Assembly (NCBI GenBank): GCA_014728085.1
Contig: WJMF01000172.1
Location: 1-63,001, forward strand
Direction of reading: 5' to 3'
Origin: Candidatus Zhuqueibacterota bacterium
Lineage (GTDB): Bacteria > Zhuqueibacterota > Zhuqueibacteria > Residuimicrobiales > Oceaniaggregativiventaceae
DNA: 63,001 nt
Shown: positions 1 to 63,001 of the stretch, piece by piece
How the letters are laid out: every line of letters starts with the position of its first letter
Numbering within the stretch: the stretch's first letter is position 1
Notes under the pieces: model-generated
Databases searched by the model: none
The model's input: the letters and a program-made list of their open reading frames with translations, nothing else
What the model was told of the DNA's origin: nothing
Position numbers and translations under genes: made by a program

Positions 1-486
1 ACCGATGCCGTTTCCTGCATCGGAATAGGAATGGATATTGGGCAACTCATCCAAAAGCATGGGAATATCCTGGGCCCAGTAACGCTTTTCGATGTTTTTG
101 CGGCTCATGTTGCTGAACGCCACCGGTGTCCGCCGCTCCTCGGCGCGGTTGGCGGTGACGGTGATGCGCTCCACCGGCAAAACTACCGGTGTCAGATAAA
201 CGGAAATCGTGGTATCGCTGCCAAGCTCGATGCTTTCAATCGCGGTTTCATAGCCGATATAGCTGATCTTCAGACGGTAGCTCCCTTCAGGTAACGCCGG
301 AATAGCAAAATATCCATCTATATCGCTGGTGGTACCGCTTTGCTCCTGTTCGATACTGATGTTGGCACCGCTGAGTGGCTCTTCGGTGCTCTGGTCGTAG
401 ATATGGCCTTTAATGCTGAAATTATCTGCGGCCGGACTGTTAAGGATGAATAAACCTGTAATTAAAAATATAATCCGATGGTACAT
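1..486 (-). CDS. TonB-dependent receptor, N-terminal part (probable thiamine outer-membrane transporter); runs off the window
   Basis: The gene reads on the minus strand from an ATG at 486 and is still open at base 1, giving 162 residues. An AGGAG ribosome site ends 9 bases before the ATG; another in-frame ATG at 495 is too close to it. After a signal peptide (about residues 1-20) comes a carboxypeptidase-regulatory-like domain (about 23-100: GHIYDQSTEEPLSGANI, then a DGYF...LPEGSYRLKISYIGYE core), then the start of the plug domain (VTANRAEERRTPVAFSNM). This order is standard for SusC/FecA-type TonB-dependent receptors of the FCB group. The product would import a ligand across the outer membrane using TonB energy. 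Substrate is inferred from the upstream TPP riboswitch: FCB bacteria have TPP-controlled outer-membrane receptors thought to take up thiamine. The barrel lies outside the window, so substrate residues cannot be checked. Confidence 0.9.
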   Translation of the reverse strand, partial: MYHRIIFLITGLFILNSPAADNFSIKGHIYDQSTEEPLSGANISIEQEQSGTTSDIDGYFAIPALPEGSYRLKISYIGYETAIESIELGSDTTISVYLTPVVLPVERITVTANRAEERRTPVAFSNMSRKNIEKRYWAQDIPMLLDELPNIHSYSDAGNGIG

Positions 487-505
487 GGCAATCATCTCCT
501 TATAT

Positions 506-536
506 AAAAAAAGCCGTTTTCCTGCAGAAAACGGCT
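506..536 (-). terminator. Rho-independent terminator in the riboswitch expression platform
   Basis: On the minus strand a 9-bp stem (528-536 pairing with 512-520, extended by the 521/527 pair) is followed by a run of seven U (506-512). It lies between the TPP aptamer and the receptor's ribosome site, as in a transcription-attenuating riboswitch. Its 5' arm, bases 524-534, can instead pair with aptamer bases 565-575, so it can be disrupted when the ligand is absent. Confidence 0.88.
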
Positions 537-562
537 CGATATATCGATCAAAGTTTTAAGAA

Positions 563-646
563 AACCGTTTCCTGCGCTGGTATTATCCAGATCAAGTTCT
601 GGGGATATGCTCTCAGCCCCGATATGCTCGGAACACTCCCACGGTT
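563..646 (-). promoter_or_regulatory. TPP (thi-box) riboswitch aptamer
   Basis: On the minus strand the hallmarks of the TPP aptamer appear in order: GGGGCUGAGAGCAU, then CUUGAUCUGGAUAAUACCAG, then GCAGGAAAC. An outer P1 stem pairs 641-646 with 563-568. Known function: the aptamer binds thiamine pyrophosphate and switches off thiamine synthesis or uptake genes. It lies about 80 bases upstream of the TonB-dependent receptor start, with a terminator between them, so TPP should favour termination. The family assignment is very secure; the switching direction is inferred from the overlapping pairings. Confidence 0.96.
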
Positions 647-921
647 ATGTAATTCATGTTACAAAATTATTTTTGGATTTGCAAGGAATTAATCCGGCAG
701 AATCCTGATATATCCGCAAAATGATTTAAGCAGAGCAATCTCCAGGTGTTGGTCGATCAAGCCGGCGGAGGATGGTTTTGATCAAAAAAATGAACCTGCT
801 TAATTTTTTGTTTGCATTTATAGAAAAATAATAATATTGTAAATTGCAGCTGTACATAACTTCAGTATTACGCACTTTAGGGGCGTTTGTTCTTCTCGGG
901 AAAAACATAAAGGGGTATGTC

Positions 922-2280
922 ATGCGGGCTCTTTCTTCTATCGTTTTGAGTTTGGTTTTTTTGTCAATTGCAGGCGCTTTTTCTGCAGAGTATTTCAATC
1001 CTGATCATTTTTCACAGAGATCGTTACCGCCGGGTTTGAGCCGGGAGCAGTTCGAACAGCAGATGCAGTCGCAGCAAACGGTGGCGCTGGAATCCTTTAC
1101 GGTTTCAGGGTCGGTGGTTGATCTCGGTGGTCAGGCCATAGACAGTATAGAGGTGGGCATCTACCGCCCGGAACCCTTTTTATATGCTCTAACTTTTACT
1201 GACGAAACCGGTGTTTTTCAATTTGAGGAAATTCCCACGGGGGATTATTATATTTTCTGTAATGGCAACGTTATTGAAGACGGCAACCGCGTACAGCGAT
1301 ATATCCATCAGTATATCGATGGATCCGCTTCATGGCGGGAGGCGGAGGCAATACCGGTGGAGACCAATGTCACCAACATTCATTTCAGCATGGATCCGGG
1401 CTATCACATTTCCGGTCGGGTGGTGGAAAAAAACAGCGGTACGCCTGTGTATCAGGCCATCATCAATCTTTATGAAACGCCATTTGAGCATATTCAGGAC
1501 CGTTATGCTTCTTCCTGGAGCGATGCGGAAGGTTACTTTTTTATCGGTGGTTTACGGCAAGGAGAATATTTGCTCTACCAGACCGGTCTGGTTTGGGACA
1601 GCGGCCTGGGCGGACCGGCTGAAGTTTATATACCCTATTTTTATCTCAACAGCACCACACCGCAAGACGCCGATGCGATTGCGGTTCCCGAATCCAGGGA
1701 TGACATCCTGTTGCAGGTGGAAGGGGGCACCAGCTGTTCCGGAAAACTCGTTGATCAGTCCACCGGCCGGGGCATTTATACTGCCGTTGTACATCTTTTG
1801 GATCGAAACGGACAAAGCGTATCCGAAATCAGGACCAATGCCGGCGGTAACTACACATTTAACAACATCGCTGTGGACACCTATTATATTTATGCCCCGG
1901 GGATTATACTGCGCCGCATCGGCGATGAATGGAACGTCCCTCTGGATCGCTATGCCGGGCGTTATTACGACAATGCCGTTAATATCGAAGATGCGCACCT
2001 GTTTGAGGCCGATCAGAATTACGAAAATATCGATTTTATCCTTGAACCCACAATCGCCATCAAGGGCAGGGTCACCAGAGAGGATAACGGCCTGCCCATC
2101 GCCAACACATGGGTGGAGGCGGACAATGGCCTCGAAGGCGACCTTCACAGGCATTTTCAGGTCCTTACCGATGCCAACGGCGAATACGAGCTTTTTGTTG
2201 AGAAAGGTGGTTATTACATCACAGCCACAGGAGGTGTTCAGCAAGAGGGTGGGCAGGAGAGCAAAATGTTTGTCACATAA
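922..2280 (+). CDS. Secreted multi-repeat carboxypeptidase-regulatory-like protein, 5' part (split by an in-frame stop)
   Basis: The likely start is the ATG at 922, behind an AAAGGGG ribosome site and followed by a signal peptide (MRALSSIVLSLVFLSIAGAF); an earlier in-frame start at 844 has no such support. The 452-residue product contains four copies of a roughly 110-residue carboxypeptidase-regulatory-like fold. Each begins with a [ST]GxV or GRV strand, has a central DaeGyf/DanGeYe turn and ends in a GxYYIxxxG strand. The frame ends at a TAA at 2278-2280 in the middle of the linker after repeat 4. The same frame then continues without another stop to 5166, with eight more repeats and a sorting domain. 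This is therefore most likely the front of one roughly 1,414-residue surface protein. No enzymatic residues are visible; the repeats are generally structural or carbohydrate-associated. Confidence 0.75.
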   Translation: MRALSSIVLSLVFLSIAGAFSAEYFNPDHFSQRSLPPGLSREQFEQQMQSQQTVALESFTVSGSVVDLGGQAIDSIEVGIYRPEPFLYALTFTDETGVFQFEEIPTGDYYIFCNGNVIEDGNRVQRYIHQYIDGSASWREAEAIPVETNVTNIHFSMDPGYHISGRVVEKNSGTPVYQAIINLYETPFEHIQDRYASSWSDAEGYFFIGGLRQGEYLLYQTGLVWDSGLGGPAEVYIPYFYLNSTTPQDADAIAVPESRDDILLQVEGGTSCSGKLVDQSTGRGIYTAVVHLLDRNGQSVSEIRTNAGGNYTFNNIAVDTYYIYAPGIILRRIGDEWNVPLDRYAGRYYDNAVNIEDAHLFEADQNYENIDFILEPTIAIKGRVTREDNGLPIANTWVEADNGLEGDLHRHFQVLTDANGEYELFVEKGGYYITATGGVQQEGGQESKMFVT

Positions 2281-2292
2281 TATCATGATAAT

Positions 2293-5166
2293 GTGCATGA
2301 ACGTTCTCTTGCAACGCGTTTGCAGGTTGACGAGGAGATCACCGGGATTGATTTTGCCCTGGAAACCGGTTTTACCCTCTCCGGTCGCATTACCGATCAA
2401 AGCGACGGATCCCCTGTTACCGGCGTTGCAGTCCTGCTCTATGACCGGATTGAAGGGGGGTGGATCAGCAATACGATTACCGACAGCAACGGAGAGTACC
2501 AATTCAGCGGTATGGCTGCCGATACTTTTTATGTCGGCTCTGACGGTAATGTTCGGCTTTCTGACCAGGAATTTGAACGACAATACATTCCCCGGTTTTA
2601 CGAAAATGCCGACAGATTCGAAGAGGCCACACCCATTATCCTGAACGCAGACCGCAGTGGTATCGATTTACAACTTGAAAAAGGGATCACTCTGTCCGGT
2701 ACTGTGACTTGGGAACAAGACGGCACCGTCATCCCGTTTGCCCGTTTATCCATGGTCGACAGCACGGGAGAAGCGGTTTTCTGGACGATTGCGGATTCGG
2801 CCGGCAACTATGAATTCGAAGGCGTCAGCCGCGGAACCTATTATGTGGTGGCTGACGGGGATGTGGAAACGCATCAGGGTCCGCAACAGGCGTTTATGAA
2901 AACCTGGTACGTCAGCGCCTATACGATGCAGGAGGCAACAGCGGTGGACTTGAATCAGGACACAGATGGTATCGACATCAAAGTGCCGAAGGGATTTACC
3001 CTCTCCGGACGTATAACTGAAAAAGGTACCGGTGCTCCGGTTGCAGATACCGACGTCCGGATTCTCGATCAACAATATGAAGAAATATTAACCACAAGAA
3101 CCGATGCCGAAGGAAGGTACGAGATAAGCGGTCTGCCGCCGGGACAGTACTATATCGAAGCGACAGGTGTGAATTTGCCAACCCGGCAACACACGCATCA
3201 AACCGGATACTACCCCGGGGTTGAGCAGAGAGAAGAAGCGACTCTGGTAGATGTACAAAGCGACACTTCCGGATTTGATTTTTCCCTTTATCGGGTAAAA
3301 TCTATCTCCGGCAGGGTGATGAATGAGAACGCCACCCTGCCGATTTCGAATATAGAAGTCAATGTCTATGATCCACAATGGAATCATCTTGCCAATATGC
3401 CCAGCGATTCGGGTGGCTATTTTCAATTCAGGCAAGTCAGTGCTGATTCGGTTTATCTGCATGCCACCGGTTTTAATTCTTATTTGCAGAAAACGGTATT
3501 CAAAGAAGAGTATTATCCGGAGGCACCCTCCCGGGATGGTGCTGAACTTATTTCTCTGGCGGGGGACAGTAGCGGATTTATCTTTACACTGGATAGGGGC
3601 ATTACCGTTTCCGGTTATGTCAGCGATGCGAAGACCGGTTTGCCTGTTGCGCATGCCGATGTCGAGATTCTCGCGCCTGATTTTGAATTTATCGCCGCCG
3701 CAAGCACCGATTCAGCCGGGCTTTATCAGATCACTACGCTGGATAGCGGCAGTTATTACCTTCGCGCCAGCGGCTGGGTGCGGCCGTGGCATGGAGAACA
3801 CCGGCAGGTCTACCAGGAAAAATATTATCCACAGGCGGAACAACGGCAAGCGGCCGAGCTGATTCGAATTGCGCGTGACAGCTGCTGTTTCAACTTTACC
3901 CTGAGCAAGGGTGCCAGCATCAGCGGCCGGGTGGTGGATGAGGAGGGTCAGCCGGTCAAAGGTGCCATTATCGACCTGTTTAATCAGAACGATGAACCCG
4001 TTATGATGACGGAAACCAATAGCGAGGGATATTATAAATTTGACGGTATCTCGAAAGAGAGTTATTATCTCTTTTGTTTTGGCAATGTGCATCCGGAAGA
4101 TTCCTGGGAGTGGATAAAACAGTATCAACAAAACTGGTATCCGAATTCAATATATAGAGAGGGGGCTCAGCTGGTAGCCGTTGATGGTGAGATCAGCGGT
4201 ATCGACTTTGTGCTCAAATCCGGTTTTAGCATTTCCGGCAGAGTAATGCAGGCAACGGACAGCTCAGTGGTGAAGGATATGTATGTATCGCTCTATGCCG
4301 GCAATTGGTCTCATCTGTTTCATGTGACCAGCGACAGCAATGGTTTTTACAGCTTTAACGGGTTGCTGCCGGAGGACTATTATCTCGAGGTCACCGGCCG
4401 GGTCTGGGATGCCGATCTCAACCTGGAAAAAGAGATTTATTTCCGGCAATACTATCCCGCTGTTTTGCCCCGTGATAGCGCCGAGACTCTTTCCGTGCAA
4501 TCCGATCTCAGCGGAATCGATTTTTATCTCCGTCCTTCCGCCTTTGTTTGCGGCCGCATTTATACCTATGAAGGTGCGGTTCCGATTTCAAATATGCGCA
4601 TTTTGCTCTATGACAGCCTTTGGCAGGTGATGCGGGAGGAGCAAACCCGGCAGGATGGCCGCTATACCATCGGCGGCTTTGATGACGGGTCATACTATCT
4701 CTGTGCTACCGGCGGTATTTGGAATGAATCGATATTCTGGTATGACGATCTTTACCTGCCGGTATACTATCCGCAAACCCGCGATTCGACCGAGGCGCAG
4801 CTTTTAAAGATAGAGGGCGAGGTGATTGGTATCGATATTATGACCAAGCTGCTCACGCAAGTCGTTGAGGAAGAGATCGCCTTGCCGCAAACATATGAGA
4901 TGCATATCTATCCCAATCCTTTTAATCCGCAGACGCAGATAGAGTACAGTCTGCCAAAAAATCAGGAGATAAATATATCCGTATTTAATCTGCGCGGCCA
5001 AAAAATACGAACTCTGGCAGAGGGTTATCACAATGCCGGCAACCATAGGCTCATCTGGCGGGCCGATACTGACAACCGTGCGCCGGTTGCCAGCGGCATT
5101 TATTTCTGCGTCTTCCGCAGTGAAAACAACATTGTGCGTACGCAGAAAATGCTGTTTTTGAAATGA
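2293..5166 (+). CDS. Secreted multi-repeat carboxypeptidase-regulatory-like protein, 3' part with FlgD-like sorting domain
   Basis: This is the in-frame continuation of the gene starting at 922, beginning 12 bases after the TAA. The first possible start (GTG at 2293) has no ribosome site and no signal peptide, so the piece cannot be secreted alone unless the stop is bypassed. It carries eight repeats, recognisable by their first strands (FTLSGRI, ITLSGTV, FTLSGRI, KSISGRV, ITVSGYV, ASISGRV, FSISGRV, AFVCGRI). They are joined by linkers of the type YYP...REEA.....SGIDF. The last 85 or so residues form an FlgD-like C-terminal sorting domain (YPNPFNPQTQIEYSLP, then NLRGQKIRTL, SGIYFCVF, KMLFLK), which in FCB bacteria is associated with export and surface attachment. 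Probably one gene with the 5' part, inactivated or misread by a single base change. Confidence 0.75.
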   Translation: MHERSLATRLQVDEEITGIDFALETGFTLSGRITDQSDGSPVTGVAVLLYDRIEGGWISNTITDSNGEYQFSGMAADTFYVGSDGNVRLSDQEFERQYIPRFYENADRFEEATPIILNADRSGIDLQLEKGITLSGTVTWEQDGTVIPFARLSMVDSTGEAVFWTIADSAGNYEFEGVSRGTYYVVADGDVETHQGPQQAFMKTWYVSAYTMQEATAVDLNQDTDGIDIKVPKGFTLSGRITEKGTGAPVADTDVRILDQQYEEILTTRTDAEGRYEISGLPPGQYYIEATGVNLPTRQHTHQTGYYPGVEQREEATLVDVQSDTSGFDFSLYRVKSISGRVMNENATLPISNIEVNVYDPQWNHLANMPSDSGGYFQFRQVSADSVYLHATGFNSYLQKTVFKEEYYPEAPSRDGAELISLAGDSSGFIFTLDRGITVSGYVSDAKTGLPVAHADVEILAPDFEFIAAASTDSAGLYQITTLDSGSYYLRASGWVRPWHGEHRQVYQEKYYPQAEQRQAAELIRIARDSCCFNFTLSKGASISGRVVDEEGQPVKGAIIDLFNQNDEPVMMTETNSEGYYKFDGISKESYYLFCFGNVHPEDSWEWIKQYQQNWYPNSIYREGAQLVAVDGEISGIDFVLKSGFSISGRVMQATDSSVVKDMYVSLYAGNWSHLFHVTSDSNGFYSFNGLLPEDYYLEVTGRVWDADLNLEKEIYFRQYYPAVLPRDSAETLSVQSDLSGIDFYLRPSAFVCGRIYTYEGAVPISNMRILLYDSLWQVMREEQTRQDGRYTIGGFDDGSYYLCATGGIWNESIFWYDDLYLPVYYPQTRDSTEAQLLKIEGEVIGIDIMTKLLTQVVEEEIALPQTYEMHIYPNPFNPQTQIEYSLPKNQEINISVFNLRGQKIRTLAEGYHNAGNHRLIWRADTDNRAPVASGIYFCVFRSENNIVRTQKMLFLK

Positions 5167-6765
5167 AAATAACGGGATTGGTGTACTACAATTGAGAATA
5201 GTCAAGTCTCGGCAAGGCGGAATTTCGATTGCTCCAGGCCTCTGCCCGGGTTGCATGTTTAGGCAAACTTAAAACCGCGGGTGTTGCGCGATAGCGCATT
5301 CCCGGGTGTTTGAACGCACAAAACCCGGCCTGCTCCTAATTCATCCATAACAGCAGACCAGGTCAAAATAGGTTGGTAATAGTCCAGAAGTTTCAAAATT
5401 TAGCGGCAGAGCCGGCCTGATGCATTTCCAGCCAGAGGCCGGGAAGGAGAAAATTTCCAAATCGACAGCGGTGGTCTCGTTATGTCATAGGGCACTTGAA
5501 TGTACCCGTCGTATTTACATCTTTTCTGATCCCTGACATCTGTCCTCTATCTCTTCTTTGTGGCTCTGTGTGAGTCATTTATCCGTTGTGGTGGCAGCAC
5601 GGCCTAAAGGCGCGTGCCAGACGCAGTCAACTATTCACATGCGCCCCCCGCTGAATCTTGTCTATCACAACCATCACAACCATCACAGCAATCACAGTTC
5701 AGACAGGTAACGGGATTCCCGAAAGATATGCAGTACCCATACACGAAACAAATTATACCGGGCAGCATAGGTAAAGCCTCTATCACATTTATGAGTTTGC
5801 ACGAATACATTTTTCCATCATTCTGCGGAGCGAGATCCTTCCGCTTATCATCACCACGGATTTTTATTGCATCTTCTGATCTTTCGTATGGGCAGGAATC
5901 CAAAAAAAGAAAGCGGAAGAGCTCGCGGAGCCCGCGTAGGATCACCCCCGACACAATCTCCTGCCATAGCTCCGCTATTATTATGCATCGTTCTGTTCTG
6001 CACGATTCCGTTTTCATGACCCTTGCGGTTGAGATTGTGGCGGGGGTAGCCGAAGCGGCCCTAAAGATCAGCGGTCAGCGACCAGAGGTCAATGCCTATT
6101 CGTATAAATCGTCGCAATCCAGTACTAGTCCCGGGGTTCATTTTGACCAACGCAGAGAGAGTTTGTGAAAACAGAGTCATTTTTATCGATTGTGTTTTAT
6201 TTGACAAAGGATAAACCGCGAAGGTCGCGAAGAGAAATGTTTTAATAGGTTGTTTTTATTTGATTTATTTGTTTCCCTTCGCGGGTTTGGCGGTTCGTTA
6301 ATTTTTTTACCATACCCTCTTGATATAAAATTTTTCGATTTCACACAGCCTCAGAGCATAGGAACGAGCAAAAATAATTGATAAAAATAACCCCGTTTTC
6401 AAACACTATGGAAGGCCGGGAACGAGAGAAAATATCAGAAGGATTTCTTCGATCCTGAAATTGAGGTTGAACTATATCCCGGTATGGTTAAACGATTTCC
6501 TGGCGGTTGTTTGTTAATCGATAAACTCAAAAATACGTATAGTTGCGTTCAATACAGTTCCCTAACGAAATTTTCATCTGTTTATTCATTTTTATTCCTT
6601 ACCTTGTCTGCAACGACCTGAATTTTTGGTATATATATACGATAAAACCGTTGCGCATTGCAACTTGTATTGCTTCCCGGGTTTTTCATCTCAATGCTTA
6701 TGCATATTTTTGGTTTGACGGTTCAGACGAGTCCAAAAGTTTGAAATCACGACACGAGGTGCGCC
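5167..6765 (+). other. Long non-coding stretch (1.6 kb)
   Basis: No convincing gene was seen. Possible frames at 5614-6168 (plus) and 5631-6017 (minus) lack ribosome sites, and their composition is driven by a short run of TCACAACCA-type repeats near 5655-5705. A pair of inverted REP-like repeats lies at 6214-6295. A short open stretch around 6430-6540 (containing DFFDPEIEVELYPGMVKRFPG) looks somewhat protein-like but has no recognisable homologue and no start, so it may be a relic. Confidence 0.5.
6214..6295. repeat. Inverted pair of REP-like repeats
   Basis: AACCGC-N6-CGCGAAG at 6214-6232 recurs as its reverse complement, CTTCGCG-N6-GCGGTT, at 6277-6295. The two 19-base arms match at all 13 fixed positions and are 44 bases apart. 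A looser relative (ACCGCAAGGAACGCAAAGACGG) lies near 62734. The pair resembles dispersed intergenic REP or BIME elements; mobility and function are unknown. Confidence 0.55.
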
Positions 6766-9700
6766 TTGCAAAAGATTAAACCCACGCTGAATCGGATGCT
6801 CGTTCAGTTTTCTATTTCCATAATTTGTTTCGCTACCGGCCTTTTATACGCTAAAGAAACTAAAACTGTCAATTTTACATCCTCCAATTTGCCTATTGTG
6901 GTAATTGATACGGAAGGTCAAACCATTGAAGATGATGACCGTATTATGGTGAATATGGGAATTATCTATAACAAAGACGGAGAACGCAATTATCTCACTG
7001 ACCCCTTTAACGATTATGATGGCAAGATTACCATAGAACTTCGGGGATCGACTTCTCAGTTTTTTCCCAAAAAACAGTACGGCTTTGAAACCCAGGATGA
7101 AAATGGCGAAAAAATCAATGTCGCCTTAATGGGGCTTCCCTCTGAAAACGACTGGATCCTCTATGCCCCCTATAGCGATAAATCACTCATGCGCAATTTT
7201 TTGGCCTATAAATTGTTTTCCGATATGGGTTGGTATGCATCCCGAACCCGGTTCTGTGAACTGGTTCTCAATGACGAGTATATGGGCGTCTATGTGTTGA
7301 TGGAAAAGATCAAGCGTGACGACGACCGCGTCGATATTAGTGAATTGGAGGTCAATGATAATCAGGGGGATTCACTTACCGGCGGCTATATTATTAAAAT
7401 AGACAAGGAAAGCGGGGATAATACCATAGGCTGGTTTTCCAAATTTCCGCAGAGCCTTAGCGAAAGAAATACGATTTATTATCAATACCATTATCCGCGC
7501 CAGTTCAATATCACTGAACCGCAGAAATACTATATTCAAAATTATATCTATAATTTCGAAAAAACGCTCAATTCAACCCATTTTAATCATCCTGTCCATG
7601 GTTATGACAAGTATATCAATGCCAATTCCTTTATCGATTATTTTATTGCCAATGAACTGGCGAAAAATCCGGATGGATTCCGGCTTTCCGTTTATCTGCA
7701 CAAGGACAGGGACAGCAAAAATGGCCTTTTACGCCTTGGTCCGATCTGGGATTTTAACATTGCTTTCGGCAATAACCATTTTAGACAGTGTCAGTATATT
7801 TATGGATTTATCGTCTTTTATGCTTCAGAGCATCAAAGAGGCGAGACCCCCTTTTGGTGGGAGCAGTTGCTGACGGACGAAAAATTCGCCAACAAGGTTT
7901 ACAATCGCTGGCATCAGCTCCGTCAGGATATTCTCAGTACAGAACGTATATCTACTATTATCGATTCCGTCGCTGTTCATCTGGATGAGGCGCAGCAACG
8001 CAACTTTAAGCGTTGGGATATTTTAAATAAATATATCTGGGGTAACTATTTTGTCGGGAAAACTTATGCCGAAGAAGTTGATTACCTGAAATCATGGATT
8101 CGGGATCGGTCAGAGTGGCTGGACAATCACATCCCCGGGGAGGCAACCATAGCAAATCGGGATGTGGTGATCAATGAAATCAATTACAACCCGAGCCCGG
8201 ATTTTCCGGTCGGCGACTGGCTGGAATTGCATAATATGAGCGATAAACGGATCGATATCACCTATTGGTATTTCCACGATGATGATAACACCAATGTGTT
8301 TTACTTTCCCTTTAGAACCTATATCGAACCGCAGGATTATGTTTTGATCTGTGATGATTCTATCGCCTTTCGAACGCTTTTTCCACAGGCCACCAACCTT
8401 GTCGGAGAGATAAATTTCTCTTTCAGCAACGGTGGGGAAACGATCAAATTATTCGATAGTTTTGGTAATATAATCGATACGGTTCGATACAATGATAAAG
8501 CACCCTGGCCGCTTTCGCCGGACGGTACAGGGGCAACCCTGGAACTAAAAAACCCGATTTATGATAATGCCCAAGGTCTCAACTGGGCCGGCAGCGATGG
8601 GTATGGTACGCCTGCGGCTAAAAACAGCCAGTACGGGGCCGATACGCCACCATCGTTTCGCCGCCATAGCCGTTTTCCCAAAATTCCTACCTCATCCGAT
8701 CAAACCGCCGTTCAGATTCGCGTTTATGAAGACCAAAATATCCAGTCGGTCACGCTCAAAGCCGATTATGGCAGCGGTTTTGTGGATATTCCCATGTATG
8801 ACGACGGCCAACATGATGACAGTCTGGCCCTGGATGGTTATTATGGAGCCTATCTGCCGGCTGTCGACAATAATACACTGGTTAAATATTTTATCGAGGC
8901 CAGAGATAATAGCGGCCAGGTTGCGCTTTATCCCTCTGAAGCACCTTACCAGGTCAAATGGTTCCGGGTTGATAACGGTAATTTTGTACGCAATGTTGTC
9001 ATTGATGAAATTATGTATAATCATGCCGATCATGACGATATCGAATATGTAGAGCTTTATAACCGTGGAGATTTTATCGATATGAGTTTTTGGGGTCTCC
9101 GCGATGAACGCAACAGCAATCTTTTTCGTTTTCCCGATAGTGTCTTTCTGGAAAAGGGAGAATGCCTGGTGATTTGTTCGGATACATCCCTGATAAAAGA
9201 GTATTATTCTATCGGCAATGTATTGGGAAATCTCGACTTTAATTTAAGTAACGGAGGCGACCAGGTACGACTGTTCGATGCCAATGACGTTACCGTCGAC
9301 AGTGTTGAATTTGATGATGAAGGGGGATGGCCGGTGGAGGCGGACGGCAATGGTTATTCGCTTGAATTGATGAATCAAGAGTTGGATAACGCTCTGCCGG
9401 AAAACTGGCGAACGAGTCATCAAACCGGCGGCAACCCCGGTTTTCGGGATCAAAAAAAGCTGGTTATTCGCCAGGAGCCTTATAACGGTGGTCAGGTGTT
9501 TCCTGCTGTGGGTGAACATTACATTGACACCGGTTCAATTGTAGAATTGACAGCACGGCCTGCCAGTGCCTATCGTTTTGATTCCTGGAGCCCGGAAGTG
9601 CAATATCCCACCACTGATGTGACCACCGTTCTCATGGATGTGGATAAGACCGTAACTGCTTATTTTGTAAAGAAAAATCCGTTTAAAATCGATGATCTCA

Positions 9701-11511
9701 GAGCCTCTTTTGTGGATAACACCATTCTTCTGGAGTGGAGCGATCTCTCTACAACCAATATTTATGATGTATATCGGGACACCACAGCCAACTTTGAACC
9801 GGACATATCCGGTTTTAGCAACCGGATTGCGCAGAATATTGTTGATGAAGATGAGACCAAAAATGATATACAATGGCGTGATCCGGAATCGGCTGCCATT
9901 TTATCAAGCCGGCAAAACAGCTTTTACCGTATCGTCGGGGTATTACAGCAAGCCCGTTTACAGAAAGCAGTAAATATCCTGAACGGCACCCCGCATACCG
10001 CTCTGGGAAAAATCGTCAACAGTGACTTGAGCCAGCCTGCAGACCAGAGTATCGCATTTACCGCTTTTATCCTTTCCAGACCGCAGGAGGTTTTGACCCA
10101 CACCTCACTGGGTTGTACCTATGAAAATGGATACTGGACGGTTGCTGCCGGAAATTTCCCGTCACCCTGGTCGGTTGGGGATACTCTGCAGGTGAATGTT
10201 GAAAACGTGAGCAACGGGGAATCAGGAGTTTTGCAAATCGTTCTTTCAGCCTCTGGTACCGACCAGGCAGATGATCTGGTGCTTAACAAGCAGCTGCCTT
10301 ATTCGAATGCAGCCGGGATTTATCATTATTCCCTGACCACCACGGATGCGACCAATATTAATGAAGTTGCTGTCTCACTGGATACGCGTTATACGCGACA
10401 TCCCATACGCACGGCCGAAGAGCTGGCTCAGGCTATACCCTTTTGCAGTGTCGTATACAAGTGGGATGTAAACGGACAGGGAACCGTAGGTCACCCCAAA
10501 GGATTACCGATTAACAATTTTTCTATCGCGCCGGGATACCCCTATATCGTCAATGTGGATAAAGACACCGTTTGGACCCTGGCGGGCTCGATCATGGATA
10601 CCACTTTTCAGTTGCGGACAACGGAAAGAACCAATATTAATCATTTTGTCCTGCCTTTCATTCGCTCGGATTTGCAATCGGCTGAAGAGATACTAATGGA
10701 TGTTCCCCATTCCACCGTGCTCTATCAATGGGTGGCCAGGGAACAGGGATTTATCGGACACCCAAAATCTCTGCCCATTAATAACTTTGAGGTGTTTCCC
10801 GGTATGCCCTATTATGTTAATGTCAATGAAGAGAGCTACTGGCCCTATACGATTTTTGACTCAAAATCCTTGAGAAAGATTCCAGCTGTTGAAAAAAACA
10901 CTCGGGATCATCAGCAGCATGTTCCACATCTCGTCGTCGGTACCTTGGAGTTTGAAAATCCGGATGGCGATATGGTGATGTTTAAAGCGTATATGGAAAA
11001 GCGGCCACAGGAAATTTTAACCCAGAGCAGCTTTGGCTGCGGCCTGGATGCCCCTTATTGGTGGATACAGGTGGCGCACTTTTTTTCCGGATGGGAAGCC
11101 GGCGAGATTTTGATCGTAGAGTTTTATACCGAAAACGAATTTTTATGTAAATTTACCGTTACATTGAGCAACGAGGGAATGGATTCCGTCGGCAAAATTT
11201 CCACATCCGTTGCGGATAACCGGCCTTCGGTCGAATCGTTTGCCATTTTCCCCAACTATCCCAATCCATTTAACCCGGCCACAGATATTGAATACACACT
11301 GCCACGGGAGGTACATGTGACCCTTCATATCTATGACACCCTGGGGAGATTGGTCAGGGTGCTGGTGGATGAGGAAAAATCAGCAGGGCATCATCGAATA
11401 CGCTGGGATGGACGCGACCTGTCCGGACGGCAAGTAAGCTCAGGTATATACTTTTGTTCGATGACTGCCGATAAGTTTAGAGAGACAAAAAAGATGATCT
11501 TGACCAAGTAA
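6766..11511 (+). CDS. Giant secreted CotH-kinase / lamin-tail-domain protein with FlgD-like sorting domain
   Basis: The start is taken as TTG at 6766 because a GAGGT site lies 6 bases upstream and it yields a complete signal peptide (about residues 1-29); the next ATG (6796) lacks a ribosome site. Approximate order of the 1,581 residues: CotH kinase domain (40-455; RGSTSQFFPKKQYGFE, GVYVLMEKIKRDDDRVDI, IWDFNIAFGN); lamin-tail domain (465-600); Ig-like segment (625-735); second lamin-tail domain (740-880); InlB-type repeat (895-965); FN3-like segment; two copies of an unnamed roughly 100-residue module around a paired NNF...PG.PY.VNV repeat; FlgD-like sorting domain (last 90). CotH proteins are atypical secreted protein kinases, so this could phosphorylate surface partners; that is inferred. 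It is followed 22 bases later by another giant secreted gene, probably in the same transcript. Confidence 0.88.
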   Translation: MQKIKPTLNRMLVQFSISIICFATGLLYAKETKTVNFTSSNLPIVVIDTEGQTIEDDDRIMVNMGIIYNKDGERNYLTDPFNDYDGKITIELRGSTSQFFPKKQYGFETQDENGEKINVALMGLPSENDWILYAPYSDKSLMRNFLAYKLFSDMGWYASRTRFCELVLNDEYMGVYVLMEKIKRDDDRVDISELEVNDNQGDSLTGGYIIKIDKESGDNTIGWFSKFPQSLSERNTIYYQYHYPRQFNITEPQKYYIQNYIYNFEKTLNSTHFNHPVHGYDKYINANSFIDYFIANELAKNPDGFRLSVYLHKDRDSKNGLLRLGPIWDFNIAFGNNHFRQCQYIYGFIVFYASEHQRGETPFWWEQLLTDEKFANKVYNRWHQLRQDILSTERISTIIDSVAVHLDEAQQRNFKRWDILNKYIWGNYFVGKTYAEEVDYLKSWIRDRSEWLDNHIPGEATIANRDVVINEINYNPSPDFPVGDWLELHNMSDKRIDITYWYFHDDDNTNVFYFPFRTYIEPQDYVLICDDSIAFRTLFPQATNLVGEINFSFSNGGETIKLFDSFGNIIDTVRYNDKAPWPLSPDGTGATLELKNPIYDNAQGLNWAGSDGYGTPAAKNSQYGADTPPSFRRHSRFPKIPTSSDQTAVQIRVYEDQNIQSVTLKADYGSGFVDIPMYDDGQHDDSLALDGYYGAYLPAVDNNTLVKYFIEARDNSGQVALYPSEAPYQVKWFRVDNGNFVRNVVIDEIMYNHADHDDIEYVELYNRGDFIDMSFWGLRDERNSNLFRFPDSVFLEKGECLVICSDTSLIKEYYSIGNVLGNLDFNLSNGGDQVRLFDANDVTVDSVEFDDEGGWPVEADGNGYSLELMNQELDNALPENWRTSHQTGGNPGFRDQKKLVIRQEPYNGGQVFPAVGEHYIDTGSIVELTARPASAYRFDSWSPEVQYPTTDVTTVLMDVDKTVTAYFVKKNPFKIDDLRASFVDNTILLEWSDLSTTNIYDVYRDTTANFEPDISGFSNRIAQNIVDEDETKNDIQWRDPESAAILSSRQNSFYRIVGVLQQARLQKAVNILNGTPHTALGKIVNSDLSQPADQSIAFTAFILSRPQEVLTHTSLGCTYENGYWTVAAGNFPSPWSVGDTLQVNVENVSNGESGVLQIVLSASGTDQADDLVLNKQLPYSNAAGIYHYSLTTTDATNINEVAVSLDTRYTRHPIRTAEELAQAIPFCSVVYKWDVNGQGTVGHPKGLPINNFSIAPGYPYIVNVDKDTVWTLAGSIMDTTFQLRTTERTNINHFVLPFIRSDLQSAEEILMDVPHSTVLYQWVAREQGFIGHPKSLPINNFEVFPGMPYYVNVNEESYWPYTIFDSKSLRKIPAVEKNTRDHQQHVPHLVVGTLEFENPDGDMVMFKAYMEKRPQEILTQSSFGCGLDAPYWWIQVAHFFSGWEAGEILIVEFYTENEFLCKFTVTLSNEGMDSVGKISTSVADNRPSVESFAIFPNYPNPFNPATDIEYTLPREVHVTLHIYDTLGRLVRVLVDEEKSAGHHRIRWDGRDLSGRQVSSGIYFCSMTADKFRETKKMILTK

Positions 11512-11533
11512 GATCTGTGACAGGGAGAAATGA

Positions 11534-14500
11534 ATGAAAATGCCGGTAATTTTCATGGCTTGTATTTTGGGGGGGGTGGTTATCAAGGGACTGGCAGGGA
11601 CTCCACATACCGTCTACGGCCGGATTTACAATTCCGATGGCTCTGTTCCCTCTCAGGGGTCTATCGAGTTCTCAGCCAATATGATCTCACGACCGGATGA
11701 GGTACAAACTCACCATTCCATTGGTGCCGGTTATGAAGGCGGCTACTGGTATTTAAATGCCGGAAATTTTAATACCGACTGGATAACCGGCGATACCCTG
11801 CAGGTTTACCTCGTTAACCGTACTATACAGGAAGATGCTTTGCTTCTGGTGGTATTGACATCTGCAGATCCGGATTCCGCCCAGCCCGTTTCTCTGGAAC
11901 CCTATGTATCCTACTCGCTGCAGCTTGATGTTCGTCCTCAAGACGGCGGATACACAACTCCCGCCTCGGGAGACTATGTCTATGCTGAAGATTCCAATGT
12001 GAGTATTTCAGCTTTTGCTCAACATCCCTATCGTTTTGCCGGCTGGAGTGGCGATATCGTAACCACAGACTCACCTCAAACCACGGTCATCATGAATAGG
12101 GACAGAATAATCACAGCTGAATTCGAGTTGATCACTTGGGAATTACAGTGTCGCTCGGAACCGGAGGGAGCCGGGATTTTCCTTCTGTCTCCGGAAAAAG
12201 AGAATTATATCACAGGTGAAAGCGTTACTGTACAGGCTATAGGCCGGAATGGATATTTCTTCGATCATTGGTCCGCAAGTCATACAGGAACGGATTCCAG
12301 CATTACCGTGGTTATGGATAGACCCAAATCCCTGGTCGCCCATTTTTACCGAGTCGATGTCTCGGAGCCGACACTCAAAAACTGTTTCCCGAATGATAAT
12401 GGCGTTTATCTGCCGACCAATTGTCGCCTCTATTTTACCGTCGAAGATCTGATTTCCGGCGTTGATTACAATTCGATCAAATTCTACCTGAACGATGTCC
12501 TGATTTACGCCAATGGCAAAACCCTGATCAGCGGAGACCTTGTTGTTGATAAGATTGATTCGGCATACTCTTTTATGTACCGCAAAAAGTTTGATTTCGC
12601 AAAGCAGGAAAAAATAGCCGTTCGAATCGAAGCATCTGATTTGTCGCAGCAGCAGAATCATGTCGACACACTGTTTACGTTTCAGACCGGAAAAAACCGG
12701 ATCTACCCGAGAGTCGGCAGGCGGGTCGGAAAAAGTGGAGCCGAATTAAAGGATTGGAATACCAAGATTAGAATGGTGGTGCCGCCCGGGGCTCTGCAGG
12801 ATAGCATTTTTATCGATATCAATATTACCGATAAAATTCCGGCTTTGCCGGATTCAATCGTGCAACTCGGGGAGACATTTTATATCAGTCCCGGAGGTCT
12901 GTCGTTTGATGTGCCGGCAACCGTGCATATTCCATTTCGTTGGGAGGATTTTGATGCCATTGCTGAAGATCCGTCGAGAAACCTGTTCGCGCTTTTCTAT
13001 TCACCGGCTAACGGTTACTGGCAAGGCCTCACCATACAGGATCGAATTGAAAATTTTGTACCTGTTCACATTCCCGAATGCGGTTATCTGACCCTTGCCG
13101 TGAGGCCGGCCGAGGTGCTGACACCCCTGTTGAAACCGAATGGACCTTCGCATCCTCTTGCCGGACTCTTATACTCGTATACAGTTGGCTCAACGCGGTC
13201 GAGTTATGATCAGGCAATCGAGTACCGATTTGAATGGGGAGATGGCAGTTTTAGTCCCTGGAGCCCGGACACTACAGCATTACATGTTTTTCAGCAAGCC
13301 GGACAGCACAATGTTCGTGCATTCGCCCGCAGCAGCGCTGATACCACCAAAAATGTCGCCTCCCCGACACTGGTTACCACAACGGCCAAACTTGATGCTC
13401 CCGAAGGAGCAAATGTATTGCTGCAAAACATGCCTTATACCTTCAACCTTTCCCTGACACCACGGGAATCGGAAAATCTGGAGTTCCAATTCGACTGGGG
13501 AGATGGACGACTGTCGGCGTGGAAGCCCGAACGAAAAGCATTGAACAGTTGGTCTGAAACCGGTGACTATATAGTGATTGCCCGGGCAAGGCGTGTTTCC
13601 GACACGACCAGGACAGTGAATAGTACTGACTCGTTGCATGTTAAGGTGACAATCCTTCCGGCCCCGGCGGGAAGCTCGAGTGCAATGATCCGGCATGATT
13701 ATCTATATCGTATCCACCCCCATCATCAGGCACCGCTTCACAAGCTGGAATATATGTTCTGCTGGGGTGATTCTACGGCGATGAATTGGACGGAAACTCT
13801 TCAGGCCGTGCATCGCTGGGAGAACGCCGGCGTCTACAACCTCTTTTACATGGCCAGGGATACAGAGGATACAACCCGGATTGCTTTTTCCGATTCGATT
13901 ACAGTAAGGGTGCAATCCATTGTACTTGCAGCAGAGCAGGAAGCGTTTTTCAGAGGATTCCCGGGTACATTCTCGGTTCAAACGATGACAGCGCCAACGG
14001 ATCAAAATTACGAGTACCGGTTTTTATGGGGGGATGGGTCTGTCAGTTCCTGGTCGTCAAACGAAGAAATTACCCATGCCTGGGAGCGCATCGGTGAATA
14101 TCAAATTGCTGCCCTTGCGCGTCTGAGAGATGATACCGTCAGGGTCATCCGCACACCACCCCTGTCTGTTTTGATTCAAGCCATACCATCCCCTATGGGT
14201 GAAGAAAAGCTGGTACCGGATCAAATGGCCACCTGGTCTGCACCTGCGGTTCAGGGAATCGATCGACCCCTGTCATGGAGATTTGTCTGGGGTGACGGTA
14301 CCACGTCTCCCTGGTCTGAAGACAGTACAGCATCTCATGCTTATACGGAACCGGGAGTCTATCCGGTTGTCGTGCAGGCGCGATTGTACGAGGGTGAATA
14401 TTTATCATCCTCCGATACTCTGAACGTGCAGGTTTCCTTTCCAGCCTCTATGGATAAGAGTGAGTTATCCACGCCGCAATCATTTGATATTTTTCCCAAT

Positions 14501-14755
14501 TTTCCCAATCCCTTTAATCCCCGGACATCGATACAGTATCAGTTACCCCGCGCTGTATCGGTTAGAATTGCTATATACAACATTAGCGGCCAGTGCGTAC
14601 GGACACTGTTAAATCAGATGCAACCCCCCGGTCTTCATCGCGTGAATTGGGACGGCAGGAATGAACGGGGCGAATCGGTATCGGGCGGTATTTATATTGC
14701 CAGATTCAGGGCCGGGACCTTTGCCAAATCGATAAAAATGTCTATCTTACATTAA
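11534..14755 (+). CDS. Giant secreted PKD-repeat / InlB-repeat protein with FlgD-like sorting domain
   Basis: ATG at 11534 follows a GGGAG site. The 1,073-residue product has a signal peptide (about 1-21). It then carries one copy of the unnamed roughly 100-residue module also found twice in the upstream neighbour (GTPHTVYGRI, RPDEVQTHHSIG, GGYWYLNAGNF, GDTLQVYLVN). Next come two InlB-like repeats (about 135-275), an Ig-like bacterial segment, a ZU5-like segment (about 400-520; GKSGAEL, VPPGAL) and five PKD-type repeats, each with a WGDG or WGD core followed by a roughly 50-residue beta sandwich. An FlgD-like sorting domain ends the protein (NFPNPFNPRTSIQYQLP). No catalytic motif was recognised, so it is most likely a structural or adhesive surface protein. 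Its shared modules and 22-base spacing suggest it works with the CotH protein upstream. Confidence 0.85.
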   Translation: MKMPVIFMACILGGVVIKGLAGTPHTVYGRIYNSDGSVPSQGSIEFSANMISRPDEVQTHHSIGAGYEGGYWYLNAGNFNTDWITGDTLQVYLVNRTIQEDALLLVVLTSADPDSAQPVSLEPYVSYSLQLDVRPQDGGYTTPASGDYVYAEDSNVSISAFAQHPYRFAGWSGDIVTTDSPQTTVIMNRDRIITAEFELITWELQCRSEPEGAGIFLLSPEKENYITGESVTVQAIGRNGYFFDHWSASHTGTDSSITVVMDRPKSLVAHFYRVDVSEPTLKNCFPNDNGVYLPTNCRLYFTVEDLISGVDYNSIKFYLNDVLIYANGKTLISGDLVVDKIDSAYSFMYRKKFDFAKQEKIAVRIEASDLSQQQNHVDTLFTFQTGKNRIYPRVGRRVGKSGAELKDWNTKIRMVVPPGALQDSIFIDINITDKIPALPDSIVQLGETFYISPGGLSFDVPATVHIPFRWEDFDAIAEDPSRNLFALFYSPANGYWQGLTIQDRIENFVPVHIPECGYLTLAVRPAEVLTPLLKPNGPSHPLAGLLYSYTVGSTRSSYDQAIEYRFEWGDGSFSPWSPDTTALHVFQQAGQHNVRAFARSSADTTKNVASPTLVTTTAKLDAPEGANVLLQNMPYTFNLSLTPRESENLEFQFDWGDGRLSAWKPERKALNSWSETGDYIVIARARRVSDTTRTVNSTDSLHVKVTILPAPAGSSSAMIRHDYLYRIHPHHQAPLHKLEYMFCWGDSTAMNWTETLQAVHRWENAGVYNLFYMARDTEDTTRIAFSDSITVRVQSIVLAAEQEAFFRGFPGTFSVQTMTAPTDQNYEYRFLWGDGSVSSWSSNEEITHAWERIGEYQIAALARLRDDTVRVIRTPPLSVLIQAIPSPMGEEKLVPDQMATWSAPAVQGIDRPLSWRFVWGDGTTSPWSEDSTASHAYTEPGVYPVVVQARLYEGEYLSSSDTLNVQVSFPASMDKSELSTPQSFDIFPNFPNPFNPRTSIQYQLPRAVSVRIAIYNISGQCVRTLLNQMQPPGLHRVNWDGRNERGESVSGGIYIARFRAGTFAKSIKMSILH

Positions 14756-14811
14756 ACGGATGGAGCTTTTTCGCCAAAACAGCGGTAATCAAAACAGACA
14801 AAGGCACGGTA

Positions 14812-17800
14812 ATGCAAAAGAATCTGATTATTCTCTTTTTGATAATGTTGGTCATGGGGGCGAGTTCACAAACGCCAAAGCTTTGCATCAATGAATTTCA
14901 AGCTCTGAATGCATCCACGATTCGATCTATCGATTTTTTCGAGTATTCTGACTGGATCGAGTTGTATAATGAGGGTAATGTTGCTGTAAATATCGGCAAC
15001 CATTTTCTCACCGATAATTTGTCCGATTCCTTTAAATATAAAATACCGCCTTATACTTTTATTCAACCAAAAAGCACGCTATTGTTCTGGGCGGATGGAG
15101 AGGATTATATCTATACCGGGTACCATACCAATTTCAGCCTGGGTGAAAGCGAGGAGATTGGATTTTTTAGCCCGACCGGTGTCTTGATTGATTCGGTGAG
15201 TTATCCACAGCAAATTCCCGATTTTACCTATGGCCGCTACCCCAATACCGGCGAAAAATGGGTTTTCTTTGATGAGCCGACACCGAGAAAGGAGAACACT
15301 TTCCCGGGAGCGCTGCAACAAACAGATCCACCGCGGTTTTCGCTTGCAGCTGGTTTTTACGCCTCGGGCCAGATCATTGAAATTGAAGCCCTTACCGATT
15401 CTACAACTCTGTATTACAGCGATGATGGTTCTGTTCCGACCAGGTCTTCTTCCATTTATACCGGCCCCATAACCGTTGACGACAGCAAGGTCATCAGAGC
15501 CCGGGCCTGTAAAGATGGATTTTTGGCCAGCCCGGTGGTGACTCATACCTATATCATTGGTCAGGATTATGGCATACCGGTTATGTCGCTTGCTACAGAT
15601 CCGCGTTTCTTGTTCGACGACAAATTAGGCATCTATGTCAACGAGGATCTGGAAGCGCGCAAGGATTGGGAACGCCTGGTACATTTACAATTTTTCAATA
15701 TCAACGGCGGCCTGGAATTTGATGTCGATGCCGGGATGCGGTTGTTCGGCAGGACTGCCATGTACCTGCCGCAAAAATCCCTTTCGATTTTTATGCGAGG
15801 AAAATATGGTTCCGGAAAATTGAACCACCGGCTCTTTCCAAACCTCGAACTCGATGAGTTTGAATCCTTTCTTCTCCGCAGTTCGAGCGATGATTGGGAA
15901 TTGACCATGTTTCGCGATGCCATGATCCATACGCTTGTAAGTAAAAATTTTAGTATTGATACTCAGGCCTACCGCCCCTGTATTATGTTTCTGAATGGAG
16001 AGTTTTGGGGCATTCATAATATACGCGAAAAATACAATGAATATTATTTGGCCAGCCATCACGATGTCGATGCCGATCAACTCGATATTGTATTCAATAA
16101 TTTACTCAAGGGCGTTAATTCTATCCAAGTGCTTGCCGGAGATGCAGAAAAATATAATGAACTGATACAGTTTATCCAGCGTCGCGATGGAAGTGTGGTA
16201 TCAAATTATGACGCCTTGCGCCAATTGTTGAATTTGGATAATTATATCGACTATTGTATTGCAGAAATGTACAGCGCCAATGCAGCCTGGCGCCATAACC
16301 GCAAGCTTTGGCGGCCCCAAACGCCGCAAGGGCGTTTTCAGTGGATTTTCTACGACCTCGATCGCGGTTACAAGGTATGGGACCGCAATACGCTGGAAGA
16401 TATGTTTTACAGCGATCCCGTTTTCAAGTGGTTATGCGATAGCCAATCCTTTCGAAATGATTTCATCGGCCGTTATGCCAGCCATATCAATATCAGTCTG
16501 ACCCCGGAATTGACGCTGCGACACATCGATAGCTTAAAAAGCAATATTGAGGCGGAGATTCCAGGGCATCTTCAAAAATGGAAAGCGATCGGTTCCGTAC
16601 AGCGCTGGGAAGAAAAAGTAGAAGATATGCGTGAATTTGCGCGTCAGCGGCCGGCTTTTGCACGCGGTGACATTGCGAATCTGTTTGATCTTAAAGGAAC
16701 ATGCGAGCTGGAGGTGCTCTATTCGGATCGTTCTGCCGGTAAAATATATATTCATGGATTGCCGGTGCCGGTGGATAGTTTCCGCGGCGTCTATTATAAG
16801 AATGTTCCCATCCAGCTTAAAGCTGTGCCCAATTATGGCTACAGCTTTAGCCATTGGCAGGGGACGGAATCGATACAAAATGATTCCATTGCCATTACCA
16901 TTCGGGAAGATACGCGAATTACCGCCGTTTTTGAACCCTATTCCACTGAACTGCAACTCGTCATTAATGAAATACACTACCATCCGGCGCGTCCGGGGGA
17001 AAATAATAACTCTTATGAGTTTATAGAAATATATAACGGAGGAACAGAGCCGGTGGACCTGAAAGGAACTGCCTTTACCAGCGGTATTGATTTTGTATTT
17101 CCTTCAGACGCTGTGATTGACGCTGATGAATACATTGTACTCGCCAAGGACAGTTCCTATTACAACGGCCAGGGCTATCAGGTTTTTCAATGGAGCGACG
17201 GCAACCTGTCCAACGGAGGCGAATTGCTGAGATTCGAGGATGGGAATGGTAATTGTATTGACAGCGTTGACTATGATGATGATTCCCCCTGGCCAACAGA
17301 GGCAGATGGGGCCGGGCCCTCGCTGGCTCTGAAAGATTCCTATCTGGACAATAGTCAGGCGGGTAATTGGACCGCCGGCAAGATCGACGGATCTCCGGGG
17401 CAGGCCAATTCACCGGCAGTACTCGATTTGCCGCCGGTTATTCATTATCTGGAACGCGATCCTGAAAGCCCGACCAGCAGTTCGACCATACGGGTTAATG
17501 CCAAAGCCGAAGATGATCGTGCCATTAACCGGTTGACCCTGCATTTTAATGCCGGTTTGGGGCCGAATCAACTCACAATGCACGATGATGGTATGCATGG
17601 TGATTTTGCTCCGCTCGACAGTATTTATGGAGCGAGTTTTCCTCCCCTGGAAAATCATACCGTGGTTGAATATTATGTTTCTGTAGTCGATGATGCCGGA
17701 CAACGTACGCTTTATCCCAACACCGCGCCTGATGGTCCGGCACTGTTTAAGGTGGAGAATGATACCAGCGGACAAAGTGATATTGTCGTCTCTGAAATCA

Positions 17801-20013
17801 TGTATCATAGTATGAGTGTCGATACCGAATGGGTTGAGATTTGTAACCGCGGAACGACTGTTCAAAATCTGGGGTTTTGGGTCTTTCGGGATGATTCTGA
17901 TTCGCATTTTTATCGTTTCCCGGAATCAGTCAATTTGTCGGCGGGAGAGTGCCTGGTACTTTGCACGGATACGACAGCCGTCAAACTGCGATACGGCATT
18001 GATAATGTCATCGGCAATTTCAATTTTGGCCTCAGTAATGGCAATGATCAAATCAGACTATTCAATGCCAATCAAATATTGATCGATAGTGTTGCTTATA
18101 CGGATGAATCTCCCTGGCCTGCGGCTGCAGATGGTGAGGGATATTCTCTGGATCTTTCCGATTTGTACAGCGACAACAATCAGGCAGAAAGCTGGAAAGC
18201 CAGTCAGACGGTCGGAGGCTCTCCGGGGACGCGTCCGGGATTTACGCTTTCGATTTCATCACAACCCCGGGAAGGGGGTACAACGAAACCGGCAGAGGGC
18301 ACTCATCTGTTTGAACGAAATGCAGTTATTGAGATCATTGCTCAGACGGCAAATGGATACCATTTTCTCAACTGGGACGGGCCGGTTACGAATCCGGACA
18401 GTATCATCACATCGGTACGAATGGATAGCCATAAAACCGTTATCGCACATTTTGAACCGGACACCTTCAGGCTAAGCGTCAGTGCTTTGCCGCTTGCAGC
18501 AGGGTCGATATTGATAGATCCGGTTAAATCTGTTTATCAGTATGGTGATACCGTTTGGGTGGAAGCAAAGGCCGGCGAAGATTACCTTTTCAGCCACTGG
18601 AAGGGACTGGCCGATTCTTTAGCAACGCGACAACAACTGGTAATGAATCAAAACGTTTGGCTCAGAGCGTATTTTGTTCGGGAGATTACCAGCGCCCCAA
18701 CCCTGGACTATATCTATCCCGCTGCCGGTGCCTTACACGTGCCCCAAAACCCGGTCATTCGGTTTCAGGTACGCGAGCCTGAAACCGGCATCGAACACGA
18801 TTCTCTGTGTTGTTATATCAATGAGGTACCGTATATTGACGGGGGCATCGCTCTAGACTCGACAATAACCGATATTTTCTGTGCAGACAAAACATGTGAC
18901 ATCGTTATTCAGGCCAAAGGACTCTCCTCTGCCGATAGCATAACCGTGCGCATTCTTGCAGCAAACCAGGACATTGTTCCGGATAAGCTCGATACGCTTA
19001 TCTCCTTCCGGTGCGGTAATTGTAAAGTGGATTCGCTTTTTCCGGATATGTTGTACACCGGTAACAGAGTATCTCCGGATAGCTTGCTTGAGATGTTCAG
19101 TACCAATATTCCGGCTGTGGACAGCTTACAGCTCTATATCGGCAGGGTGTCTTGCGAGGATTTTGTACCTGATTCTTTAGAGGCTCTGGGATCGGTTTAT
19201 TATCTGGATCCCTTTGGTTATCAATTTGATTTTGATTTGACCATTGATGTCAACATGGATAGCTCGATGCGGAAAGAAAAAAATATTCGCGATATTGTTT
19301 TGCTCTTTCTTTCTGCTCATCAACAGAGTTTGCAAGTAGTCTCACCCGTTGAGAAAACACAAGAGATCACAAGATTTCGAATCAATGAACTGGGATATCT
19401 GGCAGTCGCTTTTCATCCTGCTGAAACGCTCTCTGCTTTAATGATGCCACAGGGTCAGACGGATCTTCTTGTCGATAAAGGTTATACATATCATTCAAAC
19501 CGGGTTTTCTCGAGCTACGGCCATCCGGTGCAATATCGGTTCGATTGGGGGGATGGTCGGATGAGCAGCTGGTCGGCGGACACTTTAGCGGCGCATCAAT
19601 GGCAGGAATCGGGTCGTTATCAAGTCAGAGTTCTGGCCCGTTGTCAAATCGATACCAACCTGATCGTTCAGTCTCAACCGTTGGTGGTGGAGATAAAATA
19701 TTCAGCTGCAGTAGAGACAAAGGACGCGATTCCTGAACATTTTGAACTCTTGCCCAATTATCCCAATCCGTTTAATCCCATAACGCGAATAGAGTACAAG
19801 GTTCCCAAAAGCGGCCATGTGAATATCAGCGTTTATAATGTGTTGGGTCAAAAAATTGCCACGTTGGTGAACGAGGAGAAATCACCCGGTCATTATGTTT
19901 TAGAGTGGAATGGCCTGGATGACAGCGGCAGTCCGGTTTCGGCCAATGTATATTTCCTTATTTTCAAATCGACAGAGTATCGCAAAATGGTCAAGATGTT
20001 TTTTTGCAAATAG
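14812..20013 (+). CDS. Giant secreted CotH-kinase / lamin-tail / chitobiase-C-like protein with FlgD-like sorting domain
   Basis: ATG at 14812 gives a 1,733-residue secreted protein (signal peptide about 1-20). Approximate order: lamin-tail domain (22-165); chitobiase/hexosaminidase C-terminal-like domain (170-250; TLYYSDDGSVPTRSSSIYTG); CotH kinase domain (255-560; KSLSIFMRGKYGSGKLNHRLF, GIHNIREKYNEYY, WIFYDLDRGYKVW); InlB-like repeat (650-715); second lamin-tail domain (720-865); Ig-like segment; third lamin-tail domain (985-1120); two InlB-like repeats (1125-1285); Ig-like bacterial segment; one PKD repeat (WGDGRMSSWS); FlgD-like sorting domain (YPNPFNPITRIEYKVP ... KMFFCK). It shares many modules with the gene at 6766 but in another order, so the two look like shuffled paralogues. 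The substrate of the presumed kinase domain is unknown. Just after its stop lies an inverted-repeat element. Confidence 0.88.
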   Translation: MQKNLIILFLIMLVMGASSQTPKLCINEFQALNASTIRSIDFFEYSDWIELYNEGNVAVNIGNHFLTDNLSDSFKYKIPPYTFIQPKSTLLFWADGEDYIYTGYHTNFSLGESEEIGFFSPTGVLIDSVSYPQQIPDFTYGRYPNTGEKWVFFDEPTPRKENTFPGALQQTDPPRFSLAAGFYASGQIIEIEALTDSTTLYYSDDGSVPTRSSSIYTGPITVDDSKVIRARACKDGFLASPVVTHTYIIGQDYGIPVMSLATDPRFLFDDKLGIYVNEDLEARKDWERLVHLQFFNINGGLEFDVDAGMRLFGRTAMYLPQKSLSIFMRGKYGSGKLNHRLFPNLELDEFESFLLRSSSDDWELTMFRDAMIHTLVSKNFSIDTQAYRPCIMFLNGEFWGIHNIREKYNEYYLASHHDVDADQLDIVFNNLLKGVNSIQVLAGDAEKYNELIQFIQRRDGSVVSNYDALRQLLNLDNYIDYCIAEMYSANAAWRHNRKLWRPQTPQGRFQWIFYDLDRGYKVWDRNTLEDMFYSDPVFKWLCDSQSFRNDFIGRYASHINISLTPELTLRHIDSLKSNIEAEIPGHLQKWKAIGSVQRWEEKVEDMREFARQRPAFARGDIANLFDLKGTCELEVLYSDRSAGKIYIHGLPVPVDSFRGVYYKNVPIQLKAVPNYGYSFSHWQGTESIQNDSIAITIREDTRITAVFEPYSTELQLVINEIHYHPARPGENNNSYEFIEIYNGGTEPVDLKGTAFTSGIDFVFPSDAVIDADEYIVLAKDSSYYNGQGYQVFQWSDGNLSNGGELLRFEDGNGNCIDSVDYDDDSPWPTEADGAGPSLALKDSYLDNSQAGNWTAGKIDGSPGQANSPAVLDLPPVIHYLERDPESPTSSSTIRVNAKAEDDRAINRLTLHFNAGLGPNQLTMHDDGMHGDFAPLDSIYGASFPPLENHTVVEYYVSVVDDAGQRTLYPNTAPDGPALFKVENDTSGQSDIVVSEIMYHSMSVDTEWVEICNRGTTVQNLGFWVFRDDSDSHFYRFPESVNLSAGECLVLCTDTTAVKLRYGIDNVIGNFNFGLSNGNDQIRLFNANQILIDSVAYTDESPWPAAADGEGYSLDLSDLYSDNNQAESWKASQTVGGSPGTRPGFTLSISSQPREGGTTKPAEGTHLFERNAVIEIIAQTANGYHFLNWDGPVTNPDSIITSVRMDSHKTVIAHFEPDTFRLSVSALPLAAGSILIDPVKSVYQYGDTVWVEAKAGEDYLFSHWKGLADSLATRQQLVMNQNVWLRAYFVREITSAPTLDYIYPAAGALHVPQNPVIRFQVREPETGIEHDSLCCYINEVPYIDGGIALDSTITDIFCADKTCDIVIQAKGLSSADSITVRILAANQDIVPDKLDTLISFRCGNCKVDSLFPDMLYTGNRVSPDSLLEMFSTNIPAVDSLQLYIGRVSCEDFVPDSLEALGSVYYLDPFGYQFDFDLTIDVNMDSSMRKEKNIRDIVLLFLSAHQQSLQVVSPVEKTQEITRFRINELGYLAVAFHPAETLSALMMPQGQTDLLVDKGYTYHSNRVFSSYGHPVQYRFDWGDGRMSSWSADTLAAHQWQESGRYQVRVLARCQIDTNLIVQSQPLVVEIKYSAAVETKDAIPEHFELLPNYPNPFNPITRIEYKVPKSGHVNISVYNVLGQKIATLVNEEKSPGHYVLEWNGLDDSGSPVSANVYFLIFKSTEYRKMVKMFFCK

Positions 20014-20021
20014 AACAAAGA

Positions 20022-20330
20022 ACAAAGGGGTCGGACCAAATCAAGTTTTTGTTTATTTTTATCTTAGGGGTTGTTTTTGGTCTAAAAATGGCCTTGGAAC
20101 GCATCTTTTGCCCTAAAAAGGGGGTCCAAGGCTTGATCTCAAATATCCCATAAAAATGTATTTTCGCCAGGTATAACCCGGTAAAAAATGTCGATTTGCA
20201 CGCGGCATAGCAAACTCTTTTTAGAGTTATGCTTTTAGCAGAATATATGCGTTCCAAGACTGATTTTCAAGCATTTTTAGGTCTTATTATGCTGTTTTTT
20301 ATGCAGATAATTTGGTCCGACCCCTTTTGT
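20022..20330. mobile_element. MITE-like element with nested inverted repeats
   Basis: A perfect 18-bp inverted repeat, AAAGGGGTCGGACCAAAT, lies at 20024-20041 and 20310-20327; with one bulged base the match extends to 20022 and 20330. Inside it, in mirror order, are 9-bp arms at 20082-20090/20272-20280 and 12-bp arms at 20093-20104/20247-20258. Single-stranded, the whole 309 bases would fold into one long imperfect hairpin. There is no coding frame. It sits exactly between two convergent genes: 8 bases after one stop and touching the other. GGGGTCGGACC-type ends are common on small non-autonomous elements near REP-type transposases (general knowledge), but no transposase is seen here. It could also act as a bidirectional terminator. 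Confidence 0.65.
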
Positions 20331-21553
20331 CACCCTTTTTTTCTCTCAAGATTGAGGGCGTTATCCACGACGATCGCACAGGCGCTGTCGCCGCTGACGT
20401 TTACGGCGGTGCGCAGCATATCGAATAAACGATCGACTCCAAAAAGCAGGGGGATACCCACGACCGGAATGTTAGCGGCAAGTAACACCGCGACGACCAA
20501 CAGGGAAGGACCGGGCACTCCCGCCTGTCCGATGGAGCCTATGGTCGCGGTCAACAGAATAGCGACATACTCCTGAAAACCGATCTGAATACCAAACATC
20601 TGGGCAAAAAACATGGCGGCCAATGAATAATAGATGGCGTTGCCGTCCATATTAATCGTTGCTCCCAGCGGCAAGACAAAGGATGCGGTTTCGTTCGACA
20701 CGGACAATTCCTCTTCACAAACTTTAAGGGTGACCGGCAACGTCGCCATGGAAGATGATGTCGAAAGAGCGACCAGCTGTACCTGGGATATTTTTTTGAT
20801 ATAGGTCCAGAAGGAAGTTGTGGACAACCATTGTACCGCAGCCGGATAAATCAAAAAAGTCTGTATCAGCAATGCTGCGGTATAGACCAAAAAGAGTTTG
20901 AGCACAAGAGCGAGGATTTCAAATCCAAAACTGCCGACAGCATCCGCCATCAAGCCGAACACACCGAGGGGAGCAGTCCACATGACCTTGCCGATCATCC
21001 AAATCAACGCTTCTGTGATGCTATGAAAAATGGAAAGCACCTGATCTTTTTTGTCTTTCCCCAGCGAGGCGATGGCGAACCCGAGAAAAAGACTGAAAAA
21101 TAAAATTTGTAAAATATCGCCCCTGGCCAATGCCTCTATGGGATTTTCCGGCACAATATGGAGCACCATTTCCCAGAATCCTGCTGTTGTCCCTTTTTCG
21201 GCAAAATCCGTAGACAACAGGGCAGTAATTTTTCCCATATCCAGCCCGATGCCGGGTTGAAAAAGATTGCCGAAAATCAGCCCGATCGTTACCGCCAGAG
21301 CGGTGGTACAGATATAAAAAGAAAATGTATAAAGTCCCAGCTTGCCCGCAGATTTGGCATTGCCGACAGAGGCAGCACCGGTTATGATGGAAAATGCTAC
21401 CAGGGGAATGACCAGCATTTTTATGAGTTGCAAAAACAGGGTTCCCAACGGTGCGAACATGGTCGCCCTTTCACCCAATACGCCTCCGGCAGCGATACCG
21501 GCAAACACTGAAAATAAAATCAAAGAGGGCAATAAAGACGTTTTCTTAATCAT
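20330..21553 (-). CDS. Dicarboxylate/amino acid:cation symporter (DAACS family)
   Basis: The 407-residue membrane protein has the family's hallmark motifs: the serine-rich hairpin SSSMATLPVTL (about residue 265), the NMDGNAIYYS sodium/substrate segment (about 305) and the final GVPG and GVDRLFDMLRT segments near the end. Length and hydrophobic pattern fit the GltP/DctA fold of eight transmembrane segments with two re-entrant loops. Known function: uptake of C4-dicarboxylates, glutamate or aspartate driven by Na+ or H+. The exact substrate cannot be read from the motifs. The gene stands alone on the minus strand; its stop codon is at the edge of the hairpin element. Confidence 0.93.
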   Translation of the reverse strand: MIKKTSLLPSLILFSVFAGIAAGGVLGERATMFAPLGTLFLQLIKMLVIPLVAFSIITGAASVGNAKSAGKLGLYTFSFYICTTALAVTIGLIFGNLFQPGIGLDMGKITALLSTDFAEKGTTAGFWEMVLHIVPENPIEALARGDILQILFFSLFLGFAIASLGKDKKDQVLSIFHSITEALIWMIGKVMWTAPLGVFGLMADAVGSFGFEILALVLKLFLVYTAALLIQTFLIYPAAVQWLSTTSFWTYIKKISQVQLVALSTSSSMATLPVTLKVCEEELSVSNETASFVLPLGATINMDGNAIYYSLAAMFFAQMFGIQIGFQEYVAILLTATIGSIGQAGVPGPSLLVVAVLLAANIPVVGIPLLFGVDRLFDMLRTAVNVSGDSACAIVVDNALNLERKKG

Positions 21554-21670
21554 TTCCGACTCCGGTTGTGTATGTTTGTGAATCTATAATATAGAAAAAT
21601 GCTCGTCAAATACAACATTATCCCGACCTTTCTTCAAAGCCGGGTTCGCAAGAAAGAAAGCAGAGAGATA

Positions 21671-21699
21671 AAAAAAAGGCGGTGAAAACCGCCTTTTTT
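21671..21699 (-). terminator. Rho-independent terminator after the paralogous small-protein pair
   Basis: A 6-bp GC-rich stem GGCGGT / ACCGCC (21678-21683 and 21688-21693) with a GAAA-type loop is flanked by A7 and T6 runs, so it can work in both directions. On the minus strand it lies 44 bases after the stop of the gene at 21743. Confidence 0.8.
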
Positions 21700-21742
21700 G
21701 GAGTTGAAGGGTTAATGATGAATTTGGATGGGGAAAAGGGTT

Positions 21743-22096
21743 TTACAATTGATCTTTAATTTTGTTTTTCATATTCAGTATAAGGTCGAGATATTTCGCT
21801 TCGACATTGGCATTGTTGAGAATTTGTAAACAGATATCGAGCTCCTGTGTTGACAATTCTATAGAGACGGTAGTCGAGTCTTGCGGCAGGTTGCGAGCTT
21901 TATCGAGTGCGCCTATCAATTTTGCCTGCAGAGGGGCAAACATCTCAACTTCAGAGCCCTTGATTTTTGTTTGGTTGAACAGATATAACATACTTTCGGT
22001 TTCGACCGGATCAAATTTGAGTTCAGTGCCAAAGCTGTTGTTGCTCAAAAATGCCAGGAAAATGATCACTATGAATGGCAGAAATGATTTGTTCAT
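21743..22096 (-). CDS. Small secreted protein of unknown function (paralogue of upstream neighbour)
   Basis: The 117-residue product starts with a clear signal peptide (about 1-23, ending NSFG) behind an AGAGGT ribosome site. The mature part carries a pattern shared with the protein encoded just upstream: E(T/A)ESM..LFNQT.IKGS.VE..APL..KL..AL.KA, then I.LS.QEL.ICL..(I/L)NNA..EA, ending L.MKNKIK. It is probably all alpha-helical. The two genes are adjacent, co-oriented and 24 bases apart, with a terminator after this one, so they form a two-gene operon from a tandem duplication. I do not recognise the family and assign no function. Location is probably periplasmic or outside the cell. Confidence 0.8.
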   Translation of the reverse strand: MNKSFLPFIVIIFLAFLSNNSFGTELKFDPVETESMLYLFNQTKIKGSEVEMFAPLQAKLIGALDKARNLPQDSTTVSIELSTQELDICLQILNNANVEAKYLDLILNMKNKIKDQL

Positions 22097-22120
22097 GTTT
22101 TTACCTCTTTTGTCTGGGCT

Positions 22121-22528
22121 TTACTCATTAACCGTAGGCTGTGCTGGTGCCTGCATCATCTGGGGTGGCAGATGTGCTTTAATTTTATTTTTCATACTCA
22201 ATACAAGTTCTGCAAATCTTGCTTCAAACGTGGCATTATTGATGACGTTCAAACAAATCTGCAATTCCTGCAAGCTTAGCTCGAGCGGAATGATTTCTGA
22301 TTTGTCTTCGGCTGCCTGGGCTTTTTCCAGGGCTGCCTTGAGCTTTTTCGCTAATGGTGCCAGTACTTCAACATCGCTTCCCTTTATCTGAGTTTGGTTG
22401 AACAGAAACATCATGCTTTCCGCTTCAGCTGCAGTGAAATCGAGCTTTTTTTCCTGCCCGATAATGGTGGTTTGAGTCGACAAAAATAATACCGCTATGA
22501 ATAAAACAACAGGAATAACTTTTCTCAT
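22121..22528 (-). CDS. Small secreted protein of unknown function (paralogue of downstream neighbour)
   Basis: The start is the ATG at 22528, preceded by AGGAG at good spacing and followed by a signal peptide (MRKVIPVVLFIAVLFLSTQ); an earlier in-frame start at 22585 would put 19 hydrophilic residues before it and is not preferred. The 135-residue product shares its core with the protein at 21743 (ESMMFLFNQTQIKGSDVEVLA and LELSLQELQICLNVINNATF), differing by a proline/glutamine-rich tail of about 17 residues. Function unknown. The conserved FNQT.IKGS motif is the best handle for finding homologues. Confidence 0.82.
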   Translation of the reverse strand: MRKVIPVVLFIAVLFLSTQTTIIGQEKKLDFTAAEAESMMFLFNQTQIKGSDVEVLAPLAKKLKAALEKAQAAEDKSEIIPLELSLQELQICLNVINNATFEARFAELVLSMKNKIKAHLPPQMMQAPAQPTVNE

Positions 22529-22863
22529 CCTAGAACTCCTCTCTGATTTGTATAACCATACTTGATTTTTCATTAAACCTTTCAACTATTATGCCAAAGT
22601 ATATTTTATAATAAAACTATTGAAAAATAATGACTTATATTTATGTATTCAGGAGTGGTTTGTTTCTTTTATGCCACATTTTTCAGAATATTTTGGGACA
22701 CCGGTGCCATTCAGGGATCAGATCGTTGTCTATCATTTAACTATATGGATTACCCGCTAAAAATAGAGCCCTGAAGAGGTAATCAATGTTCACATGGGTA
22801 CGCTGTGAATGCGGATTTTTAGCGGACACCGGTGGAGTTGAAAAAGTGGCTCGCCGCTCGGGT
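22529..22863. other. Intergenic stretch with small repeats
   Basis: No gene is seen. An 11-base direct repeat GGACACCGGTG occurs at 22696-22706 and 22824-22834. An 11-bp inverted repeat CCGCTAAAAAT / ATTTTTAGCGG lies between (22754-22764 and 22815-22825). The arrangement could be an insertion scar, but no transposase or target duplication is recognised. Confidence 0.4.
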
Positions 22864-23538
22864 CTAATCAATGAGGAAAAATAGAACCTGGAGATACTTT
22901 GTCAGATTTTGCAAAAGTTTGCGGCTGTATTTTTTGATCGGTTTTTTCAGGGCCTTGATTTCTTTTTCATCTTTGATATCCAGATTGCCGGAAAGGTGTT
23001 CAAAAAGTACGCCTTCAACGGATTTTAGCAATTTTTCATATTTTTGAGATTTTTTTCTGGCAGGGTAAACATAGTATTTGAGAGAAGCGTTTTTCTCCTT
23101 AATGTTTTCCCATTTTTCTATATCGATATCAAAGAAAAGAACGCTGCCCTTTGGCATCGTTTTTTTAACTTTTATATCAAGACTCATTGCGAGCTCGCTC
23201 AGCGCAGGATTGTGGCCAACCATCATAACACAATCAGCAGATTCAGGGAGCTCTCTTAGTATGGCGAGAAGCTCTTTTTCCTTTCCATCATAGATTTGAC
23301 GATGTTCCTGTATGCCTGTTTCCGGGCCAAAGACTTTACACAATATTTCTGTAGTCTCTTTGCATCTCAGAGCCGGACTCGTCAGGATGAGAGCCGGCCT
23401 GAGAGATTTATCAATCAGGAGCGATGCGATTTTACCGATATAAATTTTGCCCTCAAATGTCAGGCTGCGGTTTATGTCTTTTTTTTGTTTGTTTTTCGGT
23501 TCCGCCACTCCATGTCTTACCAGCAATATTTTTTTCAT
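22864..23538 (-). CDS. SixA-like histidine phosphatase with basic C-terminal extension
   Basis: The first 135 or so residues match the histidine-phosphatase fold: the phosphohistidine motif LLVRHGVAEPKN (RHG at 8-10), a second Arg/Ser segment (TSPALRCKETTEIL) and the distal catalytic His in MVGHNPALSELA. SixA removes phosphate from His residues of phosphotransfer proteins; other members act on small molecules. About 65 C-terminal residues rich in Lys extend beyond the usual SixA length of about 160. They include a repeated helical KK.IKKYSRKLLQNL stretch loosely like CHAD-type polyphosphate-binding regions (inference). The ATG overlaps the transketolase stop by 4 bases (ATGA), so the two are translationally coupled. 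Confidence 0.85.
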   Translation of the reverse strand: MKKILLVRHGVAEPKNKQKKDINRSLTFEGKIYIGKIASLLIDKSLRPALILTSPALRCKETTEILCKVFGPETGIQEHRQIYDGKEKELLAILRELPESADCVMMVGHNPALSELAMSLDIKVKKTMPKGSVLFFDIDIEKWENIKEKNASLKYYVYPARKKSQKYEKLLKSVEGVLFEHLSGNLDIKDEKEIKALKKPIKKYSRKLLQNLTKYLQVLFFLID

Positions 23539-25556
23539 GACTTGACCAACGTTATTGCTTTATCCACGATATTTTTAGCTGTAAAGCCATACTGTTCGAA
23601 TGTTGTTTGATAGGGCGCGCTGGCCCCAAAGGTATTAACCGATAAAATAATGCCTTTTTCCCCTACCCATTCATGCCACCCAAGATGAGTATGTGCTTCT
23701 ACTGCGATGCGGGCTTTACAATCTAAAGGCAAGATGCTTTCTCTATATTCATCCGTTTGTTTGCGAAACAGTTCCCAGCTCGGCATGCTGACGACACGTG
23801 CATCAACATTCTGTTTCTGCAGTTCTTCACGGGCTTGCATACACAGTTCTATTTCTGATCCTGAACCGATCAAAATCAGCTGTGGTTTGTTGCCTTTTTC
23901 TGCAGCCAGGACATATGCCCCTTTGGAGAGGTTTTTGCTGTCAGCGTATTTGTTTCTGTCGATAACAGGCAGTTTTTGCCGCGTCAATACCAGAATGGTT
24001 GGTCCGGCTATGTTGCGCATTGCAGCCCGCCAGGCTTCTGCGGTTTCATTGGCATCGGCCGGACGAATAACCGTCATATTCGGCATTGCGCGAAAGGCCG
24101 GCAGGTGTTCCACGGGTTGGTGGGTGGGCCCATCTTCGCCGACGCCGATAGAGTCATGGGTCATAATATATATAACCGGCAATTTCATCAGTGCCGCTAA
24201 ACGCATTGCCGGCCTGGCATAGTCTGAGAAAATAAAAAATGTGCTGGCGAATGGCAGCAAGCCACCGTGCAGAGCGATGCCATTCGAAATACCACACATA
24301 CCCAGTTCTCTTACACCATAGGCAATATTACGGTATCGATAAGCGTTTTTGGCAAAATAGTCGCTGTTTTTAATAAATGTTTTTGTCGACGGATTAAGGT
24401 CGGCACTACCGCCCATCAGAAAGGGTACGGCCTCAGCAATAGCATTAAGGGTCGTACCGCCAGCGTTGCGAGTTGCCATCGGGCCGTCGCCGGTTTGAAA
24501 AGAAGGGATGCTTTTTTGCCAGTCATCCGGTAATTGCAGTTTCAAAGCGGCATTAAACTGTGCTGCCTCTTTGGGATGTTCGCTTTGGTATTGCTTGAAT
24601 TCTTCTTTCCATGTTTTTACCGCTTTCTCCCCATTTTCAGTTACGCTTTGCATGTGTTCATAGACGCGGGGATGAATAAAAAACGTTTTATCCTGTGGCA
24701 GGTCAAAGGCTTTTTTAACCGCTTTTATTTCTTCTTCGCCCAGCGGGGCGCCATGAGCCGATGGGGAATCCTGCAGATTCGGAGCACCATAGGCGATATG
24801 CGTCCGCAGGATGATGAGTGAAGGTCTGTCCCGCTCATCCTGAGCGGCCTTTAGGGCTTTTTCAATGGCCTCGATATCGTTGCCGGCGTCGCCCAGATCC
24901 TGAACATGCCAGTGATACCCCTCAAAGCGTTTGCGCACATCATCGGAATAGGCGAGTTCGGTTTTGCCTTCGATGGTAATATGGTTGTCGTCATAAATAG
25001 CGATCATTTTATTCAGACCCAGATGACCGGCAATTGCGGCTGCCTCGTGTGATGCGCCCTCCATAAGATCACCATCGCTGCAGATGGTATAGACATGATG
25101 ATCGACAATTTTATGGTTTGATTTATTGTATATTGAACCCATATGCGCTTCTGCTATCGCCATACCCACGGCATTCATAAATCCCTGTCCCAGCGGGCCG
25201 GTCGTTGTCTCGATACCGAGGGCATGATCCATCTCCGGATGGCCTGGTGTTTTGCTGCCCCATTGGCGAAATGATTTCAGATCCTCGAGCGAAATATCAT
25301 ATCCGCAGAGATGCAGAACAGAATACAAAAGCATTGAAGCGTGCCCTGCGGATAAGATAAAGCGATCGCGGTCAGGCCAGGTTGGATTTTTGGGATTGTG
25401 TTTTAATATTTTTTTATACAACAGATAAGCCACCGGCGCCAGGGCCATTGGGGTACCGGGGTGCCCGGAATTGGCTTTTTCAACGGCATCCATCGCGAGC
25501 GCGCGAATCGTATTGATAGACAATTCCTCAATCGGGTAGGTGTCGAGATTTTTCAT
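23535..25556 (-). CDS. tkt: Transketolase
   Basis: The 673-residue length and motif order are those of full transketolase: GHPGTPMALAP near residue 32, the thiamine-diphosphate motif from GDLMEGASHEAAAIAGHLG to the metal-binding DDN (about 155-185), HDSIGVGEDGPTHQP in the pyrimidine-binding domain (about 460) and the C-terminal VSMPSWELF region. It transfers two-carbon units between ketose and aldose phosphates in the non-oxidative pentose phosphate pathway. A GAGGATATT ribosome site precedes the ATG at 25556. A SixA-like phosphatase overlaps its end. A transaldolase of the same pathway lies about 7 kb away (32625-33698), in a separate transcript. The enzyme needs TPP, the vitamin sensed by the riboswitch at the left edge; this is context, not evidence of linkage. 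Confidence 0.97.
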   Translation of the reverse strand: MKNLDTYPIEELSINTIRALAMDAVEKANSGHPGTPMALAPVAYLLYKKILKHNPKNPTWPDRDRFILSAGHASMLLYSVLHLCGYDISLEDLKSFRQWGSKTPGHPEMDHALGIETTTGPLGQGFMNAVGMAIAEAHMGSIYNKSNHKIVDHHVYTICSDGDLMEGASHEAAAIAGHLGLNKMIAIYDDNHITIEGKTELAYSDDVRKRFEGYHWHVQDLGDAGNDIEAIEKALKAAQDERDRPSLIILRTHIAYGAPNLQDSPSAHGAPLGEEEIKAVKKAFDLPQDKTFFIHPRVYEHMQSVTENGEKAVKTWKEEFKQYQSEHPKEAAQFNAALKLQLPDDWQKSIPSFQTGDGPMATRNAGGTTLNAIAEAVPFLMGGSADLNPSTKTFIKNSDYFAKNAYRYRNIAYGVRELGMCGISNGIALHGGLLPFASTFFIFSDYARPAMRLAALMKLPVIYIMTHDSIGVGEDGPTHQPVEHLPAFRAMPNMTVIRPADANETAEAWRAAMRNIAGPTILVLTRQKLPVIDRNKYADSKNLSKGAYVLAAEKGNKPQLILIGSGSEIELCMQAREELQKQNVDARVVSMPSWELFRKQTDEYRESILPLDCKARIAVEAHTHLGWHEWVGEKGIILSVNTFGASAPYQTTFEQYGFTAKNIVDKAITLVKS

Positions 25557-25824
25557 AATATCCTCACTCTTGTTTATTTTAAAGAGTAAATATACAAAAT
25601 TTTCTGATGAATATAAAGAAGTTTTGCGGCTTGAATTTCTTTTATCGGTTCATTTCCAAACGTCTCATTGTGATACGAATACGATTTTAACTTACAAATT
25701 TGCCATTCAATTACAAAAACGTCATTAATTCTCATAAGTGGCATATTATTGTGACAAATCAATAACTAATTGATTTTTATATATATACTTGTCGTCAGTT
25801 CGGCTTTGTACGGGTAAAATAATT

Positions 25825-25839
25825 TGGCATGAACTTTGT
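25825..25839 (+). promoter_or_regulatory. Possible sigma-54-type promoter
   Basis: TGGCATG-N4-TTGT has the GG of the -24 element 12 bases from the G of the -12 element, as for sigma-54, but the usual GC at -12 is GT. If used, transcription would start near 25851, just before a folded RNA ending at a terminator. A weak candidate. Confidence 0.3.
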
Positions 25840-25849
25840 ATATCAATAA

Positions 25850-25948
25850 AGCAGTTGCAGGTTTTGGGAAGTGGTGTTGGCCTTTGTGTTGAATCTGCAA
25901 TTGACCCTCTGAAAAAGCGCGATCCTTTGCCGGTCGCGCTTTTTTTAT
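25850..25948 (+). ncRNA. Candidate small RNA or attenuated leader upstream of argG
   Basis: This roughly 95-base stretch begins just after a sigma-54-like motif. It contains a hairpin pairing CAGTTGCAG (about 25852-25860) with CTGCAATTG (about 25895-25903), with one G-U pair, and ends in a clear Rho-independent terminator. No reading frame of note is present. It could be a free small RNA or an attenuator leader of argG, whose ATG lies 104 bases after the terminator. No known RNA family was recognised. Confidence 0.35.
25912..25948 (+). terminator. Rho-independent terminator upstream of argG
   Basis: An 11-bp stem AAAAAGCGCGA (25912-25922) / TCGCGCTTTTT (25934-25944), with further pairing in the loop, is followed by more T. 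Nothing encoded upstream on the plus strand needs it (the nearest gene is divergent transketolase), which suggests a short transcript ends here. Confidence 0.8.
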
Positions 25949-26051
25949 TTTCCCTTGAATATAACCCTCCTGATGTGTAATTTATTCAATCGAATGGTAT
26001 ACCCAAAATCTGGAAATCACATAACTGTATAAAAATCAAAAAGGATACGAG

Positions 26052-27308
26052 ATGAATAACGTAAGCAAGGTGGTGCTGGCGTATTCAGGTGGGCTGGATA
26101 CATCAGTCATTATCCCCTGGTTGAAGGAAAATTACCATTGTGAAGTGATTGCCTTTGCCGCAGATGTTGGTCAGGGCGAGGAATTGGATGGTCTGGAAGA
26201 AAAAGCGATCAAGACAGGTGCCAGCAAGTGTTATATCGAAGATTTGCGTAAACCCTTTGTGGAACATTATATCTGGCCGACTTTGAGAGCCGGCGCTGTT
26301 TATGAAGCACGATATCTCCTCGGCACCTCCTTTGCCAGACCTATTATTGCCAAACGCCAGGTCGAAATTGCAGAGGCGGAAGGTGCTGATGCCGTTGCCC
26401 ATGGCTGTACCGGTAAGGGCAATGATCAGGTACGCTTTGAACTGACCTACAAGGCCATGAATCCCAAACTCGAGGTGATTGCTCCCTGGCGTGAGTGGGA
26501 TATCCGCTCACGCGAAGATGCTATCGCTTATGCAGAATCCAAGAAAATCCCTATTACAGCCACGCGGGAAAAAATTTACAGCAATGACCGAAATATTTGG
26601 CATATCAGTCACGAAGGCGGCGATCTGGAAGATCCCTGGAATGAACCCAAACAAGGGCTTTTCGCTCTGACAACGGATCCGGAAGAAGCACCTTCCAAAC
26701 CGGAAATCGTCGATGTCGAATTTGAAAAGGGTATACCGGTGGGGATCAATGGTGAGCGTATGGAAGCCGTGCCGTTGCTGAATACATTGAATAAAATTGC
26801 CGGCAAGCATGGTGTGGGACGCATCGATATTGTTGAGAATCGGCTGGTTGGTATGAAATCCCGCGGCGTTTATGAAACACCGGCCGGAACCGTTCTCAAT
26901 ATGGCACATTCGGATCTGGAAAGCCTGGTGCTGGATCGCGATACGCTCCATTTCAAGGAGATGCTCGCACCTAAATATGCCGAACTCGTTTATAATGGTC
27001 AGTGGTTTACACCGCTTCGCTATGCACTGGATGCTTTTGTGGAAAATACACAGCAGGACGTCAGCGGCTCGGTCAAGCTCAAGCTCTACAAGGGCAATTG
27101 TTTGGTCGTGGGCCGGCGCTCACCCTATTCGCTTTACCGGGAAGAACTGGCTACCTTTGGGGAAGAGGATGTTTACGATCAAAAAGATGCAAAGGGATTT
27201 ATCAATCTCTATGGTTTACCCCTCAAGGTGAGGTCCCTGGTGGAAATGGAATGGGGTAAAAAGGTTTCTTACTCTGAACCCGATTACAGCAAATTTAAAC
27301 GTGATTAA
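26052..27308 (+). CDS. argG: Argininosuccinate synthase
   Basis: This 418-residue protein has the N-type ATP pyrophosphatase loop AYSGGLDTS (residues 10-18), the [13 protein letters not shown] motif and the C-terminal region typical of the family. It joins citrulline and aspartate, using ATP, to make argininosuccinate, the penultimate step of arginine synthesis. The ATG at 26052 is preceded by AAGGA. argH follows after 115 bases, then hutU, hutI and an isomerase on the same strand, so all may share a transcript. The genes for earlier arginine steps are not in the window. Confidence 0.97.
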
Positions 27309-27423
27309 CTCGGCTAGCAATGGTTGGTCAGAACCGAAATGTCTCTGTTGTGGCGTGCTGGTGAAACAAGGTTTAAAAATTTACTGCATCAACGACGCCA
27401 AAGCTCAAGTGAGGATATATTAA

Positions 27424-28821
27424 ATGTCTGCGAGCAAAACCTGGAGTGGAAGATTCGACAAGAAAACCTCCTCGATGATGGAGGCATTCAGCAGCTCGAT
27501 CGCCTTTGACAACAAATTACTGGAAGCGGATATTCTTGTCAATAAAGCCTGGGCAAAGGCGCTGGCGCGCATAAAGATTTATTCCGATGAGGAATTGCAA
27601 ACGGTCCTTCAAGCTCTGGATCGAATATTGATTGATTATTCCGAGGGAAACCTCAAGTTTCAGTCCGGCGATGAGGACATCCATTCGGCCGTCGAGCGCT
27701 GGCTGACAGAACGGGTTGGCGAGCTTGGTTCCCGCATTCATTGTGGTAAAAGCAGAAACGACCAGGTCGCAACGGATGTCAGACTTTTTCTTAAAAAAGA
27801 GAGTTCTTTTATTGTTCTCGGTTTGCAGAGCATGCAGGAGTGTATTGTCGAACTGGCTGAAAAACATGTCGATACGGTCATGCCGGGTTATACCCACCTT
27901 CGACAGGCACAACCGATTTCGTTTGCGCATTATCTTCTCGCCTTTTGTTTTCAGATGCAGAGAGACAAGAGACGACTTTATGAGTTCAGGGAGCGCTGTG
28001 ACGATATGCCGCTGGGATCAGGTGCATTGGCCGGTTCTGCGTTTGATATTGACCGAAAAATGCTGGCTGAGGAGCTGGGATTTAAAACCTTCAGCCATAA
28101 CTCGATTGATGCTACCTCAGACCGTGATTTCATTACGGAATGCATCTTTATCTGCGTACAGGTCATGTTGCACACGAGTCGCATTGCTGAAGATTTTATC
28201 ATCTGGTCTTCAGAGCCGTACAGATTTATCGATATTGCTCAGGAATATTCTACCGGTAGCAGTATGATGCCGCAAAAACGCAATCCCGATTCTCTGGAGT
28301 TGATTCGCGGAAAAACAGCGCGCATGATCGGTAACCTGAATGCATTGATGAATTTAATGAAAGGGATTCCGACCGCATACGTGCGCGATTTGCAGGAAGA
28401 CAAGGAGCCCCTTTTCGACACTTTATGGCAAACCAGGTTAAGCGTCCGAATTATGAACGGCGTCATCAATACTTTGCAGGTTTATCCGAAGCAAATGAAG
28501 GCTGCGATAGATCCGGCTTTGTATGCAACGGATGTCGCCGATTATCTGGTAAAAAAAGGTATTGCATTTCGCCGCGCTCATGAAATTGTCGGTAAAATTG
28601 TAACCTGGTCGGAAGAACATAATACACTCATGCAGGATATCCCCCTGAACACCTGGCAGGGGTTTGCAGAGCAATTTGACGACCGGGTATACGCTCTTTT
28701 TGATCCGCAAAAATCTTTGGCAAAGCGGAATATTCCGGGCGGAACCGGTCCCGCTTCTGTCAGACAACAGATCATCAAAGCAAAAGAGATGTTAAATTCA
28801 GACGCTTTGTTTGAGGAGTAA
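27424..28821 (+). CDS. argH: Argininosuccinate lyase
   Basis: The 465-residue protein belongs to the fumarase/aspartase superfamily. The superfamily signature GSSMMPQKRNPD (about residues 277-290) carries the catalytic Ser loop; HCGKSRNDQVATDVRLF near residue 105 and GYTHLRQAQP near 155 are the ArgH-type substrate motifs. It splits argininosuccinate into arginine and fumarate. GAGGATATATTAA precedes the ATG. Its stop lies only 3 bases before the hutU ATG, and hutU's ribosome site (GAGGAGTAACC) lies inside the argH end, so translation of the two is probably coupled. Confidence 0.97.
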   Translation: MSASKTWSGRFDKKTSSMMEAFSSSIAFDNKLLEADILVNKAWAKALARIKIYSDEELQTVLQALDRILIDYSEGNLKFQSGDEDIHSAVERWLTERVGELGSRIHCGKSRNDQVATDVRLFLKKESSFIVLGLQSMQECIVELAEKHVDTVMPGYTHLRQAQPISFAHYLLAFCFQMQRDKRRLYEFRERCDDMPLGSGALAGSAFDIDRKMLAEELGFKTFSHNSIDATSDRDFITECIFICVQVMLHTSRIAEDFIIWSSEPYRFIDIAQEYSTGSSMMPQKRNPDSLELIRGKTARMIGNLNALMNLMKGIPTAYVRDLQEDKEPLFDTLWQTRLSVRIMNGVINTLQVYPKQMKAAIDPALYATDVADYLVKKGIAFRRAHEIVGKIVTWSEEHNTLMQDIPLNTWQGFAEQFDDRVYALFDPQKSLAKRNIPGGTGPASVRQQIIKAKEMLNSDALFEE

Positions 28822-28824
28822 CCA

Positions 28825-30513
28825 ATGTCCAGACCTATGTTCGATGAATTCAAGCCCGAGATGCCCATCAAGGCGAGGCATGGAACTATTTTGCAGGGCA
28901 GGAATTGGGATACGGAAGCAGCTATTCGCATGTTGCAAAATAACCTTGATCCCGGGGTTGCACTGGATCCGGATCAGTTGATCGTTTACGGCGGCAGCGG
29001 TCGTGCAGCGAGAAACTGGAAAGCCTATCAGCAAATCATCGATATTCTGAAAAATATGGATGATCAGCACACCTTATGCGTTCAGTCCGGCAAACCGGTT
29101 TATATCGCTCCGACCCATCCTCAGGCACCGCGCGTTATCATTGCCAACTCCAATATCGTCCCTCAGTGGGCAACACAGGAAAACTTTGATCGTTATGATG
29201 AAATGGGATTGATCATGTATGGTCAAATGACGGCGGGAAGCTGGATTTATATCGCTACTCAGGGTATCATACAGGGAACCTACGAATCCTTTGCCGCTGC
29301 AGGCCGACAGAGTTTTAAGGCGGACTCGCTAAAGGGGAAATTCATTCTTACCGCGGGGATGGGCGGTATGTCCGGTGCTCAACCTCTGGCGGCGACCATG
29401 AACGAAGCTGTCATTCTGGATGTGGAAGTGAGAGCGGAACGCATCGAGAAAAAGGTGAAAGAGGGATATTGTGATAAAATGACGCATGATCTTGATGAGG
29501 CGCTGTTGTGGGTTGAAAAGGCTGTAATGGACAAGGTGCCTCTCTCCGTTGGATTGGTGGGAAATGCCGGTGTTGTACATCCCGAGCTGGTTAAAAAAGG
29601 GGTTATTCCGGATATCGTTACGGATCAAACCAGTGCCCATAATTTGCTGGATTATGTACCTGCCGGCGATCTGAAGCAATTGGAGTGGTTGAAAGGCGAA
29701 AATCCAAAGGAATATCGAAAACGGGCGCTGGAAACCATTGCAGAACATGCCCGGGCCATCCTGGAGATGCAAAAACAGGGAGCTGTGGTTTTTGATTATG
29801 GCAACAACCTGCGCGCCCAGGCGGAACACGCCGGCGTGGAGATTCGGGATAAAGCGGGCAAATTCAAATATCCAGGATTTGTGCCCGCATATGTCCGACC
29901 GTTGTTCTGTCAGGGCAGGGGACCGTTTCGATGGGCCGCCCTGTCGGGTGATCAGAAGGATATCTCGGAACTCGATAAGCTGGTGCTGGAGATGTTTCCG
30001 AATAACGAGAGTCTGGTTCGCTGGATTCGCCTGGCCGCTGAAAAAATACCCCAACTCGGACTGCCGTCACGCGTCTGCTGGCTGGGATATGGCGAACGCG
30101 CCGAGTTTGCGTTGCGCATGAATGATATGGTTCGCAAAGGTATTGTTAAGGCTCCGCTGGTTGTTGGGCGCGATCATCTCGATTGTGGCTCTGTTGCATC
30201 TCCCAATCGAGAAACCGAAAATATGCTCGACGGCAGCGACGCCATTGCCGATTGGCCTTTACTCAATTTTGCTCTCAATGCCGTCAATGGCGCCAGCTGG
30301 GTGAGTTTTCACCACGGCGGTGGCGTGGGAATCGGTTATTCTTTACATGCCGGCATGGTTGTCGTCGCAGATGGTACGGCGGATCGCGATGATCGTCTGC
30401 AGCGCGTTTTAACGGTTGATCCGGGCCTGGGTATTGCCCGCCATTGCGATGCAGGTTATTCAGAGGCTGAAGAAATCGCGCGCGAAAAGGATATTAAAAT
30501 CAATCACTTTTAA
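28825..30513 (+). CDS. hutU: Urocanate hydratase (urocanase)
   Basis: The 562-residue length is usual for bacterial urocanase. Motifs seen include the NAD-binding GMGGMSGAQPLA (about 175), YVPAGDLK and the catalytic-Cys region VCWLGYGERAEFALRMND (about 415), and HHGGGVGIGYSLHAG. It hydrates urocanate to imidazolone propionate using tightly bound NAD+, the second step of histidine degradation. It follows argH by 3 bases and precedes hutI by 20. No histidine ammonia-lyase gene (hutH) is present in the window, so urocanate must be made by an enzyme encoded elsewhere or taken up. Confidence 0.97.
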   Translation: MSRPMFDEFKPEMPIKARHGTILQGRNWDTEAAIRMLQNNLDPGVALDPDQLIVYGGSGRAARNWKAYQQIIDILKNMDDQHTLCVQSGKPVYIAPTHPQAPRVIIANSNIVPQWATQENFDRYDEMGLIMYGQMTAGSWIYIATQGIIQGTYESFAAAGRQSFKADSLKGKFILTAGMGGMSGAQPLAATMNEAVILDVEVRAERIEKKVKEGYCDKMTHDLDEALLWVEKAVMDKVPLSVGLVGNAGVVHPELVKKGVIPDIVTDQTSAHNLLDYVPAGDLKQLEWLKGENPKEYRKRALETIAEHARAILEMQKQGAVVFDYGNNLRAQAEHAGVEIRDKAGKFKYPGFVPAYVRPLFCQGRGPFRWAALSGDQKDISELDKLVLEMFPNNESLVRWIRLAAEKIPQLGLPSRVCWLGYGERAEFALRMNDMVRKGIVKAPLVVGRDHLDCGSVASPNRETENMLDGSDAIADWPLLNFALNAVNGASWVSFHHGGGVGIGYSLHAGMVVVADGTADRDDRLQRVLTVDPGLGIARHCDAGYSEAEEIAREKDIKINHF

Positions 30514-30533
30514 TTATATACACAGAGCCTGTT

Positions 30534-31748
30534 ATGCTCTTGTTACAAAACCCTTTAAAGATTTACGGACGAAAATCGCTTGCCGGCCATTCCATTTTGA
30601 TCCATGATCATCAAATTATTGATATTAACACGGCAGCAGCTCTTGAACAAACCTACCATCTGGATCAACAACCAAAGCTGGAGCGAATCGATTGTTCCGG
30701 GCAAATCGTTCTGCCCGGTTATATCGATTGTCATACGCATCTGCTTTTCTGCGGCAGCCGGGAAGATGAACTCTATATGCGGGCGGGTGGACTGGATTAT
30801 CTGCAGATTCTGCAAAAAGGCGGTGGTATTCACAATACTGTCTCTGCCGTGCAAAAAGCTTCCGAATCTCAACTATTGCAAAATGGCCTTAAATTTCTCG
30901 ATAAAGCGATAGAGCTCGGCATCACTACCGTGGAGATCAAGACGGGGTATGGCCTCGATCCTGAAAATGAGCTAAAAATGCTCAAGGTTATTAATCGCCT
31001 CAAAGAATTGCATCCGGTTGATGTGGTTCCGACTTTGCTTTTGCATACAATTCCAAAAGAGATGGAAAGAAAATCCTACCTTCGCTGTGCTGCTGATGAG
31101 ATGATGCCTGAATGTCGGCGCTATAGTGACTGGTTTGATGTTTTTCTCGAGAACGGGGCGTTTACCTTTGAAGAAGCTGATTTTCTCCTTTCCCGGGCCG
31201 GCCAGCTCGGATACCGTCTGGGCATGCACAGCAACCAGATGAATGATCTGGGTGGTGTAGAGTTGGCGGTACGGCATAATGTCCGCCATATCGATCATCT
31301 TGAAGTCCTGAATGATAAAGATGCGAACAAGATAAAACAGGCAAGCCAACTGTATGCCGTTTTTTTACCTTCTGCGGAATATTTTTGTTTTTCTGATCAG
31401 GTCGGCCAAATTCAACGCCTTGGCGATATTTCCGAACGCCTGGTCTTATCCAGTGATTTTAATCCCGGCTCCTCGCCCGTCCTTGATCCGCATTTGGTGA
31501 TGAGTCTGGCTGTTTTAAGATATCGTATCGATGATCCTGCTTTGCTTTTAAATGCTTATACAAAAAACCCTGCAGATATGCTTATGCTTGAGGATCGTGG
31601 ACGCATCGAAAAAGGACTCCTGGCGGATCTGCTCTGCATTGATCTGAAGGAATTCGAACAAATCCCTTATATGGGAACCTTGCCGATGATTCAATACGTT
31701 ATTAAACGCGGCAGGGTTTTAAAAAAACCAAAAGAAGCGTTGTATTGA
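30534..31748 (+). CDS. hutI: Imidazolonepropionase
   Basis: The 404-residue amidohydrolase shows the metal site HTHLLF (about residue 64), the family segment TTVEIKTGYGLDPENELKM, and downstream LHTIPKEME, HSNQMNDLGG (metal-binding His retained; HAD in many HutI proteins), HIDHLE and SSDFNPGSSP. It opens the imidazolone ring to N-formimino-glutamate, the third step of histidine degradation. It follows hutU by 20 bases with no terminator between, so they are one operon. The downstream gene for formiminoglutamate breakdown is not in the window. Confidence 0.95.
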   Translation: MLLLQNPLKIYGRKSLAGHSILIHDHQIIDINTAAALEQTYHLDQQPKLERIDCSGQIVLPGYIDCHTHLLFCGSREDELYMRAGGLDYLQILQKGGGIHNTVSAVQKASESQLLQNGLKFLDKAIELGITTVEIKTGYGLDPENELKMLKVINRLKELHPVDVVPTLLLHTIPKEMERKSYLRCAADEMMPECRRYSDWFDVFLENGAFTFEEADFLLSRAGQLGYRLGMHSNQMNDLGGVELAVRHNVRHIDHLEVLNDKDANKIKQASQLYAVFLPSAEYFCFSDQVGQIQRLGDISERLVLSSDFNPGSSPVLDPHLVMSLAVLRYRIDDPALLLNAYTKNPADMLMLEDRGRIEKGLLADLLCIDLKEFEQIPYMGTLPMIQYVIKRGRVLKKPKEALY

Positions 31749-31791
31749 ATACCGGATTATTCTTGAGTGAAAAATAAATAGTGGAGGTGCT

Positions 31792-32622
31792 ATGACCGAA
31801 GCGATAACGGACCTGGACAAATTGTGTATCCATACCATCACGACGAAACCCTGGAATATCGAGACAGCGATTTCCAAATACAGCAAGGCCGGTGTTAGAG
31901 GAATAACCGTTTGGCGTCAATGGCTGGAAAACCGCGATATTAACACGGTTCACCGTCAAATTGTGGAGGCAGGTTTGCAGACTGTTTCCATTTGCAGGGG
32001 TGGTTTTTTTCCCAATATCGATAAAAAAGCAAGACAGCAGGCAATTGAGGATAATATTCGCAGTCTGGAGGAAGCGGCAGCTCTGAATGCACCCCATGTC
32101 GTTCTGGTGTGTGGCGCGGACCCAAAGCAGTCTCTGGAAACATCGCGACAACAAATCCTCGACGGCATTTTCGCCGTTCTCGATACCGCCAGGGATTTGG
32201 GTGTAAAACTTGCCATTGAACCGCTGCACCCCATGTATGCTGATACGCGGTCTGCTGTCAACACCATGAAACAGGCCAATGATCTTTGCGATAAAATAGA
32301 CGACCCGTTCGTCGGCGTCGCTGTCGATGTATACCATGTCTGGTGGGATCCTGATTTGAAGAAACAAGTTCGCCGTTGTGGTACAAAAAAGCGTATTTTT
32401 GCTTTTCATATCTGTGACTGGCTCAGTCCGACGAAGGATTTGCTGAATGACCGGGGCCTGATGGGTGACGGTTGCATCCCCATTCCGCATATCAGAGGGC
32501 TTGTTGAATCATCCGGTTTTAAAGGGTTTAATGAAGTGGAGATTTTTTCAAACCACTGGTGGCAGCAGGATCAGGACGTTTTTCTCAATAGTATAATCGA
32601 GACTTATAAGCGTTTTGCTTAG
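31792..32622 (+). CDS. TIM-barrel sugar isomerase/epimerase-like protein
   Basis: The 276-residue protein is of the xylose isomerase-like TIM-barrel superfamily: repeated beta-alpha units with metal-site candidates in LAIEPLHPMY (Glu), VAVDVYHVWWD (Asp, His), FAFHICDW (His) and GFNEVEIF (Glu). Members isomerise or epimerise sugars, inositols or hydroxypyruvate; the substrate cannot be inferred here. GGAGGTGCT precedes the ATG. It follows hutI by 43 bases and ends 2 bases before the convergent transaldolase stop. It lacks a signal peptide, so it is cytosolic, unlike the Tat-exported relative at 39724. Confidence 0.85.
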   Translation: MTEAITDLDKLCIHTITTKPWNIETAISKYSKAGVRGITVWRQWLENRDINTVHRQIVEAGLQTVSICRGGFFPNIDKKARQQAIEDNIRSLEEAAALNAPHVVLVCGADPKQSLETSRQQILDGIFAVLDTARDLGVKLAIEPLHPMYADTRSAVNTMKQANDLCDKIDDPFVGVAVDVYHVWWDPDLKKQVRRCGTKKRIFAFHICDWLSPTKDLLNDRGLMGDGCIPIPHIRGLVESSGFKGFNEVEIFSNHWWQQDQDVFLNSIIETYKRFA

Positions 32623-32624
32623 CG

Positions 32625-33698
32625 TTATTTCCCGGTTATTTTATCATCTATACTTTCAAGGACGCTGGAATAGGACTGATAAAAGGCTTCTACACCCTCT
32701 TTTTGCAAGCGTGCATAAACGTCGAGTTCCTTCTCTCTGCTCGTCTGTTGCACGATTTCTTTTGCCTCCTGATCATCCTTGTTGAGAACATGATCTATAC
32801 TGCCGTGATCGAGGAATTTTTCAAGCGTTTCCGGCGGCAGCGTGTTGACGGTGTCCCGACCAACAAGGTTATCGACATAATACGTATCGGGGTATTCCGG
32901 ATTTTTGGTGCTCGTGCTTGCCCACAGGAGGCGCTGTACGTTGGCGCCCTTTTTAGCGAGCGACTGCCACTGCGGTTGACCAACAAGATAATGGAATTCA
33001 GCATAAGCGGCCCTTGCATTGGCAATAGCCACCTTGCCTGTCAGCTTTTCCTGACCCTGCCTGAGTAACAGCGGATCAATTGCTTTGTCGATACGACTGA
33101 TAAAAAAGGATGCCACAGAGGCAATTTTGCCGATATCTTTTCCGGTATAGTTCTCAAGACCCCGCATATAGGCTTCAGCGACACGGCGATAGGTGGCCAG
33201 GTCAAAGATCAGCGTAACATTCACATTCACGCCGGCGGCAATGGTTTTTTCGATGGCAGGAATACCGGCCGCGGTTGCAGGTATTTTTATCATCAAGTTT
33301 TTTCTGTCTGTTTTTTCATAAAGCCGTAAAGCCTCCTGATGTGTCTCTTCGCTTTTATGTGCGAGTGCAGGGTCGACCTCGAGACTGACATAGCCATCTT
33401 TTCCGCCGCTTTTTTCATAGACCGGAAGAAAAAGGTCCGCTGCGTCCCGAATATCTGTAACTGCAAGTTCCTCGAAAATCTTTTCGGCTGTATGTCCTTT
33501 GTTTTTCAGTGTTTCAATATCTTTATCATATACATGGCCTTTTTCAATTGCTTTTTGAAATATAGTGGGATTCGATGTCAGTCCTGTTACGCCTTTTTCA
33601 ATAAGCGATCGTAACCCGCCATTGCGCACGAAATCTCTTTCGATATAATCTATCCAGACGGATTGTCCCGCTTTTACAAGTTCAACCAGTCTATTCAT
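32625..33698 (-). CDS. tal: Transaldolase
   Basis: The 357-residue length and motifs (GVTGLTSNPTIFQKAI near the start, VSLEVDPALAH, and the Schiff-base lysine in NLMIKIPATAAG about residue 140) fit the longer transaldolase subgroup. It transfers a dihydroxyacetone unit between sugar phosphates in the non-oxidative pentose phosphate pathway, completing the work of transketolase at 23535. AAGGAG lies just before the ATG at 33698. It is a single-gene transcript on the minus strand. Confidence 0.95.
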   Translation of the reverse strand: MNRLVELVKAGQSVWIDYIERDFVRNGGLRSLIEKGVTGLTSNPTIFQKAIEKGHVYDKDIETLKNKGHTAEKIFEELAVTDIRDAADLFLPVYEKSGGKDGYVSLEVDPALAHKSEETHQEALRLYEKTDRKNLMIKIPATAAGIPAIEKTIAAGVNVNVTLIFDLATYRRVAEAYMRGLENYTGKDIGKIASVASFFISRIDKAIDPLLLRQGQEKLTGKVAIANARAAYAEFHYLVGQPQWQSLAKKGANVQRLLWASTSTKNPEYPDTYYVDNLVGRDTVNTLPPETLEKFLDHGSIDHVLNKDDQEAKEIVQQTSREKELDVYARLQKEGVEAFYQSYSSVLESIDDKITGK

Positions 33699-33929
33699 GC
33701 TATCTCCTTTCTACTAAATAAAACGCACATCGCTGTGAAAATATTTCTGTTATTTACAACATACAAATTATATCAGAGTAAAAAAAGTTGTAAATTTAAA
33801 TAACTTTTGTTATCATTATTCAGATACGTCAATCAGAAGGGTGGGAAATTATGAAGGAACAGGAGATTTTTCACTATGATCTTCTGCAAGCTGAAATTGA
33901 TAATATAACAAATACCGGATTTTGGTTCG

Positions 33930-35768
33930 ATGAAGCTGAATTTCGTATGGATGGAAAGTTTTAAACGACAACTTTCTAAAACCCGGCACAAGAGAGAGGG
34001 AAGATCATTTTTTTTGATCGTTATATTCCTTTTTGCATTTTATTTTGGCTCGACGGCCTTTGGTGCCTCGATCGATTTCAAGCCGTATCCTCATGATGCA
34101 CGACAAATTCTCAACAGGGTGCATCTGGATTCCCTCACCGCCTTTGTTCGTCAGTTCTCCGGTGAGGAACTTGTGATTATAGATGGGAATCAAAGTCTGA
34201 TTCAGGATCGCAATGCCGGCAACCGCGGTTCAGTTGCCGCATCCTATCTGAAAAAGCGACTCGGTCAATATGGTCTTTTGGTTTTTGAACAATTTTTTGA
34301 TAAAGATGGCGTTAATATCTATGCCGAGCAACCCGGATATCTCTATCCGAATCAAAAATATATTATATGTGCACATTATGACAATCGTCCCTGGGATGGC
34401 ATAGAAGCTCCCGGAGCCGATGATAACGCCAGTGGCTGTGCTGCTGTAATGGAAGCTGCACGGATTTTAAGCGATTTTTCTTTTCCGTTCACTATTGTCT
34501 ATGCTTTTTGGGATTACGAGGAGTATGGGCTCTATGGCAGTCAATACTATGCTCAGCAGGCAGAAGCAGTAGCGGATTCGATTTTGGCTGTATTTAACCT
34601 CGATATGATCGGTTACGATGGTAATAACGATAATAAATGCAATATTTTTTATTCAACCGATCATCATTCGGATCAATTGGCAAACCGGATGGCTGACCTG
34701 CAGAATGAGTATGGACTGGCTTTACATACACAGCTGATCTTCCAAAATCATTACGGTTACAGCGACCACTCTTCATTTTGGCTGGCCGGGTACCGTGCTG
34801 TTTTGTTGATTGAGGATTATATGGGCGGAGACTTTAATCCACAATACCATAAAGCGAGTGACCGGATTATCTATTTTAATCTTCCCTATTTTAAACGCTG
34901 CTGTCAGCTGGCTTTGTTGACATTGGTCGACTATGCCCGCTTTGCCCCACTCTGTTTTGAGTTTGATTTGCACAAAGGATGGAATCTGGTATCTCTGCCC
35001 GGGGTTGCCCGTTGCATGGCTGCGGAAAGCCTTTTTGTCGATTTTGACAGAGATTTTATCCTGACTTATCGGAATGATGCCTATATAAACGCTGATACAC
35101 TTGAAAGCGGACGTGGATACTTTGTTTTTACACCGACAGAACGCAAATGTACTCTTGCCTTAACCCCGGTACCGGCTTATTCCTCGTCGTTTGATAATAG
35201 AGGATGGCATCTTATCGGTGCTCTTGATCAGGGTATACGTATGGATCAGTTCCTTGCTATTCCTGAAAATGATTTTTTACCCTATGCCTACTGGTATGAT
35301 CCGCTTTGCAATACTTACAAGTGGCAAAAAATATTGGAACCGGGCAGGGGATACTGGATTTTTGTCACCAACCCGATCGAGCTTTATGCGGGTGATTTCC
35401 AAATCGATGCCGCTGCAGAAAAGTCTGCAGCCTTTGCCCAAATTCCGGATTTACCTCCCTGGCCTCAAAATGCTCTGAAAAAGTACACGAATCCAGGCTC
35501 GGCTTTGAGCAATTATCCCAATCCATTTAATGCCGCTACGACAATTCACTATCACCTGAAACAGGAGAGCCCTGTGGCTATAGATGTTTTTAATCTCAAC
35601 GGCGAGAGACTAGCCAGGCTGGAAAACAGGATGCGAGCCGCCGGTGAATATACAACTTTTTGGAATGGTCGCAACGGGCAGGGACAAATTGTGAGTTCAG
35701 GAATTTATCTTGTTCGTTTAATAACCGGAAATGAGATTGAAACGCTGAAAATTACTGTTGTTCGTTAA
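33930..35768 (+). CDS. Secreted M28-family zinc peptidase with FlgD-like sorting domain
   Basis: The 612-residue protein begins with a basic segment then a hydrophobic signal (about residues 29-45); the start is uncertain between ATG 33930 and ATG 33951, neither with a good ribosome site. The peptidase domain (about 60-335) shows the co-catalytic zinc ligands of family M28: His and Asp in AHYDNRPWDG and GADDNASG, the catalytic Glu pair in WDYEEYG, Asp in NLDMIGYDG and His in SDHSSFW/YHKASD. M28 enzymes are aminopeptidases or carboxypeptidases. After it come two beta-rich segments, the first beginning GWNLVSLPG and both containing a GRGYWIF or GRGYFVF strand, then an FlgD-like sorting domain (NYPNPFNAATTIHYHL). 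It is probably attached to or released from the cell surface. Confidence 0.9.
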   Translation: MKLNFVWMESFKRQLSKTRHKREGRSFFLIVIFLFAFYFGSTAFGASIDFKPYPHDARQILNRVHLDSLTAFVRQFSGEELVIIDGNQSLIQDRNAGNRGSVAASYLKKRLGQYGLLVFEQFFDKDGVNIYAEQPGYLYPNQKYIICAHYDNRPWDGIEAPGADDNASGCAAVMEAARILSDFSFPFTIVYAFWDYEEYGLYGSQYYAQQAEAVADSILAVFNLDMIGYDGNNDNKCNIFYSTDHHSDQLANRMADLQNEYGLALHTQLIFQNHYGYSDHSSFWLAGYRAVLLIEDYMGGDFNPQYHKASDRIIYFNLPYFKRCCQLALLTLVDYARFAPLCFEFDLHKGWNLVSLPGVARCMAAESLFVDFDRDFILTYRNDAYINADTLESGRGYFVFTPTERKCTLALTPVPAYSSSFDNRGWHLIGALDQGIRMDQFLAIPENDFLPYAYWYDPLCNTYKWQKILEPGRGYWIFVTNPIELYAGDFQIDAAAEKSAAFAQIPDLPPWPQNALKKYTNPGSALSNYPNPFNAATTIHYHLKQESPVAIDVFNLNGERLARLENRMRAAGEYTTFWNGRNGQGQIVSSGIYLVRLITGNEIETLKITVVR

Positions 35769-35794
35769 AGGAAAAAGAATCAGGAGATGAAATC

Positions 35795-36748
35795 ATGAAG
35801 ATCGTTGTTCTCGATGGGTATACGCTTAATCCCGGAGATCTTGACTGGAGTCCACTTGAACAACTGGGACCATGTGACATTTATGACCGAACTCCGAAAG
35901 ACAAGATTGTTGAAAGAGCAAGAGGGGCACCCATCTTATTAACCAACAAAGTTCCCCTGGATGAACAGGTAATCGGGCAGCTTCCCGACCTGAACTATAT
36001 CGGGGTACTCGCAACCGGGTTCAACGTTGTCGATGTATCGGCCGCAACGGCAAAAGGTATTCCGGTAACCAATGTTCCGGAATATGGTACCAACTCGGTT
36101 GCCCAGATGGTTTTTGCGCATATTTTGAACATTGCCCAACAGGTCGCTTTGCATTCAGCCGGCGTCCGCTCTTTAAAATGGTCGGAACAAAAGGATTTTT
36201 GTTATTGGGAAACGCCTCTTGTCGAGCTTTATCAGAAGAAGCTTGGTATTATCGGATTCGGTCGTATCGGCAAGGTTGTGGCCCATATTGGCCGGGCGTT
36301 TGGTATGCAGATACTGGTTTATGATCCTCATGCTGAGGACATGTCTGAGAATGAGAAGGTAGAATTTGATTATTTAATCGCAAATAGCGATGTTATTTCC
36401 CTTCATGCTCCTTTAACTGAAGAAACAAAACACCTGATCGATAACGAGACACTGGGCCGGATGAAAAAGTCAGCGATTTTGATTAATTGCAGCCGTGGAC
36501 AGCTTGTCGATGAATCAGCGCTGTACCATGCCCTCAAGCAGGAACAGATCGCCGCTGCAGGCGCGGATGTCCTTTCCCAGGAACCTCCGGATAATGATAA
36601 TTTGTTGCTAAAAGCACAAAATTGCTATATTACTCCGCATATTGCCTGGGCAACCGTAGAGGCACGCAAACGACTTTTAGATACCGTTGTGGAAAATATA
36701 AAAGCATTTCTGCGTCAGCAACCACAAAATGTTGTAAACAAGGTATGA
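35795..36748 (+). CDS. D-2-hydroxyacid dehydrogenase (glycerate/hydroxypyruvate reductase-like)
   Basis: This is a 317-residue NAD(P)-dependent enzyme: Rossmann motif GIIGFGRIGKVV (about 150-160), catalytic Arg in NCSRGQLVDE, Glu in DVLSQEPP and His in ITPHIAWAT. The segment around the last His resembles glycerate dehydrogenases (HprA) more than lactate dehydrogenases. It interconverts a 2-keto acid and a D-2-hydroxy acid, perhaps hydroxypyruvate and glycerate. AGGAG precedes the ATG at 35795. Its stop overlaps the start of the next gene by 4 bases (ATGA). It is cytosolic, although both operon neighbours are exported. Confidence 0.93.
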   Translation: MKIVVLDGYTLNPGDLDWSPLEQLGPCDIYDRTPKDKIVERARGAPILLTNKVPLDEQVIGQLPDLNYIGVLATGFNVVDVSAATAKGIPVTNVPEYGTNSVAQMVFAHILNIAQQVALHSAGVRSLKWSEQKDFCYWETPLVELYQKKLGIIGFGRIGKVVAHIGRAFGMQILVYDPHAEDMSENEKVEFDYLIANSDVISLHAPLTEETKHLIDNETLGRMKKSAILINCSRGQLVDESALYHALKQEQIAAAGADVLSQEPPDNDNLLLKAQNCYITPHIAWATVEARKRLLDTVVENIKAFLRQQPQNVVNKV

Positions 36749-38019
36749 TAAAGAAAATCGTTTATATCATCATTCTATTTACCATTTGTGCCTGTGGTGA
36801 GGAGTGGCGTTTATATAATCAGGATAATTCTCCTCTCCCTGGCAATCATGTATATAGCATAGCTATAGACAGAATGCAACGCAAATGGTTTGGTACCGAC
36901 AGCGGCGTTGCGTGTTTATCCGGTGACGGGTGGCAGGTTTTTACTGCAAAAAATTCAGCGCTTTCTTCCGGGGTCATTTGGACCGTTACTGCCGGTGAAG
37001 GGGAAGAGATGTGGATCGGTACCGATAATTCCGGAGTGGCCAGATATGATGGCCGGGAATGGAAAGTCTGGAACAGCAAAAACTCTATGTTACCCAATGA
37101 TGGTATATATGATATTCAAATCGATGCTGAGGGAAATAAATGGTTTGCCACCTGGGGCGGGGGGTTGGTCCGGTTTGATGATGAAATTATGACGGTGTGG
37201 AATCAATCGAACACCATCCTCGACCACGATAAAATTACGTCGTTGTTTATTGAAAACGAGCAAATGCTTTGGGTGGGAACGGCCACCGGACTTTATTTGT
37301 TCGATGGTACAGAAGAGTGGACGCGGATAAAATCCTTTGGACCACAAAAAGCAAATCCCCTCGGCGGACCCGGAAATGATGCGGTTTATGAAATTGCAAT
37401 GGATTCGCGACGCCGTTTGTGGATCGGTCTGAAATATGGCGGTATCTGGCTCTACGACCGTTCTGCCTGGCGTTTTTATTCTACAGCCAATTCACCATTG
37501 CCCAACGATCGCATTTACGCCATTGCCATAGAAGAGGAACTAAAGTGGTTTGGCACCCTGAATGGACTGGTTGTTTATGATAACCTGGACTGGAAAATTT
37601 ATACGACGGAGAATTCTTTGTTGCCGGACACAAGAATATACTCTATTGCGATCGATGCGGAGGGAACCAAATGGGTCGGAACCATGAATGCCGGGGTGGC
37701 GGCTTTACAGTCGCATCGTTTCTCCGCTATTGTTCAACGGGATCCTAAACGACCCCATCACTTGACGATAGATGCCAACTACCCCAATCCATTCAATTCT
37801 TCTACTCTTATTCCTTATCAGCTATCCCGTTCCGGACATCTTAAAGTGGATTTGTACAACATACGCGGCCATCGCATCAAAACCCTGCTGAACCGTTCTG
37901 TTCAATCCGGAACTCACCGACTACGCCTTGAGGGGTATGGACTTTCCTCAGGGGTTTATTTGATTCGCTTTCAAATCGGGAATGTCAGCAAAATTTCCAG
38001 ATGTCTTTATTTAAAATAA
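36745..38019 (+). CDS. Propeller lipoprotein with FlgD-like sorting domain
   Basis: The start is ATG 36745, which overlaps the previous stop (ATGA). It gives an N-terminus with a lipobox-like ending (LFTICAC, then GEEW), so a lipoprotein is likely. The 424-residue product has about seven repeats of 40-50 residues with a core like IAIDAEGTKWVGT.. followed by a W..Y...NS.LP turn. This is the two-component-regulator-propeller type found in sensor N-termini, here free-standing. The last 85 residues form an FlgD-like sorting domain (NYPNPFNSSTLIPYQL). No kinase domain follows. It may bind a ligand or polymer at the cell surface; the function is unknown. A lipobox plus a sorting domain is unusual and one of the two may be unused. 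Confidence 0.85.
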   Translation: MIKKIVYIIILFTICACGEEWRLYNQDNSPLPGNHVYSIAIDRMQRKWFGTDSGVACLSGDGWQVFTAKNSALSSGVIWTVTAGEGEEMWIGTDNSGVARYDGREWKVWNSKNSMLPNDGIYDIQIDAEGNKWFATWGGGLVRFDDEIMTVWNQSNTILDHDKITSLFIENEQMLWVGTATGLYLFDGTEEWTRIKSFGPQKANPLGGPGNDAVYEIAMDSRRRLWIGLKYGGIWLYDRSAWRFYSTANSPLPNDRIYAIAIEEELKWFGTLNGLVVYDNLDWKIYTTENSLLPDTRIYSIAIDAEGTKWVGTMNAGVAALQSHRFSAIVQRDPKRPHHLTIDANYPNPFNSSTLIPYQLSRSGHLKVDLYNIRGHRIKTLLNRSVQSGTHRLRLEGYGLSSGVYLIRFQIGNVSKISRCLYLK

Positions 38020-38027
38020 GCAAAGCC

Positions 38028-39506
38028 TTATTCCAGTGAAACATTATCGATTGGTGAATTCGGTGTCCGACGAAGCGGATGTGGCGGGGGAGGCGATGCT
38101 GTTTGCCAATCCAGCGGTTGATTAGCCTTAAGTATGGCCAAACGCCGTTCCTCACTTTGCCAGCGCCTTTCATCTGCGCCTTCGGGATGCCAATTTTGTA
38201 ACACCTGCTTCTGCAGCTCTTCTATCGCTGTTCTATATTCTGCCTCGTTGTAGATATTATTCCATTCATCGGGATCTTTGGAAAGATCAAAAACTTCGGG
38301 TTCATAGCCCGGTACATATGTCATCTTGAGCGATCCCGAACGAATCATTCGCCAGCCTCTCAGAACCCCTTCTCCGTAATTTTCCATAATCGCCAGGCCT
38401 TTTTCCGCTTTGCGTTTTCCCAGGACCAGATCACAAAGATTTCGTCCGTCCGAGACCTTGTAAACAGGTTTTGTTTTCGTCAGACCACAGAGCGTTGGGC
38501 CGATATCGAGCAGGCTGACAACCTCATTAATGCGTTGATGAGAAATACCGGGACCGCTTATTATCAACGGAACCCGGCTTGACCATTCATAGGCGGCATT
38601 TTTGAACCAAAGGCCATGTTCGCCCATCATATCGCCGTGATCGCCGGCATAGATGACGATGGTATCGTCTTGCAGTTTTAATTCCTGCAGCAGGTTTAGC
38701 AGTCGGGAGATATAGTCATCGAGCATTGTGATGCGGCCGAGAATAGCCCGTCTGGCGCGCCGGCAGACCGAATCCGGTACCAGCCGGTCGAAACTGCCGT
38801 GTCGGCGCAGCCATTTAACATAAATGTGCTCCCGTTCGAGATAATCCGAAGGTATGACGGGCAGTTCTATTTCGTCTTCGTTATACAATTTCCAGTATTT
38901 TTCCGGAGCGCGAAAAGGATAATGCGGCGCGGTAAAAGAGACACAAAGCATAAAAGGATTGTTCTGTTGCGCCGCCAGACGGCGCAGACCGTATTCGGCT
39001 CTGAATATCACTTCATCGTCGTAATCCATATCACGGCTCCGACCCATACCCGCTTCAAAAATGCGGTCGATACACTGGCCGTTGTTGATAGCCACCTCTC
39101 CCCGGTTGGAGCGCGTCCAGTCGAACGTAGCCGGGTAAATGTCCTGAGTCCAGCGTTCATCAAAACCGTGTAGCTGATCCGGACCGACAAAATGCATTTT
39201 ACCACACAAAATCGTATGATAACCGCCGGCACTGAGATCATGGGCAAATGTCGGCCAGTCACAACGAAGCGGTGCGGCATTATCCCAGACTTCGATCGTA
39301 TGTACATGGCGGCCGGTCATCATGGCGGCACGGGATGGAGCACAAATCGGACTGGGACAATACGCTGCATCAAATGTGACGCCCTGACGCGAAAGATTGT
39401 CTATTGCCGGAGACTTTACCTGTTTGTGACCGTAACATCCCGTCAGAAAAACCGGATGTTCATCGCTCATAATAAATAAGATATTGGGTTTGTTTTTTGT
39501 TTTCAA
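38028..39506 (-). CDS. Type I sulfatase
   Basis: The 492-residue protein begins with NILFIMSDEHP (metal-binding Asp) and carries the formylglycine signature CAPSRAAMMTGR (about residues 56-67, C-x-P-S-R), so the Cys is expected to be converted by a formylglycine-generating enzyme encoded elsewhere. The second metal motif is GDHGDMMGEHGLWFK (about residue 270). It hydrolyses sulfate esters; overall it resembles choline-sulfatase or polysaccharide-sulfatase types. There is no signal peptide at the N-terminus, unlike most glycan sulfatases. It is convergent with the propeller gene (8 bases between stops), and its neighbours point to carbohydrate breakdown. Confidence 0.92.
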   Translation of the reverse strand: MKTKNKPNILFIMSDEHPVFLTGCYGHKQVKSPAIDNLSRQGVTFDAAYCPSPICAPSRAAMMTGRHVHTIEVWDNAAPLRCDWPTFAHDLSAGGYHTILCGKMHFVGPDQLHGFDERWTQDIYPATFDWTRSNRGEVAINNGQCIDRIFEAGMGRSRDMDYDDEVIFRAEYGLRRLAAQQNNPFMLCVSFTAPHYPFRAPEKYWKLYNEDEIELPVIPSDYLEREHIYVKWLRRHGSFDRLVPDSVCRRARRAILGRITMLDDYISRLLNLLQELKLQDDTIVIYAGDHGDMMGEHGLWFKNAAYEWSSRVPLIISGPGISHQRINEVVSLLDIGPTLCGLTKTKPVYKVSDGRNLCDLVLGKRKAEKGLAIMENYGEGVLRGWRMIRSGSLKMTYVPGYEPEVFDLSKDPDEWNNIYNEAEYRTAIEELQKQVLQNWHPEGADERRWQSEERRLAILKANQPLDWQTASPPPPHPLRRTPNSPIDNVSLE

Positions 39507-39723
39507 TGATACGCCCTGTTCTATTTGTACGCTGATTCTGCTGTTGTGCTCATATAATATTATGAAGATCAGTGTTTTGGGATTGTAAAATTATCCTGAT
39601 AAATGTAAATGATGCAATTTTTCGCATCACATGAAAGGAGAAAGTTGTGCACGAAACCAGTTGAGAATAAAACAGGAGATAAATTTTCATCTTTTCATAA
39701 ATAGAGTATTAGATTCAAAAATA

Positions 39724-40665
39724 TTAAAGAACCTTCAGGTTGTTTTTCTCTGCGACAGAACGGATATGTTGAGCTGCCCGTTCATACTCTTTTTGATCTT
39801 GCAGATGTTCAATGATCAAAGGAACATCCTCAAGTCGGGCGAGCTCCTGCAAGTAGACATTGAAATCCAGAGCACCCAATCCCGGCCTGATTTCGTCCAG
39901 ATGCGTGGTTAATTGATTCCTCAGGATGATGTCTTTGGCGTGGCAGCTTTTTATATGCGGACCCAGTTTTTGAAAGAAATCGCGCAACAGTTGCGCATTA
40001 AAAAAGTATTTTTCCGGACTAGTAATCATATTGACCGGATCGCAATGCACGCCAAAGGCCGGACGGTCGATGGCTTTGATCAGACGGACATAGGATTCTA
40101 CCGTATGAGGGAATATCCAGGGCAGGGTTTCCAGGGCATAAAACGTTTTCTTTGGTTTGACGGCGTCTATAATTTTTCGTGTTGTCTCAACGATAAGATC
40201 AAAAGTTTTATCTGTAAGATTTTGTGCGTGCGGACCGTACCAGTGCTCGGTGCTGCGCGATCCGCTGACATTTACGCAACAAAGGGCCTCTATTTTTTCC
40301 GCGAGTTCGAGCTGTTCTATGCATTTTTCCAATGCTTCTTTTCGTTCGGCATCGTTGGGACTGATCGGATTGTTCCAAACCCCGACCTCGGCGATAAGAA
40401 TATCGGCCCCGCGGGCAGCCTTTCGGTAGGCGTTGATCGCTTGCTCTTCTTCCGGATGCTCAACAGGGCACAAGGCAGCGCGATAGCCTGCCTGCCGATG
40501 TAGCTCAATCCACCGTTCGGGTGATTCCGCTTCTTCAAAAAGCGGACCCCCTAAACGTACGGGCCACTTTGTATTTTTATTTTTGGTAAAGGATAAAGCC
40601 ATAAATCCTCCCAACAGGGCTGTTTTATGAAAATGACGTCTGCTGATATGTTTGTTTTTGATCAT
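39724..40665 (-). CDS. Tat-exported TIM-barrel isomerase/epimerase-like protein
   Basis: The ATG at 40665 is chosen because it places a twin-arginine signal (ISRRHFHKTALLGGF) at the N-terminus; an extended frame reaches 40830 but adds 55 residues without a ribosome site. The 313-residue product has the xylose isomerase-like TIM-barrel pattern (YALETLPW Glu, GVHCDPVNM His/Asp, KSCHAKDI His, PLIIEHL Glu). Members act on sugars or related polyols. Such Tat-exported TIM-barrel proteins commonly accompany Gfo/Idh/MocA oxidoreductases in glycan-use gene clusters; one of those lies at 61263. The substrate is unknown. The 328 bases between this gene and the next (40666-40993) hold nothing recognisable beyond the next gene's AAAGG site. 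Confidence 0.83.
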   Translation of the reverse strand: MIKNKHISRRHFHKTALLGGFMALSFTKNKNTKWPVRLGGPLFEEAESPERWIELHRQAGYRAALCPVEHPEEEQAINAYRKAARGADILIAEVGVWNNPISPNDAERKEALEKCIEQLELAEKIEALCCVNVSGSRSTEHWYGPHAQNLTDKTFDLIVETTRKIIDAVKPKKTFYALETLPWIFPHTVESYVRLIKAIDRPAFGVHCDPVNMITSPEKYFFNAQLLRDFFQKLGPHIKSCHAKDIILRNQLTTHLDEIRPGLGALDFNVYLQELARLEDVPLIIEHLQDQKEYERAAQHIRSVAEKNNLKVL

Positions 40666-40993
40666 AGCAGTATCAACTTTTTCGATTTTGGTGTTTGGAT
40701 GGGCAAACAAAGGGTGGTGGTTTTCCTTTGGCCTGAAGGAAATTCGACAGGCATAAAATTTTGCCATTTGTAATAAGGATTCTGTTCTAAAATACAGCAA
40801 ATAACTTGTTAATTCAAGAATTTTATGCACAAATCTTTAAAGACTGTTGCTGAAATTGATAATTTTTATATATTATACTATCAAGGAATCAACAAAATTT
40901 ATTCATATTCACTCTTTTATCAACTTGCTGTTTTTGGTAACACTCTTTAATAAATATGGTTTTGAATGAAAATTTTTTCGGAAAGGTAAAAAA

Positions 40994-43318
40994 ATGAAAT
41001 TGCAAAATGTTTTTTCACTTGCTTTGTTTTTTATGGTTTCTCTTGCTTTTGCTGCTTTACCAGATATCAATGAAAGATTTCAAGATACGCGATTGATCGT
41101 TTATCCAAAAAATGGCGAACGAGTGGATTCTACTGTAGCGGCCGAGTTGAGGGCCAGGCTGGCACGGTCGGCAGAATTGCGCGGCATTGTAGATCGCAGA
41201 CCGACTGGAAAGGGTGTGTTCACAGTCTCTGTAGATGGTGAAGGATTAGCCACCGGTCCGGATTCGCCACCCGTTGGGTCGGAATGGTGCTATGTCCGGC
41301 TGAAAGAAGATGGTTCCGGAGAGCTGTTGGCATCAAAAAAGCATTTGTTATACGGGTTATACGCCCGTTTACGAGATGATGCCGGTATATTTGCCGCCTC
41401 AAAATTGTCGCAAGGCATTCTGATTACCTCTCCCTTTAAAGTCATTATCGGGGAGGATGGATTTTACGGACGGAGGCGCCGGTTTTCACGCGGTTATGAT
41501 GCGGAAGAGACCATCAGGGAACTGGCCCGAATGGGATGTTCGCACGTGGTCGCAAATGCCCTTGCCTTGCCTTATCCGGTAGAAGACGGCCCGGAAGGCG
41601 AAGTTTATTACCGTTTTTATCAGTATGCCCCTGATCTGGATATGTATGTCGAAACCCGTCTGAATAAGGGCACCTATCCTCCGGAAATTCTCAAAGCCAA
41701 TATGAATTTCTTAAAGGAGCAGGCGCGCCTGGCGGACCGGTATGGACTAACACCGGGAATGTATATGGCAAATCCCCGTTCAATGCCGGAATCCTTCTGG
41801 CAAAAATATCCCTGGCTTCGCGGTGCGCGCGTCGATCACACCTTTCGCGCCTTCAGACCGCGATATAATTTAACGGTTGTTCATCCCCTCGCACGCTGGC
41901 ATTATGCAGAGATGCTGAAAAAAATGCTTAAAGCGGTTCCGGAATTGGGCTTTATGGTCACCTTGATCAATGACAGCGGATCTGGATTCGAGTATACTGA
42001 AAGTCTTTATCCCGGTCGCAATGGCGGGCCTTACCTGGTAAGAGAGTGGAGACCAGATGATGTTATTGCCCGCAAAGCTGCTGAAAATATCATTCGTTAT
42101 TATCATACTCTTCGCGATGCCGCGCATGAGATGAATCCTGATTTCCATATTATAACCGGACTTAAAAATATTGCCGAGGAGGCAGAAATTATCTTAAATG
42201 GTCTCGAAAAAGGAATTGATCTTTCCGCCCGAACCCAGCGCTATGATGCCCCCAGCCAGCAAAAACGCAGAGCGGAATTGCAAAAACGGGGCTCGAATAT
42301 ATTCACTCATGCCACGGCAAAGGGCAGCCCTTATATCAAAGGAATTCCAAGTCCCTGGGAAACTTGCGAAAATTTGCAGCAACAAATCAACCAACAAGCC
42401 CGCCATATCAACGTCGATGTCGAACCCGGATCGCTGGTGCCCCGGGACATCAACCGGGAAATCGTGATGGCGGTACAATTCAATAATTTGCAGCAACCGG
42501 ATTCGTTTATTTCTGCAGTCGCAAAGCGCTGGGTGGGGAAAGAGCTGGACGATACTCTCGTTTCCATTTGGAAACAAGTCGATAGAGTGAAGAAAAATGT
42601 GCCGGATATGGGACTCTATGCTGCTTCCGGATTTACCTGGTATCGCATATGGGACCGGCCGCTGGTTCCGGATATCGCAAAAATACCGGAAAAAAAACGG
42701 GCTTACTATGAGGATTATTTGCTCGCGGTTTTTAACAACCCCAACCGGGTCGACCTGCAAGCAGATGCTCTCTGGGATCTTTATACGCTCGAACAGTGTG
42801 AGAAAAATATTCGAATCTATGATACAAAGGTCTGGGCTGGTCTGGATTCAGCTATCGAAAAAACCGCCCTTGTCACCGCCTCGCTCGAACAGGGACAAAA
42901 GGCCTTGCCGATCTTCACCGACCTGCGGGATCGATTGAAAGCCTGGCGCTGTTATCTCATGACTCTTCGCAATACCTGTGCCTGGATTTCGGGTGTGCAC
43001 GGCTATATGTCGGCATCGACAGCAGCGGTTCGCAGCCGGAAAAAGGAGCTATTGCAGGAAATGATCGAGCTGGAATTGAAAAACACAAAAGACCTGCTTG
43101 TATTGTGGCGTCAAACCGATGTGGAATTCATGCCCATCTACCGCTATGGAGAAAATGGTCACGATTATGGTCCCAATTTTGGCGATTGTCTGGAAAAAAA
43201 GATTGCTTTGATGCAAAAATATGCAGACTTTGCGCCCTATATTGATCCTGATTATATGTGGAGGCTACCTCAGGAAAGCGGCCTCGGTATTTCTCCGAAA
43301 GAGTATTTGAAATATTAA
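40994..43318 (+). CDS. Secreted alpha-glucuronidase-like glycoside hydrolase
   Basis: AAAGG precedes the ATG at 40994. The 774-residue protein has a signal peptide (about 1-20), an N-terminal alpha/beta domain with a TVAAELRARL...KHLLYGLYARL pattern like the substrate-binding domain preceding GH67/GH20-type barrels, a central TIM barrel (about 150-490) and a helical C-terminal region. Candidate acidic residues are in LINDSGSGFEY and NVDVEPGS. The overall layout is like GH67 alpha-glucuronidases, but the classical catalytic motif is not obvious, so the enzyme class is tentative. If right, it would remove glucuronic acid from xylan-type or other acidic glycans. Relics with similar mid- and C-terminal segments occur at 58722-58975, so a paralogue once existed nearby. 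Confidence 0.6.
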   Translation: MKLQNVFSLALFFMVSLAFAALPDINERFQDTRLIVYPKNGERVDSTVAAELRARLARSAELRGIVDRRPTGKGVFTVSVDGEGLATGPDSPPVGSEWCYVRLKEDGSGELLASKKHLLYGLYARLRDDAGIFAASKLSQGILITSPFKVIIGEDGFYGRRRRFSRGYDAEETIRELARMGCSHVVANALALPYPVEDGPEGEVYYRFYQYAPDLDMYVETRLNKGTYPPEILKANMNFLKEQARLADRYGLTPGMYMANPRSMPESFWQKYPWLRGARVDHTFRAFRPRYNLTVVHPLARWHYAEMLKKMLKAVPELGFMVTLINDSGSGFEYTESLYPGRNGGPYLVREWRPDDVIARKAAENIIRYYHTLRDAAHEMNPDFHIITGLKNIAEEAEIILNGLEKGIDLSARTQRYDAPSQQKRRAELQKRGSNIFTHATAKGSPYIKGIPSPWETCENLQQQINQQARHINVDVEPGSLVPRDINREIVMAVQFNNLQQPDSFISAVAKRWVGKELDDTLVSIWKQVDRVKKNVPDMGLYAASGFTWYRIWDRPLVPDIAKIPEKKRAYYEDYLLAVFNNPNRVDLQADALWDLYTLEQCEKNIRIYDTKVWAGLDSAIEKTALVTASLEQGQKALPIFTDLRDRLKAWRCYLMTLRNTCAWISGVHGYMSASTAAVRSRKKELLQEMIELELKNTKDLLVLWRQTDVEFMPIYRYGENGHDYGPNFGDCLEKKIALMQKYADFAPYIDPDYMWRLPQESGLGISPKEYLKY

Positions 43319-43583
43319 GCAGGCTATTTCGTTCTAAGCGCTGGAATATTAAAAACACTTGATAATCTTGCAATAAAGAAATATCTTTTATGGTCATGCA
43401 GGTTTATCTTATTCAGGTTTTTCAATGAGGAAATTTTACACCTATCTATTTCTCATACTCTCTTTATCCGTTTCTCTAATTTGCTTTTGATTGTATTGAC
43501 TCTCAAACCGCTATAAATTAAAAACTTGATGAAAAAGCTTTATTTATGAGTAATTCAGGGTAAACAAAACAGGGAGGTTTATC

Positions 43584-45719
43584 ATGACCAAATCAAAAAT
43601 ATTAATCCATTTGATCTTTGTGTGTTTTATTTTCAGCGCAATCGGATTTGCCCAGATCTCCAGTTCCAATTGTACCCTATTGGGTCGCCGGCCGGATGGT
43701 CCCTGTTTTGATGCTGATGTGGTTGACAATGTCGCCTATTTCGGTAACGGTGCAGCGCTGGAGATTGTCGACTTTACGAATGCGGCTGAACCGGTCCATA
43801 TTGCTCAGATTGTGCTCAATTCATCCATACAGGGAGTAGTGGTCAAAGATAATTATTGTTATGTGGCTGCAAGCAAGGAGGGCGTGTTTATTATAGATAT
43901 TACAGATCCCGCTCATCCATCAAAAGTGGGGCGAATCGATTCAGAAGATTATGCGATCGGTTTGGCAGTACGAGACGGTTTGCTCTATCTTGCTGACTAT
44001 GGTGCCGGCTTGCGTATTTTCGATATTTCCTCGCCTTTGGAGCCTGTAGAAATAGGACATTTTAAAACCGATAACTGGGCCATGCACGTTACGTTGCGGG
44101 ATACTGTTGCATTTGTAGCTGATTATTCCGGAGGTTTATTTATCATTGACATTTCCGACCCTGAAAATCCACAAGAAATATTTTCTTATAACACTGATGG
44201 CGCTGCTATCGATCTGGCGATACAAAATGATTATCTCTATTTAGCGGATTATTCTAAAGGTTTGAAAATATTCAATATATCAGATATACGAGACCCTCAA
44301 AAAATAGATTTTCTTGATACAGGCGTTTCCGCCCGCGCGCTCGTGATCAAAAACAATTTTTTGTATCTCGCTGATGGCTATAATAGCCTGTTCGCATTTG
44401 ATATTTCAAATCCAGTTATGCCGGCCAAGGTAGATTCAATGCAAACCAATGCCAAAACGCACAATCTGCTTATACAAGGTCACAGACTCTACATAAGCAA
44501 CCATGGTAATGGTTTTTGGGTGGTTGATATTTCCAATCAGGCCAAACCACAGTTTTTAACAGCATTTCCGACTTGGGGAAAAGCACAAGGTATCGCGATT
44601 CACGGCAATCACGCCTATATAACAGAACAATATTATGGATTGCGGGTTCTGGACGTTTTTGATCCCGACAATATTCAGTCATCAGGATTCGCACAATCTT
44701 TACATGAATCTTCCGGCCTTGTCAACATTCACGATAACTTTGCCTATGTGGCGTGCAATCATCAGGGCATGCGGATTTATGACATCAGCGTTCCCGAAGC
44801 GCCGCAAATCAGAGGATTGTTTTCAAAGGGTACAAATATAAAGGATGTCGTTGTTTCGGGAACGACCGCCTATATTGCCTGTCTTGACGGAATCGGCATT
44901 ATAAATGTTAACGACCCGATGGCACCGGTTGAAGAAGCGATTATTGACACTCTGGGGCGTCTTGAAGGGGTGGCGTTTGCCGGCACAGACAAACTGGTGG
45001 CTGCCGGCGAAAAAGGACTTTGGATCATCGACATTTCCGCTGTCAATTCGCCGGCGGTTTTGGGCTTTTTCCCCACCAATTTTTCATATGATGTGGCGAT
45101 TTATGAAAATTATGCCCTGCTTGCCGCAGCAGGTGAGGGGATCAAAATAATTGACATCACCACCCCTTCAGCGCCTGCGTTTGTGGATTCTATCGAGACT
45201 GACAGCTATGCCAGAAGCATCTCAGTTAGCGGACATTTTGCCTATCTGGTGGATACCTGGGATGGATTGCAGATCTTTGACATATCCAATCCGAACATGA
45301 TCAAACACGTTGGGTTTTATGACTGCGGAGGTATCGCTTATGATGTTGCTGTGCGTGACAATCTAGCCTATGTCGCCAACGGCAGAGGAGGTATCTATAT
45401 CGTTCGCAATGATATGGACATCTCATCGGTTTCATCTTTCCATACAAAAAGCCCGGTGGCGTGTCCATTGACGGCCAATTACCCCAATCCCTTTAACGGC
45501 CGTACAACCTTCGAGTATACCATTAAAACGGGTGGACTTGTCAAGCTGGATATTTATAATATTAAGGGACAACGGGTCGATGAGCTACTGGATGACTTTC
45601 TGCCTGCCGGCGAATATTCAGCAACCTGGGATGCAAAAGATATGGCCAGCGGCCTGTATTTTGCCCGACTGAAAACCGGGCATACTTTTTATACCGTCAA
45701 AATTATGTTGCAAAAATAG
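43584..45719 (+). CDS. Secreted LVIVD-repeat beta-propeller protein with FlgD-like sorting domain
   Basis: AGGGAGG lies just before the ATG at 43584. After a signal peptide (about 1-24) the 711-residue protein consists of about thirteen repeats of roughly 42 residues with the pattern YLA....GL.I.DIS.P..P......: the LVIVD repeat, which forms beta propellers. The last 85 residues form an FlgD-like sorting domain (NYPNPFNGRTTFEY). LVIVD proteins are surface proteins of mostly unknown role. The gene is intact, in contrast to the debris immediately downstream. Confidence 0.9.
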   Translation: MTKSKILIHLIFVCFIFSAIGFAQISSSNCTLLGRRPDGPCFDADVVDNVAYFGNGAALEIVDFTNAAEPVHIAQIVLNSSIQGVVVKDNYCYVAASKEGVFIIDITDPAHPSKVGRIDSEDYAIGLAVRDGLLYLADYGAGLRIFDISSPLEPVEIGHFKTDNWAMHVTLRDTVAFVADYSGGLFIIDISDPENPQEIFSYNTDGAAIDLAIQNDYLYLADYSKGLKIFNISDIRDPQKIDFLDTGVSARALVIKNNFLYLADGYNSLFAFDISNPVMPAKVDSMQTNAKTHNLLIQGHRLYISNHGNGFWVVDISNQAKPQFLTAFPTWGKAQGIAIHGNHAYITEQYYGLRVLDVFDPDNIQSSGFAQSLHESSGLVNIHDNFAYVACNHQGMRIYDISVPEAPQIRGLFSKGTNIKDVVVSGTTAYIACLDGIGIINVNDPMAPVEEAIIDTLGRLEGVAFAGTDKLVAAGEKGLWIIDISAVNSPAVLGFFPTNFSYDVAIYENYALLAAAGEGIKIIDITTPSAPAFVDSIETDSYARSISVSGHFAYLVDTWDGLQIFDISNPNMIKHVGFYDCGGIAYDVAVRDNLAYVANGRGGIYIVRNDMDISSVSSFHTKSPVACPLTANYPNPFNGRTTFEYTIKTGGLVKLDIYNIKGQRVDELLDDFLPAGEYSATWDAKDMASGLYFARLKTGHTFYTVKIMLQK

Positions 45720-45740
45720 GAGGCAGAAAAGAGTTAAGAA

Positions 45741-46083
45741 TTGACCTTTGAACGGCTTTACACGTTGCATAAAAAAGCTGTGAGATCAAAACTCTGGGCC
45801 GATGTTGAGGTGTTTCGCTTTGGGGGCAAAGTCTATCACAACGCATTATTACCCGCCCCGGCAGAACGCGTCATTCAGCAGCTCGAAGCGGTTTCACCCT
45901 TATGTTGAAAAAATATTCATCTACCAACAATCTAAAACCGAAAAAGCAAAGTTGCCGGAAACCAGTGAATCCTGGATTGCCATGGTCTTTTTCCTTATAA
46001 ATATGGCTCACTGGTTACGACACTATATTTTTGTGCCGTTTTTGACTGACTTGAAGTTCCGCTTTTTTCGACTGTTTCTATAG
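45741..46083 (+). pseudogene. Relic of a DUF4434-like glycosidase-type gene (frameshifted)
   Basis: A 55-residue open stretch (45741-45908) contains WADVEVFRFGGKVYHNAL and PAPAERVIQQLEAVSP, which resembles the C-terminal part of DUF4434-type TIM-barrel proteins. The frame breaks near 45900; shifting by one base continues with YVEKIFIYQQ, the expected next segment, before similarity fades. There is no start codon, signal peptide or upstream barrel, so only a fragment remains. It begins about 20 bases after the stop of the intact LVIVD gene. Confidence 0.6.
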
Positions 46084-46108
46084 GTCAAAGCGCATTGTTG
46101 GGGCTTGA

Positions 46109-46852
46109 ATAAACCCATTTGGGTTCAATGAACCAGTTTTTCAGGATACCCCAATTAATAACGGACTTTCCGATGGCCGGGTAGATTGCATCCTGCAGGA
46201 CAGCAATGGATTCCTCTGGTTCGGCATACAGGATGACCTGAATCGATTTGATGGCCATAATTTCACCGTTTTCGGCCATGATATGTTCGATTCCACCTCG
46301 CTCTCATCAGACTGGATTCGTTGTCTTCTTGAAGATCGATATCAGGTCGATGGTCGTTTAACCGCCTGGTGTGCCCAGTACGATCCGGAGACACTGGAAC
46401 CCAGACCTGCCAGGAGCTATGAACGGGTGTCTCTAAGCAGCAAGGAAAGTGTGGGAATTTTACGGTTTTTAATGTCCGTCGATGATCCCGGAAAAGAGAT
46501 CGTCAATGCGATCCAGAGCGGCGTTAAATGGCTGGATAGTGTTCGTTTGTGCCATCTTCGCATCATTCGTGAACCGGATATGCCAAGTCCGACCGGATTT
46601 GATAAAATTGTGGTCTCCGATCCTGATGCATCCTGTTTATGGGCCCGGTTTTATCAAATTGGTTCCAATCAACCCATCTTCAGCGACCGGGACGGCAAGA
46701 TTTATCAACATCTTTCACAAATATCCTCTGAGCGGCGAAATGAGTGTGGCTGGTTGGGGAAATGGCCGCAAAGCCTTTTGCGGAAAGTATATCCAAAATG
46801 GCGGCAAAAATGGTCTGTACAAGAAAATGTCTTAAACAAACGGGAACCCTGA
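46109..46852 (+). pseudogene. In-frame chimera: sensor-propeller N-terminus fused to PL10 pectate lyase C-terminus
   Basis: One frame is open from 46109 to the TGA at 46850. Its first 75 or so residues (INNGLSDGRVDCILQDSNG, FLWFGIQDDLNRFDGHNFTV, SLSSDWIRCLLEDR) are the typical start of the periplasmic propeller of a hybrid two-component sensor. At about 46330 this changes abruptly to the C-terminal third of a PL10 pectate lyase (GRLTAWCAQYDPETLEP, SVGILRFLMSV, ARFYQIGSNQPIFSDRDG). Neither half has the rest of its gene: no signal peptide or kinase for the first, no catalytic core for the second. A deletion joining two genes, or an assembly join, explains this. The GH28 gene follows 8 bases later. 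Confidence 0.75.
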
Positions 46853-46859
46853 GGACGAT

Positions 46860-48281
46860 ATGAACAGATACCATCATATAAAGTACTGTTGGCATATTCC
46901 GGTTTGTTTGGTTGTCATTTTTATATTTTGCAATCCGGTTCATTCTTCAGACAGGCAGCAGATGAATGCAATCAACGCTCTGTTCCACGATACTCCTTTT
47001 GAAATAGAACCCTTTCATCCACCGGTTTTTCCGGATCACTCATTTGATATTCGCGATTATGGAGCCAAAGGGGATGGTCTTACCATGAATACCCGGGCAA
47101 TCAATGGGGCCATTGCCGCTTGTGCAGATTCAGGCGGGGGAACCATTATTATCCCGTCGGGTATTTGGCTGAGCGGTCCTCTGTTTATGAAGAGTAATGT
47201 TGAATTGCATCTTCTTCAGGGTGCGCTCTTGCGTTTTAGCAAGAATTTTGAGGATTATCCCGTTATAAAATCTTCCTATGAGGGAAGGGAGCAATACCGG
47301 AGCGCCTCTCCGATTAATGCTGTCGAACTCGAGAACATTGCTATTACCGGAGAGGGTGTTATCGATGGGTCAGGCGAGGCCTGGCGGCCGGTAAAGAGAT
47401 TTAAAATGACCAATCAGCAATGGAATGAGTTGCTCGATTCAGCTGGTGTGCTCAATAAAAGCGGCACCATCTGGTGCCCCTCTGCCGCAGCGCGGGATGG
47501 AAGCGAGTTTGATGTCGGCGATGATGCGATTTGTCTGAAATCGGGTAAAAACGAGGCCGGTCGTCGTCGCGGCAAGCCTTGTGAGAATATCATCGTCCGT
47601 AATTGTACAGTCTACCATGGCCATGGTGGCGTGACTGTTGGCAGTGAAATGTCCGGAGGCGTAAGGAATGTCCATGTTGTCGATTGTCTGTTCATGGGTA
47701 CCGACGTCGGTTTGCGTTTTAAAAGCGCGCGGGGCCGTGGTGGGGTGGTGGAAAACCTTTGCTATGACAATATTCGGATGACGGGCATAGTAAATCAAGC
47801 CATCCTTTTTGATATGTTCTATGAAGGGGGTTTTGAAAAGAACGGTGATGCCCCAAAACCAGACGAAGAGACCCCTGTGTTTCGTAAAATTACTTTTAAT
47901 GATATTATCAGCCTGGATGCCGGTACCTCCGTATATCTTCACGGTTTGCCGGAGATGCCTCTAACCGGAATTGTTTTCAATCATTTAAACCTAACATCCC
48001 GAAAAGGCATCAGCTGCTATTTTAGCGACAATATCGAATTCAACAATACAAGCCTGCAGGTCGAGGAGAATCCGGTTGTAACGGTATACCAAAGCAAAGA
48101 TATTCTACTCGAAATTGAAAATCTTTCCTATCCTGGTGGACCCTTTATCAAAGTTGACGGTAAAAATTGTGAAAACATTTATCTGGCCTGTCCCGAATTT
48201 GAGCATATGGATAACAATTTTATTGAATATGGCACCCAAACCAGTTCAACGGCGGTACAACTGCAAGGCGGTGTCAGGTAA
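46860..48281 (+). CDS. GH28 polygalacturonase with internal deletion (probably inactive)
   Basis: ATG 46860 follows a GAGG site, with a signal peptide at about 1-29. The 473-residue beta-helix protein has the GH28 front (DIRDYGAKGDGLTMNTRAIN) and GEGVIDGSGEAWRPVKRFKM, but around residue 215 jumps from IWCPSAAARDGSE directly to FDVGDDAICLKSG. In intact relatives 80-90 residues lie there, including the first catalytic motif (NGDG/NTD). The later motifs are present: GDDA, GHGG and RFK. All three aspartates are needed in GH28, so this copy is probably inactive. The family cleaves the alpha-1,4-galacturonan backbone of pectin. The PL10 fragment upstream suggests a former pectin operon. Confidence 0.85.
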   Translation: MNRYHHIKYCWHIPVCLVVIFIFCNPVHSSDRQQMNAINALFHDTPFEIEPFHPPVFPDHSFDIRDYGAKGDGLTMNTRAINGAIAACADSGGGTIIIPSGIWLSGPLFMKSNVELHLLQGALLRFSKNFEDYPVIKSSYEGREQYRSASPINAVELENIAITGEGVIDGSGEAWRPVKRFKMTNQQWNELLDSAGVLNKSGTIWCPSAAARDGSEFDVGDDAICLKSGKNEAGRRRGKPCENIIVRNCTVYHGHGGVTVGSEMSGGVRNVHVVDCLFMGTDVGLRFKSARGRGGVVENLCYDNIRMTGIVNQAILFDMFYEGGFEKNGDAPKPDEETPVFRKITFNDIISLDAGTSVYLHGLPEMPLTGIVFNHLNLTSRKGISCYFSDNIEFNNTSLQVEENPVVTVYQSKDILLEIENLSYPGGPFIKVDGKNCENIYLACPEFEHMDNNFIEYGTQTSSTAVQLQGGVR

Positions 48282-48906
48282 TCCTGTTTTAAGTCAGGTT
48301 TCTGCCCCTCTTGCAGGGTTAAACATTCACGACTCTTTAATACCTCTGGGTCATTGATTCATTTTTGCGCCTGAAAGACAGGTTAGCGATTAAAACTATA
48401 TAAAGACTCGTTATCAAAAAGGCAACGTTTATTTTTTTATTCCCAGAAAATTCTCTAAAATTTAATGTCCTGAGTGCAATAGCAGGCATGTTATTCTTAA
48501 AGGTCCAAAAACAAGATATCTCAAGACCATCCCAATGGGTAAAAAATCGGTATTTTTAGCAGTAAAAGGTCATAGAATTAAACGCAAAGATTGAGCCAAT
48601 TTTTACTGGCAGGGGTAGCATTTAAGAATAAGATGATTACAGTGACTTTGACTTGCAATTAAACGAACAGATCATTTTATTACACTAAGGAGCCGTAACT
48701 GGAATCCGGAGAACTTGGATATCCAGGTCTTACTGTATACTTGAATAGACAGACTTGCGGTCTGATAATGTCTTTTTCCCAGTCTCGAAAAATTGTCTGT
48801 TTGACGGTTTCGACCCACTCAGCGAATAGTAGGGATACGGAAGGAATTTATCAGATTTTAAAAATGTTTGTTAGACAGGACATAAATTCAAAGTCGGGGT
48901 TTTTTT
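48282..48906 (+). other. Intergenic stretch without recognised features
   Basis: These 625 bases hold no convincing frame. An open frame at 48741-48965 overlaps the next gene and has no homology I recognise. A T9 homopolymer at 48900-48908 sits exactly at the start of the following gene. Confidence 0.45.
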
Positions 48907-49839
48907 TTGCGGGGAAACTTTACAAAACTCCAATCCGCGATTCTGGAAACGTTACTTTATTTTGATATCTTTGATTATCCGCTTACATTAAGACAGATTT
49001 TCCTTCTTATCTCGGTCTCTGATGTCTCCGTTGCCCAGGTGCGAAATTGTCTTGAGAACAGTCCTTTGACCACTTTACTTGTCAAAAGAAACGAGTATTA
49101 TTGTATGAAGGGAAAAGAAGACACCATCCGGAGCATCAACTATCGAATGGGCAGGGGTAAACAACTCTTGACAATGGCTGAGAAAACAGCGCGAATGATC
49201 AGGCATTTGCCTTTTATCCGTGGCATTTACATTTCGGGCGATTTATCCAAAGGGGTTGCAACGACTGACAGCGACATTGATTTTTTCATTATTTCTGCAC
49301 CGCAGCGGGTCTATTTGTCCAAACTTTTTTTGGCTCTGTTCAGGAGAATTTTTTTCTTAAATCCCAAGAAACTATTATGCTTTAATTATATCCTGGATGA
49401 GAGGCATCTCGAGTTGGATGATAAAAATCATTTTGTTGCGATGGAAATTGCATATTTGAGAATGCTATATAACCAGGATTTGTTTGACAAATTTTTAGCT
49501 GCCAACGGCTGGGTAACAGAATTTGTTCCCCGCTACCGCTCCGTTCATGCCGGTGTCAATAAACTGTATCTGAAAAAATCTAAAATTCAGGGTATTGTTG
49601 AGCTGTTTTTTAACAATCCGGTTGGGAAATTTTTGGACAGATCTTTAATGTATTTATGGCGTTACAGCTGTTCTGTAAAATACAGAAAACATGACTCTAT
49701 CCGTAACTCTTTTATGAATGGAACTCAAAGGTCATTTTGTAAAATACATGATTCGAACCGAAAGGTACGCATTCTCGATCAATATAATAAACGAATGCAT
49801 AAAATGGGATTGACCCAAGTCGTAATCAAAACCGGATAG
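48907..49839 (+). CDS. Nucleotidyltransferase-domain protein
   Basis: The 310-residue frame starts at TTG 48907, the only canonical start codon after the upstream in-frame stop that keeps the conserved-looking N-terminal helix region (ILETLLYFDIFDYPLTLRQI, winged-helix-like). A polymerase-beta-type nucleotidyltransferase core follows: GIYISGDLSKGVATTDSDID (about residues 113-132), with the paired Asp of the metal site. A helical region follows (FNYILDERHLELDDKNHF, then AMEIAYLRMLYN). Such proteins are often encoded among polysaccharide-synthesis genes, as here, with a methyltransferase and a flippase next. The transferred nucleotide and acceptor are unknown. The start is uncertain because of the T9 run just in front. 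Confidence 0.75.
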   Translation: MRGNFTKLQSAILETLLYFDIFDYPLTLRQIFLLISVSDVSVAQVRNCLENSPLTTLLVKRNEYYCMKGKEDTIRSINYRMGRGKQLLTMAEKTARMIRHLPFIRGIYISGDLSKGVATTDSDIDFFIISAPQRVYLSKLFLALFRRIFFLNPKKLLCFNYILDERHLELDDKNHFVAMEIAYLRMLYNQDLFDKFLAANGWVTEFVPRYRSVHAGVNKLYLKKSKIQGIVELFFNNPVGKFLDRSLMYLWRYSCSVKYRKHDSIRNSFMNGTQRSFCKIHDSNRKVRILDQYNKRMHKMGLTQVVIKTG

Positions 49840-49873
49840 AACAGACGCCTGTAATAGTGGAGCGATAAACCGT

Positions 49874-50692
49874 ATGAAGAGTAACCTCGCTGAACAGAGA
49901 AAATCGTATTATTCGCAAGTAGCCGAATATTATGATCGCGAAGCTGCTGATTTTGAGAAGCACTATTCGAACAACATCATTCTGCAGCGACTGCGGCATG
50001 ATTTTAGAAAAATCACAGAACAGTATTCGTTCAGTTCAGCGCTGGAAATTGGATGTGGGCCAGGATTGGATTTGGCCTATTTTGGTCATAACTATCCGGA
50101 GCGGCTGTTTAGGGGGATAGATGTGTCTGAAAAAATGGTGATGATAGCGAACCGTAAATTCAAGACAATAAAAGCGGATGTGCAGGCCTATGTCGCGACT
50201 CCGGAAACAATGGAAAGCAACTTTCCAGACTTGACTTTTGATCTGATTTATTGCTATTTCGGAGCTCTGAACACGGTTTTCGATCTGGAACAAACCGCGG
50301 CAGTCCTCAGGCGCATGGTATCCGCTGATGGCGCACTTGTGTTGACATTTGTTAACCGTTGGTTTCTTTTCGATATACTCTGGAACATGCTGCGACTGCG
50401 GTTCCGGAAAGCCTTTTTCAGACTTGGAACGATCTGGCCCGGTTATGCACCGGATCGTTCGCTTGAAAGCGCATGTCGTTCAGCCCGTCAAATTACAAGA
50501 TCATTTTCTCCTCATTTTAATCTTGAATTCAGGAAAGGATATTCGATCGTTTACCCGGCGTGGTTCAGACACCGATTTATTGATACCCGTGGCCGGCTGG
50601 GCAAATGGCTCTGGTCAATTGATCAATTACTCAACAGGACGCCATTTTGGAATCTTGGGGAATACAGCTTTTATGTGTTCAGACCAAAATAA
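49874..50692 (+). CDS. Class I SAM-dependent methyltransferase
   Basis: The 272-residue protein shows motif I ALEIGCGPGLDLAYFG (about residues 55-70), the acidic end of strand 2 in FRGIDVSEKM and motif IV FDLIYCYFGALNTVFDLE. Such enzymes methylate small molecules, lipids or sugars; the acceptor is unknown. The start ATG 49874 has a GGAG 12-15 bases upstream. It lies 34 bases after the nucleotidyltransferase gene and directly before the flippase, so it is probably part of a surface-glycan operon. Confidence 0.87.
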   Translation: MKSNLAEQRKSYYSQVAEYYDREAADFEKHYSNNIILQRLRHDFRKITEQYSFSSALEIGCGPGLDLAYFGHNYPERLFRGIDVSEKMVMIANRKFKTIKADVQAYVATPETMESNFPDLTFDLIYCYFGALNTVFDLEQTAAVLRRMVSADGALVLTFVNRWFLFDILWNMLRLRFRKAFFRLGTIWPGYAPDRSLESACRSARQITRSFSPHFNLEFRKGYSIVYPAWFRHRFIDTRGRLGKWLWSIDQLLNRTPFWNLGEYSFYVFRPK

Positions 50693-50709
50693 TAGATCCA
50701 GGATCTGTT

Positions 50710-52017
50710 TTGTTTTTATTGCGATTTAAATATCTGACTAACATTAGCTGGCTTTTCGGCGAGCGCATTTTTAAGATTGGGATTTCCTTTTTTGTAGGTG
50801 TATGGCTGGCCCGATATCTGGGTCCTTCGGAATTTGGTCTTTATAATTACATCATTAGTTTGGTGGGCATTTTTACTGCTCTAACTACGCTTGGTTTAGA
50901 TCATATTCTGATCAGAGAGTTGGTTAAATCCAAAAACTGGCATAGTCTTCTCGGAACCAGCTTTTGGCTTCGCATGGCAGGCAGTATCGCTTTATTTCTA
51001 CTCTCGGTCCTGTTTTTTCCGTTCTTTACGAATAATACCAGGGTGATACTGTTATTCTATCTCCTTGCCACCATCTGGCTGTTGCAACCTTTTAATGTTA
51101 TTGACTGCGCGTTTCAGGCAAAAGTGTTATCTCGTTATCCGGTCAGGAACCGAATTCTGGCTTCACTTACTTCTTCTATCGTAAAAGTTCTGTTCATACT
51201 TTTTCATGCCGATCTCTATCTTTTTTTAGTGGTCCTCATATTCGAAAACATTATACTGGCGCTTGGATATGTGCTGTTGGCACCAAGAGTATCTGTTGTG
51301 ATTTCAAAATTTCGTTTCCAATTTAATATCGCCAAATCCCTTATGAAAGATGCATGGCCTCTGCTGATATCGGTTTTTGCCGTGGCTCTTTTTCTCAAAA
51401 TCGATCAAGTCATGATTATATATTTTCTGGATACAGATGCGCTGGGCAAGTATGCGGCAGCCGTCCGCATCAGCGAAGCGGTGTATTTTGTACCTGCTAT
51501 TTTAATCTCCACTTTTTATCCGGCCATAATATGGGCAAAGCAACAAAATAAAACACTTTATAACAATCGCTTGCAAAAATTTTATGATGTCATGATCTGG
51601 ACCGGAATTGCTATCTCAGCGATCATTTTTGCATTTTCCAAGGAGATTGTGCAGGTATTGTATGGAAAGTCCTATTTCGATTCAGGACCGGTTCTGGCTA
51701 TTTTTAGCTGGACGGTAGTCTTTGTTTTTATGGCCAATGCCTCTAGCCGGTGGTTTTTAGCGGAGAATCGTCAAATCCTCTTAATGGTTCTGAATGTTAT
51801 TGCATCCATTTTTAATATTATCCTTAACCTGATTCTGATTCCCCGCTTTGGTATCAAAGGAGCCGCCATTTCAAGCCTTATATCCTATTCAATCGCCTCA
51901 TTTTGGGGATTATTGCTTTTCCGCCCAGCCCGAAGGAACCTGGAAATGCTCTGTCGCGCATTTTCACCATGGGGGGTATTGAAAAGGCTTGGAATAGTTC
52001 ACATGTTATTTCGGTAA
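50710..52017 (+). CDS. Polysaccharide flippase (MOP/Wzx-like)
   Basis: The protein is highly hydrophobic with about 12-14 membrane segments, typical of oligosaccharide flippases (PST subgroup of the MOP exporter superfamily): an N-terminal WLFGERIFKIGISFFVGVWL, then ARYLGPSEFGLYNYI, a central KIDQVMIIYFLD and a late LILIPRFGIKGAAISSLISY. It moves lipid-linked sugar repeat units across the inner membrane. The start is taken as TTG 50710, after AGGATC and before the first helix; an alternative TTG at 50647 would overlap the methyltransferase by 46 bases. The end overlaps the convergent epimerase gene by 19 bases. Confidence 0.9.
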   Translation: MFLLRFKYLTNISWLFGERIFKIGISFFVGVWLARYLGPSEFGLYNYIISLVGIFTALTTLGLDHILIRELVKSKNWHSLLGTSFWLRMAGSIALFLLSVLFFPFFTNNTRVILLFYLLATIWLLQPFNVIDCAFQAKVLSRYPVRNRILASLTSSIVKVLFILFHADLYLFLVVLIFENIILALGYVLLAPRVSVVISKFRFQFNIAKSLMKDAWPLLISVFAVALFLKIDQVMIIYFLDTDALGKYAAAVRISEAVYFVPAILISTFYPAIIWAKQQNKTLYNNRLQKFYDVMIWTGIAISAIIFAFSKEIVQVLYGKSYFDSGPVLAIFSWTVVFVFMANASSRWFLAENRQILLMVLNVIASIFNIILNLILIPRFGIKGAAISSLISYSIASFWGLLLFRPARRNLEMLCRAFSPWGVLKRLGIVHMLFR

Positions 52018-52934
52018 ACTTGCCACACCTGCTCAAGTCCGCTTTCCAGGGTTGGATAATGAAATCTATAACCGCTGTACAGGTTTTGATGTCTGGTCGT
52101 AACTTTGAGTGAAAACGTAAAGGCTTCTCTCAATGCTTTATCTATCGATTTGAATTTGTTTAGGGGTATTCTCTCAATGGGATAGCCGGTGATCCGCCTC
52201 AGAAGGTTTGCAAGTTCTATCTGTTTGAGCGGTTTTACGCTAAATAAATTGTAGGTATTATATATTGGACCGTGTGTCGATAAATAGCGAATCATATCAC
52301 AAACATCCGAGACATGGATCAATGACATCCAGTTATTGCCGTTGCCATATAACGGTACCTTTTTCCGGGTTATAATAGGATGTAAATAAAAGTTTTTAAA
52401 CCATGATCCATCACCATATACCCATGCCGGCCGCATGATTTGAACGGGAATTTGTTGCTTTACTAATTGATCGATTAGAGGCTGTTCTCCTATGGCATAT
52501 TGCCTCGCAAAACTCGTGGGAGAGAGCGGAAATGCTTCATCCACTTCCAGGTCATGTTGACTACCAAACGCCAGCGTTCCGGCGCAATAGACCAAAAGGG
52601 GAGGGGAGTCGAGTGTTTTGATCCAGTTTATCAATCTCAGATTTGCCAACCGGCTTTGTAACGCAGCGGCATACCTGCCCGCAATCCCCCTTCCCGGAAT
52701 CCGGGCGAAATGATAAATAACCTGCGGTATTTCCACCAGTTGGTTCCAGTCAAATGACTGCAGCGAGCCGTTATATATACGATAACGTTTCTTGCAACCT
52801 TTTTTCCTATGTTGAAGGAGTGATATCTCTGTCCCGCTATTCAGGTGCCGGACAAAATATGTACCGATAAAGCCGGTGGCTCCCAAAACAAGTACTTTTT
52901 TGAGTGGTGTTTGTAGCCTTTTGCCGTTGCTCAA
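51999..52934 (-). CDS. NAD-dependent epimerase/dehydratase
   Basis: The extended short-chain dehydrogenase fold is shown by VLVLGATGFIGTYFVRHL (Rossmann glycine motif at about residues 15-26) and the catalytic YAIG region with an upstream Ser/Thr (FARQYAIGEQPLIDQL; Y-x3-K is here Y-A-I-G-E, so the Lys is missing or shifted). The rest follows NAD(P)-binding sugar epimerases. The 311-residue length is normal. It probably acts on a nucleotide sugar for the neighbouring glycan pathway. The start is a TTG at 52934 without a clear ribosome site, so the N-terminus is uncertain. Confidence 0.8.
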   Translation of the reverse strand: MSNGKRLQTPLKKVLVLGATGFIGTYFVRHLNSGTEISLLQHRKKGCKKRYRIYNGSLQSFDWNQLVEIPQVIYHFARIPGRGIAGRYAAALQSRLANLRLINWIKTLDSPPLLVYCAGTLAFGSQHDLEVDEAFPLSPTSFARQYAIGEQPLIDQLVKQQIPVQIMRPAWVYGDGSWFKNFYLHPIITRKKVPLYGNGNNWMSLIHVSDVCDMIRYLSTHGPIYNTYNLFSVKPLKQIELANLLRRITGYPIERIPLNKFKSIDKALREAFTFSLKVTTRHQNLYSGYRFHYPTLESGLEQVWQVYRNNM

Positions 52935-52964
52935 AGTAAAATTACAATAAATTCGATATTATTT

Positions 52965-53466
52965 TTACACATGTTTAAACAAGCGTTGATCGATAAAAAT
53001 TCCGGTTTTCATCCGGACATCGGAGGAGTGTATGGTTCCGCCGTTAAACAATATATTATTTGCCACTACATTAATATTACCTCCGCCTGCAGCGATTTGG
53101 AGTTCATCAGGCGTTGTACCAACATTTTTGCCGATATTAAAAGAACCCGAGTTGCCAAAATAGATCAGACCGTCGAAATTGACGCTGCCGGATGTGTATC
53201 CGTCTGAATTGCGAAAAACAACAGCAGCCTCGTTACCTCTGAATAGCGTGTTTCCCTCGGCAATCAGCGCATATTGTCCGCTTGCATCGATTGCTTCCGA
53301 TCACTTCCAAACCGGCACCCGGAGTCGCAGTGCCGATACCGACATCACCACCGGAAGTCACGCGCATGAGTTCAACCTCACTGCTGTTGACAATTTTGAA
53401 CTGACCGAAACAAAAATGAACTCCTGCCAGAAGAATGAAAATTATCCATGGCATTGCTTTGAACAT
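52965..53466 (-). pseudogene. Frameshifted, 3'-truncated secreted tail-fibre-like protein
   Basis: A strong AAGGAGG site precedes the ATG at 53466, followed by a signal peptide (to about residue 22). The mature start reads QFKIVNSSEVELMRVTS, then GGDVGIGTATPGAGLEVI, a motif common in secreted repeat proteins with tail-fibre or S74-like ends. Near 53297 the frame shifts by one base. The other frame continues cleanly (SGQYALIAEGNTLFRGNEAA, then NSDGYTSGSVNFDGLIYFGN, GGTIHSSDVRMKTG) to a stop at 52965. Normal relatives go on after the SSDVRMK segment, so the 3' end is also lost. Confidence 0.7.
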
Positions 53467-53524
53467 CCTGACCTCCTTACTAAACGATTTCCTTTATTTA
53501 TGTGCTGATGGCGTGGGATTGATA

Positions 53525-53708
53525 TCAATAAACTGTATGCGTAATTCTCACATTGTACGCAGGATCAGCGCCGGTTGCGCTCCAATTGAAATAGATTCGA
53601 AACTGTCATGAGATTCGTACCACTGGTATTTTTAATCACCAATTGCGCCATGAGAGCCGGGATATTGGTGATGGAGAGTATTAAAATCAAAAGAAACAGT
53701 CTAAACAT
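53525..53708 (-). pseudogene. Short frameshifted relative of the preceding secreted protein
   Basis: GGAGG lies just before ATG 53708. The frame encodes a signal peptide and AQLVIKNTSGTNLMTVSN, which matches the mature start of the neighbouring relic (Q..I.N.S...LM.V), then stops at 53565 after 47 residues. In another frame the DNA continues NWSATGADPAYNVRITHTVY to a stop at 53525, a plausible secreted-protein C-terminus. It may be a duplicate of the neighbour reduced by deletion and frameshift. The 345 bases upstream (53709-54053) hold nothing recognisable. Confidence 0.5.
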
Positions 53709-54053
53709 TTTTTCCTCCATGCTTGCGCTTTAGTTTCTTCAACACATTTTCGTTGATTGATGTTGATTGGACACTCTCGGGATAGAGTGTCTGATTCGAA
53801 ATATATATTTTTTGTGACAGTGAACCGCTCATTGTAACATTTTTTTTACACCTTACCAAATTATAGTGTTCTAATGCTCTGTTTTTTCGTTGGTTGAAAT
53901 GTGTTCTAATTATATTAGCAAAATAATGCCGGATATCTGCAGAACAAGTAAGAATATTCTGAATGTTTATCGCTATTATGTAATTAACAGAGTTGATAGC
54001 AAGGACAACTGCTTTACAAAAAACCGTAACCCGGCCTCTCTTCGAGTGCAGCA

Positions 54054-54393
54054 TATGCACAACTTTTCCGGCTTTTATTTGCAAAATGACCTAAAACAGC
54101 ACAAGGTTTTTTATGGACCCGTTTTGATCGATTATGGTACCTATCTGACCACCAACCTCGATCTGCATTATGATTTTGCCACGCGGAGTCGAATGTATTT
54201 CTGGTTGGGCGGAGGACTCGGCCTGGCCTATTTCAGCCCGGAAGGGAATGGCGACAGCAATTCCGAGCTCGCCGTTAACTTGTTGGCCGGATTGGGATTT
54301 AATACAACCGGTTCCTTGGTTCCCTATATTCAGGCAAAAGCTATCCTTGGTGATGCCGACGACTTTGTCATCACTTTTGGTTTAAGATTCTAG
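54054..54393 (+). pseudogene. C-terminal fragment of an outer-membrane beta-barrel protein
   Basis: The frame (VFYGPVLIDYGTYLTTNL, RSRMYFWLGGGLGLAYFS, DFVITFGLRF) has alternating hydrophobic strands and ends in Phe, the usual C-terminal signature of outer-membrane barrels. There is no start, signal peptide or first half: the upstream part of the frame is low in barrel character and begins without a ribosome site. This is probably the remnant of a small outer-membrane protein related to the gene at 54435. Confidence 0.6.
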
Positions 54394-54434
54394 TCACTAT
54401 AGCAGGAAGAAATGAAATATAGGAGAGTTTTTTT

Positions 54435-55046
54435 ATAAAACGCTTGACACTGGTTGCTGTAATGATTCTTCTGTTGTGCGGACCTCTATTTGCACAAGGG
54501 TTTGGAATCGGACCGCAGCTCGGATACCAAAAAGCCAAAGACGCAGAAGAAGGCACACTGATGGGGGGTGCTGCGCTTCGTTTCAAGCTCACCCCTGCAC
54601 CGGGCATGGAAGGCTCGATCAATTTTCGTCAGGAAGACTATGCCGATGAAATGGTCAGCGTTACAAGTTGGCCGGTTCTGGTGACCGGGTTATTTTATCC
54701 GCTACCCATTGCCTATGGCGCCGTGGGGTTTGGCTGGTACAATACGACCATTGAATATGATGATATACCGGGTGTGATGACACCGGAGCGGCAAACCTCA
54801 CAAGAGGTTGGCTGGCATTTTGGCGCAGGCGTTGAACTGCCTTTCAGCCCGAGGGTATCTTTCACCGGTGATATAAAGTATGTCTTTTTAAATTATGATT
54901 TCGAAGAAATTCCCGGCAGCGAGGATCTCGATAGTGATTTTTATATGGCCACAGTAGGACTTTTATTCGGACTTGAAGTTTTCGTTTCAGGTGGAACCGA
55001 GTGTAAAACGTTCTATTACAGTCCCTGTCAGCGTTTTTCCGCCTGA
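54435..55046 (+). CDS. Outer-membrane beta-barrel protein (OmpA-like barrel family)
   Basis: The mature part shows alternating-residue beta strands typical of small eight-stranded barrels (GFGIGPQLGYQKAKDAEEG, PIAYGAVGFGWYNTTIEY, VGWHFGAGVELPFSP, RVSFTGDIKYVFLNYDF). The signal peptide is KRLTLVAVMILLLCGPLFAQ. By ribosome-site spacing (AGGAGA at 54421) the start should be the ATA at 54435, giving an I/M-KR n-region; TTG 54444 is 18 bases away and ATG 54462 loses the charged end. At the C-terminus the expected final strand (ATVGLLFGLEVF) is followed by about 20 non-barrel residues (VSGGTECKTFYYSPCQRFSA), so the natural stop may be lost. Role unknown. Confidence 0.7.
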   Translation: MKRLTLVAVMILLLCGPLFAQGFGIGPQLGYQKAKDAEEGTLMGGAALRFKLTPAPGMEGSINFRQEDYADEMVSVTSWPVLVTGLFYPLPIAYGAVGFGWYNTTIEYDDIPGVMTPERQTSQEVGWHFGAGVELPFSPRVSFTGDIKYVFLNYDFEEIPGSEDLDSDFYMATVGLLFGLEVFVSGGTECKTFYYSPCQRFSA

Positions 55047-55105
55047 AACGATTTTTTGAATCAAGTGAATCCATCAAAAACCCAAGTACAAAAGAGGAAA
55101 ATGTC

Positions 55106-55261
55106 ATGAAGAAAACATCAAAAATCGGTATGATTCTTCTCGCGATCTGGCTTGTTTTAAAAGGTCTCATTCCTTTATTGAACATACATATCGCCAATCT
55201 TGACTTGCTGATGGCGATACTGGCAGTTGCTACAGGTATTCTTATCTTTCTGGATCGCTAG
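55106..55261 (+). CDS. Small two-helix membrane protein (51 residues)
   Basis: ATG 55106, about 8 bases after an AGAGGAAA site, opens a 51-residue frame ending in TAG: MKKTSKIGMILLAIWLVLKG, a short polar break (NIHIANLD), and a second hydrophobic helix ending IFLDR. Codon use and the ribosome site look real. Small two-helix membrane proteins of this kind occur in many FCB genomes without known function. It lies 59 bases after the outer-membrane barrel gene on the same strand. Confidence 0.7.
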   Translation: MKKTSKIGMILLAIWLVLKGLIPLLNIHIANLDLLMAILAVATGILIFLDR

Positions 55262-55330
55262 TCCGGCAAAAATTATTTTTTGTTCATTATCACTATGCGT
55301 TTGACAACATCAAGCCATTATTATCGACGT

Positions 55331-55558
55331 TTATATGTTCAGACCCTGCTTTTTGACCATACGGCGATTGATATGAGCGCCGTAAATGGATACAGGTAGA
55401 GGATCGAGAATAGCCATTACAAACTTTATGAGATCCTGGCGCCAGGATGACAGCACGTATTCCATCGGTATTTCAACAAAATCATAGACAGCGGCAATAC
55501 GATTATAACGCCTTCTTATCTGATTCGTTTTATGGTTTCTCTTGTTGTCTTTTTTCAT
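55331..55558 (-). pseudogene. SAM-dependent methyltransferase with the SAM domain deleted
   Basis: The 75-residue frame starts like UbiE/PmtA-type methyltransferases (RRRYNRIAAVYDFVEIPMEY, then VLSSWRQDL). It then jumps to what is normally the far C-terminal part (AILDPLPVSIYGAHINRRMV, KKQGLNI). The 120-130 residues in between, carrying the whole SAM-binding core, are missing while the frame stays open. The start (ATG 55558) overlaps the end of the Met/His-rich gene by 29 bases. The product cannot be an active methyltransferase. Confidence 0.65.
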
Positions 55559-56021
55559 TCTTTTTATCGGCCTTAAACTCCTTCATGGTCGAAAGCATCT
55601 CTTCATAGTCGTTCATCATTTCATTCATGTGTTCCTGCATATTGCCGAGATTCTGTTGATAGTGCTCATTCTTCATAATCTCTTTGTTTTGCATCATCCT
55701 GTTCATATTATCCATAAATTGCTGCATGTTTTGTCCCATGTCATTCATGTTTTGTATCATTCTCTGCATCGTTTCTCCATGTCCCGTCATCATTTCACTT
55801 TGCTGGTAATCCTTCCAAACCATCATTGCTTGCGTTTGGTTCTGAAGGTCATGCATATGCGTTACCATTGTGTCCATGTTCATCATGTGTCCATGTTGAG
55901 ATGTGTCTCCCTCATGAGTCATATGCCTTGCAGATTGTTGTTCCTCAGATTCCTGTGCACAAAACATAAAAAGAGGAATCATTACGGATAATAAAAGAAT
56001 AACGTTCTTGTTTCGTCTCAT
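55530..56021 (-). CDS. Methionine/histidine-rich secreted lipoprotein
   Basis: The 163-residue product has a signal peptide ending near a Cys (PLFMFCAQESEE), suggesting a lipoprotein, although the lipobox is not ideal. The rest is exceptionally rich in Met (about 29) and His (about 9), with clusters such as HGHMMNMDTM, VTHMHD and MNEMM, and many Gln and Asn. It is probably helical and coiled-coil-like. Such Met/His patterns occur in periplasmic copper- or silver-binding proteins (known for CusF-, PcoA/CopK- and DUF305-like proteins); a role in metal binding is inference. No copper pump is in the window. Confidence 0.78.
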   Translation of the reverse strand: MRRNKNVILLLSVMIPLFMFCAQESEEQQSARHMTHEGDTSQHGHMMNMDTMVTHMHDLQNQTQAMMVWKDYQQSEMMTGHGETMQRMIQNMNDMGQNMQQFMDNMNRMMQNKEIMKNEHYQQNLGNMQEHMNEMMNDYEEMLSTMKEFKADKKNEKRQQEKP

Positions 56022-56648
56022 GATGTCATCCCTTTTGGTTCATTAATAAATTTATTACTGGTTGAACGATTGCAATAGTAATGCCAAAAGTTTTTTTGTA
56101 AATAATGTAAAAACAATGGAGAAATTATTTATGAATCGTTAAACTGCAAACAAGGTACACAGCACAAGGTCTATGGTGCATAAATTGTGCAAGGTGTGTA
56201 CAAACTGAACATAAAATCACTGCAAAAAACCTTTAAAGAGCAAATAATCTTTTTCAAGTTTTGGGCTGAAGAACCGGTCCCATCGTAATCATACAAAAAT
56301 GTAAAATTATGAATTAAACGCTTCAAAAATGTATAGATTCTTTGCTTATTATCTCCTGAAGGTTACATATTGTCTCGTGCGGCTTTCTTGCGGCTTTTGA
56401 TGCCGGGGAAAAATGGTCATTTTAAATATTTTTTTTATGTTTTTTCACTTTTTTGCGCTCCCAGGCCTGGAACCGGATCGGTTTTTTATCCGAAATCAAT
56501 CCCAAATGTCTTGTTTGTCTTTTTTTTTCTACATAAATGAAGGATATATTAGCATTCTATACATAAATGTCGGTTTTTAGTATAAACACACCAGTTTGAT
56601 TTTGTTTAATTAATTTATAAACAGGCAGTTATGGGTTTTATGAACCTC
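56022..56648 (+). other. Upstream region of glnK (no gene)
   Basis: These 627 bases contain no gene. The right end carries the sigma-54-type promoter (separate entry). Activator sites would be expected 80-200 bases upstream of it; I see no clear palindromic NtrC-type site there. A run with repeated GTGCA (around 56160-56200) is too far away to assign. Confidence 0.4.
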
Positions 56649-56664
56649 TGGCATACTGATTGCA
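56649..56664 (+). promoter_or_regulatory. Sigma-54-type promoter of glnK-amtB
   Basis: TGGCATACTGATTGCA matches TGGCAy-N5-TTGCA with the invariant GG (-24) and GC (-12) exactly 12 bases apart. It lies about 55 bases before the glnK start, giving a leader of about 40 bases. Nitrogen-controlled sigma-54 transcription of glnK-amtB is well established in other bacteria, so context strongly supports it. Confidence 0.75.
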
Positions 56665-56715
56665 AAAGGATATGATTTTAGTTCGAGAAAAAGTTCAGAA
56701 AAAGGAGAAAACCGG

Positions 56716-57057
56716 GTGAAGTTAATTATAGCTTATATTCAGCCTGAGCGGCTGACTGCGGTCAAACAGTCCCTTTATGAGAGAGAAATCTACAAAATTT
56801 CTGTAACCAACGCCCTGGGATGCGGACAACAGAAAGGATATCACGAGACTTATCGAGGTGCAGATATTGAAGTCAATTTGCTCAAAAAGGTGCGACTGGA
56901 GATTGCCGTCAATGAATCCTTTGTACAGCCAACTTTGGATGGCATCATTAAAGGCGCCAAAACCGGAAAAATAGGCGATGGTAAGATATTTATATTGAAT
57001 CTGGAGGATTGCATCCGGATTCGTACAGAGGAAAATGGAACTGAAGCTATTGGATAA
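56716..57057 (+). CDS. glnK: PII nitrogen-regulatory protein (GlnK/GlnB type)
   Basis: This 113-residue PII protein begins at GTG 56716 with AAGGAG 9 bases upstream. The core shows the T-loop region ([20 protein letters not shown], about 38-57) and the C-terminal signature [20 protein letters not shown] trimers sense ATP/ADP and 2-oxoglutarate; paired with AmtB, GlnK blocks ammonium uptake when nitrogen is ample. Residue 51, the Tyr uridylylated in enterobacteria, is Ile here, while Tyr46 is kept, so control by uridylylation at 51 is not possible. The amtB gene follows after 21 bases, behind the same promoter. Confidence 0.95.
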
Positions 57058-57078
57058 TTACATTGAAAAGGATGAATT

Positions 57079-58428
57079 ATGAAACCCCTGTCTTCCAGCA
57101 TATATTTTTTAATTATCACTGTATTGCTTGTATTCACTCTTACGTCTGTTCTGGCCGGCACATCTGCCGATGATTTGACACAGCTGGAAACACAATTGCA
57201 GCATAATCTCAATATTGTCTGGACCTCCATTGCGGCCTTTCTCGTGTTTTTTATGCAGGCGGGGTTTGCCATGGTGGAGAGCGGGTTTACGCGGGCAAAA
57301 AATGCCATCAATATCATGATGAAAAATTTAATGGATTTTTCCATCGGCACGCTGGTCTTTTTTATTATCGGCTTTGGATTGATGTTCGGTCAATCCAATG
57401 GCCTGTTCGGTACCACCCATTTCACCTGGTCGGCAACCGATGTTACGGGATCGGATTGGACCTGGACCTTTTTAATTTTTCAAACGGTATTTGCAGGAAC
57501 TGCAGCAACGATTGTTTCCGGGGCAATGGCTGAGCGGACAAAATTCGTTGGTTATCTCACCTATAGTATTTTTATTTGCGCGTTTATCTATCCCATATTT
57601 GGATCTTGGGCCTGGGGATCCTTGCTTGCCGGGCATGGATGGCTGGAAAAAATCGGTTTTATCGATTTTGCCGGCTCTACAGTGGTTCATTCTGTTGGCG
57701 GATGGCTGGCGCTTGCCGGCGCCATTGTCCTGGGGCCGCGTATCGGTAAATATGCCCCGGATGGAACACCGAGAGCCATTCCCGGACACAACCTTGCCAT
57801 TGCTGCGCTTGGTGTTTTTATCCTCTGGTTTGGCTGGTTCGGATTCAATCCGGGGAGCACCACTTTTGCCGATGGAAATATTGGTCGCATTGCAGTGATG
57901 ACCAATTTAGCCGCCGCAGCCGGAGCAATTACTGCACTCTTTACTTCCTGGTCTCTGGCCAAAAAGCCGGATGGGTCGATGGCTCTCAACGGTGCCCTGG
58001 CCGGATTGGTGGCCATAACCGCTGGTTGCGCTACTGTCTCAACCACCGGCGCTTTGCTTATTGGCTTTGCTGCCGGTGTCCTCGTTGTCTTCAGCGTCTA
58101 TTTTATCGACGCTGTGTTTAAAATCGATGATCCGGTCGGCGCCATCAGCGTTCATGGCGTATGCGGGGCTTTTGGTACGCTGGCCGTGGGACTCTTTTCC
58201 GTCAACGAAGGTCTGTTCTATGGTGGCGGGTTCAAACTCTTCGCTATCCAGCTCGCCGGCGTTCTTTCCGCTTTTGTGTGGGCATTCGGCCTCGGGATGA
58301 TTTTATTCCTTTCCATAAAACATACGGTGGGATTGCGTGTCTCTGCAAAAGAGGAAATGTGTGGCCTCGATATCGGCGAGCATGGACAGGAAGCTTATGG
58401 CGGATTTCAGATTTTTACCACACAGTAA
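57079..58428 (+). CDS. amtB: Ammonium transporter
   Basis: The 449-residue protein has a cleavable-looking signal peptide then eleven membrane segments. Hallmarks are AGFAMVESGFTRAKN, the pore twin-histidine pair (His in STVVHSVGGWLALAG and in ISVHGVCGAFGTLAVGLF), FGWFGFNPGS, and NTxLA-type segments. It conducts ammonium/ammonia across the inner membrane as a trimer and is gated by GlnK, encoded 21 bases upstream. The pair shares the sigma-54-type promoter at 56649. Confidence 0.97.
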   Translation: MKPLSSSIYFLIITVLLVFTLTSVLAGTSADDLTQLETQLQHNLNIVWTSIAAFLVFFMQAGFAMVESGFTRAKNAINIMMKNLMDFSIGTLVFFIIGFGLMFGQSNGLFGTTHFTWSATDVTGSDWTWTFLIFQTVFAGTAATIVSGAMAERTKFVGYLTYSIFICAFIYPIFGSWAWGSLLAGHGWLEKIGFIDFAGSTVVHSVGGWLALAGAIVLGPRIGKYAPDGTPRAIPGHNLAIAALGVFILWFGWFGFNPGSTTFADGNIGRIAVMTNLAAAAGAITALFTSWSLAKKPDGSMALNGALAGLVAITAGCATVSTTGALLIGFAAGVLVVFSVYFIDAVFKIDDPVGAISVHGVCGAFGTLAVGLFSVNEGLFYGGGFKLFAIQLAGVLSAFVWAFGLGMILFLSIKHTVGLRVSAKEEMCGLDIGEHGQEAYGGFQIFTTQ

Positions 58429-58721
58429 TTTTGTATATATTTATCCGGCTTGACGGCTCGGATTGGTTATCAATTGTTCTGATACCCGCAGATTGTGACC
58501 GGGTAATTTTATCAGGTGTAAACGCCTGGCTAATTTTGGATTCAGATGGCTGTGGTAAAGTCTCCACACCGATTTTGAAATTTCTCACACTTCTGTCACT
58601 GCCAGGCCGGTGAATCGAATCGCTTGGTGCCTTTCTTCAAGACCATGAGAAATAATCGGCTGCGAGTATCTTTTATCAAGATTTAATGCAATTTTCGTGA
58701 CAAACAAGATCGACTCTTTCC
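58429..58721 (+). other. Non-coding stretch after amtB
   Basis: These 293 bases have no gene or clear terminator. The sequence grades into the alpha-glucuronidase-like relic that follows. Confidence 0.4.
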
Positions 58722-58975
58722 ATGCCCGATCGTTTTGCCAAAATGATCAACACCATCCATTCAGCCTGTACAAAGTATGATAAGGATTTTATCGTCCGTT
58801 CTTTTCTCTATGAACCGCAGGAACTGGAACGGTTTGCCGCAGGATACCGTGTTGAAACGAATTGAACAGCGACTGGTTCAGCCGGATATGGCCACTCTGG
58901 AATGGATATTGGCGGAAATAGATACAGCGGTTGCCCTGGCGAAGGAATCTTTACAATATCTGCAGCAAGCAAAAA
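58722..58975 (+). pseudogene. Two fragments of an alpha-glucuronidase-like gene
   Basis: A frame at 58722-58865 encodes MPDRFAKMINTIHSACTKYD, then KDFIVRSFLYEPQELERFAAG. This is like the barrel segment of the secreted hydrolase at 40994 (IIRYYHTLRDAAHEMNPDFH). In a second frame, 58848-58975, VLKRIEQRLVQPDMATLEWI, then LAEIDTAVALAKESLQYLQQ, resembles its C-terminal helical region (KVWAGLDSAIEKTALVTASL). The roughly 150 or more residues normally between them are absent, and neither piece has a start or end. The gene was therefore reduced by internal deletion and frameshift. Similarity was judged by eye only. Confidence 0.5.
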
Positions 58976-60229
58976 GGCTACGATCCCTATGCTATGATGG
59001 TCGATACGTTGCGCAATCATGATATTATGGTTATGGCCAATATCCGTATGAACGATCATCACGGACGGTTGCTCTATTGGACGCCATGGGAGCGTCAGCA
59101 CAAGGATTAGTCGCTGGCTGAGGATACTGGTGCCCGCGACTGGAAATCCATTGGAGCACTGCGGCATATGGATTATGCCGTCAAAGGTGTACGGGACTAT
59201 CGTTTTTCCATCATCGAGGAAATTGTCGAGCGATTCAATATCGATGGTATTCAGCTTGATTTTGGACGCACGGCGCCTTTTGTTTCAGAACCAAAAGGCG
59301 AAAACGGGAAATTCATGACCAACTACATTCGAAGAATCCGGGAGTTTCTGGATAAAACATCGATAGAAAAAAATAGAGGGAAAATGCTCCTCGGTGCCAT
59401 TTTACCCCGGGATTATGACTTTTGCCTGCAGCAAGGCCTGCAGGTCGAATCCTGGATTAAAGCGGGGTTGGTTGATTATATTTCACCCGGCGAGTGGTAC
59501 TATGCCGATTGGAACATTCCATTGAAAAAATGGAAGGATATCACCACTCTCAGTAAGTGCAAGCTCTATCCCTTTACGCCCGGCAATGTTTCGCCTTATC
59601 AGTCGTTTGAGTATGGTGAGAAATCCCTCCTGGGTGAAAATAACGTCCTTGACGGTCCCAGGATCCGCGCTATCGCTGACAATATTATGTTTCAAAAGCC
59701 GGATGGATTTGCGTTTTACAATTTTTATACCTTTGATTATGGCCCCTATTATCCCGAATTGAGAACCTGGACCAATCCCTCTAAAACCAGACAAATGTCA
59801 AAGCATTATTATAATTGCCGCAAATTGCTCTATCATGCTGATGAACGGCGAACCTTTGATATCGGGATTGCTTTTGAACGATATCCATTGAAGAGAATGG
59901 GGGACAGAATAAAGATCCGGTTTCGTTTTTCTTCGAATATCGATTCTTCTCCGGCTCTTGTGCAATGTGCTTTTAAAAATGCGACTGAACAGGATGTCAT
60001 TGCTGTAAAGTTGAACAATATCCTGCTCGAGCCGGACAGCATTCGGCCAAAAACCGTTCAACCGGATAGCGATGAGGCATTCAGCGCTCTATTTTGGCAA
60101 AGCGCAATCAGAATGCCGCCTTTGAAAATGGGAGAGAATTGCATAGAATTTGAACTGAAGCGGCATCTTTCAAACACGATAGCAGTAAAAGTGGGAGAAT
60201 TTGAAATCCTGGTCGAACCCGGACAGTGA
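58976..60229 (+). pseudogene. 5'-truncated GHL10-type glycoside-hydrolase-like protein with an internal TAG
   Basis: The frame is protein-like from 58976 (GYDPYAMMVDTLRNHDIMVM, then ANIRMNDHHGRLLYWTPWER) but meets a TAG at 59108-59110. It then continues to 60229 as about 353 clean residues from ATG 59168. Segments such as IVERFNIDGIQLDFGRTAP and GLVDYISPGEWYYADWN fit family-10-like (GHL10) TIM-barrel proteins, and the end is a beta-rich C-terminal domain. The signal peptide and first part of the barrel are missing. Even if translated from 59168, the protein would lack several barrel strands. Intact members are presumed secreted glycan hydrolases. Confidence 0.65.
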
Positions 60230-60576
60230 AAGTTTTTAAACAGGTTTTTAGCCTGTAAGCTATATATATCTGATAAACCAATAGCTGAAACCGATAGCAG
60301 GAATCGGTAGGGAATTCAACTCTGCTTAATACCGGGTTGCCTATCCACGCAACAATTGTTTTAAATACTATATCAATTTTTAAAGTACCATTCTTTTCGA
60401 TTTTATACCTGAGCAAAAATAGTGCTCACTACAAGTCACACCATCACTCCTCACCGGGTTTCAGACTTTCACCTGCCTGGATATGATCACTTTTGAAAAA
60501 TGTATAGGATGATTTGATATAAAGAAAATATTACGTACTTTATAAAAAGTACCATTTCTCGGAGGTCTCATGTACC
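60230..60576 (+). other. Intergenic stretch without recognised features
   Basis: These 347 AT-rich bases have no gene. The only functional element seen is the GGAGGT ribosome site at 60561-60566 for the next gene. Confidence 0.45.
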
Positions 60577-61266
60577 ATGCCGACTGTTTACGTTTTCGAT
60601 AGGTTTCAGGCCAAACGATCCACTTGTCTGCTCAGAAACCTTTCCGGATTATTTATGACTATTCTGCTGCTCAATCCACTTTCGGAATTTTGCTTTTCAG
60701 CAAGCGTCTCGGAAAAACAAGTTCCAATGATCACCTATCCCTTTTACGATCCTGATCCCATTCCTGCATTGGGGAAAATATATCCCTGTTTCCATTTTGA
60801 CGGTTTTACCAAAAAGGGTTCAATCCAAAATTGCAAAATGGTAGAGATGGAAAACGATTACATTAAACTATCGATAACCCCGGACATTGGCGAGAAAATA
60901 TGGGGCGCTATCGAGAAATCTACCGACCGCGAGTTTATCTACCATAATCCGGTGATCAAGTTTCGCGATATCGCCATGCGGGGGCCGTGGACCTTCGGAG
61001 GAATAGAATTCAACTTTGGTACGATCGGCCATTTACCGACCTGCTCGACACCTGTTGATTATCTTCTTATGGACCAGTTGTCAACGAATAACAAGGAAAT
61101 GCCATTACAGTGGTGTCGGGCGATTTGTGATGGCGATTTGTTACGCGTAAAAAAGCTCTCCGCAGAGATTGATCCGGATAACCGAATGATAGTATATATA
61201 ACAAGATTTTTTGATCTGCTGATAGATACAAGAAATTATGTACCAAACCGAAAGGAGCAAAAATGA
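60577..61266 (+). CDS. DUF5107-like secreted protein, N-terminal fragment
   Basis: GGAGGT lies 10 bases before the ATG at 60577. The 229-residue product has a long N-terminus with a hydrophobic signal (about 24-43), then the start of a DUF5107-like domain: YPFYDPDPIPALGKIYPCFH, ITPDIGEKIWGAIEKSTDRE, FRDIAMRGPWTFGGIEFNFG, TIGHLPTCSTPVDYLL. Known relatives run to about 1,000 residues with TPR repeats. Here the similarity ends near residue 165; the last 60 residues do not look like the family, so the gene is probably truncated or fused at about 61075. Its stop overlaps the next gene's start by 4 bases (ATGA). Confidence 0.7.
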   Translation: MPTVYVFDRFQAKRSTCLLRNLSGLFMTILLLNPLSEFCFSASVSEKQVPMITYPFYDPDPIPALGKIYPCFHFDGFTKKGSIQNCKMVEMENDYIKLSITPDIGEKIWGAIEKSTDREFIYHNPVIKFRDIAMRGPWTFGGIEFNFGTIGHLPTCSTPVDYLLMDQLSTNNKEMPLQWCRAICDGDLLRVKKLSAEIDPDNRMIVYITRFFDLLIDTRNYVPNRKEQK

Positions 61267-62624
61267 AGAAAATGAACCGTCGACAATTTATGGCAAATAC
61301 CGGTGCTGCGGCCGGTGGAGCACTACTGTTGGGCTCCGCATCTGTTAAGGCGGCAACTCGATCTTCGAAAAGGCTGAGAGTCGCTCTGGTGGGTACGGGC
61401 GTCAGGGGTTGTTCATTGTGGGGTCGTAACCTGGTGGAAAATTACTCGGACTATGTTCAAATGGTTGGCCTGTGCGATCATAATCCCGGCAGAGTCAATT
61501 ATGCAAAGCAGTACATCGGATGCGATTGCCCGGTCTTTACCGATTTGGAGGAGCTGGTACGGAAACAAAAACCGGAAACCCTCATCGTTACCACCGAGGA
61601 TTCCGCTCATCACAAGATCATTGTCCGCGGGCTGGAACTGGGGTGTAACATCATCACCGAAAAACCGCTCACCATTGACGAAAAAAAGGCCCAGGCCATT
61701 ATCGATGCGGAAAGAAAATCGGGTAAAAACGTCATCGTCACGTTTAATTATCGTTATCCGCCTTATCGTGCGAAAATTAAAGAGCTGCTGATGCAGGGGC
61801 TTGTTGGAGAGATCACCTCCGCAGAATTTCAATATTACCTCAGCGATGGTCATCTGGCCGAATATATGCGCCGGTGGCATGGAGAAGCCTGTCGGGGCGG
61901 AACCCTGTGGGTGCACAAAGGCACCCATCATTTCGATATGGCGAACTGGTTTATCGATTCCGAACCCAAAGAGGTGTTTGCTTATGCCACCCTTGAGCGT
62001 TTTGGCTCCAATGGCGCCTTCAGGGGAAAAAGTTGCCGGAACTGCGCCCATTCCGGTAAATGCGCTTATTTTTGGGATATCACCAAAAAAGAGCATCTTT
62101 ACAACCTTTATACAAAAAATGAACAATACGATGGCTATGTGCGCGATAATTGCGTCTTCCGTCATCAGATCGATATTTTCAGCAAACATTCGGCAGTGAT
62201 CAAATATGCCAACGGCGTCTATCTCAACTATTCCCTCACCGGCGACAGCGATTATGAAGGCTATTGGATTGCTTTTAACGGTACCAGGGGCAGACTGGAA
62301 GCGCGCATAGAGGGATTTGGCAGCAAGGAATACAACGAGCTCGTTTTTATTCCCAACAGCCGTTTTTCAGACAAACCGGCACAAATCATCAAGGCGGAAC
62401 ACCAGCCCGGCGGACACTGGGGTGGCGATCCGATCATGCTCGACAAGATATTCGTACACCCGGACAAACCGGATCCCCTGGGTCAGCAGGCCGGCGTGCG
62501 CGACGGCGTCATGTCTATCCTTATCGGCATTGCGGCGAGAACAAGCGTCTATACAGGCAAACCGGTAAATATCGCCGACCTTACAGATTTAACACCCATG
62601 GCCAAAAGACCGGTTAAGAGCTGA
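61263..62624 (+). CDS. Tat-exported Gfo/Idh/MocA-family oxidoreductase
   Basis: A twin-arginine signal (MNRRQFMANTGAAAGGALLL, signal about residues 1-31) precedes a Rossmann NAD(P) domain (VALVGTGVRGCSLWGRNL; the EKP motif in NIITEKPLTIDEKKA) and the C-terminal alpha/beta substrate domain (RGGTLWVHKGTHHFDMANWF). A Cys cluster SCRNCAHSGKC (about residue 260) is typical of one exported subgroup and may bind metal. These enzymes oxidise or reduce sugars, often in glycan-use clusters. The start overlaps the DUF5107-like fragment by 4 bases, so translation is coupled. The 453-residue length is normal. Confidence 0.9.
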   Translation: MKKMNRRQFMANTGAAAGGALLLGSASVKAATRSSKRLRVALVGTGVRGCSLWGRNLVENYSDYVQMVGLCDHNPGRVNYAKQYIGCDCPVFTDLEELVRKQKPETLIVTTEDSAHHKIIVRGLELGCNIITEKPLTIDEKKAQAIIDAERKSGKNVIVTFNYRYPPYRAKIKELLMQGLVGEITSAEFQYYLSDGHLAEYMRRWHGEACRGGTLWVHKGTHHFDMANWFIDSEPKEVFAYATLERFGSNGAFRGKSCRNCAHSGKCAYFWDITKKEHLYNLYTKNEQYDGYVRDNCVFRHQIDIFSKHSAVIKYANGVYLNYSLTGDSDYEGYWIAFNGTRGRLEARIEGFGSKEYNELVFIPNSRFSDKPAQIIKAEHQPGGHWGGDPIMLDKIFVHPDKPDPLGQQAGVRDGVMSILIGIAARTSVYTGKPVNIADLTDLTPMAKRPVKS

Positions 62625-62911
62625 TCTTGTATTCTTTACCGGTGAACCAGGCGCGTTAAATCATGTTCTGCAAAACCCAATAGGAGTGTTATGATTAAAC
62701 ATACCAATTTTTAAGAACTGTCAAATCTATTTTACCGCAAGGAACGCAAAGACGGTTAATTTAATCTGCCGAACAATACAATAATCCGTAAGAGGCTCCA
62801 TCTGTTTATCCTTGCATTGATCCTTCCGAATTCCCATATTATGTAAAGATCAGGGGAAGGTATACCAGGCGATTATTGGATTGATTGACATAAATTGAAA
62901 GGAACCCTCTC
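62625..62911 (+). other. Intergenic stretch with one REP-like half-repeat
   Basis: These 287 bases lack a gene. ACCGCAAGGAACGCAAAGACGGTT near 62734-62757 is a looser relative of the inverted pair at 6214-6295. Confidence 0.4.
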
Positions 62912-63001
62912 ATGACAAAAAAACAACTCATGCAAAGACGAACATTTCTTAAAATGTCATCCGCAACGGTTCTGGCCGGACTCACTGCCGCCCAGTGTAA
63001 A
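62912..63001 (+). CDS. Start of a Tat-exported protein (partial; runs off the window)
   Basis: ATG 62912, behind AAAGGAACC, opens a frame still open at the window end (30 residues). It shows a twin-arginine signal (MQRRTFLKMSSATVLAGLTA) ending in AAQC, a possible lipobox. The context suggests another sugar-processing Gfo/Idh/MocA or TIM-barrel protein, but nothing after the signal is visible. Confidence 0.7.
   Translation, partial: MTKKQLMQRRTFLKMSSATVLAGLTAAQCK

Follow-up and report, generated by a model that had tools for sequence, protein, structure and literature searches.

The leader near the start of the window, the whole 63,001-nucleotide stretch of Candidatus Zhuqueibacterota DNA that we analyzed, is very probably a transcriptional OFF TPP riboswitch acting on a vitamin B1 uptake operon, which comprises a TonB-dependent receptor and an SSS-family symporter, in an apparent B1 auxotroph. 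This reading is the most likely one because the aptamer, a terminator/antiterminator exchange, aptamer–terminator coevolution in relatives, the operon order and the distribution of ThiE all point to it.

The aptamer matches RF00059 at 650-552 of the minus strand (E 1.2e-11), covering all 105 model positions (1-105), and is the sole match to this family in a genome-wide covariance search of the source genome. Its P1 helix is formed by 646-641 with 568-563, the ends of which agree with a TPP aptamer proposed at 563-646 by an earlier note made from the letters alone; the covariance search with the TPP Rfam model suggested there as a check gave a score above the Rfam gathering score. In relatives, the aptamer lies in a thiamine-gene context, heading operons of receptor, SSS and TPK or ThiL genes, and thiC, thiM or thiE occupies the place after the aptamer in others. 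The element in the window is a well-preserved TPP riboswitch of a little-studied lineage, which would bind TPP. Some leaders elsewhere are followed by other genes. At L059, L061 and L062 (G016, G018 and G019), the first gene after the aptamer is, by eye, a methyltransferase-like ORF of about 240 residues, followed by thiM-thiE and, where the contig permits, thiL-thiD. At L070, L075 and L080 (G034, G040 and G046), this position is taken by an ORF of about 353 residues that, by eye, looks like the AIR synthase/PurM fold; next come tenA, thiE, thiL and thiD in L070 and L075, and thiL and thiD in L080.

Table 1. Features of the leader and the receptor start in the window
Feature	Position	Strand	Details
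Putative promoter	656..684	minus	-35 TTGCAA (684-679), 17 bases, -10 TAACAT (661-656)
TPP riboswitch aptamer (RF00059)	552..650	minus	cmscan 69.6 bits; cut-off 54.3 bits
Antiterminator 5' strand	565..575	minus	overlaps P1 3' strand and conserved GCGCAGGAAACGG segment
Terminator 5' arm = antiterminator 3' strand	524..534	minus	11 pairs with 575-565
Intrinsic terminator	504..537	minus	stem 537-511 (12 pairs, 3-base loop) and U-rich tail
Shine-Dalgarno AAGGAG	496..501	minus	sequence; 9 bases 5' of ATG 486
TonB-dependent receptor N-terminus, 162 residues	1..486	minus	signal peptide by eye, CarboxypepD_reg-like domain, plug start

The signals expected around such an aptamer are also seen. A promoter pattern TTG[AC]-N17-20-TA[TA]NNT, defined post hoc after inspection of the relatives, stands just 5' of the aptamer in 25 of the 41 leaders, the window included, versus 1.9% of control stretches. 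A Bacteroidetes-type promoter (TAnnTTTG) also occurs in the window; it was dropped in favor of the TTG[AC]-N17-TATATT type because only 3/41 leaders have it. Between the aptamer and the start codon, where a terminator had been placed at 506-536, we found a 12-pair, U-tailed hairpin with an energy of -15.5 kcal/mol, the one terminator in a search of 450-950, with 0.4 expected from shuffles.

The terminator and the aptamer share a mutually exclusive pairing. Bases 575-565 (GCAGGAAACGG) and 534-524 (CCGUUUUCUGC) form 11 pairs with one G-U, exactly as the earlier note had it, and a run of this length is beyond chance, arising in 0.06% of cases when the terminator region was dinucleotide-shuffled 20,000 times. 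The resulting duplex has an energy of -22.0 kcal/mol, and the window's own terminator ranks first among 36 terminators for the window aptamer. Folding with and without P1, likewise suggested earlier, gave different outcomes along the transcript. With the terminator 5' arm only, the antiterminator (-39.9 kcal/mol) is ahead of P1 (-33.6 kcal/mol) by 6.3 kcal/mol, whereas in the full-length leader P1 plus terminator (-46.3 kcal/mol) is ahead of the antiterminator (-43.9 kcal/mol) by 2.4 kcal/mol. Because the fold preference reverses between the partial and the full transcript, a ligand at P1 would have to act before the terminator 3' arm emerges. Thus, the leader has what marks a transcription-terminating riboswitch, namely a terminator and a mutually exclusive antiterminator built with P1 bases, as seen from the pairs, the folding and the coevolution described below.

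Of the 99 genomes searched, 73 contain TPP aptamers; we took 41 leaders, 36 of which had terminators usable for a swap test, in which the energy of each leader's own aptamer–terminator duplex was compared with those obtained when terminators were exchanged among the 36 leaders in 20,000 permutations. Own pairs averaged -15.3 kcal/mol versus -12.6 kcal/mol (sd 0.45) for exchanged ones, a mean equaled in 0/20,000 permutations, and when each of the 10 families was represented by a single leader, the median z was -3.9. However, the exchange is not universal in the group, given that relatives of family f2 show no strong aptamer–terminator pairing and that the own pair beats its own mean swap in just 24 of 36 leaders. 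The f2 loci L046, L051, L052, L054, L056 and L058 carry TPP aptamers with long insertions that score 40-45 bits, under the Rfam cut-off, and terminators without clear complementarity to the P1 3' strand; it is possible that f2 leaders use a different expression platform. For the window itself, the covariance score, the folding and the coevolution together support the TPP-dependent terminator/antiterminator switch that the earlier note had read from this leader.

The gene under the switch is incomplete in the window, since the window starts at the contig end. The fragment contains a CarbopepD_reg_2 domain (3.2e-21) and has a SusC/RagA-like start. The plug and most of the barrel would lie in the gap between the contigs, and both occur in the family members G001 and G003; among relatives, whole receptors, plug and barrel included, stand under the same switch. 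Contig C90 opens with a receptor C-terminus (G000:C90:2-382), 44% identical to residues 723-845 of a relative's receptor, which is followed by a PanF-like, SSS-family sodium:solute symporter at C90:404-1783 (locus L103), 60% identical to the SSS protein of G003. The gap between contigs C88 and C90 most likely falls within the receptor gene, and the remainder of the operon probably sits on C90. As a result, the full receptor sought by extending the contig was recovered in part, its probable C-terminus by homology, with about 560 residues still missing in between. Relatives show the order receptor-SSS or, in many, receptor-TPK-SSS. The arrangement of omr-type uptake operons, a receptor and then an inner-membrane transporter, is therefore present in relatives and, through C90 by homology, here. 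Furthermore, a search by protein alone gave six best receptor homologs, from named genomes (KSB1, BMS3Bbin03, Zixibacteria, Electryonea and others), and each of them is preceded by a TPP aptamer (6/6), which also hints at a KSB1-like FCB origin of the window. The switch had earlier been assigned to a receptor; the receptor stands, but the unit is an uptake operon with an SSS symporter rather than a lone receptor. Elsewhere in the window, at 844-5166 on the plus strand, two adjacent long ORFs display by eye repeated carboxypeptidase-regulatory-like beta domains, and the second ends in an apparent type IX secretion sorting signal; a frame break near 2290 may have split a single gene into the two.

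The gene content of the genomes fits an uptake operon of a vitamin auxotroph, as operons headed by the receptor are confined to genomes that lack ThiE. ThiE was found in 13/13 biosynthesis-led genomes and, above cut-off, in 0/25 receptor-led ones, and the split holds within one family too (5 vs 4); p-values for such counts overstate independence, the genomes being related and some incomplete. In the source genome, which is 97.9% complete, ThiC, ThiE and TPK gave no match, and ThiL is present (292 bits). The source bacterium hence seems unable to make vitamin B1.

What the operon carries is less certain. The earlier inference of thiamine import holds for a thiamine compound, given the operon make-up and the ThiE split, whereas its exact form could be thiamine, thiamine monophosphate (TMP) or TPP. 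The cell could most simply obtain TPP by importing TMP, by importing TPP itself, or from thiamine with an unrecognised kinase. The cargo may be TMP rather than thiamine because the genome has ThiL but no ThiC, ThiE or TPK match. The switch would then work as proposed, the cargo alone differing, and ThiL would turn imported TMP into TPP; we regard this cargo, or TPP itself, as a serious candidate, albeit on the lesser side of the odds. It is favored by the presence of ThiL in 5/8 receptor-led genomes without TPK versus 2/17 with TPK (Fisher p 0.017; the counts come from related, non-independent genomes), and by G043 and L033, where ThiL comes after the TPP riboswitch and before the receptor. 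On the other side, TPK and ThiL occur together in G002 of the same family, neither is matched in three receptor-led genomes, TPK might be encoded in the 2% of the genome that is missing or in a gap between contigs, and TMP could come from a thiamine kinase that escaped recognition, the search of the source genome for such a kinase having returned three broad APH-family matches only. The three genomes with neither enzyme and G002 with both are the reason why we keep TMP uptake as a proposal. A somewhat more tentative extension is that the operon is a route for phosphorylated B1, in which the TonB receptor and the SSS protein would feed ThiL directly, and that the final step might switch from lineage to lineage, with TPK serving where thiamine is imported and ThiL where TMP is. 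In the literature searched, we found nothing directly concerned with KSB1 riboswitches or TMP uptake by TonB receptors.

Irrespective of the exact cargo, we propose the following model for the transcriptional switch. Without TPP, nascent 575-565, the P1 3' side plus adjoining conserved aptamer bases, would pair with 534-524, and polymerase would continue into the receptor and the inner-membrane symporter, the latter placed here from C90; by consuming conserved aptamer bases, this antiterminator would also destroy the binding pocket. With TPP bound, P1 would be kept closed and the terminator arm freed, so that the hairpin could form and transcription would end before the receptor. The ligand at P1 would decide the outcome before the terminator 3' arm is made, as proposed for Neisseria thiC (PMC7237195). 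When the operon is expressed, the thiamine compound would cross the outer membrane by the TonB-dependent receptor and the inner membrane by the symporter. TPP riboswitches can also work on translation, as in Neisseria cytX (PMC7237195), and here the leader might hide the ribosome-binding site with the hairpin being incidental. This is very improbable, since the Shine-Dalgarno site at 501-496 comes after the U-tailed hairpin and it is with the terminator arm that the aptamer coevolves. The same site bears out ATG 486, named previously as the receptor start, which is a better start than that of the longest ORF, opening at 495 and abutting AAGGAG. Counting against the proposed model, the transport genes linked to TPP riboswitches in Bacteroides thetaiotaomicron showed no significant thiamine response in RNA-seq (PMC5613172).

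The literature describes TPP riboswitches in front of both omr receptors and thiV symporters (PMC2211319), and the Bacteroides gene order OMthi-pnuT-tnr3 (PMC5613172). TPP-controlled outer-membrane receptors are indeed known in FCB bacteria, as the earlier note stated; the omr/OMthi receptors, with Bacteroides BT2390, are examples (PMC5613172, PMC2211319). The operon resembles the latter in having a TPP riboswitch 5' of a TonB-dependent receptor and a linked inner-membrane transporter, often with a thiamine pyrophosphokinase-type gene (OMthi-pnuT-tnr3). In contrast, an SSS symporter stands here in the place of PnuT as the inner-membrane partner, and the terminator/antiterminator is clear here, whereas the mechanism in Bacteroidetes is described as uncertain (PMC5613172). 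It shares with ThiV (SSS/PanF-like; PMC2211319, PMC11452348) a PanF-like sodium:solute symporter in a TPP-riboswitch operon, a likeness at the family level that does not imply orthology; here, however, the SSS gene comes after that of an outer-membrane receptor, and the genomes lack ThiE. That the receptor and the SSS protein import the thiamine precursor HMP, as SAR11 ThiV, an SSS protein likewise controlled by a TPP riboswitch, probably does (PMC11452348), is highly improbable, and we rejected this cargo because HMP use needs ThiE, which has no match in the source genome or above cut-off in the 25 receptor-led genomes, so HMP alone would be useless here. In Neisseria and Bacillus, the transcriptional TPP riboswitches of thiC (PMC7237195) similarly use a mutually exclusive antiterminator and intrinsic terminator with P1 in the exchange; unlike the present one, which would control uptake, they control synthesis, and they belong to a different phylum. 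The kind of system is thus already known from omr, thiV and TPP riboswitches, and the present case belongs to it, with an SSS partner and a visible transcriptional mechanism.

In summary, this leader offers a clear, testable example in which TPP would act on transcription to govern vitamin uptake through the outer membrane, in an FCB lineage that has seen hardly any experiments; the distribution of ThiE, TPK and ThiL also leads one to ask in which form these bacteria obtain vitamin B1 from their surroundings.
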